DNA of 35,579 nt from the IMG/VR virus record IMGVR_UViG_3300034198_020821, positions 1-35,579 of that record; one strand, 5' to 3'. The notes beneath the pieces are model-generated. The model worked only from the letters and a program-made list of their open reading frames with translations. It was not told the origin of the DNA and ran no database searches. The translations under genes and the position numbers were made by a program. Below, in pieces: positions 1 to 35,579 of this stretch (the first letter of the stretch is position 1; each line of letters begins with the position of its first letter). The DNA is from a virus.

Positions 1-87
1 GCTGCTCCTGTTTGCTCAGCTGCTCCATCTTCTCCCGTTGTTCAGGGGTCAGGCTGACGGCCACGGTATTGTTCTTTTTCTCAGTCA
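1..87. repeat. 87-bp terminal direct repeat, left copy (contig overlap)
   Basis: Bases 1-87 are identical to bases 35493-35579. An exact short repeat at both ends of a contig is the usual mark of an assembled circle, so the sequence after base 35579 continues at base 88. The repeat carries the 5' part of a leftward ribbon-helix-helix gene. A genuine phage terminal repeat is possible, but T7-type terminal repeats are usually longer and lie beside early promoters or packaging signals. Confidence 0.9.
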
Positions 88-393
88 GGAGATTTGGCTC
101 TCCTTGTAGGACTGTTTACGATAACAGGGGATGCAAACCATCTGCCCGATGGTGTTGGGGTACAGGTATTTGAGGGGTAACGCCTGCTCACAGTGGCCGC
201 AAGGGATCTGGGCTTCCAGATTGGCGTTGGGGTGAATGTAATTGTCCAGGTCCTGGCGGTGGATCAGGTATCGGTCGGCCACTAGGACCACGCTGGGGAA
301 CTTCCCGGCCTCACGCAATTTGTGAACCCATGCCCTGGAGCGGTTCAGCTTTTTTGCGATATCTGAAATGGTAAGCCAGTCCTTAAAATTCAA
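85..393 (-). CDS. HTH (excisionase/MerR-like) plus zinc-ribbon protein, 102 aa
   Basis: A leftward gene with a TTG start preceded by GAGG about nine bases upstream. Residues 8-52 look like a short MerR/excisionase-type winged helix: an ISDIAKKL helix, a recognition helix ending in KLREAGKFP, then an RYLIHRQDLDNY wing. The C-terminal half has a zinc-ribbon pattern with C65-x2-C68 and C87-x2-C90. The fold suggests a DNA-binding regulator or recombination directionality factor, which would fit a genome carrying a serine recombinase; that role is inference. It lies directly downstream of the 28-bp site at 419-446. Its stop codon overlaps the start region of the ribbon-helix-helix gene that continues across the contig join. 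Confidence 0.75.
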   Translation of the reverse strand: MNFKDWLTISDIAKKLNRSRAWVHKLREAGKFPSVVLVADRYLIHRQDLDNYIHPNANLEAQIPCGHCEQALPLKYLYPNTIGQMVCIPCYRKQSYKESQIS

Positions 394-659
394 GGATTAA
401 AACCTCTTAATTGAACCGGGTTCAACAACCAGTTGATTGATGAACCACTTGTGCCGCTCATGTAAACCAGACTAACCGTGGTCGCGTTTCGGGTCAAACA
501 AAAAGCGATCCATGTAAATTTTTTTTGTCAATTAGACTGAATTATTAATGTTTAAAAACATGAGTAGACAAGGGGATTCATGGGTTTAAAGTAAAGTTTA
601 CAATCATACACAACAAGATCAGTGTACGCTTGTCACCCTTGACAAGCTCAAAAATTGTT
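394..659. other. Intergenic control region between two leftward genes
   Basis: This 266-base stretch has no convincing gene. It holds a perfect 15-bp palindrome at 411-425, the 28-bp site at 419-446, an AT-rich run with a small inverted repeat at 548-561 (ATGTTT and AAACAT arms), and a rightward promoter candidate with a conserved 16-bp box at 622-666. The box runs into a perfect 8-bp inverted repeat (GCTTGTCA, four bases, TGACAAGC; 628-647), a plausible operator. Confidence 0.6.
419..446 (+). repeat. 28-bp dyad site, copy 1 (candidate recombination site or operator)
   Basis: Two 13-bp arms, GGTTCAACAACCA and TGATTGATGAACC, surround the 2-bp core GT. Eleven of 13 arm positions are related by two-fold symmetry. 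The exact reverse complement of all 28 bases lies at 6324-6351, and the match stops sharply at both ends. Crossover sites of small serine recombinases (hix, res subsite I) have this size and design. A repressor operator would also be symmetric, but would not need identity at the asymmetric positions. Confidence 0.75.
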
Positions 660-666
660 TTATTTT
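622..666 (+). promoter_or_regulatory. Promoter candidate A with conserved 16-bp box
   Basis: The box GTGTACGCTTGTCACC (622-637) is followed by a perfect -35 TTGACA at 639-644, a 16-base spacer and TATTTT at 661-666 (4 of 6 to consensus). The same box occurs upstream of the terminase genes at 7306-7321 and, with three changes, of the tail fibre at 24307-24322. Here it would fire antisense to the leftward gene at 660-1247. Confidence 0.5.
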
Positions 667-1247
667 CCCCAGGTGATTAATCGCTGCCAGAGTGATGGAG
701 CCCCGTCTGTCTTGACTGGGGCATATTCAACCTGTTCTGTCACTTTGTTAATGTTGGCATCCGCCTTACCAGAGCTTAACAACAACATGCCGCGCATGGT
801 GTTAACTTCGCTTTCTTTGGCGGCAATGGTTTGGTCTTTGGCCTCCAGGGCCTGGGCGGTCAGTTCTCTTTCCCGAATCAGCATGTCTTCCAGTTGTTGT
901 ATACGCTTGTCTTTCTCGTTAACCAGTTGTTGCCAAGTGCTGTCCGCTGGGCTGTGAATAGCTTCGTCAATTTGCGGCAAGTGGTCGTTAACATTGACGT
1001 CGATTGATGACGCTGTTGTTGTGTGCTTTTGTTCGCGCTTGGTTTTCTCCTCCTGGCGCTGCTCCACGTAGCTACGGGGCACGGAGTAGATGGTGGTTCC
1101 GGCAAAGCCTGGACGACTACGCCAGCTGCCTTTTTTCTGGTCTTTGTAGAAGGTGGTGCGGCTGACCCCTAATTTCTCTTCCGCCTCAGACCCCAGCATC
1201 TCGATGTATTCAACGCCGTCAATCAGGATGTATTCGTTGTCGTCCAT
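660..1247 (-). CDS. DNA-binding protein with N-terminal HTH and long coiled coil (KfrA-like architecture)
   Basis: A 195-residue leftward gene with its ATG at 1247 and a weak AAGGGA upstream. Residues 15-60 form a winged-helix-like region (AEEKLGVSRTTFYKDQ, then a wing ending in SVPRSYVEQ). From about residue 95 to 160 the protein is a heptad-rich coiled coil. The layout of HTH head plus coiled-coil tail resembles plasmid KfrA-type proteins and some phage and plasmid regulators or partition factors. No family-defining motif was recognised, so the function is open. It lies next to the initiator candidate and under antisense promoter candidate A, which would suit a role in copy control or maintenance (inference). 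Confidence 0.7.
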   Translation of the reverse strand: MDDNEYILIDGVEYIEMLGSEAEEKLGVSRTTFYKDQKKGSWRSRPGFAGTTIYSVPRSYVEQRQEEKTKREQKHTTTASSIDVNVNDHLPQIDEAIHSPADSTWQQLVNEKDKRIQQLEDMLIRERELTAQALEAKDQTIAAKESEVNTMRGMLLLSSGKADANINKVTEQVEYAPVKTDGAPSLWQRLITWGK

Positions 1248-1394
1248 TGGCAGGGGTTCCCTTCTGTTGTGATGTATGGTTTACTCAAATTGTTGTTAAC
1301 GCTTACTTAAGTTGTTGACAATGTGCGCAAACAGTGTACCATGATCGATCATCGGGCGTTTACGGATAGAGACAAAGCCCTTTGATTGAATATC

Positions 1395-1430
1395 AAAAAC
1401 CCTCGGCGCATGAAGCGATCCGAGGGTAAA
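1395..1430 (-). terminator. Leftward rho-independent terminator
   Basis: The arms ACCCTCGG (1399-1406) and CCGAGGGT (1420-1427) pair perfectly. Read leftward, the stem is followed by five U (complement of AAAAA at 1395-1399). It would stop leftward transcription before the gene that starts at 1247. Confidence 0.7.
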
Positions 1431-1509
1431 AAGAAAATCTTGTTGGAATCAGCTTATCACGCCGTATTGTTGCTGGCAAGCTGGTGGTGAAAGGCTTTTA
1501 AATTTTGAA

Positions 1510-1551
1510 GGTTCAACAAACCCTGCCTACCAAATTAATCTTTTTTGAACC
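1510..1551. repeat. Accessory half-sites related to the 28-bp site
   Basis: GGTTCAACAAACC (1510-1522) matches the left arm of the 28-bp site apart from one inserted or changed base. An inverted TGAACC lies at 1546-1551, giving a dyad with a longer spacer. Such stretched dyads occur as accessory subsites of resolvases, and also as weaker operators. Confidence 0.4.
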
Positions 1552-1664
1552 GTTGACGGGATCGGGTGGTCGTGGTTATTCTGAAATAGAACCGTTTTTG
1601 TTGAATAAACGATCTTCATAGTAAACAGCGAGGAGAGGTACCCATCATGTAGCGCTTTCAAACT

Positions 1665-1710
1665 CAATAAAAAACCCCCGACTGCTAAGAACAGCGAGGG
1701 TTTTAAAATC
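1665..1710 (-). terminator. Bidirectional terminator, stronger leftward
   Basis: The arms AAAACCCCCG (1671-1680) and CGAGGGTTTT (1695-1704) pair with one mismatch. Read leftward, the stem is followed by TTTTTTATTG; read rightward, by TTTTAAAATC. It sits about 100 bases before the initiator candidate's start and about 20 bases after the start-stop minigene, so it could also attenuate the initiator transcript. Confidence 0.6.
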
Positions 1711-1802
1711 AAAAAAGTTTAAGAACTATGCGTAGCATTCTAGCACGGGCAACGTACCCGGTGCAAGTATTTTGTTGCGCGTGGTTAGAGAGGAGTTTTT
1801 CC

Positions 1803-2405
1803 GTGGAACAAGCTGCTGTTTGGCAGAGTATTTTGGCTGCGTTTTGCGCCCGTATGGGGGATTGTCTAGCCGCGCGAATGGTGCGCGATGAAGTGAGCCT
1901 GGAGGCGCTGGAAGGCGACCGGGCAAAGCTGGCTGCTAGTTCTGGCTATTGGGCTACCCAGTTGGGCCGAAAGCATCGGGGAGACTTGCTGGCTGCGTTT
2001 GCCCAAGTGCTAGGCCGGGAAGTGCGTCTGGAAATTTTTGTAAAATCGCCTATTAATAATATTAATAATAATTATAATTTAAATATTAATTCTAGGTTAG
2101 ATAGTAGTAGAGAGGTTTTATTAGAAGAAAATAATATTAATATTATTAATCGGGACTATTCTGGTTTAAGGGCTAAAATCCACTCTGACCCTGTGTTTCT
2201 GGAGGTTCAAAGCTGGGGAGTTGACGCCCCGTTTATTTATGCGGCGGTTCGAGATAACGGAGAGGCTGCTGTTAAAGGGGTGGTCCAGCGTTTAAAGAAA
2301 CTGGCAGATTCCTACTTCCGGCAATGGGAATCTATCCCGCATCAGCGCGGGCGTTTATTTAACGTTGAAATGAAAAAACTCAAGGCGGCTAAAAGGTCAT
2401 TGTGA
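1803..2405 (+). CDS. Replication initiator candidate with DnaA domain-I-like N terminus, 200 aa
   Basis: GTG at 1803 is chosen because AGAGGAG lies seven bases upstream; the open frame extends further but has no ribosome site there. Residues 5-80 match the pattern of DnaA N-terminal domain I: a WQSILAAF helix, VSLEALEGDRAKLAA strands, a helix with WATQLGRKHRGDLLAAF, then GREVRLEIFV. That domain binds DnaB or DnaA partners. An Asn/Ile linker (about 83-115) follows, then a helical, basic C-terminal domain of about 80 residues. No AAA+ ATPase motif is present. It is the only rightward gene in the early region and its linker-coding DNA is extremely AT-rich and palindromic, as in phages whose origin lies inside the initiator gene. 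DNA binding by the C terminus is inferred. Confidence 0.65.
   Translation: MEQAAVWQSILAAFCARMGDCLAARMVRDEVSLEALEGDRAKLAASSGYWATQLGRKHRGDLLAAFAQVLGREVRLEIFVKSPINNINNNYNLNINSRLDSSREVLLEENNINIINRDYSGLRAKIHSDPVFLEVQSWGVDAPFIYAAVRDNGEAAVKGVVQRLKKLADSYFRQWESIPHQRGRLFNVEMKKLKAAKRSL
2050..2150. other. AT-rich palindromic tract inside the initiator gene (origin candidate)
   Basis: This 100-base tract is almost only A and T. It holds an exact 18-bp palindrome at 2130-2147 (AATAATATT followed by AATATTATT) and an inverted copy pair, ATTAATAATATTAAT (about 2053) against ATTAATATTATTAAT (2136-2150). It would melt easily and lies in the linker region of a DnaA-domain gene, so a DNA-unwinding element is a reasonable guess. 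No clear iteron array was found. Confidence 0.45.
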
Positions 2406-2410
2406 AAGAA

Positions 2411-2641
2411 TTAATCTTGCGGCAGTATTTTGGAAGGGCTTTCATGCAGGTATTTCAACCAGTCCAGTTTTGTGCGGGCGGAGCAATGGGCTACCGCGTC
2501 TTGTGCCGTTGGATATCGTCCGTGCTTGCGTTTGAACCAAACTTGATAGTGGACGGTATTCACTTGATGGGGCTCGTGGTACTCGTGGAAAATTCCGCAC
2601 TGCGGGCAGATACCTTCAGGGAGTGGAAATAGTAAAATCAC
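2411..2641 (-). CDS. Small Cys/His-rich protein, 76 aa
   Basis: The GTG start at 2641 is supported by AAGGAG seven bases upstream. The protein has an N-terminal CPQCG followed by H19, H22 and H25 and a later VAHC, so it may bind zinc. The C-terminal half (KRKHGRYPTAQDAVAHCSARTKLDWL) is basic and helical. No family was recognised. Its 3' end nearly abuts the 3' end of the initiator gene (2405), so the two are convergent. A reading frame on the opposite strand over the same bases lacks a ribosome site and is judged a shadow. Confidence 0.6.
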   Translation of the reverse strand: MILLFPLPEGICPQCGIFHEYHEPHQVNTVHYQVWFKRKHGRYPTAQDAVAHCSARTKLDWLKYLHESPSKILPQD

Positions 2642-2705
2642 AAACTTGCTCCTTTCTTTGGTTCTTGGTTATTTTAATTATCCTCGCAAAAAAAAACACA
2701 TTTAT

Positions 2706-2734
2706 GCCCTGCCGTTATTGGCAGGGCTTTTTTT
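2706..2734 (+). terminator. Rightward terminator
   Basis: The arms GCCCTGCC (2706-2713) and GGCAGGGC (2720-2727) pair perfectly around a six-base loop, followed by seven T. It would end the rightward initiator transcript that began upstream of 1803. It overlaps the 3' end of the leftward gene at 2715-2915. Confidence 0.8.
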
Positions 2735-2915
2735 GTGCGTCTTGTTCGGCTTGTGATTCTATCCAGTCGGCCAGCCATCCGCGCGGTTTTGAGTTGAGCC
2801 ATTGCTTGGCGGCTGGGCTTATTTTGCCGCTGAAGGTTTCGGACCGCTTGGCCGCCCCTTTGGTGGTTCCTGGGGGGCGGCCGGGGTGGCGCTTGGGCTG
2901 TGGTTTACTGTCCAA
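2715..2915 (-). CDS. Small basic protein with AT-hook-like motif, 66 aa
   Basis: TTG at 2915 is the chosen start because GGAGG lies six bases upstream. It overlaps the end of the preceding gene by 11 bases, which suggests coupled translation. The N terminus is very basic with RHPGRPPGT, an AT-hook-like GRP core. Residues 28-58 (SGKISPAAKQWLNSKPRGWLADW) look like a strand plus two helices. A DNA-binding role is plausible, but no family is recognised. Confidence 0.55.
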   Translation of the reverse strand: MDSKPQPKRHPGRPPGTTKGAAKRSETFSGKISPAAKQWLNSKPRGWLADWIESQAEQDAQKKPCQ

Positions 2916-3090
2916 ATTGCGCCTCCAGCATTTGTTTTACTGCCTCAAACGCTTCTTGCGCATCTGCTTCGGAGCAATCGCCCAGATCGATCCATTCCGT
3001 ATGGATTCGTGGAGGGTCAAGCCAGGCCAGTTTGACGTTTATCCCATATTGATTGCCATTTTTGGTCATTGTCGATTGATTATCAAACAT
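2905..3090 (-). CDS. Hypothetical small acidic protein, 61 aa
   Basis: ATG at 3090 is chosen because AGGGG (3101-3105) lies ten bases upstream; an in-frame TTG at 3111 is also possible. The protein has a short strand region (YGINVKLAWL) and a C-terminal helix (EADAQEAFEAVKQMLEAQ). No family was recognised. Its ribosome-binding region lies within a 20-bp tandem duplication (3093-3132) that also covers the end of the upstream gene. Confidence 0.5.
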   Translation of the reverse strand: MFDNQSTMTKNGNQYGINVKLAWLDPPRIHTEWIDLGDCSEADAQEAFEAVKQMLEAQFGQ

Positions 3091-3092
3091 TT

Positions 3093-3132
3093 CAAATAAA
3101 CCCCTAACCAATCAAATAAACCCCTAACCAAA
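3093..3132. repeat. Two tandem 20-bp units
   Basis: The unit CAAATAAACCCCTAACCAAT occurs at 3093-3112 and again at 3113-3132 with one change at the last base. The left unit supplies the Shine-Dalgarno of the gene starting at 3090 and the right unit holds the stop codon of the gene ending at 3124. It looks like a recent slippage duplication of a gene boundary. Confidence 0.85.
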
Positions 3133-3441
3133 CTTCGCAACGAGTGCTTCGGCTTCTGTGATAGCTTCGGCGTAGTCAGTCAAATCATCTTCCTCAAATC
3201 CGGCTTCAATGGCTTGTTCTTTGTGCGCTTTCAGAGCTTCCGCTTCGTTGGATACATTGAAACCCGAATAAGCGGTGTCATAATCATCGCAGTGGCGAAC
3301 CCAGAAGCAGATTTCAGCGTTTTCATCCTCTCTCAGAATCTGGTACTGGTCATAATTGAATTGGCCTTTCAGAACCTTGAAAGAACCGATATTCAGAGCG
3401 TCACTGGTATCTACTGCTTGGTTATATTCTAAAGTTGCCAT
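3124..3441 (-). CDS. Hypothetical acidic protein, 105 aa
   Basis: ATG at 3441 follows an AAAGGAAA ribosome site. The protein is acidic, with a strand-rich N-terminal part (GSFKVLKGQFNYDQYQILREDENAEICFWV) and a C-terminal Glu/Ala helix. No signal peptide, membrane segment or family motif was seen. It is the first gene after a leftward terminator at 3483-3516, so it probably has its own promoter in the AT-rich 3440-3480 stretch or depends on readthrough. Confidence 0.6.
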   Translation of the reverse strand: MATLEYNQAVDTSDALNIGSFKVLKGQFNYDQYQILREDENAEICFWVRHCDDYDTAYSGFNVSNEAEALKAHKEQAIEAGFEEDDLTDYAEAITEAEALVAKFG

Positions 3442-3482
3442 TGTCTCTATTTCCTTTGGGCGCTGCCCTTAACTGTAATACT

Positions 3483-3516
3483 AAAAAGCCGTCGGCGGGT
3501 CGAAACGCTAACGGCT
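3483..3516 (-). terminator. Leftward terminator candidate
   Basis: The arms AGCCGT (3487-3492) and ACGGCT (3511-3516) are separated by 18 bases that can pair partly. Read leftward, the stem is followed by TTTTTAG. It separates the recombinase/XRE operon from the downstream small genes. Confidence 0.55.
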
Positions 3517-3562
3517 CTCGTTTCATGCTTGCAAGTATTAAAGCACGACTTTAATTAAAAGG

Positions 3563-3715
3563 TCAAGGTTTATTTTCAAAAGCCTTTATAATGGCCTCTA
3601 TCAATGGTTTTAAGAATGTTTCCATGTATATTTTTTCAAATTCTTCAATGCCTGTTGGGCGTTGTGAATTTCTGAAAGTTATTTCAGTGGCTGTCATTGG
3701 GGTGTTTTCTGGCAA
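3563..3715 (-). CDS. Hypothetical small protein, 50 aa
   Basis: TTG at 3715 is preceded by a perfect GGAGG seven bases upstream, which is the main support for this gene. The product contains TEITFRNSQRPTGIEEF, then a long amphipathic helix (LKPLIEAIIKAFENKP). No family was recognised. It follows the gene ending at 3731 by 15 bases and is probably the last gene of the leftward control operon, just before the terminator at 3483-3516. Confidence 0.55.
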   Translation of the reverse strand: MPENTPMTATEITFRNSQRPTGIEEFEKIYMETFLKPLIEAIIKAFENKP

Positions 3716-3730
3716 GATTAATCCTCCAGG

Positions 3731-3934
3731 TCAAGGGATGAATTTGGAAAGCTCAAGATTGGGCCAATCCTCGTTGTGGACAATGATTGTGGGTGATATA
3801 TCACGGTAGGTGAAATCGATTTCTTTGTCTTTCCCAAGTGTGACTCTTACATCGTTGTTTTTTAAATTTTTTTCGATGGTAAGGTGTGACTGTAGCTCTT
3901 TCAGGTAGGCTTTTCTGATAGCTTCCGGGGTCAT
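3731..3934 (-). CDS. Hypothetical protein, 67 aa
   Basis: ATG at 3934 lies directly after the XRE gene (ends 3938) with GGAGG upstream. The N terminus is helical (PEAIRKAYLKELQSHLTIEKNL) and the rest is mixed (DVRVTLGKDKEIDFTYRDI). No domain was recognised. Its place directly behind the XRE regulator, in the same operon, would suit a regulator partner, but this is inference. Confidence 0.55.
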   Translation of the reverse strand: MTPEAIRKAYLKELQSHLTIEKNLKNNDVRVTLGKDKEIDFTYRDISPTIIVHNEDWPNLELSKFIP

Positions 3935-3937
3935 AGT

Positions 3938-4180
3938 TTAATCCTCCTGTTCGGGTGGGTGCTGGAGTTGTAGGTTGTCGATGGCGCGCACCAGATTGAT
4001 CATGGTCTTGATGTGTTCGCTCTTGCGCCATTCCCCGCGCTCCCATCGGCTGATGCGGGTGCGGGAAATGCCCAGGATGTTGGCCAAGTCCTCCTGCTTC
4101 ATGTTCGCCCTGGTGCGGATGTCCTGAAGGGCGGCCAGCTTTTCCTCCAGGTCGAGGATGAAATAATCCGGTAATTCCAT
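3938..4180 (-). CDS. XRE-family HTH transcriptional regulator, 80 aa
   Basis: Residues 13-70 form a Cro/C1-type HTH: LAALQDIRTRANMKQEDLAN, then ILGISRTRISRWERGEW, where the second helix and the SRWERGE signature are typical. It is a small regulator without a dimerisation or protease domain, the size of many phage Cro-like repressors. It is three bases from the upstream membrane-protein gene and one gene from the serine recombinase, so all three are probably co-transcribed. Likely targets are the dyad sites of this genome (5997-6013 or the 28-bp sites), which the sequence cannot decide. Confidence 0.85.
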   Translation of the reverse strand: MELPDYFILDLEEKLAALQDIRTRANMKQEDLANILGISRTRISRWERGEWRKSEHIKTMINLVRAIDNLQLQHPPEQED

Positions 4181-4183
4181 GGG

Positions 4184-4360
4184 TCAGCCTTTGCTTTGCT
4201 TGTTTTGAGTTATATAATACACGACCCAAAGGTTTACCATAGCGGTGAGGGGCGGGGCTATGAGTGCCCACTTGCCCCGCCAGATTTGAAACAGTATTAC
4301 CAGGACCTCGATGCCCATGCCTGCCCGGTATAATTTTTTTAAGTCATTTTGTTCAGGCAT
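4184..4360 (-). CDS. Small membrane protein between recombinase and XRE gene, 58 aa
   Basis: ATG at 4360 overlaps the recombinase stop (the shared run is ATGCCTGA), which favours coupled translation. The product has a polar N terminus, a hydrophobic stretch (residues 14-27, GMGIEVLVILFQIW), a basic turn, then a second one (33-52, LIAPPLTAMVNLWVVYYI) and a Lys/Gln-rich tail. It is therefore a probable two-pass membrane protein. The function is unknown; small membrane proteins beside phage regulators sometimes act in exclusion or holin control, which is only a possibility here. Confidence 0.6.
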   Translation of the reverse strand: MPEQNDLKKLYRAGMGIEVLVILFQIWRGKWALIAPPLTAMVNLWVVYYITQNKQSKG

Positions 4361-4994
4361 TGGCGGAAATCTTTCTTTTGTTCAATTCATCCGGGGCGTG
4401 TTCGTTCAGGATTTTGTAAACTGTGCCCACGGCGCACCCCGCTTTTTTGGCGATGATTTTGAGCGGGATGTTCTCCTGACTCATCTCCAGAATCTGATCG
4501 ATGAGCTCCGGCTTGTAATGCACGGCCGGGCGGCCCAGGGTTTTTCCCTGCGCCCTGGCTCGGGCCAGTCCCTCCATGACTTTCTCCACGGTGCTCTCCC
4601 GCTCATATTGGGCGAAAGCCCCCAGAAGGTGATAAAACAGGCGCCCGGCCGGGGTGCTGGTGTTTAAATCCTCGGTCATTGAAAACAGGTTGACGCTGTT
4701 TTTCTTGAGCACTTCATCCGTAAAGTAAATTAAGTCCTTCAAGCTCCGGCCAATGCGGCTTAAGGACCAAAAGGCCACCATATCCACCTTGCGGCGGTGG
4801 ATATGGTCTATCATGCGTTGGAAGCCGGGGCGCTGGTTGGTTTTACCACTAAATCCCCAATCCCGGTAAACCCCCACAATGTCCCAGCCGTGATATTCGG
4901 CGGCCTTGCGAAGGGCCATAAACTGGTTCAAATTGGTCTGGTTACGGGTGCTGACCCGGACGTAAATATAAACGCGTGGGCGGCGCTCTGGCAT
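4353..4994 (-). CDS. Small serine recombinase (resolvase/invertase family), 213 aa
   Basis: The protein has the full resolvase layout. The nucleophile S15 lies in YVRVSTRNQ, and the catalytic region holds D71 and R80/R83/S84 in WSLSRIGRSLKD. A long helix follows (GAFAQYERESTVEKVMEGLARARAQG), then the GRP linker, and a C-terminal HTH (about 160-203, ENIPLKIIAKKAGCAVGTVYKIL). The length is typical of TnpR, Hin and Gin enzymes rather than large phage serine integrases. Such enzymes resolve or invert DNA at roughly 26-28-bp dyad sites, and two identical inverted 28-bp dyads flank this gene at 419-446 and 6324-6351. Inversion of the control module or dimer resolution are the candidate roles. Confidence 0.92.
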   Translation of the reverse strand: MPERRPRVYIYVRVSTRNQTNLNQFMALRKAAEYHGWDIVGVYRDWGFSGKTNQRPGFQRMIDHIHRRKVDMVAFWSLSRIGRSLKDLIYFTDEVLKKNSVNLFSMTEDLNTSTPAGRLFYHLLGAFAQYERESTVEKVMEGLARARAQGKTLGRPAVHYKPELIDQILEMSQENIPLKIIAKKAGCAVGTVYKILNEHAPDELNKRKISANA

Positions 4995-4996
4995 TT

Positions 4997-5203
4997 TTAT
5001 TTCCCCTCTTGGTTGATTAATTTGGTAAGTTCACGGGTTCTCTGGTCCACTCTGGCCACCGCTTCCCTGTGGGCCTGCTGCATGGCCGGGGGCATCTGGG
5101 CCAGCCGCCAGCTGCTAATTTCTGACAAAGCCGACAGCATCAAGCGGCATGTGCGCAGCTCTTTTTGGTGCTCATCCTTTTGGGCGATATCTTGATTAGC
5201 CAT
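4997..5203 (-). CDS. Hypothetical helical protein, 68 aa
   Basis: ATG at 5203 overlaps the end of the previous gene (5196) and the stop is two bases before the recombinase start. The product is Arg/Gln-rich and predicted fully helical, with a possible coiled coil in residues 10-60 (KELRTCRLMLSALSEISSW and QAHREAVARVDQRTREL). No family was recognised. The tight spacing shows it belongs to the recombinase operon. Confidence 0.55.
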   Translation of the reverse strand: MANQDIAQKDEHQKELRTCRLMLSALSEISSWRLAQMPPAMQQAHREAVARVDQRTRELTKLINQEGK

Positions 5204-5384
5204 AGGTTAACCCTGCCCGGTGTAATTTATCAATGAGTTCCCGCAGTTCGTCCAGGCATTTGTTGGCCAGCGTGGGCCGCCCGTTTTTGTAAGCGGTGTA
5301 ATAGGCTGTCTTTCCCTTGGCGTTGGACACGGGTTGGATGGTGTAACCGTGTAAAATCATGGGGCTGTCAGGGCTGGCGCTCAT
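5196..5384 (-). CDS. Hypothetical protein, 62 aa
   Basis: ATG at 5384 overlaps the stop of the TPR-like gene in an ATGA junction. The product begins with a strand-like segment (MILHGYTIQPVSNAKGKTAYYTAYKNGRPTL with alternating aromatic residues) and ends in a helix (CLDELRELIDKLHRAG). This beta-beta-alpha pattern recalls small AP2-like or integrase arm-binding-like domains, but no specific family is claimed. Confidence 0.55.
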   Translation of the reverse strand: MSASPDSPMILHGYTIQPVSNAKGKTAYYTAYKNGRPTLANKCLDELRELIDKLHRAGLTYG

Positions 5385-5707
5385 TGGGCTTTCCTCCGTT
5401 GTTCGCTGCGCAGGTTCAGGGTCTCGTGGTAATAATCGGCGGCCTCACTGGTCCGGTTCAGCATGTAGCAAACATCGGCTTTCAGCTCATAGGCTTCATC
5501 ATTGCGGCTGTTCAGTTCTAAGGCGATATCAATCAGCCATTCTGAGCGCTGGAAGTCACCCGCAATGAAAGCCTCACGGGATAAATCGACCATCATGCGG
5601 TCAGTGACCACGGCGGGCGGCGCGCCCCGTTTTTTTAGGGGTTTAACGCCTCTGGGCTGAAACTGGAGGAACTGCAATAGTCCGGGTTTTTGGCTCTGGT
5701 GGGTCAT
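5381..5707 (-). CDS. TPR-like protein, 108 aa
   Basis: ATG at 5707 is chosen because AAAGGAAA lies about seven bases upstream. Residues 47-100 form one to two tetratricopeptide-like repeats: AFIAGDFQRSEWLIDIALEL, then DEAYELKADVCYMLNRTSEAADYY, with the usual Gly/Ala and Tyr positions. The N-terminal 40 residues are basic and unstructured-looking. TPR units mediate protein contacts, so the protein is probably an adaptor for a host or phage partner; no enzyme motif is present. It is followed by the two small genes that lead into the recombinase. Confidence 0.65.
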   Translation of the reverse strand: MTHQSQKPGLLQFLQFQPRGVKPLKKRGAPPAVVTDRMMVDLSREAFIAGDFQRSEWLIDIALELNSRNDEAYELKADVCYMLNRTSEAADYYHETLNLRSEQRRKAQ

Positions 5708-5815
5708 AACAAGATTTCCTTTCACTTTTTGATTTCTCGGTTATAATCGCGTTTTTTAATTTATTTATAGAGAGATATAGATATAGATTTAGTTATGGGG
5801 GGTATGGGGGGAGAT

Positions 5816-5971
5816 TTAGCTTCTGGTGTCGTACAGGCTCGGGTCGATGATGTCCGCAAGCTCTAGCTGTTCCAGCAGCTTAACGGCCCACTGTCTGGCC
5901 TCTGTCTCTTTTCCACATTGCTTGTACGCCATTGCCTTGGCTAAAGCCCGATTGATTTCTGTTCTGTCCAT
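5816..5971 (-). CDS. Hypothetical helical protein, 51 aa; first gene of the leftward control operon
   Basis: ATG at 5971 has GAAAGG about seven bases upstream. The product (starting MDRTEINRALAKAMAYKQCG, ending IIDPSLYDTRS) looks like a helical hairpin with TPR-like spacing in ALAKAMAYKQCGKETEARQ. No family was recognised. It is the first gene downstream of the palindromic operator candidate at 5997-6013. A 108-base AT-rich gap follows, which may hold a second leftward promoter for the TPR-like gene. Confidence 0.55.
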   Translation of the reverse strand: MDRTEINRALAKAMAYKQCGKETEARQWAVKLLEQLELADIIDPSLYDTRS

Positions 5972-5996
5972 GGGGTGCCTTTCTGTTGGTCTACTT

Positions 5997-6013
5997 TGTG
6001 CGTTTAACGCACA
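5997..6013. promoter_or_regulatory. Perfect dyad operator candidate
   Basis: TGTGCGTT, one central T, then AACGCACA form a perfect 17-base dyad, 26 bases upstream of the first gene of the leftward operon. Its size and position fit a repressor site, and the XRE regulator of the same operon is the obvious candidate ligand. Confidence 0.55.
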
Positions 6014-6225
6014 TTAAACAACATCTTGCATGAGCTTGGCCGTGTTGTCAACTGTTGGTTTTGTGAATCGGTGAAAACCCTTGCAGGAGATCGCTTTAGG
6101 TTGTCTGTGGTTGTCACCTGCCAATGGCTGAGCTTCGTTTTCATGGGGTAATTCTTGAAAATTGGCTGGGGGAACTGTTAGGGACTGATTCAGCGGGTTA
6201 GGTATCGGCTCGCGCATGTGTGGCT

Positions 6226-6242
6226 GGGCTCGGGCGGGTGGG
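6226..6242 (+). other. Potential G-quadruplex
   Basis: Four GGG tracts are separated by loops of three, one and one bases (GGG CTC GGG C GGG T GGG). Short loops favour a stable quadruplex on the + strand. It lies about 80 bases from the second 28-bp site. Confidence 0.55.
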
Positions 6243-6323
6243 TTGACGGGTCCGGCTGGGCGTCTGGGGTGATTTCTGCGGCGTCCTGGCTGGGTGGACG
6301 GGGTAAGTTTGCGGGGGTTTCTG

Positions 6324-6351
6324 GGTTCATCAATCAACTGGTTGTTGAACC
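6324..6351 (-). repeat. 28-bp dyad site, copy 2 (inverted relative to copy 1)
   Basis: Read on the + strand, the arms are GGTTCATCAATCA and TGGTTGTTGAACC around the core AC, the exact reverse complement of 419-446. The flanks are unrelated, so the conserved unit is exactly 28 bp. A related half-site GGGTTTGTTGAACCC lies 60 bases to the right at 6411-6425. Together with copy 1 it brackets the serine recombinase and the control module. Confidence 0.75.
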
Positions 6352-6479
6352 TTGCCGGATGGGATGGGTTCGGGTGGATTTTACGGGCATTTCCGGGGTG
6401 CTTTTTCTGGGGGTTTGTTGAACCCTGATGCAGCCCTGATTTTTCCACGGGCCAGATGGATTATCAAGTGAGTCCTATT

Positions 6480-6551
6480 TTCGCGCGCGCGACCCCCACC
6501 CCCTTTGACGCGCGCCCGGGCGGGGGTACCCGCGAGGCGCGGACGCGCGAA
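6480..6551. other. GC-rich nested hairpin
   Basis: Outer arms TTCGCGCG (6480-6487) and CGCGCGAA (6544-6551) pair perfectly. Inner arms ACCCCCACCC (6492-6501) and GGGCGGGGGT (6518-6527) pair with one mismatch. The element is far more GC-rich than its surroundings and lies ahead of the packaging genes. A packaging or replication signal, or a structured RNA leader, are possible. Confidence 0.55.
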
Positions 6552-6759
6552 TGGTTCAGGTATTGGGCTTAAACAGATGGGGAGTATTGGGAGTCTAAAA
6601 AAAATAAGGGTAATTCTGAAAAGCCTGTCACCTTGCGGCCTGAAAAAAAATTTTGTAGGCTTGGGAAAGTTTTCTTACTGCGGTGCTGTTTAGGGAAGCG
6701 CATGTGAGTCAAGGTCCTGCCTTGGGCTGGTTCTCTTTGAATAGAGATTAAAGGTCGCC

Positions 6760-6835
6760 AGTGATAGTCCATCCTTTCGAGGTAAAAACCAAGGAAGCCG
6801 GTGCAATTCCGGTCAGTGTGAAAGCTACAACCTGA
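6760..6835 (+). promoter_or_regulatory. Cobalamin-riboswitch-like core (incomplete)
   Basis: The run GGAAGCCGGTGCAATTCCGG (6793-6812) is nearly identical to the conserved P4/L5 core of cobalamin riboswitches, and is preceded by the customary A-rich joining segment. The next part differs: CAGTGTGAAAGC replaces the usual CCCGC and ACTGT B12 box. It is therefore either a divergent or decayed element, or chance similarity. It lies ten bases before a start codon, where it could control the ribosome site. Confidence 0.35.
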
Positions 6836-6844
6836 GGCAGAACG

Positions 6845-7099
6845 ATGGGAAACTGGCGAATCAAAGCCAAGCGAATCATCCAGGCGGCGCTCCGGGAGGC
6901 CAAGGCCAAAGGAATCGGGGGGCGCGCCTTGCGGCGGTTTATTACTAAAAGCTACCCGGCCTATGGTTACCTGGATGAACAGGGGCGGCCTATTCGGGGC
7001 AAGTACCCTTACCGGGTTTGGCTGGAAGAGTTGGATGCGGTCATGTTCCGGGAACTGAACGGGTGCGCTCAAATGGGCCTGAACCTGGGGGACGCGTGA
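6845..7099 (+). CDS. Hypothetical basic protein, 84 aa; first rightward gene
   Basis: ATG at 6845 has GAGGC about eight bases upstream. The product is basic in its first half (KAKRIIQAALREAKAKGIGGRALRRFI) and then has YPAYGYLDEQGRPIRGKYPYRVWLEEL, a pattern recalled from small podophage proteins found before terminase genes. No function is known for them. The following zinc-ribbon gene starts within its stop codon (GTGA), so the two are translationally coupled. Confidence 0.65.
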   Translation: MGNWRIKAKRIIQAALREAKAKGIGGRALRRFITKSYPAYGYLDEQGRPIRGKYPYRVWLEELDAVMFRELNGCAQMGLNLGDA

Positions 7100-7290
7100 G
7101 CAAGCTCCTGAATAATTATGACAATTTTCCGGGCTGGCAAACGGAAACCCGGCGCTGCATTCGCTGTGAAAAAATAAGTGAAGTGGTTTATCATCGCTGG
7201 AACCCTTTGCCAGCGGTCACGGAATGCCCGATCTGTGAGGATATTGCCCTAGTGCATAGCAATGTTTACAGCATCTATTTTGGGATTTAG
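7096..7290 (+). CDS. Small zinc-ribbon protein, 64 aa
   Basis: The GTG start at 7096 overlaps the upstream TGA. Cysteines C21-x2-C24 and C44-x2-C47 form a plausible treble-clef or ribbon zinc site, separated by 19 residues. The rest is short and aromatic-rich. The protein may bind nucleic acid or a host factor, but no specific family is recognised. It precedes terminase promoter B and lacks a clear terminator downstream. Confidence 0.65.
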   Translation: MSKLLNNYDNFPGWQTETRRCIRCEKISEVVYHRWNPLPAVTECPICEDIALVHSNVYSIYFGI

Positions 7291-7305
7291 TCCAAAATCG
7301 GCTCG

Positions 7306-7350
7306 GTGTACGCTTGTCACCTTGTCAGTTTAAAACCTAACCCCTAGAAT
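7306..7350 (+). promoter_or_regulatory. Promoter B: conserved box, -35 and -10, for the terminase/head operon
   Basis: GTGTACGCTTGTCACC (7306-7321) abuts TTGTCA (7322-7327), followed by exactly 17 bases and TAGAAT (7345-7350). Both hexamers match consensus in five of six positions. Transcription would start about 7357, at the start codon of the first terminase small gene, giving a leaderless or nearly leaderless message. Confidence 0.7.
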
Positions 7351-7357
7351 CGGGGGT

Positions 7358-7672
7358 ATGGCTACAGCTTTACTTAATCCCCGCCACCGTAAATTCTGCC
7401 AGTTGTTTGTGAAATTCTGGCAGGAGCAATGGGCTTTGGGTGTCAAAAACCCAAGGGTGGGCCGATTGGCAACGCTGGCCGCAGGATATGGGGGGAAGTC
7501 CTGGTCTGAGACAAACGCGGTGCAGACGGCCGATGTGCTGTATAACCGCTTGGTTAAAAAGCCGGAAATCCTTAACTACTTGCGGGAGCTAGGACTTGAA
7601 CGAGACGGACGGCGCTGGCGAAAAGTCGAATCAGGACAGGGCGGATCTGCTGAAGCCCCTGGGCGTCCGTAA
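7358..7672 (+). CDS. Terminase small subunit-like protein 1, 104 aa
   Basis: The protein has the Terminase_2 small-subunit pattern: LNPRHRKFCQLFVKFW, AAGYGGKSWSETNAVQTADVLYNRLVKKPEILNYLRELG, matching the usual helix-turn-helix in which AGY and a KP(E/K)ILNYL tail are typical. The small subunit recognises the packaging site and presents DNA to the large subunit. ATG at 7358 lies only a few bases from the predicted transcription start, and the G-run before it is too close to be a normal ribosome site. The gene overlaps the next one by 77 bases in another frame. Confidence 0.7.
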   Translation: MATALLNPRHRKFCQLFVKFWQEQWALGVKNPRVGRLATLAAGYGGKSWSETNAVQTADVLYNRLVKKPEILNYLRELGLERDGRRWRKVESGQGGSAEAPGRP

Positions 7673-8162
7673 AGTTCGATTGAAAGCCAAAAAGTTTCTG
7701 GGCGCGGCCGCCGATGGTGGCCCGGTGGCTGAGCATTTTTTCAGCAAAAAACAAGTGGAGTTCCTTCAGGCCTACAGTGAGACGCTGGATTTTCCTACGG
7801 CACTGGAAAAAAGCGGATTAAAACCGCACCACGTGCGCAGAAGCGCCTACCTGATGAAAGAAGTGGAGTACATCAACTCGGCCGCTCAGTATAAACACCG
7901 CAACAAAGCGGCGCTGGGGAGTTTCTACAAGTTTATGGACGCTGTGCAAGATAAATTTGAAGACTCTTTGAGCAGCACGGAAATTAGAAAAGCGTCCATG
8001 ACCACTCTGGCCCGCCTGCATGAAACGGCCCTGAAGGTATCCGGAGAGTTTTCGGAACAGGTGGAGAATACCGGCATTGTGGGCGTGCGGGTGTCTATCA
8101 ATATCGGGCCGCCACCAGAGCCGCCCGCGCCTGAAAAGTCGGGGAATGTGATTGATGTCTAG
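7596..8162 (+). CDS. Terminase small subunit-like protein 2, 188 aa
   Basis: TTG at 7596 has GGAG seven bases upstream. After a basic 45-residue N terminus, residues 47-125 show another terminase-small-like HTH region (FFSKKQVEFLQAYSETLDFPTALEKSGL, then HHVRRSAYLMKEVEYIN). A helical oligomerisation-like segment and a Pro-rich tail (PPPEPPAPE) follow. It directly precedes and overlaps the large terminase gene, the usual place of terS. Having two related-looking genes in tandem suggests either duplication or split roles. Which one binds the packaging site cannot be told here. Confidence 0.65.
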   Translation: MNETDGAGEKSNQDRADLLKPLGVRKVRLKAKKFLGAAADGGPVAEHFFSKKQVEFLQAYSETLDFPTALEKSGLKPHHVRRSAYLMKEVEYINSAAQYKHRNKAALGSFYKFMDAVQDKFEDSLSSTEIRKASMTTLARLHETALKVSGEFSEQVENTGIVGVRVSINIGPPPEPPAPEKSGNVIDV

Positions 8163-9684
8163 TGCGCCCAAGGTGCTGAATGTTCAGTACAACGCCTCCC
8201 CTACTTTGAACCGGTTTCATTACAGCAAGGCCGTGGTGCGGGGCATTATGGGGCCGGTGGGTTCCGGGAAATCCACAGGGTGCTGCATGGAGTTGTTTCA
8301 GATTGCCTGTAATCAGCGCCCCAATCATAAAGGCATCCGCCGCACTCGCATGATTGTGGTGCGGAACACCATGCCGGAATTGAAAAGCACCACCATCAAA
8401 ACTTGGCAGGATTGGTTCCCGCCGGGCAATCCGAAGAAAGACCCGACCACGTTTGGTGAATTTACCGGGGTGGCCCCCTTGACCCACTACGTGGAATACG
8501 GTCTGGACGATGGCACCCGGGTGGATATGGAGGTTATTTTTCTGGCCCTGGACAAGGCGGATGATGTCAAAAAGCTGTTGTCCCTGGAGTGTACGGCCGT
8601 CTGGATTAACGAGGCCCGAGAGGTGCCTCGTGAAATTGTGGATGGTGCCACCACCCGGATCGGTCGTTTCCCGTCTGCCCGTGATGGCGGCTGTACCCGC
8701 AAGGCGGTCATTCTGGACACCAACCCGCCGGATGATGAACACTGGTGGCATGAGTGGGCCGAGGAAGACACCCCGGAAGGGTATGAGTTTTTCCGGCAAC
8801 CAGGTGGTCTGGATGATGATGCTGAAAACCTTGAGTGGCTGGAGCAACCGGAGAACTGGCGAGAGCTGACGCTGGAAGAACGGCGCGCCCATGGCCGGAA
8901 ATATTACACCGACATGGTGCGGGGTAAAACCCCGGAATATGTGGATGTCATGGTCAATGCGAACTATGGGGTCATCGTGAACGGGGTCCCGGTGTTTGCC
9001 AAAAAGTGGAACAAGCGCATTCACCAATCCCCGACTGTCATCCCCATTCGTTCCCGGGTGCCGGTCACGGTGGGGATTGATTGCTCGGGTCGTCATCCGG
9101 CTTTGGTGTATCTCCAGCCAGTGGCTCGTATGCGCTGGCAAGTGGTGCGGGAGCTGTGTGTCATGGACGAAAAAGGCATGGGGGCGGAAGCTTTTGCCAA
9201 GTATTTTGTGGATGATATCAAAAAACATTTCCCGGATTCGCCCATTGATGAAATCTGGGGGGACCCTGCCGGGGACAGCCCCAGCCAGAACGATGATCGC
9301 ACTTATTTCGATATTCTGAACAAAGAGCTCAAAAAATACCGGTTGAAGGCCAAGGCGGCTGTGGATGCCTTGCGTTTTCCGGATCGTTATGACGCGGTTT
9401 GCTGGATGCTTTCGGAACTGGTGGACGGGGAGCCGATGCTGGAAGTGTCCCCGGAGTGCAAGGTGCTCATCCAGGGCATGGAGGGCAAGTACAAATTTAA
9501 GCAGATTAACACGGCCGGAGGAGGCACAATAACGGATGACAGGCCTATTAAAAATATTTTCTCAAACGTACAGGACGGCCTCCAGTATGCGGCGTGTGGC
9601 ATTCGCTACCGTAGCAAGCTGGCTCAGAAGGGCCGGGGTGCCAAGCCGATATACAACCTGGGGACGGGCGGAAAAGTTATATAG
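8155..9684 (+). CDS. terL: Terminase large subunit, 509 aa
   Basis: ATG at 8155 overlaps the upstream stop. The N-terminal ATPase has a Walker A-like GPVGSGKST (about residues 35-43), and a later hydrophobic stretch with CTAVWINEAREVP supplies the Walker B (about 145-158). The C-terminal RNase H-like nuclease has VGIDCSG (about 305-311), then GDPAGDSPSQNDD (about 366), with acidic residues at the expected metal positions. The enzyme cuts concatemers and drives DNA into the prohead through the portal. Its length is normal for podovirus terminases. Confidence 0.93.
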   Translation: MSSAPKVLNVQYNASPTLNRFHYSKAVVRGIMGPVGSGKSTGCCMELFQIACNQRPNHKGIRRTRMIVVRNTMPELKSTTIKTWQDWFPPGNPKKDPTTFGEFTGVAPLTHYVEYGLDDGTRVDMEVIFLALDKADDVKKLLSLECTAVWINEAREVPREIVDGATTRIGRFPSARDGGCTRKAVILDTNPPDDEHWWHEWAEEDTPEGYEFFRQPGGLDDDAENLEWLEQPENWRELTLEERRAHGRKYYTDMVRGKTPEYVDVMVNANYGVIVNGVPVFAKKWNKRIHQSPTVIPIRSRVPVTVGIDCSGRHPALVYLQPVARMRWQVVRELCVMDEKGMGAEAFAKYFVDDIKKHFPDSPIDEIWGDPAGDSPSQNDDRTYFDILNKELKKYRLKAKAAVDALRFPDRYDAVCWMLSELVDGEPMLEVSPECKVLIQGMEGKYKFKQINTAGGGTITDDRPIKNIFSNVQDGLQYAACGIRYRSKLAQKGRGAKPIYNLGTGGKVI

Positions 9685-10414
9685 GCGTTTGCAGCGGCGT
9701 ACTGAGATCCGGACGTTCTATTTCGCGTTTTTTAAAAGCGGCCATTCCCGCATGGCGGGCTGGATGGAATGGTTAATGCGGGGTAATTTTACTCACGTGG
9801 TGGCCTTTGCCCAGGTGGGAAATTTCGTCCAGGTGCTGGACCCCATTGCCAGCCGCATTGAAGTGCAGTTAAGAGTCCATCCATTAGGCTGTCACCAACC
9901 CCTGCCCGCCGACATTGTGGCCATTGACTTCATCGCCCACGGGGCGGAGGTGGTCAAAATCAGTTACCCGGTGGATGAAACCCTAACCAGTCACGATATA
10001 ACCAACTTTTTTCCGGGCTGTGTTACAATCTGCAAGGGTCTCCTCGGTGTAGCCGAATGGGTATTTACGCCGTGGCAGTTCTATCAGTGGCTATTGGGGA
10101 ATGGGGGAGAGCCGCTGGACAAAGTAAGACAGGATCGTATCCTTGACCAGTTCGAGGGGTGTCACCTGTCGGAAGCAGAGCGAAAAAACATTTTCGCAAT
10201 TCTGAGAAAGGGTCCAGTCATGCCAAAAGAAAACAAAGCCGCCAAAGAACAGCAGAAGCGTCTGAAGCAAGAGGAAGAGGCGGCCACCAAAGAAGCCAAT
10301 AAGCTTAAGACCGAGAACAAGCGCAAGTCGGACGCTTTGCAGCGGCAGTTGTTGGGGCGTACCAGTCTGATTAAAAGCGGTTCCGAGCTGGGCGTAACCC
10401 AGCAGTTAGGATAA
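9638..10414 (+). CDS. Permuted papain/NlpC-like domain fused to a charged coiled-coil tail, 258 aa
   Basis: GTG at 9638 is preferred because AAGGG lies upstream; it overlaps terL by 47 bases. Residues 20-190 resemble a family often found between terminase and portal in podophages: FFKSGHSRMAGWMEWLMRGNFTHVVAF, VLDP, and later GCVTICKGLLGV with FTPWQFYQWL. A histidine after the first strand and a cysteine at a helix start suggest a permuted cysteine-peptidase fold. The last 65 residues (from MPKENK, base 10220) are a Lys/Glu coiled coil ending in RTSLIKSGSELGVTQQLG. In related phages, as I recall, this is a separate short gene. An internal ATG with AAAGGG upstream could still give the short form. 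Confidence 0.65.
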   Translation: MPSRYTTWGRAEKLYRRLQRRTEIRTFYFAFFKSGHSRMAGWMEWLMRGNFTHVVAFAQVGNFVQVLDPIASRIEVQLRVHPLGCHQPLPADIVAIDFIAHGAEVVKISYPVDETLTSHDITNFFPGCVTICKGLLGVAEWVFTPWQFYQWLLGNGGEPLDKVRQDRILDQFEGCHLSEAERKNIFAILRKGPVMPKENKAAKEQQKRLKQEEEAATKEANKLKTENKRKSDALQRQLLGRTSLIKSGSELGVTQQLG

Positions 10415-10417
10415 GCA

Positions 10418-12052
10418 ATGGCAGACGTTGAACAGATTTTAAAACGATTCAAAGCCGCTGAGGCCCGTAAAACGTCCTGGGATACTCTGTACCAGGAAGC
10501 CCTGGATTTTGCCGCCCCTCATCGTCAAATTTATTACGAAGGCGGGGACGGACAGGACAAGAACAACGCTGACCGGGTTTTTGATGGCACCTCTGGGGAT
10601 GGTCTGGATGGCTTTGTCTCTAACCTGCAAAGCTCCCTGGTGCCCACCGGAAAACAGTGGTGCAGTCTGAAAAGCGGCCACGGGGTGGATACGGAGGCCA
10701 AGGACACCTCGGATATGGTTCTGGAGAATATCACCAAAACCGTTTTTGATTACATCGCCCAAAGCAATTTTGACACGCAGATATCCACCAGTTTTTGTGA
10801 TTTGGCCGTGGGGGTGGGGGCCATGCTGGTGACCAAGGGCACCGTTGAAAACCCCTTGCATTTTACCAGTGTCCACATTGCGGAAGTGTACCTAGAAGAA
10901 GGGCCGCTGGGCCGAATTGATACGGCCTTCCGGAAGTTTCAAATGCCGGTGCGCAATATTCAAGGCACCTGGGACGATGCAAAAATCAGCGAAGATTTGC
11001 TGAAAATGGCTGAGGAGTCTCCGGATACCAAGCGGGTCATCGTGGAAGCGGTGGTGGCGGAACAGGTTGAGTTGTTCAATAAAAAAACCAAAAAAAATGA
11101 AAAGCAAATGGGATATACCTACACGGTTATTGACGTGGCCACCAAAACCAAGTTGGTGGAGCGCACCCAGCACAGCTCTCCCTGGATTATTTTCCGCTGG
11201 CCAAACCTGCCCGGTGAAATTTATGGCCGGGGGCCGCTAGTGAAGGCCTTGCCTGATATCAAAGTGCTTAACAAAATCAAGGAATTGCTTTTGAAAAAGG
11301 GCTCCCGTGATGTTTATGGCATCTACACCAGCACGGATGACGGGGTGGTTAATATCGAAAACGTGCAGTTTGGCTCCATGTGCATCATCCCGGTAGAGAG
11401 TAACGGAGGTGGGGCACGAGGGGCGTCACTGGCCGCCCTCCCATCTGCCGGGGATGTTAACTTTGCCCAGTTCTTGTTCAATGAAATTCAGGGCACCATC
11501 CAGAAGCGCATGTTTGCTGAACCCTTGGGGCGGGTGGATTTGCCCGTCAAAACGGCCACCGAGATCGCCTATCGCCAGCAGGAGTTGGCTAAGAAAATCG
11601 GGCCAGCGTTTGGCCGTCTCCAGTTTGAATTGATGACCCCGTTGATTGACCGGATTCTGTACATCCTGGACGAGTTGGGTCTGGTGGACCTGGGCGGCTA
11701 CAAAGTGGACGGGCGTATTATCAAAATCAAATATGAGTCCCCGATTTCCAAAGCTCAGGACCTGGATGATTTCCAGAACTATACGTCCTATGTGAATTTC
11801 CTGAAAGCCATGTACGGGGATCAGGTCATGATGGCTTTTGCCCCACCGGACAAAGGGGCTAAATACGCCGCCGAAAAGCTGGGAGTCCCCAAAAGTTTAT
11901 TGCCTTCGGATGAGGACGTGGAGACCATGAAGCAGGCCTTGCTTCAGCAGGCCGTGCAGGCTCAAATGGCGGCCGCTGGGGGTGGTGATCCACAGGCGGC
12001 AGCAGGCGATCCGATGGCGGCCATGCAGGCTCCTATGGCAGAGGTAGCCTAA
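10418..12052 (+). CDS. Portal (head-to-tail connector) protein, 544 aa
   Basis: The protein matches the T7 gp8-like head-tail connector family in length and pattern: an N-terminal helix (ILKRFKAAEARKTSWDTLYQEALDFAAP), NNADRVFDGTSGDGLDGFVSNLQSSLVP, and the later EIYGRGPLVKALPDIKVLNKIKELLL and RMFAEPLGRVDLPVKTATEIAYRQQ. Twelve copies form the DNA entry ring of the capsid. The last 35 residues are Ala/Gln/Met-rich and low in complexity. The stop overlaps the start of the next gene (TAATG). Confidence 0.92.
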   Translation: MADVEQILKRFKAAEARKTSWDTLYQEALDFAAPHRQIYYEGGDGQDKNNADRVFDGTSGDGLDGFVSNLQSSLVPTGKQWCSLKSGHGVDTEAKDTSDMVLENITKTVFDYIAQSNFDTQISTSFCDLAVGVGAMLVTKGTVENPLHFTSVHIAEVYLEEGPLGRIDTAFRKFQMPVRNIQGTWDDAKISEDLLKMAEESPDTKRVIVEAVVAEQVELFNKKTKKNEKQMGYTYTVIDVATKTKLVERTQHSSPWIIFRWPNLPGEIYGRGPLVKALPDIKVLNKIKELLLKKGSRDVYGIYTSTDDGVVNIENVQFGSMCIIPVESNGGGARGASLAALPSAGDVNFAQFLFNEIQGTIQKRMFAEPLGRVDLPVKTATEIAYRQQELAKKIGPAFGRLQFELMTPLIDRILYILDELGLVDLGGYKVDGRIIKIKYESPISKAQDLDDFQNYTSYVNFLKAMYGDQVMMAFAPPDKGAKYAAEKLGVPKSLLPSDEDVETMKQALLQQAVQAQMAAAGGGDPQAAAGDPMAAMQAPMAEVA

Positions 12053-12336
12053 TGGTTTCATCCAGTTGGGAAGAACTAAACGCCACGTTTAAGCCGGATG
12101 CTGAGGTTGAAAAGGAAAAAAGGCGGCTGGAACAAGCCTATGCCGAGTTGTTCAGCTCTGAAACGGGCCAGTTAATCTTTGAGGATTTGCGGAATCGAAC
12201 CATTGAACAGCCCACGACCCCACAGCAAGCGGTGGACGGGGCGGCCTTCAATGCTTTAATGGCGCTCAGGGAAGGGGAAAACAATCTCTATCGTTATATT
12301 AAAAGCATGGTAAGGAGAGGACAAACCCCATCATGA
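12052..12336 (+). CDS. Bbp19-like small head-region protein, 94 aa
   Basis: The start overlaps the portal stop and the stop overlaps the scaffold start, so the three genes are tightly coupled. The product ends in AAFNALMALREGENNLYRYI, which resembles the Bordetella phage BPP-1 Bbp19 family pattern (a REG-x-n-L-helix after a GQ...LxDL segment; here TGQLIFEDLRNRT). That family sits between portal and scaffold or capsid genes in BPP-1-like podoviruses; its role is not established. The family link was read by eye, not searched. Confidence 0.65.
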   Translation: MVSSSWEELNATFKPDAEVEKEKRRLEQAYAELFSSETGQLIFEDLRNRTIEQPTTPQQAVDGAAFNALMALREGENNLYRYIKSMVRRGQTPS

Positions 12337-13157
12337 CGCTAATGAATCCACTTCGCATTTTTTACGCCCCGGATAACGGTTCCCTTATTGATGCGGGCGG
12401 GGGCTCGGGTGCGACCGCTGGCACCGATGACCCCGGCACTGATGACCCGGCCGCTTCGACGGATAACCCAGGGCAGGGTGATGAACCCAACCCGGCCGAC
12501 CCGTTCGGGGACTTGAAAGAGTACCAGGACGAAAGTGGAAAGTACCTGGGCAAATACAACACCATTAAAGACGTGTTTGACGGGTATAAAAACGCCACGG
12601 CCAAGCTGCGGGAGAAGATGCCGGAACCGCCAGAAAGTCCGGACGCCTACCAGTTCACCTGGAGTGAGGAGAGCGGGTTGGGGGATGTGGATTTGTCGGA
12701 TGATCCGGGGTGGCAAGCCATGGCGCCGGTGTTCCATGAGGAGGGCATTTCCAACGAAAAGGCCCAGCGTATTATTGAAAAATGGTTGGGGCATCAGGCC
12801 AGCGCCCAGGTGAAACCGGAAGAGATTCGGGCCGGGCTGGGGGCGGAGGCGGATCGTATTGTTAATGACGTGCAAGCCTTTGTAAACAAGGCCAACGACC
12901 CGGATGGCGTTGGGATGCTGGGGCAATTGGCGGGCCAAAACCCGGCCACCCTCAAAGCCTTCCATCAGCTCTTGCAGCAGATTGGGGAAAAAGCCATTCC
13001 GCAAACTTCTAATGGCGGCCATCTGAAATCCTGGCAGGAACTGGAACAGGATGCCTTTGATTATAAAGAGAAACACAAAGCCACCATTGATTCTAACCCG
13101 ACTCAACAAAAAATATACGAAGATCTCTTGCGGAAATCGATCCACGCTAAAAAATAG
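12333..13157 (+). CDS. Capsid assembly scaffolding protein, 274 aa
   Basis: The gene lies directly before the major capsid gene, as expected for scaffold. The N-terminal 65 residues are Asp/Gly/Pro-rich and disordered. The segment YLGKYNTIKDVFDGYKNATAKLREKMPEPPESPDAYQF is typical of T7-like scaffolds, and acidic helices follow to a charged C-terminal helix (LEQDAFDYKEKHKATIDSNPTQQKIYEDLLRKSI) that would contact the capsid. Scaffold guides prohead assembly and then leaves. A strong terminator follows, 27 bases after the stop. Confidence 0.85.
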   Translation: MTLMNPLRIFYAPDNGSLIDAGGGSGATAGTDDPGTDDPAASTDNPGQGDEPNPADPFGDLKEYQDESGKYLGKYNTIKDVFDGYKNATAKLREKMPEPPESPDAYQFTWSEESGLGDVDLSDDPGWQAMAPVFHEEGISNEKAQRIIEKWLGHQASAQVKPEEIRAGLGAEADRIVNDVQAFVNKANDPDGVGMLGQLAGQNPATLKAFHQLLQQIGEKAIPQTSNGGHLKSWQELEQDAFDYKEKHKATIDSNPTQQKIYEDLLRKSIHAKK

Positions 13158-13184
13158 CCAAACCCTTTTCTCTAACGGCGTTCC

Positions 13185-13226
13185 ATACCGGTGATAGTTG
13201 TCACTACCACCGGTATATTTTTTTAT
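13185..13226 (+). terminator. Strong terminator between scaffold and capsid genes
   Basis: The arms ATACCGGTG (13185-13193) and CACCGGTAT (13208-13216) pair perfectly, with an inner TAGT/ACTA stem, followed by ATTTTTTTA. It should reduce readthrough into the capsid gene unless it is suppressed, or unless the capsid has its own promoter in the 165 bases that follow. A second hairpin lies at 13250-13273. It could equally act as a 3' stabiliser. Confidence 0.85.
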
Positions 13227-13390
13227 ACATACCCAAAGCAATGGCACACCCGAAAGGCCCCATTCCTTTGGGACAGGTGACACGCCTTTAACGTGATGAA
13301 TTGGCCCCCGATTTCAGGGCACACCCAGTTCGGACAGCTGAGTTACTCAGTCTCCGGGCTGAGATGTGAATGAATTGGAGGCTTTTTAGC

Positions 13391-14242
13391 ATGTCGCAAC
13401 AGTTAAGCAATGACGCGGTTAAACTATTTGAGGCGGAAGTAAAGCACGTATTCCAGCCCATGGTGCAGGAAGTGCGCAATATTGTTCGGGTCAAGCAGGC
13501 CGTTGGGGCCAATGCCGTACAATTTCCCGTGATGGGTCGCGGAGTTTCGTCCGAGCGTACAAACATTCATACCGATATCCCGGTTATGAATGTGACCCAC
13601 CAGCCTGTCAGTGTGACCACTCGGGATTGGGCGGCTTCCGAGTTGACTGATATCTTCAAGAACAATCAGGTCAGCTATGATGAGCGCCAGGAGTTGGTTA
13701 AAACCATCAACATGGCCTTCAAGCGCCGTTTGTTGCAGTTGATTATCGACGCCCTGGTGGCGGCTGGCTTGTCCAAGACCGTGGCCAAAAACGTGTCCGG
13801 GTCCAACGATAACCTAAACCTGACCATGTTGCGGGCTACGGCCAAGCTGATGGACTTGGATGGGGTAGACCCTGAGGACCGGACTTTTCTGGCTCACACC
13901 AACGGGATGCACTACCTGACCAAAGACAGTCAGGTCACCTCATCCGATTTCAACACGGTCAATATCCTGACCAAGGGCAAGATTGATACCTATTACGGGT
14001 TCAACTTCTTCCCGGCGCCTAACTTGCCTGAGGGTGGTTTGCCGTTGGCCACCAACGATCGAAGCAATTTCGCCTTCCAGAAAATGGCGGTAGGTCTAGC
14101 CATTAATATGGACCCCACGGTGAAAATTGACTGGGAACCTTCCAAGGGCGCTTGGCGGGTTACCGGCTTTATGTCGGCCAACGCGGTGGTCATTGATCCC
14201 TTGGGCGCGGTCAAAATCACCACGGACGAGTCCCTGGCTTAA
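13391..14242 (+). CDS. Major capsid protein, 283 aa
   Basis: ATG at 13391 has a perfect GGAGG nine bases upstream. The position after the scaffold and before the decoration-like and tail tubular genes identifies it, together with patterns typical of T7/BPP-1-type capsid proteins: an N-terminal helix (SQQLSNDAVKLFEAEVKHVFQPMVQE), an AVQFPVMGRG strand, a long central helix (DERQELVKTINMAFKRRLLQLIIDALVA) and GAWRVTGFMSANAVVIDP near the end. It would form the icosahedral shell in the HK97-type fold. Three-dimensional fold membership is inferred from context. Confidence 0.88.
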   Translation: MSQQLSNDAVKLFEAEVKHVFQPMVQEVRNIVRVKQAVGANAVQFPVMGRGVSSERTNIHTDIPVMNVTHQPVSVTTRDWAASELTDIFKNNQVSYDERQELVKTINMAFKRRLLQLIIDALVAAGLSKTVAKNVSGSNDNLNLTMLRATAKLMDLDGVDPEDRTFLAHTNGMHYLTKDSQVTSSDFNTVNILTKGKIDTYYGFNFFPAPNLPEGGLPLATNDRSNFAFQKMAVGLAINMDPTVKIDWEPSKGAWRVTGFMSANAVVIDPLGAVKITTDESLA

Positions 14243-14296
14243 TCGTTGAGTTTGTAAGCACTTGGGCTTCGGCCCTGAATTTGAAAGGGAAGTAAC

Positions 14297-14569
14297 ATGC
14301 CTTTTAACAAAGCAAACTGGGCCAATGGCGGGAACATGCAAGGCGCGCCAGCCATGCACCGCTATAGCACCTCGGACACGGCGGCCACCGTGGACACCAC
14401 CGGTTATTTTAACGCGGTGGCGGATGAAGTACGGGTAGGGGACGTCATCCTGGCGGCCACCGGGGTGGGGGGTACCCTGGCCACTGGCCTGTATCAGGTG
14501 CGCTCTATTTCCAGCGGCGTGGTCGATGTGGCCGACGCTCTGGTCATCCCTGCGACCAACACCGATTAG
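14297..14569 (+). CDS. Probable head decoration-type protein, 90 aa
   Basis: ATG at 14297 follows GAAAGGGAAG. The pattern GNMQGAPAMHRYSTSDTAATVDTTGYFNAVADEVRVGDVILAA followed by a YQVRSISSGVV strand is common in small proteins directly after podophage capsid genes. They are generally taken as head fibre, cement or decoration proteins. The small beta-rich fold and position support this, but direct evidence is lacking. Confidence 0.65.
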   Translation: MPFNKANWANGGNMQGAPAMHRYSTSDTAATVDTTGYFNAVADEVRVGDVILAATGVGGTLATGLYQVRSISSGVVDVADALVIPATNTD

Positions 14570-14574
14570 TAATT

Positions 14575-14620
14575 TGGGAGGGCCGGTTGTCTCCTTGCCG
14601 GTCCTCCCCCCTTAAGGGGG
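14575..14620 (+). promoter_or_regulatory. Two hairpins that hold the ribosome site of tail tubular gene A
   Basis: A first hairpin pairs GGGAGG and CCGG with CCGG and CCTCCC (14575-14607). The second is a perfect CCCCCTTAAGGGGG (14607-14620) whose right arm is the Shine-Dalgarno of the next gene, five bases before its ATG. They could work as an alternating pair that sets expression relative to capsid. Confidence 0.5.
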
Positions 14621-14624
14621 ATTG

Positions 14625-15191
14625 ATGCCAGCACCCACTACTTCCATATCCCTTTGCAGCGCCGCCCTGGTTTTGGTCGGCGCTGATGAAATTTCCAGTT
14701 TTGATGATGAAAGCCGGGAAGCCAAAGTCTCCGGGCAGTTGTATCAAATGATCCTGCTTGATTTATTGACCCGGCACCCCTGGCGTTTTTCGCTGGGCAT
14801 GGCCCAGTTGAACCGCCTGGAAGCGGTGCCTTTGTACCAGTACAAATATGCTTACCAGTTGCCGGTGGATATGCTCCAGTTGCGCAGTATGGAAAAAGCC
14901 TTCCCTTATGAAATTTTTGAGGACAAGCTGTACACCGATGAGGAAGAGGTCAAGGTCACTTACCAGTTCCAGCCGGTGGAATCCAAATTCCCACCCTATT
15001 TTGTGCGCTTGCTGGTGTTAAATCTGGCGGGCGATTTTGCCGTATCCCTGATGGAAGATGAAAGCAAAATGCAGTTGTACACATCTCTGGCCGATCGTCA
15101 GGAACGCAAGGCCAAAACGGTGGACAGCCAGCAACAGCCCAGCCGAAGCATCCGGGAACAGAATCACATTCTAATTCAGGCGCGTCTGTAA
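14625..15191 (+). CDS. Tail tubular protein A (gp11-like), 188 aa
   Basis: The protein matches the T7 gp11 tail-tube family: SISLCSAALVLVGADEISSFDDESREAKVSGQLYQMILLDLLTRHPWRFSLG, where the small N-terminal helix, the L-Y-x3-L helix and the HPWRF motif are characteristic. YQYKYAYQLPVDMLQLRSM follows. In T7 it forms the dodecameric adaptor between portal and nozzle. ATG 14625 is used rather than the TTG one codon earlier. It overlaps the next gene by one base (TAATG). Confidence 0.9.
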   Translation: MPAPTTSISLCSAALVLVGADEISSFDDESREAKVSGQLYQMILLDLLTRHPWRFSLGMAQLNRLEAVPLYQYKYAYQLPVDMLQLRSMEKAFPYEIFEDKLYTDEEEVKVTYQFQPVESKFPPYFVRLLVLNLAGDFAVSLMEDESKMQLYTSLADRQERKAKTVDSQQQPSRSIREQNHILIQARL

Positions 15192-16948
15192 TGCGGGTGG
15201 TTAGTGTTCAAAATGCCTTTGTCAGTGGGGAGTTATCCCCCAACATGTACGGGCGGACCAATCTGGAAAGCTACCAGAAAAGCGGTGCCCAGCTTCGTAA
15301 CGTCTATGTCACCCCGCAAGGGGGGTGTCCTCGGCGGGAAGGCTTGCAATATGTGGACCAGACCACCAATAACGCCAAAAACCGGCTGGTCAGTTTTGAG
15401 TTTAATACGGAACAGGTCTATTTAATTAGTTATACCCCGGCTGAGATGAAGGTCTACAAAAACGATCAGCTGGTGGCCACGGTGAAAACCGGGCCGATTG
15501 CCAATATCACCGCCAAAATACTGGATGAGATGAACTATACTCAGTCGGCGGACACCCTGATACTGGCTCATGAGGATTTGCAAACCGCCAACATCAGCCG
15601 GACCAGTGACACGGTATGGACGGCGGCCAATGTGGCTTTTACCAATATCCCCCAATATAACTACGGGGCGGGCAATGAGGCGGTCTTTAGCGTGACCCGG
15701 GGATGGCCCCGCAGTGTGGCTTTTAAGTTTGGCCGTTTGTGGCTGGGCGGGTTGAAATCTCGGCCGCAAACCATTCTGGCTTCCAAAACCGGGGACTTTT
15801 TCAACCTGAATGTGGGCACCGCCCTGGACGAGGACGCCATCAATGTGACCATTGACGATGACCGGGTCAATGCCATTATCAACATGTTCCCTGGGCGCAC
15901 CCTGCAACTGTTCACCAAGGGCGGGGAGTTCACTATTCAGGCCGCTTTGACCGATCCGGTCACCCCTGGCAAGATTGCCGAACAGCTCAAGAAGGCCACC
16001 TTGCATGGTTGCAACCGAACCCGTCCGGTGTCCGTGGATGGCTCGACCATCTTCGTGGAAGGGAGCGGGCAGGTGGTCCGGCAGTTCACGTATAACGATG
16101 TGGAGCAATCCTACAACTCCCCCAACATCAGCCTGCTGTCCTCGCACCTGATTCGCAAGCCGGTGCGTATGGATGTGCGGCGGGCCACGGAAGCCTTCCC
16201 GGCGGATTACGTGTATCTTGTTAATTCGGATGGCACTATGGCCGTGCTGAATATCCTGCGGGATGAGCAATTGTTGGCCTGGTCCCTCTTTGAAACGGAC
16301 GGCCGCTTTGAGGATGTTTGCGTGGTGGGTAATGATGTCTATGTGACGGTGCAGCGCAATATCAACGGCAATCTGGTGCGCTATATCGAGAAGTTCAATA
16401 ACAGCAACCTGACCGATGCCTCCAAACGGCAGACGGTACAAGTGTATTCTAATGGGATGCTGGGGCAAACCATTTCGGAACCCACCACGGCCTGGGCTGG
16501 TTTTGGTCACCTGGAAGGGGAGGAGATCAAAGTGCTGGGGGATCGCTTTGTGTTGGACAATGAGGTGGTGACCAATGGCGGCATCGTCTCCAGTGAGTCG
16601 GTGTTGGAACTGGAGGTGGGTTTGAACTTCAAGGCGCTGGTGGAAACCCTGCCTGCGGAGTTGATTATTGGCGGACAGTCCAAAATGGGGGACTACAAGC
16701 GCATGGTGTATGCAAATTTACGCCTGCTGAACAGTCGGGGAGTCATCGTCAAGCAGAAAAATGGACAGGTTTACAAGCCGGTGTTTCGGCAATTTGGGGA
16801 GTCGGTGCTGGACAAGCCTGTGGAATTGTTTACCGGTTGGAAAAAAGTGTACCTGGGCGGCATTGACCGGGATTCTCAAGTCATTATCACCCAGGAAGAT
16901 CCCCTGGAATTTAATTTGTTGGCCCTCTCAATCGGTCTAGGAGTGTAG
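15191..16948 (+). CDS. Tail tubular protein B (gp12-like nozzle), 585 aa
   Basis: The N terminus MRVVSVQNAFVSGELSPNMYGRTNLESYQKSGAQLRNVYVTPQGGCPRREGLQYV is typical of podovirus stabilisation and tubular B proteins, including the GELSP and GG-x2-R-R-G motifs. The middle has repeated beta-strand signatures such as GRTLQLFTKGGEFTI and SGQVVRQFTYN, consistent with the propeller-like platform of T7 gp12. It is shorter than T7 gp12 (about 790 residues). Six copies would form the tail nozzle, contacting tail fibres and internal proteins. Confidence 0.88.
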   Translation: MRVVSVQNAFVSGELSPNMYGRTNLESYQKSGAQLRNVYVTPQGGCPRREGLQYVDQTTNNAKNRLVSFEFNTEQVYLISYTPAEMKVYKNDQLVATVKTGPIANITAKILDEMNYTQSADTLILAHEDLQTANISRTSDTVWTAANVAFTNIPQYNYGAGNEAVFSVTRGWPRSVAFKFGRLWLGGLKSRPQTILASKTGDFFNLNVGTALDEDAINVTIDDDRVNAIINMFPGRTLQLFTKGGEFTIQAALTDPVTPGKIAEQLKKATLHGCNRTRPVSVDGSTIFVEGSGQVVRQFTYNDVEQSYNSPNISLLSSHLIRKPVRMDVRRATEAFPADYVYLVNSDGTMAVLNILRDEQLLAWSLFETDGRFEDVCVVGNDVYVTVQRNINGNLVRYIEKFNNSNLTDASKRQTVQVYSNGMLGQTISEPTTAWAGFGHLEGEEIKVLGDRFVLDNEVVTNGGIVSSESVLELEVGLNFKALVETLPAELIIGGQSKMGDYKRMVYANLRLLNSRGVIVKQKNGQVYKPVFRQFGESVLDKPVELFTGWKKVYLGGIDRDSQVIITQEDPLEFNLLALSIGLGV

Positions 16949-16952
16949 CGGT

Positions 16953-17552
16953 ATGAAGATTTTAGCCATTGGTTCCTTGATTGCGGCCACGGTGTTAACA
17001 GCCGGGGCGGCTTTGCCTGCGGTGGCGGCAGCGGCTCCGGTTATGGCCGGACTGGCGGTGGCCTCTGGTACTTTGGGCTTAGCTTCGGGTGTTATCGGCG
17101 GGGTGCAGGCCAGTAAAACGGCTAAAATGAAAGAGGATCAGCTTAAACTGGAATTGCAAGGGGAGCGCACCCAGGCGGCCATTGAGGCTCAGGATTTACA
17201 GCAAAAGCTGACCCGCACTCTGGCCACCCAAAATGCCATTTTTGGTGGGTCTAACGTCAGTCTATCCGATGGTACCCCGTCCATCATTGCCGGGGATACC
17301 TTCACCGTGGCGGAGCAAATGCAAAAGCGGGCCGACCTGATGAGTCAGACCCGGCGGACGGTTTTGGGGATGGAGATTAAAGACAACGCTTCGGCCGGGC
17401 GGGCGGCCATGACCACCAGTTTCCTGAATGCAGGAGCGTCCCTGATCAGCAGTGGGGCCGCTGCGGCCAAGATTGGGTCAGTGCCCCGTTTGGGGAACTC
17501 GGCCACTCCGTTGGGTCCCACTGTTCAGGCCAATCCTTTGATTCGTGGATAG
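16953..17552 (+). CDS. Internal virion protein (gp14-like), 199 aa
   Basis: Residues 1-55 are strongly hydrophobic Ala/Gly/Val-rich (LAIGSLIAATVLTAGAALPAVAA, then a second stretch), followed by a long helix (KTAKMKEDQLKLELQGERTQAAIEAQDLQQKLTRTL) and an Ala/Gly-rich C terminus. This head-hydrophobic, middle-coiled layout and the place after tubular B match T7 gp14, which inserts in the outer membrane during ejection. The similarity is in architecture rather than motif. Confidence 0.7.
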   Translation: MKILAIGSLIAATVLTAGAALPAVAAAAPVMAGLAVASGTLGLASGVIGGVQASKTAKMKEDQLKLELQGERTQAAIEAQDLQQKLTRTLATQNAIFGGSNVSLSDGTPSIIAGDTFTVAEQMQKRADLMSQTRRTVLGMEIKDNASAGRAAMTTSFLNAGASLISSGAAAAKIGSVPRLGNSATPLGPTVQANPLIRG

Positions 17553-17569
17553 AGAGTAAGGAGCGCACT

Positions 17570-20164
17570 ATGTCAGCACAAGGCGGCGGGATTCCTCGGT
17601 TTAACCCGGAAGTAAATGTGAACTTTCGGGCCATTCCTTCATTCACCCCACAGGCTCCGGCCCAAAATGCCCAGTTGTTTGGGCAATTGAGCAATGTGTT
17701 TAATGGGATTCTGGACAAGGTGGTGGACGTGCAGGCCCAGCGGGTCAAGTTGGAAGCGGGAAAGGCGGGAACCCAGGCGGGAGCCCAGCCCGGTTTTGAT
17801 GCCACCACTTTACCGGAAGAGGCCACCATTGCCGCCCAGGCTTACCGGCAATCGGCTCTGGAGAGTTTTGCCAGTCAGTTGGAACTGGACCGGGATCAAA
17901 AGTTTGCCAGTTACCAGCTGGAGTATGAAAAGCTTCCGGAGGCGGAGCGGGACCCGGCTCGCTTGCAGGCTCAGTTCCAGGGGTATATTCAAGGGGTGGC
18001 TGAAAAGTTGCCCACCGAATTGCGGGCGCCCTATATGCAAATGGCGGTGAATAAAGCCAATCCGGTGGTCTTGCAAGCCAATCGTCAATATCTGGCCACC
18101 CAGCAAGCGGCCGCTCAGGCCAACAATCAGGCCGCCGTCCAGGTGCTTAAAAAACAGTTGATGGACAACCCGCTGCCAGCTAATGAGGTTGAGCAGAAGG
18201 CCTATGATACCAGTCTGGCCCAGTTGAGTCAGGCCATGAAGTCTGCCGGATATCAGCCTAATGAGCAGACCCTGGTGCTGGAAGAGTTGCGCGATCATAC
18301 GGTCAAGGTGACCAAGGAGCGCACGGAACAAGGGTTTCTGTCTGAGTTTGAAAACGCACCGGACAAGCTGGCTTACTTTGAGAAGTTCACCCAGGCCAAG
18401 CCGGGGGCGTTGGGGTTGGATACGGAAACCCAGAATAAGCTGTCTGGGGTCATGCAGGCTGATATTGAGGATCAAGACTGGGCCGAAAAGCAGCGACATC
18501 AGGAATTAAGTTTTGAGCAAAAACTCACTCTGGATTTAAAGAAGCAGGCCATTGAGGATGGGATCAAGGACGGGAGCGTCAGTAAAGTGGCGTTAACCCG
18601 CTTTATTGCGGAGCATCAGGACAATATTGATTCCGGTTGGGCGGCAACTCAATTGACGAATTGGAGTAAAACCCAGAAGGCTTTGGTGGAAAAAAACCAG
18701 AAAATCCAAGACTTGATGAGTGGGAACGTCTTAATGAGCCCGGACGATCCGGAAACACAGGACTTGGTGGACGAGGCGGCCAAACGGCTGACTGGATTGG
18801 TATCTCCGGTGGCTGGTGCCAAAATCACCGGGGTGTATGAGGAAGACCGGGGAGACCATAAGCATGGGGGGGTGGATTTGGCGGCCCCTAACGGCTCGGC
18901 TATTCGGGCCATGCGGGGTGGAAAAGTCACCTTTGTGGGGACCATGAAGGGGTTTGGCAATACCGTTAAAATCCAGATGGACGATGGGTACACCATGCTG
19001 GTGGGTCATAATTCGGCCAATAAAGTAAAGCTGAATCAGCGGGTGGAAGCGGGGGATGTGGTGGCCCTGGTGGGGTCCCAAGGGCGTTCAACCGGTCCGC
19101 ATGCCCATGTGGAAATTTTTGATAAGAAAGGCCAGCGGGTCAATCCGCAAGAGTATATGGGTCAGCAAAAGAAAGCCTTGGGAATGAGTGAAGAACAGGC
19201 CATGCGGCACTTGATTCTGAAAAGTGGGGTGGTCCCAACCGTCTATAAAAATAAAATGCTGGCCATGCTGCATGGGGATGTAAAGCAGCAGGCGGAGGCG
19301 GCTGGTATTTATGGCTGGATGTTGGATCAGGATGTGGAAGTCAAGGGGGTGAGTGAGCGGGATCGGGGCTTGTTGGCCCGGATTGATGCTGAATTACGGC
19401 GTAATGTGCCCCCGGATAAAGCTGTGATGATGGCCCGTGAAGCGTTGAACCCTGGTAATGAAAACAAGATACTGGGAGATCAGGAGCGGGTTAAGCAGTG
19501 GCTGAAAGAGCCGGGTGTCCAGATTGAAAATTTGTTAACTGAAAATCAGGGATGGTTTAATGGTTCTGCCCAGGCTCCAAATGTGCCGGTTTATGGTGGG
19601 GCTTTGGATAATATGAAAGCCGACTGGAAAGCCTTTTTGGAAAAGGCTGGGGCTGAAACTGGAGGCGATAAGGAGGCTTCTGTAAAATTGGCCTTAAAGG
19701 ATTTTAAAAAGCTTTATGGGTGGTCTGGGGTTTCTGGGACGCGACAATATATAAAATATGCCCCGGAAAAATTTTATGGAATCCGGGGTTATTCAAGGCA
19801 AGAAAATACCGAATGGATACAGGAGCAGCTGTACCAGGACTATAAAGGGGATTTGCCCAAAGGGGTGGATAAAAGCCGTTTGATGATTGCACCGCATCGG
19901 TATACGGGGAGGCAAGCCGCAACGGGACGTCCTGGTTACAGTGTGTTTTACAAAAACACGGATGGTCGGATTGTGCAGCTCATGGAGTCCAATGGCAAAG
20001 AAAGCATTTTCTGGCCTGACCCTCAGAAAAAAATCCAGCAAGAGCGGCTGAAAGCCCAAAGGGAAGCTCAGAAAAAAGCCGCTAAGGAAATGGCTTTGAT
20101 GAAAGAGTTACGGCAAACGGCTTTGAAGGCTCAGCCAAAACCGTTTAACATGCTGGGTAAGTAA
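17570..20164 (+). CDS. Internal virion protein with embedded M23 peptidase, 864 aa
   Basis: The protein has helical N- and C-terminal parts and a compact M23 (LytM/lysostaphin-type) domain at about residues 415-520. The domain shows HGGVDLAAP with its zinc ligands H and D about residues 432-436, a Gly-rich core (GKVTFVGTMKGFGNTVKIQMDDGYTMLVGH) and GPHAHVEIF with the H-x-H pair about 511-513. M23 enzymes cut peptide cross-links of peptidoglycan. In T7 the ejected internal protein gp16 carries a transglycosylase instead, so this virion probably uses a peptidase to open the cell wall. The C terminus is Lys/Gln-rich. Confidence 0.85.
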   Translation: MSAQGGGIPRFNPEVNVNFRAIPSFTPQAPAQNAQLFGQLSNVFNGILDKVVDVQAQRVKLEAGKAGTQAGAQPGFDATTLPEEATIAAQAYRQSALESFASQLELDRDQKFASYQLEYEKLPEAERDPARLQAQFQGYIQGVAEKLPTELRAPYMQMAVNKANPVVLQANRQYLATQQAAAQANNQAAVQVLKKQLMDNPLPANEVEQKAYDTSLAQLSQAMKSAGYQPNEQTLVLEELRDHTVKVTKERTEQGFLSEFENAPDKLAYFEKFTQAKPGALGLDTETQNKLSGVMQADIEDQDWAEKQRHQELSFEQKLTLDLKKQAIEDGIKDGSVSKVALTRFIAEHQDNIDSGWAATQLTNWSKTQKALVEKNQKIQDLMSGNVLMSPDDPETQDLVDEAAKRLTGLVSPVAGAKITGVYEEDRGDHKHGGVDLAAPNGSAIRAMRGGKVTFVGTMKGFGNTVKIQMDDGYTMLVGHNSANKVKLNQRVEAGDVVALVGSQGRSTGPHAHVEIFDKKGQRVNPQEYMGQQKKALGMSEEQAMRHLILKSGVVPTVYKNKMLAMLHGDVKQQAEAAGIYGWMLDQDVEVKGVSERDRGLLARIDAELRRNVPPDKAVMMAREALNPGNENKILGDQERVKQWLKEPGVQIENLLTENQGWFNGSAQAPNVPVYGGALDNMKADWKAFLEKAGAETGGDKEASVKLALKDFKKLYGWSGVSGTRQYIKYAPEKFYGIRGYSRQENTEWIQEQLYQDYKGDLPKGVDKSRLMIAPHRYTGRQAATGRPGYSVFYKNTDGRIVQLMESNGKESIFWPDPQKKIQQERLKAQREAQKKAAKEMALMKELRQTALKAQPKPFNMLGK

Positions 20165-20206
20165 GCTCTGGTATTATCATGATGATAATTGCAAGGAGTT
20201 TTTAAA

Positions 20207-20545
20207 ATGCCTATAGGTACTCTTGAGCCGTCGTATGATTGCCCCGCTTTCCCTGGTGCATTGACAGACTCTTGTCCTGACTTTGGAGAACAGGATACCC
20301 AAGAGCTTAAAAGTCAGTTTAAAGTTATAGATTTGTCACAGGACCCTGTGGGCAGGGCCAAGGGATTTATAATTAGAAATAAAGAAATTGAAAACATAAA
20401 TCTTTCCGCCCAAGGGGAATATTACCAAAAAATGCAACAGGCGGAAGCAAATGTAGTTATTCTAACCATTGTTATTGTTTTATTATTGTTGGTGGCTGTA
20501 TTGTATTTGACTAGAAAATACAGGTTAAAAATTGTAAAAAGGTAA
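20207..20545 (+). CDS. Single-pass membrane protein in an AT-rich island, 112 aa
   Basis: ATG at 20207 has AAGGAG eight bases upstream. Residues 82-105 are one strong transmembrane helix (VVILTIVIVLLLLVAVLYLT) followed by a short basic tail, so the N-terminal 80 residues may face the periplasm. The gene and its flanks (about 20165-20580) are clearly more AT-rich than the two internal virion genes around it, so it may be a later insertion. No family was recognised; an ejection-pore helper or lysis protein would be possible. Confidence 0.6.
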   Translation: MPIGTLEPSYDCPAFPGALTDSCPDFGEQDTQELKSQFKVIDLSQDPVGRAKGFIIRNKEIENINLSAQGEYYQKMQQAEANVVILTIVIVLLLLVAVLYLTRKYRLKIVKR

Positions 20546-20581
20546 TAGTAAAGGGTGGGGCAAAATGAAGGTGACTTATTT

Positions 20582-23500
20582 ATGCCCAGAGGTTCCCTCG
20601 GTGAAAACGATTTAATCAATCTGCCTTCCGGCTATGGAGGGTTCCCTGATGAAAAGCCTGACCCTGTAACGCCAACCGTTCCGGCTCCTGGTATTTGGGA
20701 TAGTATGGGGGCCGCCTTCCGTCTGTACAATACACTCGGGTCGGCTACCAGTCTGCCTCAGAATTATCCGCAATCCTTGTTAAAGCCTTCGGCTCAGTTT
20801 GATCCGGCACCTTATATTCCGGCTGATAAAAAACAGTATGCCTCTGCTTACGCTTATGCCAACACTCTACAGGAAGTAGAGGCGGTCACGGCGCGGATTG
20901 AACAAGAGGAGTTGGACCGTAGGAATTTTGCGGCGTCTGGGGCTTTGGGTGTCGTTGGGGCCATTGGGTTTGGCATACTAGACCCTGTTAATTACGCTAT
21001 TCCGGTGTTTGGAAACGCAGGGAAGGGGCGTGGGCTTATTTCTGTATTGCGCAATGGAGCCACTCATGCGGCGGTGGGCTTAGGTACAGTATCCCTGCAA
21101 AGCGCTTTGCTGCATCAGACGCAAGTGACCCGAACCTTGGGGGAATCGGCCAATGATATAGCCATTGGAACATTCCTGTCCGGGTTGCTGGGGGTAGGGG
21201 TGTCTTCCGCTGTTGAAGGTTACTTGGCTCTTAAAGGGGTCAAGGCTAAAAATATGACCAGTATGAAAGCGTTGCTGGAAAAAGATTTAAACGTCCCTAG
21301 AACCGGGCGCTATGTCCCGGCGGAAGTGGCCCAGGTGGAAGCGGCCAGCAAGCAAGCCTTGCAAACGCTGGAGAGTCTAAAAACGCAAGGGGTAACTGCC
21401 GAAGCCCCGGAGTATATTCAAGCGGCCTTAAAAGCCAAAGAAACGGGCACCCGGTTGGAAACCATGCTGGATGATATTCATGAGTTGGACCCCCTGGAAC
21501 CGGGGTATTTTGAAATCCCGGAATCGGCCCTGCTGGAAGATACCGCCCCCGGCGGGAATGGAAGTGCCACCGGGAAAGCTTTGGAAGCCCAGATTGCCGC
21601 CCAGTCCACTGATGGCACGATCTATCAAAAAGCGCCATCGGAAATCCCTGCGGGTGCTCCGGTGGATGTTCCGGCTGTTGAGGCCGCTGTGCCGGAAACC
21701 CCGCCCCGTCAGTTTGTGGATTATCTGGGGGTGGGAGAGGAAGCCCCTGCGGCTGTTAAAACCGAACCCCGAACTGGCCAGGGAAGTGAAGGCCCAGTTT
21801 CAGGCGTTGCGGGCCAAGCTGACCCCGGCACAGCCAGCCCCCGAAACACCGACCTTGGAAACGGGGACACCCTCGGGGACCCCATAGCCTATGAAACGGC
21901 CGATGGTTGGGAAGAGGTCTATTCCGCCAAGCAGATGGGTTTCCCGGATGAAGCCCTGAACGCGGCCAACCTGGACGAGCGGTTGAAAGACCACAGTTTT
22001 ATTGAAAAGCTGCCCCTGACCAATCGGCAGGACCCCCTGATTCGTACCCAGTTAAGCCCCAGTATTGAAACCCGGCGCACCGTGCAGCGCTTGGTGGAAA
22101 CCCCTTTGAAGTATGAAAAGAACGCCCTGGGTGTGGCCACGGAAGTGCCTGCGGAAGCGTTGGCCCGGCAGTACAAAGCCCCCTTGGCTTTTTCTCTGAA
22201 GCACCTGGACGACCTGTTTGTGGAGTACCGCACTGGAGCGGCCAAAGCGGGCGGCAAAGCAATGGCCCTGGTGCAGGATGCCATGGGTGGAGTGGAAGGC
22301 AAGCTGAGCTTTGATGAATTTAAGCAAGCGGTGGGCAAGGCCATGCGGCAAGGGGATGTGCACTCCATTCCTCAAGTGGCCCAGGCGGCCCAGAATTTTA
22401 GGCGGATGGTCTTTGACCCCTTGAAAGATCAAGCCATTCGTCTGGGGGTATTGCCTGCCGGGGTGGAGACGGAAACCGCAGCCACCTATCTGACCCGGGT
22501 GTGGGATGTAGAGCGCATTGCCGCCCAGCGGGATGAGTTCTACCAACTCAATCTGGACTGGCTCAAGCAAAAAGAATCATTGCTGGAGCCTGCCGCCCGC
22601 CGGTCCAATGCGGACCTGGAGGATATTGCCGATCAGATTATTGATCGCATCCTAGGCACTCCGGAAGGCCGCCTGCCCTATGACTTGCTGGGAGAAGAAC
22701 TGGGCGCTGCGGAGCGGAGCCAAGGCGGGGGTGGTGGAAGTAAAGGCCTGTCCAAACCCCTGAAAGAACGGGTCTATGATATCCCAGATGAGTGGGTGGA
22801 AGATTATTTGCACAATGATATTGAGCACGTGGCCAAAATCTATGAGCGGTCTATGGCCTCCGATTTGGCCCTGCTAGAGCGCTTTGGTTCAGTGGATTTG
22901 CAGCCAGAGATTCAGGCCATCCGGCGGGATTATGCGGCCAAGGCCAAAGTGGCCACCGATAACAAAGCCCGCTTGCAACTGAAGCGCAAAATGGATTCTG
23001 ACATTCGGGACGTGGCGGCCATGCGGGATCGGATTCGGGGCATCTACGGGATGCCGGCCGATCCTTCCAGTACTTTTGTGCGGGCCGGGAAAGTCTTGCG
23101 CAGTTTAAACTTCCTGTCTCTGATGGGTGGGGTGACCTTAAGCTCTCTGGCGGATTTGGCCCGGCCTATGATGGTGCATGGCTTACAACGATATTTGACC
23201 GATGGCCTGGTTCCCCTGGTCTCTAATTTTAAAGCCTTCCGGGTTGCGGCTGAAGAGGTAAAGCTGGCCAATACTGCCCTGGATATGATTCTGGAAAGTC
23301 GGGCCGCTGGCATTGCGGAGCTGATGGACGACTTTGGACGGGGGTCTAAAGCGGAACGCTTGCTGCATGGGGTGGCGAGCATGTACGGGAAAATGACGGG
23401 TCTGTCCCAGTGGACGGCCACCATGAAGCAGTGGACTGGCGTGATGACCCAAAGCCGCATGATTCGGGCCGCCCTGAATGTACAGGCGGGCACGGTGGGC

Positions 23501-24292
23501 AAAAAGGAATTGCAAAATCTGGCGGCCAGTTATATTGATCCGGACATGGCCAAGCGCATAGCCCAGCAATTTGAAAAGCACGGAGAGCGCAATGGCGCGG
23601 TGTTGTTACCTAACACCGTGAAATGGACCGACCGGGAAGCGGTGAAGCTCTTCCGGGCGGGCTTGGCCAAGGAAGTGGATAAAATCATTGTCACCCCGGG
23701 GGCTGGGGACAAGCCGCTGTGGTTGTCCAGTGAGTGGGGCAAGCTGTTGGGGCAGTTCAAGAGTTTCTTTGTTTCGGCCCAGCAGCGGGTGTTGTTGTCC
23801 GGCTTGCAGGACCGGGATCTGGGGGTGTTGAATGGGGCGGTCTTTGCCACCAGTTTGGGGGTGGCCACTACTTTGCTGCAATCCAAACTGTCCGGGCGTA
23901 AAATCAGTATGGAGCCCGCCGACCTGATTCTGGAGGGGGTGGACCGGGCCGGTCTGATGGGTTGGTTATTCGAGATGAACGGCACTGTGGAAAAGTTAAC
24001 CCGAGGGCACTACGGGCTTTCTAGATTGACCGGGAAGGAGCCCATGAGCCGGTTTGCCTCCCGGAATATCACCGACTCCTTGTTAGGGCCATCGGTGGGG
24101 CGGGTGGAAGATTTTGCCAAAATCACCGGGGCATTGGCAGGGAACGAATGGAAGGCCAGTGATGCCAGAGCCTTGCGCCGCCTGTTGCCCTTTCAGAATT
24201 TGTTTTATGTGAGACAGGTTTTTGACAAGGCCCAAGAGGGATTTATGAATGTCATGGGTATTGAAGACACACGGGAGGCCAAGAGTGAGTAA
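20582..24292 (+). CDS. Large internal virion protein (gp16-like), 1236 aa
   Basis: ATG at 20582 has GAAGGTGA about seven bases upstream; a GTG at 20555 in frame is an alternative. It is the largest gene, just before the tail fibre, as gp16 is in T7. The sequence is mostly helical, with an Ala/Gly hydrophobic segment at about 122-150, a disordered Pro/Glu-rich part at about 320-445, and a C-terminal half that includes SLNFLSLMGGVTLSSLADLARPMMVHG, seen in large internal or ejection proteins of other podophages. No N-terminal transglycosylase motif was seen. It probably forms part of the DNA-ejection conduit. Confidence 0.8.
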   Translation: MPRGSLGENDLINLPSGYGGFPDEKPDPVTPTVPAPGIWDSMGAAFRLYNTLGSATSLPQNYPQSLLKPSAQFDPAPYIPADKKQYASAYAYANTLQEVEAVTARIEQEELDRRNFAASGALGVVGAIGFGILDPVNYAIPVFGNAGKGRGLISVLRNGATHAAVGLGTVSLQSALLHQTQVTRTLGESANDIAIGTFLSGLLGVGVSSAVEGYLALKGVKAKNMTSMKALLEKDLNVPRTGRYVPAEVAQVEAASKQALQTLESLKTQGVTAEAPEYIQAALKAKETGTRLETMLDDIHELDPLEPGYFEIPESALLEDTAPGGNGSATGKALEAQIAAQSTDGTIYQKAPSEIPAGAPVDVPAVEAAVPETPPRQFVDYLGVGEEAPAAVKTEPRTGQGSEGPVSGVAGQADPGTASPRNTDLGNGDTLGDPIAYETADGWEEVYSAKQMGFPDEALNAANLDERLKDHSFIEKLPLTNRQDPLIRTQLSPSIETRRTVQRLVETPLKYEKNALGVATEVPAEALARQYKAPLAFSLKHLDDLFVEYRTGAAKAGGKAMALVQDAMGGVEGKLSFDEFKQAVGKAMRQGDVHSIPQVAQAAQNFRRMVFDPLKDQAIRLGVLPAGVETETAATYLTRVWDVERIAAQRDEFYQLNLDWLKQKESLLEPAARRSNADLEDIADQIIDRILGTPEGRLPYDLLGEELGAAERSQGGGGGSKGLSKPLKERVYDIPDEWVEDYLHNDIEHVAKIYERSMASDLALLERFGSVDLQPEIQAIRRDYAAKAKVATDNKARLQLKRKMDSDIRDVAAMRDRIRGIYGMPADPSSTFVRAGKVLRSLNFLSLMGGVTLSSLADLARPMMVHGLQRYLTDGLVPLVSNFKAFRVAAEEVKLANTALDMILESRAAGIAELMDDFGRGSKAERLLHGVASMYGKMTGLSQWTATMKQWTGVMTQSRMIRAALNVQAGTVGKKELQNLAASYIDPDMAKRIAQQFEKHGERNGAVLLPNTVKWTDREAVKLFRAGLAKEVDKIIVTPGAGDKPLWLSSEWGKLLGQFKSFFVSAQQRVLLSGLQDRDLGVLNGAVFATSLGVATTLLQSKLSGRKISMEPADLILEGVDRAGLMGWLFEMNGTVEKLTRGHYGLSRLTGKEPMSRFASRNITDSLLGPSVGRVEDFAKITGALAGNEWKASDARALRRLLPFQNLFYVRQVFDKAQEGFMNVMGIEDTREAKSE

Positions 24293-24306
24293 ATAAGATC
24301 GGTTAG

Positions 24307-24353
24307 GTTTACGCCTGTCACGGCTTCTCAGGCTCTTCGTCCACTGCTACACT
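24307..24353 (+). promoter_or_regulatory. Promoter C with conserved box for the tail fibre/lysis operon
   Basis: GTTTACGCCTGTCACG (24307-24322) matches the boxes of promoters A and B at 13 of 16 positions. It is followed by TTCTCA (24325-24330), a 17-base spacer and TACACT (24348-24353). The layout and position before the tail fibre gene match promoter B, though the hexamers are weaker, which would suit an activator-dependent promoter. Confidence 0.55.
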
Positions 24354-24375
24354 GGCAGGGACGGAGAATTTTTGC

Positions 24376-26271
24376 ATGGCGACAGTACCAGTTAATGACA
24401 ATCAGCCTTTGGATTTATACACGGCTTATGCCGGGCAGGCTCAAACGGCCTGGACGTTTTGGGTAGAGGATGCCCAGGACCTGGAGTTGTATATTAACGG
24501 TACGCTGAAGGCGTATGGTTCCGATTTCACCATTGATTTAAGCCGCCTGAAAAATGACAATGGTGGCCCGATTTATTTGGTTAACCCGCTGGCTGGTGGG
24601 GAAAAAATTGCGGTATCCCGTTCCACCAAGATTGACCGGGTGACCGGCTTTAGTGAGGGGGGCGGGGGTAGTCTGCGGGGCAGTATCCTCAACCTGGAAT
24701 TAAGCCGCTTGGTTTGTATGCTGCAAGACAAACAGCGGGATATCAACCGGAGCTTGCGCCTGAGTAACTTTTCCGGGTATGCGGGCAGTTTGATTCTGCC
24801 AGAGTCCAGTCCCAACAAGGGGCTGAAATGGGCCAGTGATGGGTTGTCCATTACCAATGGTGTTTTTGATATTGATGAGATTGGCAACCAAGCCCAGGCA
24901 TCAGCCGATGCGGCGGACGCCAGTGCTACGGCGGCCAGTGGGAGCGCTTCCGCTGCGGCGGGTAGTGCCAGCGCCGCAAACGGAAGTGCAGTGGCGGCGG
25001 CGGCCTCTGCCGTGTTATCTCAAGCTGCGGCGGCCTCCTTGCGGGGAGTGACCAATGTAACTGAGGATATTACGCTTAATTCGACCCATCGGAATAATTT
25101 ACTGCTGGTGTTGGGTCCGGGTAATTGCACGGTCAGTTTGCCAACGCCTGCCTCTCTGGGGGCGGGGTTTGAGTTTCAAGTTCGGAATGAAACTAACAAT
25201 GATAATAATTCCATAGAAACGGCCAACGCTGCCAGTGATATTCAATTAAATCCACTTTTTACGCTTCCTGATTTTGGCTTGGGTCGAAGTATTACTTATA
25301 CTTTCGTATCTAACGGTAGTAAATGGATTGTCACGTCTCAACAGAGTGTCGATCTGATTGGCCTGGATTTTAATTCTGTGCTGTTCGCTGATGGCGGGGC
25401 TGGGTTGTTTGTCGCTAACGGAACAAGTGCAGTAAAGCAGGTTCTTGGCACGGGTTTATATGGCGGTAGTTTAAAATATTCTGACCCTTTTACGGCTCTA
25501 ACGTCGGCGGGTCAACTGTTGACTGGTGGCTTTACAGGGGATCAGATTTTGGCAGCCGGACGAACTGGTCAAGCCTTGCGAGCGAATGCCAACGCCACCT
25601 TGAAACTGGACTACGGGGAAGCGGTAGACCCTCGATATAAAGTCGTTTTTCTGGATGACTTTACCGATTACTTCGGGCGGTGCTACACAGGCACCACGGG
25701 AACCGGGGCCAGTGCGGGCGGAGGAACCAACGCGGGCACCCCGGGGTTGATAGCCTTAAGTACGGGAACCACGGCGGCCGGTGGGGCCATTGTGGGGCAA
25801 TGCGTCAACAACCGGGCCATTAATACTTCCCGACAAATTGTCTTTGAGACCTCTATTTTCTTGGGGGCTTTGTCTAGCGGCGCCCAGGAGTATGTGGCCT
25901 TCTTTGGCTTTAACGATAAAGGCACCACTATTTCTTCGGCGCATCCCAGCAATGGGGTGTACTTCTACTATGACCGGGCAACAAACGGGGATAAGTTTGC
26001 CGTGCGCACCGTCAACGGCGGGGTGAATACCAACACCGTTTATAACGCCTTGACCCTGTTGGCCAATACCATCTACCGCCTACGGATTGAAATCACCAAT
26101 GGGACGGTGACTTTTTACATCAACAGCACCTTGGTGGCCACCCATACCACCAACATCCCGGTGAATGCCAATGTGGTGGGCTTTAGCAACTGGATTCAAA
26201 AAACGGTGGGGACGACCGCGGTCATTCTGTATAGCGATTACATCATGATGACCGAGGAGGTGAACCGATGA
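24376..26271 (+). CDS. T7-type tail fibre protein, 631 aa
   Basis: Residues 1-135 match the T7 gp17 N-terminal (phage_T7_tail) domain that attaches the fibre to the tail: AQTAWTFWVEDAQDLELYINGTLKAYGSDFTID, KIAVSRSTKIDRVTGF, LNLELSRLVCMLQDKQRDINRSLRL. Residues 172-215 are an Ala/Ser-rich coiled rod, then a beta-rich shaft, and residues about 415-630 form a globular beta domain with lectin-like strands (FFGFNDKGTTIS, VRTVNGGVNTNT, IEITNGTVTFYINSTLVATHTT) resembling a concanavalin-like fold. It would bind the host surface. The stop overlaps the next start (ATGA). Confidence 0.92.
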   Translation: MATVPVNDNQPLDLYTAYAGQAQTAWTFWVEDAQDLELYINGTLKAYGSDFTIDLSRLKNDNGGPIYLVNPLAGGEKIAVSRSTKIDRVTGFSEGGGGSLRGSILNLELSRLVCMLQDKQRDINRSLRLSNFSGYAGSLILPESSPNKGLKWASDGLSITNGVFDIDEIGNQAQASADAADASATAASGSASAAAGSASAANGSAVAAAASAVLSQAAAASLRGVTNVTEDITLNSTHRNNLLLVLGPGNCTVSLPTPASLGAGFEFQVRNETNNDNNSIETANAASDIQLNPLFTLPDFGLGRSITYTFVSNGSKWIVTSQQSVDLIGLDFNSVLFADGGAGLFVANGTSAVKQVLGTGLYGGSLKYSDPFTALTSAGQLLTGGFTGDQILAAGRTGQALRANANATLKLDYGEAVDPRYKVVFLDDFTDYFGRCYTGTTGTGASAGGGTNAGTPGLIALSTGTTAAGGAIVGQCVNNRAINTSRQIVFETSIFLGALSSGAQEYVAFFGFNDKGTTISSAHPSNGVYFYYDRATNGDKFAVRTVNGGVNTNTVYNALTLLANTIYRLRIEITNGTVTFYINSTLVATHTTNIPVNANVVGFSNWIQKTVGTTAVILYSDYIMMTEEVNR

Positions 26272-26504
26272 TCTCTCTATTTGCTTTACTGGCAAAGTTG
26301 ATTGAAAACCCAAGGGCTTCCGTGCTGCTGTTTCTGGCCTTTGTGTCTGTCACTTCCCTGCCCTGCTATATGATTTATCGGGTGGAAGTAGGGGTAAATC
26401 GCTTGGCCTATATTGTGGACCGGCTGACCGATCGTTTGGAGTGCGATCAGAAAATTCATGTTGGGGAAAAACAGGAGCGCGTTGCCAATGCCATACAACA
26501 TTAA
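26268..26504 (+). CDS. Small single-pass membrane protein, holin candidate (gp17.5-like position), 78 aa
   Basis: ATG at 26268 overlaps the tail-fibre stop. Residues 17-38 form one transmembrane helix (ASVLLFLAFVSVTSLPCYMIY) and the rest is charged, with a coiled-coil-like amphipathic segment. In T7 the holin gene 17.5, a similarly small one-helix protein, follows the tail fibre gene directly. Position and size therefore make holin the leading guess, but there is no diagnostic motif. The next gene's ATG lies inside its 3' end. Confidence 0.55.
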   Translation: MISLFALLAKLIENPRASVLLFLAFVSVTSLPCYMIYRVEVGVNRLAYIVDRLTDRLECDQKIHVGEKQERVANAIQH

Positions 26505-26997
26505 CCAGGCCACCACTGGGGCCTTGACGGCGGTGGCCTCTGAAAATATCAGTGCCGTGGAATACCCCCAGATTAAAATCGGCTGGGGGGTGGCGGGTTC
26601 TTTTAACCTGGTGAGCCTGTCCAACCCGTTGCCGGTGCAGTCGGTGGCGGCCACTTCTGGCGGGTTGACCCCGTACCATCTGAAAGCCTTGGCCAGTACC
26701 AACCTGACCAGCCTGAAGGCCTCCGCCGGGCAGTTGTATAACGGCTCTTTGTTCAATGCCTCTGGCAGTGTCAAGTATTTCAAGCTCTATGACAAGGCAT
26801 CCGCTCCGGTGCCTGCCTCCGATACCCCGGTGCAGGTGTATCCGCTGGAAGCGGGTAAAACCACCCCTATTGATTTTGGGGCCAGTGGCTTGCAGTTTAC
26901 CAATGGCATTGCCTTTTCCATTACCGGGGCTTTGGCCAATACGGATACCACGGCCCTGGCGGCCAATGATGTCATCGTGAATTTGGGGTACAAATAA
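26488..26997 (+). CDS. Tail-associated beta-rich protein, 169 aa
   Basis: ATG at 26488 is chosen because CAGGAG lies about ten bases upstream. The C-terminal two thirds (LKASAGQLYNGSLFNASGSVKYFKLYDKASAPVPASDTPVQVYPLEAGKTTPIDF, IAFSITGALANTDTTALAANDVIVNLGYK) follow a pattern I recall from many phage tail-region proteins of unknown function. It is probably a beta-sandwich structural protein. The stop overlaps the start of the spike-base gene (TAATGG). Confidence 0.65.
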   Translation: MPYNINQATTGALTAVASENISAVEYPQIKIGWGVAGSFNLVSLSNPLPVQSVAATSGGLTPYHLKALASTNLTSLKASAGQLYNGSLFNASGSVKYFKLYDKASAPVPASDTPVQVYPLEAGKTTPIDFGASGLQFTNGIAFSITGALANTDTTALAANDVIVNLGYK

Positions 26998-27263
26998 TGG
27001 CGGCGAATCGAGACAAGCAACGGGGTTATCAGAATACCGATCCGTGCGAAGCGGGTTTTGATATCACCCCCCATGATACCAATGAACTGACCAACACCAC
27101 CCGCATGTTGCGGGTCAATGGCACGGCTGGCACGGTCAAGGTGGATATGGCCGGGACGGGGACTCTGACTTTGGATATGCTAAAAGGGGATGTCTTGCCC
27201 ATTTGTGTGCGCAAGGTTTACAACACGGGCACCACGGCCACCGGCATTCAAGGGTTTTACTGA
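26997..27263 (+). CDS. Spike base protein, RCAP_rcc01079-like, 88 aa
   Basis: The protein matches the small RcGTA rcc01079-type spike base family: ITPHDTNELTNTTRMLRVNGTAGTVKVDMAG, then LPICVRKVYNTGTTATGIQGFY, where PHDT, the central beta strands and VRKVxxTGTTAT near the C terminus are typical. In the Rhodobacter gene transfer agent it forms the base of the head spike. Here it is part of a tail-fibre cassette and overlaps both neighbours, so it probably anchors or adapts the following receptor-binding or enzymatic proteins. Confidence 0.72.
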   Translation: MAANRDKQRGYQNTDPCEAGFDITPHDTNELTNTTRMLRVNGTAGTVKVDMAGTGTLTLDMLKGDVLPICVRKVYNTGTTATGIQGFY

Positions 27264-28027
27264 TGATTGGCGCTGGGGTTGGTCCTGGGTTTTTTCTTTC
27301 CGGTTTTTTCGGCGGGAGAGTTTTCTTTGACCCTACTATTATCGCTGGTTTGGTTATGGCAGTCGGGCAGAGGTTTACTAAAACGCTAGACACATCAACC
27401 AACTCCCCCGACACCGTATCCCAATTATTTGACTTCAGCGGCAATAGCAACCATGCCAATCAGCTAACCAAACTCAATCAACCATCTATTGCAAATGGTG
27501 GTGTTTATTACGATGGGGACGTGATTCAGGCAAATGGCGATCGAATGGTTGTGACGCATAGCTCTTCCATTAACCTAAATACCGCATTGACACTTTTCGC
27601 AGTTGTTAAAAACGGCGGGACGCAGGGTTATACGTTTCCAAACATCGTTCGAAAATGCAATAACGCCAACACGCAAGGGTGGGTACTAGGTGGGCAGGCT
27701 GCTACCGGACAAGCCCGGCTATTGGTCAACAACACCGCAACCAACTTCCCAGGAACGCCGCTTGGTGCAAGTCGTGTCCTATTAACAGCGGTCATTGATA
27801 ACGGAGTAACTGCGGTTTACCTTAATAACGGTTCAGCCACTACTGGATCATATACGGTAGGCACTGGTTTTGGCGGTACTGATAACTTATCAATTGGGGC
27901 TAGAGCTGATGGGGATAGGCCATTCGAAGGAAATATTGATGAAGTGTTGCTTTATAATTCAGCGCTGTCCATTGGGGATATAGATATTGTCCGTAACGGC
28001 TTAAATGCCTCATGGGGGCTTTGGTAA
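27263..28027 (+). CDS. LamG/concanavalin-like lectin-domain protein, 254 aa
   Basis: ATG at 27263 overlaps the previous stop (TGATG). Residues 60-250 look like a LamG-type sandwich: FDFSGNSNHANQL, YDGDVIQANGDRMVVTHSSSINLNTALTLFAVV, ASRVLLTAVIDNGVTAVYLNNGS and FEGNIDEVLLYNSALSIGDID, the last being the classic end of LamG-3-like domains. Such domains bind sugars. It lies between the spike base and the acetylesterase gene and is probably a receptor-binding tail component. Its GC content appears lower than that of the head genes, which suggests acquisition as a cassette. Confidence 0.75.
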   Translation: MIGAGVGPGFFLSGFFGGRVFFDPTIIAGLVMAVGQRFTKTLDTSTNSPDTVSQLFDFSGNSNHANQLTKLNQPSIANGGVYYDGDVIQANGDRMVVTHSSSINLNTALTLFAVVKNGGTQGYTFPNIVRKCNNANTQGWVLGGQAATGQARLLVNNTATNFPGTPLGASRVLLTAVIDNGVTAVYLNNGSATTGSYTVGTGFGGTDNLSIGARADGDRPFEGNIDEVLLYNSALSIGDIDIVRNGLNASWGLW

Positions 28028-29286
28028 TGGCTAGACAGTTTTTGCAATTTGACGCCAGCGGCACGCTAGCCACCAACCAAGCGGCGGCTGATGCGTTTCT
28101 GGCTTCGATCAAAACCATATTGGGTTATGGGGGAGCTAATCCTCAAAAAACCACAGATTACGCCACTAAATTTACTTACAACACAAATTTTTGCCGGGTT
28201 GAAATACTGGATGCGGTTTACCCGTTACTGACCGCTCCCCAGCAAGCAAAGGTCTTTGAAGATTTTCAAACGCTTTGCACTTTGACAGCGCCAGCAGTGG
28301 GCCAGGCCTACCAACGCAACGGGTCAGACCAAGCGAATATTGTAATCAAAGGCACTTACGCAGGAACCCGAAGCGGGGCGCTTGAAGCCAGCTTTAACGG
28401 TGGGTCTTATGTACAAGTATCGCCCGGGCTTACTGGTGGGCCGTTTACTTTAACTCTGCCAGCACAGGTTGGGGGCCAAGGGACGTTTACAATCCGCCCA
28501 GTGGCTGACCCAACCGCCTCTAAAACCGTGGCTGACGTTCTTATTTCCGATGTGTTTTTGATACTTGGCCAATCGAACCACGGGGAGCAGGCCACCAACA
28601 ACAAAAATTACACGGGCACCGGCAAGGCCGTGGTGTGGAACAAGGCAACCCGCAGATCCCGCTGGGCGAATATGTCTGGCTCTGACGGCACAACCCAAGC
28701 CTATTGGCCGCTGTTCGGCAATTCCTTTGCTGCAAGTCAAGGTCGGGCCTGCGGGTTTATCGCTGTGGCTGTAGGTGGAACCGATGTAGAACTATGGCAA
28801 AAAGCCTCACTGATCAATTACGTTGACCCAAATGGTAATGATCCTTTTGGTTCCGGCTTGTACAACCTATATAACCGGGCGCTGGCGGCTATTGCTGAAT
28901 CCTCCTGTGGTGGCGTTAAGGCGGCTTTCTGGCACCAAGGAGAAGCGGACGCTATCGCAGGAACGACAGAAGCAACCTATGAGGCTAAGCTAGCACAACT
29001 CGCAAGCGATTTAAATGCCGATCTCGGTATTACGACTGGTGTTGCAAAACTGCAAGTGATCAAGACCGAAGCTAACACTGTAATTAGCACTACTGCCATC
29101 AATACCGCTATTGCAGACCTGTGGGTAGCAGGCGGGAATATATGGCAAGGCCCAGATTTCACCGATATTACCTCTGACGGGCCAGAAGTTGGCTTTGGAT
29201 ATGTGCATTTGAAAAACGATACCAGCGTAGCAGCACAGGGATCACGGTGGTGGACAGCAGCCCAGGCCAAATTTAGTTATGCCTAA
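28027..29286 (+). CDS. CE6/SGNH carbohydrate acetylesterase-like tail protein, 419 aa
   Basis: ATG at 28027 overlaps the LamG stop. Residues 175-400 carry the hallmarks of sialate/xylan O-acetylesterases (SASA, carbohydrate esterase family 6): LILGQSN with nucleophile S183, AVGGTDVELW, FWHQGEAD at W302-D308, and GYVHLKND with H394 as the likely catalytic histidine. The first 170 residues are a separate linker and beta region. The enzyme would remove O-acetyl groups from host surface sugar, preparing or releasing the receptor. No signal peptide is present, which fits a virion enzyme rather than an exported one. Confidence 0.82.
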   Translation: MARQFLQFDASGTLATNQAAADAFLASIKTILGYGGANPQKTTDYATKFTYNTNFCRVEILDAVYPLLTAPQQAKVFEDFQTLCTLTAPAVGQAYQRNGSDQANIVIKGTYAGTRSGALEASFNGGSYVQVSPGLTGGPFTLTLPAQVGGQGTFTIRPVADPTASKTVADVLISDVFLILGQSNHGEQATNNKNYTGTGKAVVWNKATRRSRWANMSGSDGTTQAYWPLFGNSFAASQGRACGFIAVAVGGTDVELWQKASLINYVDPNGNDPFGSGLYNLYNRALAAIAESSCGGVKAAFWHQGEADAIAGTTEATYEAKLAQLASDLNADLGITTGVAKLQVIKTEANTVISTTAINTAIADLWVAGGNIWQGPDFTDITSDGPEVGFGYVHLKNDTSVAAQGSRWWTAAQAKFSYA

Positions 29287-29317
29287 GATTGATTTAAAAC
29301 TAAAGGAGATCCCTTTG

Positions 29318-29746
29318 ATGCGTATCCCGTTTATGCGCTCCCGGAATTTCAACAGCCACGAGATTGCCCGGTCTGCCCTGGATGTGCCAGTGGAACAACT
29401 CTACCTGACCGGCTATATTCACGGGGCGGCTCAGGCGGTGCGGGATCATGCCTTCCGCTACTTTGGGACCCGCTTTAAAGGGTTAGGGGTAAGCAGTAGC
29501 AATCGGGCCAGCTATAACCAGAGCGTCCCCAGGGCGGCCGAAAACAGCCACCATGTCTTCCGGGTTGAAGTAGGCACTTTGCAGTTGCATGCGGCTGTGG
29601 ATTTTATCCCGATGGGGGTCAGTCCCTATGAGTTTTATGTGTTTGTTAAAACGCATTACCGGGGGGAAATTATTTTGGAAGCCGACCGGGGGGTGGTGCA
29701 TTACGCCCCGGTGGGTATGGAAGATGAGGCCTTTCAGCAGTCATGA
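29318..29746 (+). CDS. M15-like peptidase endolysin, 142 aa
   Basis: ATG at 29318 is supported by AAAGGAG, about nine bases upstream. Residues 56-130 follow the M15 (D-Ala-D-Ala carboxypeptidase/VanY-type) layout: SSSNRASYNQSVPRAAENSHH with S77/H79, AAVDF with D95, and GVVHYA with H128, giving the H-D-H zinc site. An insertion between H79 and D95 makes it somewhat atypical. It would cut peptidoglycan at the end of infection. No signal peptide was seen, so it needs a holin. The small zinc-ribbon gene starts within its stop codon. Confidence 0.75.
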   Translation: MRIPFMRSRNFNSHEIARSALDVPVEQLYLTGYIHGAAQAVRDHAFRYFGTRFKGLGVSSSNRASYNQSVPRAAENSHHVFRVEVGTLQLHAAVDFIPMGVSPYEFYVFVKTHYRGEIILEADRGVVHYAPVGMEDEAFQQS

Positions 29747-29901
29747 TTCAAGCCAGTCAGTTCCGGCACCTGGTGCCGGAAGATATTGAACAGTGTTTGG
29801 GCTGTGCTAATGAATTTTTTTTACAGGATATGAACCCCATGGGTGATGCCGGGTGGGTTTGTAAGCCCTGCTTCCGGGCTGAATTGGAAGCCATTGAGTA
29901 A
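29743..29901 (+). CDS. Small zinc-ribbon protein after the endolysin, 52 aa
   Basis: ATG at 29743 overlaps the endolysin stop (ATGA), so it is probably translated by coupling. The product has C18-x2-C21 and C40-x2-C43, a neat four-cysteine zinc site, with an acidic C terminus. The family is unknown. Tight coupling on both sides makes it unlikely to be chance. Confidence 0.6.
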   Translation: MIQASQFRHLVPEDIEQCLGCANEFFLQDMNPMGDAGWVCKPCFRAELEAIE

Positions 29902-29919
29902 GTGCAGGAGTATGATGCC

Positions 29920-30261
29920 ATGGGTTTTTTAGAAAAATTTGTACCAATCGCCAAAGCCGCCGCCCGGGTGTTGTTGGCCAATAAGCAGGAAATTATCCAC
30001 TTTGCCATTGATGCGGCCAAGCGGCTGAAGGCCTCCCCAGAGGAGCAAAAACAATTCGCTTATGAGGCCCTGGTGGATGTGAAGGGTTTGGTCATTGATA
30101 GCACCCGCACCAGCCTGGAAGCGTTCTTTGCGGAATATGACATGCCCGTCCTGGAAGGGGAAGCTGAGGCCCAGGTGGAAGCGGAGATTACACGGGTCAT
30201 CACCAAGGCGGTGACTGAAGTATTTGACGAGCGAATCCTGGCTCGTTTTGAAACGGCTTAA
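29920..30261 (+). CDS. Hypothetical helical protein, last late gene, 113 aa
   Basis: ATG at 29920 is chosen because GCAGGAG lies nine bases upstream. The product is highly helical and amphipathic, starting GFLEKFVPIAKAAARVLLANKQ and ending in an acidic helix (VEAEITRVITKAVTEVFDERIL). No transmembrane helix, signal or known motif was seen. It could be a lysis regulator or a structural accessory; there is no evidence to choose. The late terminator follows 34 bases after its stop. Confidence 0.55.
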   Translation: MGFLEKFVPIAKAAARVLLANKQEIIHFAIDAAKRLKASPEEQKQFAYEALVDVKGLVIDSTRTSLEAFFAEYDMPVLEGEAEAQVEAEITRVITKAVTEVFDERILARFETA

Positions 30262-30295
30262 ATCGCGCTCACGGTGGTAAGTAACGTACCATTCT

Positions 30296-30328
30296 CCCCC
30301 GCTGGTCACCCAGTGGGGGTTCTTTTTT
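30296..30328 (+). terminator. Late operon terminator
   Basis: The arms CCCCCGCTGG (30296-30305) and CCAGTGGGGG (30310-30319) pair over ten positions (one G-U) around the tetraloop TCAC, followed by TTCTTTTTT. It is one-directional (rightward). Its left part also contains the last codons and stop of the convergent leftward gene at 30306. Confidence 0.92.
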
Positions 30329-30497
30329 GAGGGATAACCTGTAAGTCGGTGCAAGCAATCTCGGTGCGGATGGCGTCATGGAGTTTGTCGGCCCAGTCCT
30401 CGGGGCTGTAGCAGGCACGCCCCTCGCTGCCAAGGGGCGTGATGCACACAGTAAAGGTAATGGGTCCAGGGTTATGCCACGGATTGGGGGAGGTCAT
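30306..30497 (-). CDS. Hypothetical protein, last gene of the early operon, 63 aa
   Basis: ATG at 30497 lies inside the 3' end of the preceding gene. The product has PGPITFTVCITPLGSEGRACYSPEDWADKLHDAIRTEI, a strand-then-helix unit, and a basic tail. No family was recognised. Its stop codon lies in the loop of the late terminator, so the two convergent operons end back to back with no gap. Confidence 0.5.
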   Translation of the reverse strand: MTSPNPWHNPGPITFTVCITPLGSEGRACYSPEDWADKLHDAIRTEIACTDLQVIPQKRTPTG

Positions 30498-30720
30498 CTT
30501 CGGCTGATTCCAAGGGGAGTTGGGGCTGGGTGGTGTCGGCCCCGGGTGGGGTGGTGGCGTCCGGGGTCATGGGCTCCAGGCGGTACAGGAAATCCCCTCG
30601 GAAGGCGTGGTCTTTCATGTCCCGGCGGATGGTGATAGAGAGGGGGAAGGGGTGCATGGCCTGGGCGGCTTGCAACGCCTGAGCTTCTTGTTCGTTCAGT
30701 TCCACTTGGTATAGGGTCAT
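30472..30720 (-). CDS. Hypothetical protein, 82 aa
   Basis: ATG at 30720 has AAAGGA about nine bases upstream. The product starts with a beta-helix-beta-like segment (MTLYQVELNEQEAQALQAAQ, then PLSITIRRDMKDHAFRGDFLYRLEPM) and ends in a Pro/Asp/Glu-rich tail. No family was recognised. The gene overlaps the next by 26 bases. Confidence 0.5.
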   Translation of the reverse strand: MTLYQVELNEQEAQALQAAQAMHPFPLSITIRRDMKDHAFRGDFLYRLEPMTPDATTPPGADTTQPQLPLESAEDDLPQSVA

Positions 30721-30765
30721 AGGGTGGGGTTCCTTTCTGTCGGTTTATAGGTTGTATTAACCTGC

Positions 30766-30930
30766 TTATTTACTGATTGAGGTTCGAAAGTCGTAAATGT
30801 GGACGGCGTCAAACATCCCTTCAGAGAAGCGGTAAGCGAACGGGTAGTTTATTTTTTTGAGTAGGGTGCCCAGTCTTAGGCCGAGGAAATACATCCAGTT
30901 GGTAATGGGCATGGTCTTGGTTGGCTTCAA
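30766..30930 (-). CDS. Hypothetical small protein, 54 aa
   Basis: TTG at 30930 is chosen because AAGGAG lies seven bases upstream; an ATG six codons later (30912) has no ribosome site. The product contains ITNWMYFLGLRLGTLLKKINYPFAYRF, a weakly hydrophobic segment that may touch the membrane. It follows the aspartic protease gene by 11 bases. No family was recognised. Confidence 0.5.
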   Translation of the reverse strand: MKPTKTMPITNWMYFLGLRLGTLLKKINYPFAYRFSEGMFDAVHIYDFRTSISK

Positions 30931-30941
30931 TGTGGTTCTCC

Positions 30942-31367
30942 TTATTTGCTGATGGTGACTTGGCCGTGGCGGATGGCCACGTTGACCCGGCCCAGGTAGG
31001 ACATGCCCAGCAGGCCGCACAACATGGGGTCCTCCGGGATGGGCATCACCAAAGCGGGCACATTCTTGACCTCCACCCCTTCCACGCTAATGGAACGCAA
31101 GGTGACGCGGGGCAAGGTGCGTTGCCCTTCGGCGGTGGTGATGGTGACCCGTGGGGTGTCCTCGGTCACTTCCACCTTGAGGAGTTTGGCCATCTCCGGG
31201 GAGATGGTGGCATAGGTGCTGCCGGTGTCCAGGATGAATGTGCCGATGGCCTGATGGTTGATCATGGCTCGGGTAAGCAGGGAGTTTTCAACCTGATTAA
31301 ATAGTTCCTCAGCCGGGGCTGGCTGCCCCAGTAAGGATAGGAAAATAAAGATTCCCCACAGTTTCAT
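30942..31367 (-). CDS. Secreted retropepsin-like aspartic protease, 141 aa
   Basis: ATG at 31367 overlaps the upstream stop (ATGA). Residues 1-19 are a classical signal peptide (KLWGIFIFLSLLG, then PAPA), so the product should be in the periplasm. Residues 30-140 match the clan AA TIGR02281-like retropepsin fold: a flap-strand region, FILDTGSTYATIS with catalytic D47-T48-G49-S50, TITTAEGQ as the flap, and CGLLGMSYLGRVNV as the hydrophobic GLLGxxFL signature. Such enzymes act as homodimers sharing two aspartates. A secreted protease of this kind in a phage early operon is unusual, and the substrate is unknown. The gene is coupled to a membrane-anchored coiled-coil gene. Confidence 0.82.
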   Translation of the reverse strand: MKLWGIFIFLSLLGQPAPAEELFNQVENSLLTRAMINHQAIGTFILDTGSTYATISPEMAKLLKVEVTEDTPRVTITTAEGQRTLPRVTLRSISVEGVEVKNVPALVMPIPEDPMLCGLLGMSYLGRVNVAIRHGQVTISK

Positions 31368-31855
31368 AGGCCACCCCCTAAAACGGCGGCGCAAATGGCG
31401 GCCAGTAGCAAGGTAAGCGTGGCGATGAAATAGGCTTTGTTCTCCTGGGAGAGGCGGCGGATTTTGCGATCCTGCTCGTGGTTGGTTTGCACCAGTTCGT
31501 GGTTGTTTTGCTCCAGCGCCTGGATGGCCCCGTTCAGATCGGCAATGGTATGCTCGGCCTCTTCCAGTTCCTTGCAAAGTTGCTGGTCCAGTTGGATGCT
31601 GGCCGGGCTGAGGGCTTTGTAGGTGAGGTCAATATAGCTGCGCTCTGGGCCGTGTTGGGCGCTCACGTCCACAATTTTAAAATAGTCGGCGGAGTTGCTC
31701 ATGTTTTCAAAAGCGCCCTGAAGGTAACGTGCAATGAACACTAGTCCGCCTGCCATGGGGTTTGCTGCATAGGGATCGAGGGAGATGCGCTGGCGTAGCA
31801 GTTGCTCAGGCACGTCAAAGACGCGGGCGGCGCTGAGAAGCTTGGCGATTTTCAT
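31364..31855 (-). CDS. Coiled-coil protein with C-terminal membrane anchor, 163 aa
   Basis: ATG at 31855 follows AAGGA and starts two bases after the previous stop. Residues 1-85 are a globular N-terminal region, 88-138 a strong coiled coil (LDQQLCKELEEAEHTIADLNGAIQALEQNNHEL), and 140-162 a C-terminal transmembrane helix (YFIATLTLLLAAICAAVLGG). The bulk of the protein should face the cytoplasm. Coupled translation with the secreted aspartic protease suggests a paired function at the inner membrane, such as superinfection exclusion or remodelling. The function is not established. Confidence 0.65.
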   Translation of the reverse strand: MKIAKLLSAARVFDVPEQLLRQRISLDPYAANPMAGGLVFIARYLQGAFENMSNSADYFKIVDVSAQHGPERSYIDLTYKALSPASIQLDQQLCKELEEAEHTIADLNGAIQALEQNNHELVQTNHEQDRKIRRLSQENKAYFIATLTLLLAAICAAVLGGGL

Positions 31856-31857
31856 GG

Positions 31858-32070
31858 TTAGGATTCCTTCTTTTCCAGCGTGAAGGTAAAGTCTGGGGCC
31901 TTCTCGCTTTTCTTGTACGTATTGGGGAACAGATTAAGCCAGTACTCCTGGCCGTCCAGGTTGACCACTCCCACATATTTGTCCCGGCCGGTCTGAGTTT
32001 TCTTTTTCCAGAGGGGTTTGTAAGGGGAGTCCTTATACTTTTCATTGGGCTGGTACTGGGTATCGGTCAT
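31858..32070 (-). CDS. Small DUF736-like or ssDNA-binding-like protein, 70 aa
   Basis: ATG at 32070 follows GAGGAAA. The segment DKYVGVVNLDGQEYWLNLFPNTYKKSEKAPDFTF recalls small OB-like phage and plasmid proteins in which a short strand pair is followed by an N-x2-K(K)S-x-K-x-PD motif, as in DUF736. It directly follows the primase-helicase gene, where a single-strand-binding or replication accessory protein would be expected. The assignment rests on a short motif only. Confidence 0.5.
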   Translation of the reverse strand: MTDTQYQPNEKYKDSPYKPLWKKKTQTGRDKYVGVVNLDGQEYWLNLFPNTYKKSEKAPDFTFTLEKKES

Positions 32071-32082
32071 GTGGTTTCCTCT

Positions 32083-33897
32083 TTAAAAAATATTGATGGG
32101 TTTAACTTCGGTGTAGCGGCCGGTCAGGGTGTCATAGTTGAAGCGGACCATGCCCACCTTGCCGTTTTTTTTCTGCTTGATTTTTTGCACGTGGACCTGG
32201 ACCGGGTCGTTGGTGGTGGCGTCTCGCCACACGGACAGCCCATTGAATGCCTTGTTGTACCAGTTGGAGGACCCGCTAATGTCATACAGGCGGGGCACGG
32301 GGTACATTTCTTTATCGCCCTTAGTGATCTTCTGCATCTTGGTGGGGTGAGCCACCACCCAGATATGGATGCGGTTGCGCTTTACAAAGTTTTTAATCTT
32401 GCTCAGGCACTTGGCGGTGTACTCGGTTTCGGTTAAGTGGGCGGGGCGCTCGTGCTCCACCTCGTTCCACGGGTCTATGATTAACCCCTTCAGTCCGTGC
32501 TGGAAAATCATTTCCTTGGTCAGTTCCAGGATGCGATCTAGGGTCATGTTGTCTTCCTGCTCGATGTCAAGAAATAAAAAATGCTGGTCCAGCCACCACT
32601 CTCCGGCCTGTCGTTCTTGTGGGCCCATGCGGGAAACGCCATCAAAGCCGTATCCGTCCGGGCTGCGAAACGGTTTGCGCACGTGCTTTTCCAGAAGCTT
32701 TGAAATATGTTGCTCCAGCCCGTCGTTCTCCGGGGAGTAGATGCCCACTACCCAGTCGTGATGCACGCATAGGCTCATGACCAGATAGTCCAGGAACTCG
32801 GACTTGCCGTGGCCGGGGATACCGGTTACCACGGTCCATTCCCCCAGGGCCACTTTGTAATGCTGGCTAAAGGTGGGCATGTCTGGAAATTCAAAGCCCG
32901 GCTCTCCGCCGTTTTCGTAGAAGCGTTCCATGCGGCTGGCAATGTCTCGCACCCGGACCACCCCTTCAATGGGCGGGGGTTCGGCATTGTAAATCAGGTT
33001 GGCCAACTCGTCCGGGCCGTACTTCAGGAGCATTTCGTTGGCGTCCTTGATGCCAGCGGGCCAGCGCACAATGGCACAACGGTGCTTGCCCAGCCGGTGG
33101 ACCAGCTCCTCTTCCAGGCGGCGGCCGGGTGGGTCGCTGTCCACGGCAATCACAAACTGCTCCACTTTTTCCAGTTCGTTTTTGCAACGCTCCAGAAAAT
33201 CAAACTTGCTGGAATAGTCCCGGCTCTTGGGGGAGGGTGCCCCGTGGGGAACACTCACACAATAGGAGATGCCTGCCATTTCCAGAGAGAGTTTGTCAAT
33301 TTCCCCTTCCACGATCACGGTAAGTTCGCCGATGTCGTCCAGGCCGTACAGGATAATTTCGGCCCGCCCCTCCAGGCGGAAGTTTTTCTGGTGGTCCCGG
33401 TACTTGGTGTTGACCACTTGGCCGTCCCGCAAAAAGGGAAATTGGATGGCGTTCACCCAGTCATCCACCTGGGGCATGAACACCCGGCCGGTGGTGATGC
33501 GGTTGCGTTGCAGTACGTCCTGAGTAATGCCGCGCTTGGCGAAATACTGGATGGTCTGCTCAGTCAGGCCCATCTGTTCATCGTAGCGGGGCTTGATAAA
33601 CTCGGGCTTGTCCCAGGTGGGGGTGTACTTGCCCCGGTCCACCCCCTGCTTGAGGGTGCCTGACCAGTTGCAGTGGTGGCAAAACCAGATCCCCTCATCC
33701 ACATTGACGGACAGGCAGGGTTTTTTCTGGTTTTGTTTTTTGCGCTCATGGGAGCATTGCGGGCAAACGGTGTACCGCTCCGCCCCGCCCCGGTTGGGCA
33801 CGCTGATGTTAAAGTCAGACCAGGTTTTCAAGGCTACAGTATCCAGAGGAGGGTAATGGTTAGCACAGCGGCGGCTAGCAAAAGTTTCTGCCACCAC
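32083..33897 (-). CDS. Primase-helicase (T7 gp4/Twinkle-like), up to 604 aa
   Basis: An N-terminal zinc finger has C45-x2-C48 and C73-x2-C76 around KKPCLSVNVDEGIWF. A TOPRIM primase core follows, with ELTVIVEGEIDKLSL (E198) and FVIAVDSDPPG (D252, D254). The RecA-like helicase has Walker A GIPGHGKS (359-366), and later GLIIDPWNEVEH and HIWVVAHPTKMQK, the H4-type motifs. It unwinds the fork and makes primers. The start is uncertain: GTG at 33897 gives the longest form, while TTG at 33831, five bases after the upstream stop, fits the usual family N terminus (KTWSDFNISVP) but has no good ribosome site. No DNA polymerase gene accompanies it. Confidence 0.92.
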   Translation of the reverse strand: MVAETFASRRCANHYPPLDTVALKTWSDFNISVPNRGGAERYTVCPQCSHERKKQNQKKPCLSVNVDEGIWFCHHCNWSGTLKQGVDRGKYTPTWDKPEFIKPRYDEQMGLTEQTIQYFAKRGITQDVLQRNRITTGRVFMPQVDDWVNAIQFPFLRDGQVVNTKYRDHQKNFRLEGRAEIILYGLDDIGELTVIVEGEIDKLSLEMAGISYCVSVPHGAPSPKSRDYSSKFDFLERCKNELEKVEQFVIAVDSDPPGRRLEEELVHRLGKHRCAIVRWPAGIKDANEMLLKYGPDELANLIYNAEPPPIEGVVRVRDIASRMERFYENGGEPGFEFPDMPTFSQHYKVALGEWTVVTGIPGHGKSEFLDYLVMSLCVHHDWVVGIYSPENDGLEQHISKLLEKHVRKPFRSPDGYGFDGVSRMGPQERQAGEWWLDQHFLFLDIEQEDNMTLDRILELTKEMIFQHGLKGLIIDPWNEVEHERPAHLTETEYTAKCLSKIKNFVKRNRIHIWVVAHPTKMQKITKGDKEMYPVPRLYDISGSSNWYNKAFNGLSVWRDATTNDPVQVHVQKIKQKKNGKVGMVRFNYDTLTGRYTEVKPINIF

Positions 33898-34187
33898 CTA
33901 GCTGGTGTGGCAAGATTGATGAGCACCACTGCCTGCGGTTCAGCAGTCCCTAAGAACACGCCTTCAGAAAATATAATGGCCTGCCCTCTTTCGATATGTG
34001 GAGAGGTCATCACCTTGAATCCAAATTGGGAGCTGACAAGCGGCCGGCTTGGTTCCTTGGGGATTTCAATTCGGGGTTCGCTCCATCGGAAGTATTCTTC
34101 CCGGGGTTTGGTAGGGATGTTGCGAAACTGGCGATCAAGATCTGCTTTGACCTTGAGTAGTTTTTCAATAGTTAGATCGTCGCTCAC
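33834..34187 (-). CDS. Tail-anchored membrane protein, 117 aa
   Basis: GTG at 34187 overlaps the stop of the DnaT-like gene (GTGA). The first 95 residues are soluble-looking (a coiled N-terminal helix, then SQFGFKVMTSPHIERGQAIIFSEGVFLGTAE strands). Residues 100-117 are a C-terminal transmembrane helix (WQKLLLAAAVLTITLLWIL). No family was recognised. It lies between two replication genes, so membrane tethering of the replication complex is a possibility, though only inference. Confidence 0.6.
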   Translation of the reverse strand: MSDDLTIEKLLKVKADLDRQFRNIPTKPREEYFRWSEPRIEIPKEPSRPLVSSQFGFKVMTSPHIERGQAIIFSEGVFLGTAEPQAVVLINLATPARWWQKLLLAAAVLTITLLWIL

Positions 34188-34450
34188 AGGACCACGCCTC
34201 CATTGGGAGCGGAGGGAGCGGGGAAGCCACGGCGGGGGGCGTTGGTGTTGCGAATCCAGCGCTTATAAGTGCGGTTCCAGTCCAGCTTGCGGGCCTTCGT
34301 TCCGGATTCACTCAGCCAGTAGTCAATAAAATCTTCTGTAATTTTTGAAAGGCAATGGGCCAAGTCTGGGCGTTCCGCTATGGCCCACGCTTTTAATTCT
34401 TCCGATGGTTGCCAGTCCTCTGGCAGGCGGCTGCCTTGCTCTTTGCGCAT
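34184..34450 (-). CDS. DnaT-like C-terminal-domain protein (helicase loader candidate), 88 aa
   Basis: ATG at 34450 is chosen for its GGGGAAAG ribosome site rather than a TTG further upstream. The segment RLPEDWQPSEELKAWAIAERPDLAHCLSKITEDFIDYWLSESGTKARKLDWNRTYKRWIRNT fits the domain found at the C terminus of DnaT and many phage replication proteins (LPxDWxPSxE, FxDYW...G, KxDWxxTxxNWIR). That domain binds single-stranded DNA and helps load helicase. Here it is a stand-alone protein, two genes upstream of the primase-helicase, which strengthens the replication role. Confidence 0.78.
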   Translation of the reverse strand: MRKEQGSRLPEDWQPSEELKAWAIAERPDLAHCLSKITEDFIDYWLSESGTKARKLDWNRTYKRWIRNTNAPRRGFPAPSAPNGGVVL

Positions 34451-34483
34451 CACTTTCCCCTTGGGTACCCTCTTTCGATACAA

Positions 34484-34541
34484 ATGACCCCTGGCCCGAC
34501 CGCCATGAGGGAGGTGGCGGCCGGGGTTGGGTCGAAGGAGT
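34484..34541. other. Hairpin between the acidic and DnaT-like genes
   Basis: A GC-rich stem (CCGACCGCCA against TGGCGGCCGG, 34500-34525 region) lies directly upstream of the DnaT-like gene. It has no U-run on the leftward strand, so it looks like an mRNA processing or stability element rather than a terminator. Confidence 0.35.
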
Positions 34542-34754
34542 TTACCCTTCCGTCAACGGCGTCCGTGGGGCGTCGCAGGGAATGGGCTCTTCAGCAGGGA
34601 CCGGCTCGTCTGCGGGATTGACCGCGGGCGCTTCCGGTTGCGCTGCTTCAGAAGCTCCTTCAGTGTTGGAGACAGTGCCCTCTTCCGGGGTGGATAACGC
34701 GGTGTTATCTTCGGTCAGGGCTGGTTGTAAATTGCTGTCAACTTGAGTGTCCAT
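34542..34754 (-). CDS. Small acidic disordered protein, 70 aa
   Basis: ATG at 34754 follows GAGGTAAC. The protein is almost wholly Glu/Pro/Ala/Thr/Asn, with no hydrophobic core (for example SNTEGASEAAQPEAPAVNPA). It is therefore probably disordered and could act as a DNA mimic or an acidic tail-type binding partner; neither is shown. Ribosome site and operon position support translation. It lies 27 bases after the tRNA-like gene. Confidence 0.5.
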   Translation of the reverse strand: MDTQVDSNLQPALTEDNTALSTPEEGTVSNTEGASEAAQPEAPAVNPADEPVPAEEPIPCDAPRTPLTEG

Positions 34755-34781
34755 GGCATGTTACCTCGTGCAAACAATAGC

Positions 34782-34857
34782 CTCCCCCTCCAGGGTTCGA
34801 ACCTGGAACCGCTAGCACCTTATAGGGTGGCCGCTCTACCGATTGAGCTAAAGGGGA
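34782..34857 (-). tRNA. tRNA-like gene with atypical 6-base anticodon loop (possible Ile-UAU)
   Basis: The acceptor arms TCCCCTT and AGGGGGA pair over seven positions (one G-U). The D-arm GCTC-AATCGGTA-GAGC and the T-arm CCAGG-TTCGAAC-CCTGG are perfect. The anticodon stem CCACC/GGTGC has four good pairs and one C-C mismatch, and encloses only CTATAA. That is what an Ile-UAU loop (CTTATAA) would look like after losing U33. The variable loop is eight bases, two bases link D-arm and anticodon stem, and no CCA is encoded. It may be a functional odd tRNA, a decayed one, or a tRNA-like RNA element. Confidence 0.65.
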
Positions 34858-34865
34858 GAAGGAAA

Positions 34866-34888
34866 CCCGGCTGATCCATAAAGCCGGG
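34866..34888 (-). terminator. Leftward terminator or processing hairpin before the tRNA
   Basis: The arms CCCGGCT (34866-34872) and AGCCGGG (34882-34888) pair perfectly. The leftward 3' side continues TTTCCTTCT, a weak U-rich tract. It separates the 34911-35303 gene from the tRNA-like gene, so it may free the 5' end of the tRNA or reduce transcription. Confidence 0.5.
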
Positions 34889-34910
34889 AAGGTGAGTGAA
34901 AGTGGTACTT

Positions 34911-35303
34911 TTACGCTGGTTGGGATGACTCATCAAAGGCGTCGCTGGATTGGCCCAGAGGGAGAAAGCCCTCATCTGCCTGGGCAATGGCCTCGTCCAG
35001 GGCGGCCTGATAATCGCTGTTGAGTGCCACAAAACGGGTGTCCGTTTCTGTAATGGGTTCCAGGGTGGGTCCCATGGGTTGCCCCTCGATGGGCTTGGGC
35101 TCGTCAGAAAGCTGGTTGATCATTTCGTGGGCCTTTCTGATCTCATAGGCCTGATTCCGGTTTTCGGTTTCCAGGCGGGTGATGTGCTCCCGCTGGTAGG
35201 CGGTTAGCATTTGCAAGGGTTCCAGGGTTTGTTGGGCCAGCTCTGCCCGCTGGCGGTAGGACTGCAAGAGTTCAGTTTGGATGTTGCCAATGGGTGGGAG
35301 CAT
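34911..35303 (-). CDS. Hypothetical coiled-coil protein, 130 aa
   Basis: ATG at 35303 has AAGGAAG about eight bases upstream. Residues 8-66 are a strong coiled coil (QSYRQRAELAQQTLEPLQML, then YQREHITRLETENRNQAYEIRKAHEMINQL); the C-terminal half is acidic and mostly unstructured. No family was recognised. It follows the ribbon-helix-helix gene and a large hairpin (35349-35385). Confidence 0.55.
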   Translation of the reverse strand: MLPPIGNIQTELLQSYRQRAELAQQTLEPLQMLTAYQREHITRLETENRNQAYEIRKAHEMINQLSDEPKPIEGQPMGPTLEPITETDTRFVALNSDYQAALDEAIAQADEGFLPLGQSSDAFDESSQPA

Positions 35304-35348
35304 GGAGTTCTTCCTTCTGGGGGTCTGACTATAAATATGGGGGGTAGT

Positions 35349-35385
35349 GTGCGGCCGGGGAAAATGAGCAAAACCCCAGCCGCAC
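35349..35385. other. Long imperfect hairpin in the intergenic gap
   Basis: GTGCGGCCGGGG (35349-35360) pairs with CCCCAGCCGCAC (35374-35385) with one mismatch around a 13-base A-rich loop. No U-run follows on the leftward strand. It lies between the ribbon-helix-helix gene and the coiled-coil gene and may be an operator or an mRNA-stability element. Confidence 0.45.
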
Positions 35386-35394
35386 GCCCACTAT

Positions 35395-35579
35395 TCAACC
35401 GGCTGGGTGGGAGGGGGGAGTGCCCAGCAAGTTGTCCAGTTCTTTTTCAACAAACTTGTTCCATAAATAGGTGGCCTGCCCGCCCAGGGTGCGCTGCTCC
35501 TGTTTGCTCAGCTGCTCCATCTTCTCCCGTTGTTCAGGGGTCAGGCTGACGGCCACGGTATTGTTCTTTTTCTCAGTCA
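35395..35579 (-). CDS. Ribbon-helix-helix (CopG-like) DNA-binding protein, about 61 aa, spans the contig join
   Basis: Read leftward across the join, the product contains NNTVAVSLTPEQREKMEQL, then SKQEQRTLGGQATYLWNKFVEKEL: a beta strand and two helices in the ribbon-helix-helix pattern. Such proteins dimerise and repress promoters. No ATG or TTG lies in the open frame. The most upstream candidate is CTG at bases 88-86 (first base just past the join), 11 bases after AAGGAG and overlapping the stop of the HTH/zinc-ribbon gene. A GTG seven codons downstream would shorten the strand. The first 87 bases of the window repeat its 5' part. Confidence 0.7.
   Translation of the reverse strand, partial: TEKKNNTVAVSLTPEQREKMEQLSKQEQRTLGGQATYLWNKFVEKELDNLLGTPPSHPAG
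35493..35579. repeat. 87-bp terminal direct repeat, right copy
   Basis: Identical to bases 1-87; see the left copy. Removing one copy closes a circle of about 35,492 bp. Confidence 0.9.

Follow-up and report, generated by a model that had tools for sequence, protein, structure and literature searches.

In the known DNA invertase systems, tail fiber or flagellin genes are switched, the recombinase gene adjoins one of the sites, and a Fis enhancer is present; the inversion switches known from phages mainly alter host range, by way of the tail fibers. Gin (Mu), Cin (P1), and Hin (Salmonella) work with the sites gix, cix, and hix, which are short inverted dyads with a 2-bp core. The Tn3/gamma-delta and Sin resolvases act at res, where sub-sites I-III are clustered by the gene as direct repeats, and site I of gamma-delta is 28 bp long. 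Lambda nutL/nutR and HK022 putL/putR are identical outward hairpin elements that flank an immunity region, and the operators of XRE/Cro-type phage repressors are dyads, usually of 14-20 bp, clustered at intergenic control regions.

The locus described here resembles Gin, Cin, and Hin in its small serine recombinase, which has a similar length and domain order, and in its inverted short dyads with a 2-bp core around a kilobase-scale segment. Unlike in those systems, the sites enclose a phage control region, neither of them fuses a gene, the recombinase gene lies in the middle of an operon and has Ser for the Asp of DRLGR, and a single orientation is seen. The window is the whole 35,579-nucleotide virus record IMGVR_UViG_3300034198_020821 from IMG/VR. 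An 87-bp end overlap closes it into a circular or circularly permuted genome of 35,492 bp that looks complete. The virus is a podovirus: its late block (6845-30261) is read rightward and encodes a head-tail connector, T7-type tail tube proteins, and internal virion proteins, and a leftward block runs from about 5971 across the circle junction to 30472 and holds a primase-helicase and a weakly DnaT-like gene. On structural genes, the closest cultured relatives are Methylophilales phage MEP301 and Dunaliella virus SI2 (~35-43%). The features on which the argument turns are these:

85-393, minus strand: gene for an HTH_17/excisionase-like DNA-binding protein, directly downstream of the left 28-bp site; candidate operator-binding or accessory protein.
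411-425, no strand: perfect palindrome TTGAACCgGGTTCAA (TTGAACC-g-GGTTCAA), overlapping the left 28-bp site.
419-446, plus strand: left 28-bp dyad site, GGTTCAACAACCA-GT-TGATTGATGAACC, 26 bp upstream of the gene at 85-393 (minus strand), which starts with TTG.
628-647, no strand: dyad GCTTGTCACCCTTGACAAGC of a second motif family, part of a 19-bp element repeated at 7303-7321.
1510-1522, plus strand: isolated half-site GGTTCAACAAACC, which with TTTTTTGAACC at 1541-1551 makes a loose 42-bp dyad.
3938-4180, minus strand: gene for an XRE (HTH_3) regulator of 80 aa, which shares its leftward operon with the recombinase gene.
4353-4994, minus strand: gene for a small serine recombinase of 213 aa, with a Resolvase N-domain and HTH_7 (PF00239, PF02796, phrog_125).
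5997-6013, no strand: perfect palindrome TGTGCGTTTAACGCACA of 17 bp, on the upstream side of the leftward operon's first gene (5816-5971, minus strand); operator candidate distinct from the 28-mer.
6324-6351, minus strand: right 28-bp dyad site, exact inverted copy of the left one, in non-coding DNA that separates the leftward early operon from the rightward late genes.
6412-6424, minus strand: isolated half-site GGTTCAACAAACC, exact inverted copy of 1510-1522.

The original prediction described the sites at 419-446 and 6324-6351 as exact reverse complements over 28 bp with unrelated flanks, each built of two 13-bp arms (11 of 13 positions symmetric) around an asymmetric 2-bp core of GT or AC, and placed a small serine recombinase between them; all of this was borne out. 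The two sites are complementary at 28 of 28 positions and form the longest inverted repeat in the record (the next-longest span 24-25 nt and are imperfect), and the match stops exactly at the dyad ends. Each is a 13-2-13 dyad with a symmetry of 11/13 and the core GT, read as AC on the other copy. The number of inverted pairs of at least 28 bp expected by chance at the same composition is 8e-9, and the sole further 28-mer in the genome with 11/13 symmetry lies at 13187, inside the late block. The geometry is like that of the 26-bp hix sites, with their asymmetric core (PMC3798978). Other phage and plasmid loci, 1.58 Mb in all, were scanned for paired inverted 26-mers, at least 24 of 26 positions identical and each with at least 8 of 12 dyad positions, and yielded none; as a positive control, P1 cixL/cixR were recovered at a looser cut-off, and Mu gix, with its less symmetric arms, was missed.

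Two other identities for the sites were tried and rejected. Intrinsic terminators were set aside, as neither copy is followed by a T-run. The 28-bp length prompted consideration of a dif/Xer-type 11-6-11 site; no tyrosine recombinase or integrase was seen in the scans made of the record, and the sites do not appear to match the dif arms.

The recombinase is genuine and its gene complete, with both domains above their cut-offs (PF00239, 140.8 bits; HTH_7, PF02796, 24.6 bits) and a PHROG annotation of "DNA invertase"; when the larger ORFs were scanned against PHROG and Pfam, no further site-specific recombinase came up. Among solved structures, Gin is the closest (96.7 bits, against 53.7 for gamma-delta and 40.1 for Tn3), and identity to Gin and Cin is 36-38%. 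The catalytic half also resembles larger serine recombinases (TP901-1, CcrB), and the HTH is modeled as three helices at residues 161-199 (pLDDT ~80). R13, S15, Q19, R80, and R83 are kept, but the Asp of the D-R-L-G-R (D-R-x-x-R) motif is replaced by Ser. This position is Asp in 13 of the 13 serine recombinases sampled first, and is likewise Ser in two homologues from Methylococcaceae plasmids, themselves putative recombinases; a literature search found no paper on the role of Asp67 in Tn3 resolvase. Judged by these residues, recombinase activity is likely, if not assured.

The exact identity of the sites including the asymmetric core, the sharp dyad boundaries, the inverted orientation, and the recombinase inside favor reading the 28-bp dyads as crossover sites, similar to site I, of the phage's own small serine recombinase. 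We take this as the leading single reading and put it forward tentatively, at somewhat less than even odds. A recombinase dimer would sit on each site, its HTH contacting the outer GGTTCA, and would exchange strands at the asymmetric GT/AC core. Because the cores are inverted, pairing of the sites would turn around the 5.9-kb control segment, made up of the initiator-like gene, the XRE regulator, and the recombinase operon, and so change its direction with respect to both the leftward replication operon and the late genes, which are read rightward. Binding of the recombinase at the sites, inversion, and an effect on expression are what we infer from this arrangement. The "initiator candidate" (1803-2405) is without a family match or confident model, and single-sequence AlphaFold was uninformative (pLDDT 41).

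Several observations speak against the crossover reading. The recombinase gene is in mid-operon and adjoins neither site: 1.33 kb separate it from the right one and 3.9 kb from the left one, whereas the Gin and Cin genes adjoin their own segments; in addition, there is the Ser in place of Asp. The half-site motif is also spread over three intergenic control regions, which is more than inversion needs. In favor of the reading, serine-recombinase accessory sites vary in spacing and half-site arrangement (PMC9943657), and by analogy the extra half-sites, with their variable spacing, resemble them.

Relatives were sampled by structural genes (80 loci, by tail protein) and through relatives of the primase. 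The recombinase was sought in 64 records and matched in 7, of which 5 had been fetched as recombinase-encoding and 2 were structural relatives that matched weakly. Its best homologues belong to Methylococcaceae plasmids (43-44% over the catalytic domain), KS14, and Bandiella, and no comparable dyad pair was found at those loci, nor one of this kind in phages MEP301 and SI2. Exact 28-mer and 22-base patterns retrieved nothing from IMG/VR, and neither site nor module was found in relatives in IMG/VR or in phage or plasmid collections, which may omit records very near this one. The search proposed in the original prediction, for the same 28-bp pair beside a recombinase in related phages, found no instance, and orientation could therefore not be compared across phages. 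The single bacterial genome hit of the 28-mer scan, in Lacibacter, was rejected as a chance match to a transcription-terminator hairpin, and two loose 28-mer matches inside a terminase gene were likewise put down to chance.

Whether the segment inverts can be approached from its composition. On the plus strand, GC3 skew is +0.145 (95% interval 0.07-0.22) for leftward genes inside the segment, +0.33 for the rightward gene inside it, +0.179 for leftward genes outside, and +0.11 for the late genes. It is positive in all four groups and therefore tracks the strand of the genome, whichever way the genes are read. For a segment sharing its time equally between orientations, a skew of about zero would be expected; this one matches its flanks, so the present orientation has long predominated, and as an uncalibrated estimate the value implies that it has been held at least about 70% of the time. 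Inversion, if there is any, is consequently rare, or one orientation does not replicate; a switch with only one replicating orientation would escape the skew test. The contig was assembled and circularized in one orientation, and had both orientations been present in balance, one would expect branches in the assembly at each of the two sites.

The junctions themselves point the same way. The only long ORF to cross a site (6014-6448, minus strand) was considered as a gene truncated by inversion and rejected as non-coding, since its codon usage is unlike that of phage genes (codon score -0.32, vs +0.1 to +0.44 for in-frame reference genes). Neither site lies within a gene, and nothing is cut or fused there; an inversion would turn whole units around instead of joining genes. 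The skew, the single closed assembly, the extra half-sites elsewhere, and the lack of a gene switched at the junctions argue against frequent switching; that the segment works as a phase switch for the control region of the phage is plausible, but we consider it unlikely. Of the proposal that the recombinase may invert the control module, then, the architecture, inverted orientation, uniqueness, and enclosed recombinase fit a crossover pair, and the same four observations weigh against frequent inversion.

The extra half-sites, the skew, and the single assembly favor either a very rare switch or a different function without inversion: a DNA-binding regulator of the phage, in charge of the leftward and rightward units, would have its operators in the 28-mers and in the isolated GGTTCAACAA half-sites. 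We rate operators as possible, if on the doubtful side. The regulator would most likely be the HTH_17 protein (85-393), the protein encoded at 660-1247, or the recombinase acting as an autoregulator. The half-site GGTTCAACAA has four genome copies, two in the 28-mers, one at 1510, and one inverted at 6415-6424, and the 13-mer GGTTCAACAAACC shares 11 of 13 positions with a 28-mer arm. GGTTCAA ranks among the 7-mers most enriched in the intergenic DNA of the control region, where 6 of its 13 genome copies fall within 7% of the genome (P ~1.6e-4), and all four genome copies of TGTTGAACC are intergenic and in the control region. The arm motif thus forms three intergenic clusters (left, 1510-1551, and right), each beside a different transcription unit, and the ribosome-binding site of the 85-393 gene falls between the left site and the TTG start, the short distance between the two being another point for an operator. 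Operators require no inversion and hence agree with the skew result. They leave unexplained, however, why the central 8 bp and two asymmetric arm positions are identical in both copies, and their dyad spacing would be inconsistent (28 bp, 42 bp, and single halves). Compared with XRE/Cro-type operators, which likewise cluster at intergenic control regions, the 28-bp sites are longer and their center is conserved.

RNA hairpins in the leaders of two outward transcripts, acting in antitermination or translation control in the manner of nutL/nutR or putL/putR, are a rather improbable explanation. Exact identity including the loop would be expected of them, and read outward (the left site leftward, the right site rightward) both copies form an identical hairpin of 11 bp that contains a U-U mismatch (-16.6 and -17.2 kcal/mol; z-scores, -2.5 and -1.4), the inward folds being much weaker (-8.8 and -8.4 kcal/mol); nut and put DNA pairs are inverted for the same reason. 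An alternative TTGAACC/GGTTCAA hairpin by the ribosome-binding site also overlaps the left-site hairpin. Any dyad folds, however, and the outward preference hangs on one C/T difference (a 50% chance). The nut and put elements share with these sites the flanking of an immunity-like region, and putL/putR are located downstream of PL and PR (PMC9378689), but the outward promoters here are only presumed. Each site would give a single 28-nt hairpin, whereas put RNAs have two stems in ~70 nt; inspection by eye showed no boxA, a match to an Rfam family was not found, and no known antiterminator gene accompanies the sites.

Least of all, and very improbably, the recombinase would bind the pair for another outcome, for instance to resolve multimers of a plasmid-like prophage in the manner of res, the second copy being regulatory: accessory-like half-sites are present, the 28-bp dyad size and extra half-sites of variable spacing recall Tn3/gamma-delta and Sin res, and small serine recombinases have genes for repressors or plasmid maintenance as neighbors in Methylococcaceae plasmids and in KS14, which carries ParA and Rep genes, but resolution requires direct repeats and these copies are inverted, no dyad lies next to the recombinase gene at 4181-4352 where a res cluster would stand, the sequence score is lower, and the window yielded neither a ParA nor any partition gene.

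If the 28-bp dyads are crossover sites, the recombinase may invert the whole control/immunity segment (the initiator-like gene, the repressor, and its own operon) as a heritable switch between a replicating and a silent or plasmid-like form, rather than one of tail fibers; we give this a low probability. Inversion of a regulatory core, if true, would be a different, DNA-encoded way of fixing the life-cycle decision. If the sites are operators or leader hairpins instead, they illustrate how the sites of a regulator can look like those of a recombinase, and how claims of inversion can usefully be checked against strand-composition skew.

The operators that the original prediction offered as its alternative remain about as likely, except that the XRE regulator appears to have better candidates than the 28-mers. 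These are the TGTGCGTTTAACGCACA palindrome at 5997-6013, which is adjoined by a promoter-like TTGACA-17-CAAGAT, and the sites of the second motif, TTGTCACC, which is unrelated to the arm motif and occurs at 628-647, 6111, and 7303-7327.

The promoter-like 19-bp element TCRGTGTACGCTTGTCACC, which contains the dyad TTGTCACC/TTGACAA, is present in two copies that match at 18 of 19 positions, and is a likely operator or promoter common to both places.

Repeated and palindromic elements
619-647, 19-bp element, copy 1, within the control segment (the 5.9 kb between the inverted 28-bp dyads)
7303-7330, 19-bp element, copy 2, immediately ahead of late gene 7358
5997-6056, perfect 17-bp palindrome TGTGCGTTTAACGCACA with adjoining TTGACA-17-CAAGAT
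3092-3131, 20-bp sequence TCAAATAAACCCCTAACCAA repeated perfectly in tandem, lying between two small genes or overlapping them

The palindrome and its adjoining TTGACA-17-CAAGAT stand upstream of the first gene of the leftward operon (5816-5971, minus strand; 51 aa). Close to the early/late divide lies a long G-rich non-coding stretch (6200-6545), including a G+C-rich run with CGCGCG tracts (6480-6545); the region may be an origin or packaging signal.

Minus-strand genes
30942-31577, minus, clan AA aspartic protease (retropepsin-like, TIGR02281), phage early block
34780-34858, minus, phage tRNA with an abnormal anticodon loop (ARAGORN, Rfam)

The protease match scores 55.9 bits, under the TIGR02281 cut-off of 57.95. 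For the tRNA gene, the anticodon is not clear by ARAGORN and the Rfam tRNA score is 43 bits.

The Methylococcaceae plasmids L138 and L139 each encode two different small serine recombinases, and in one of the two Ser stands where the DRLGR motif normally has Asp.
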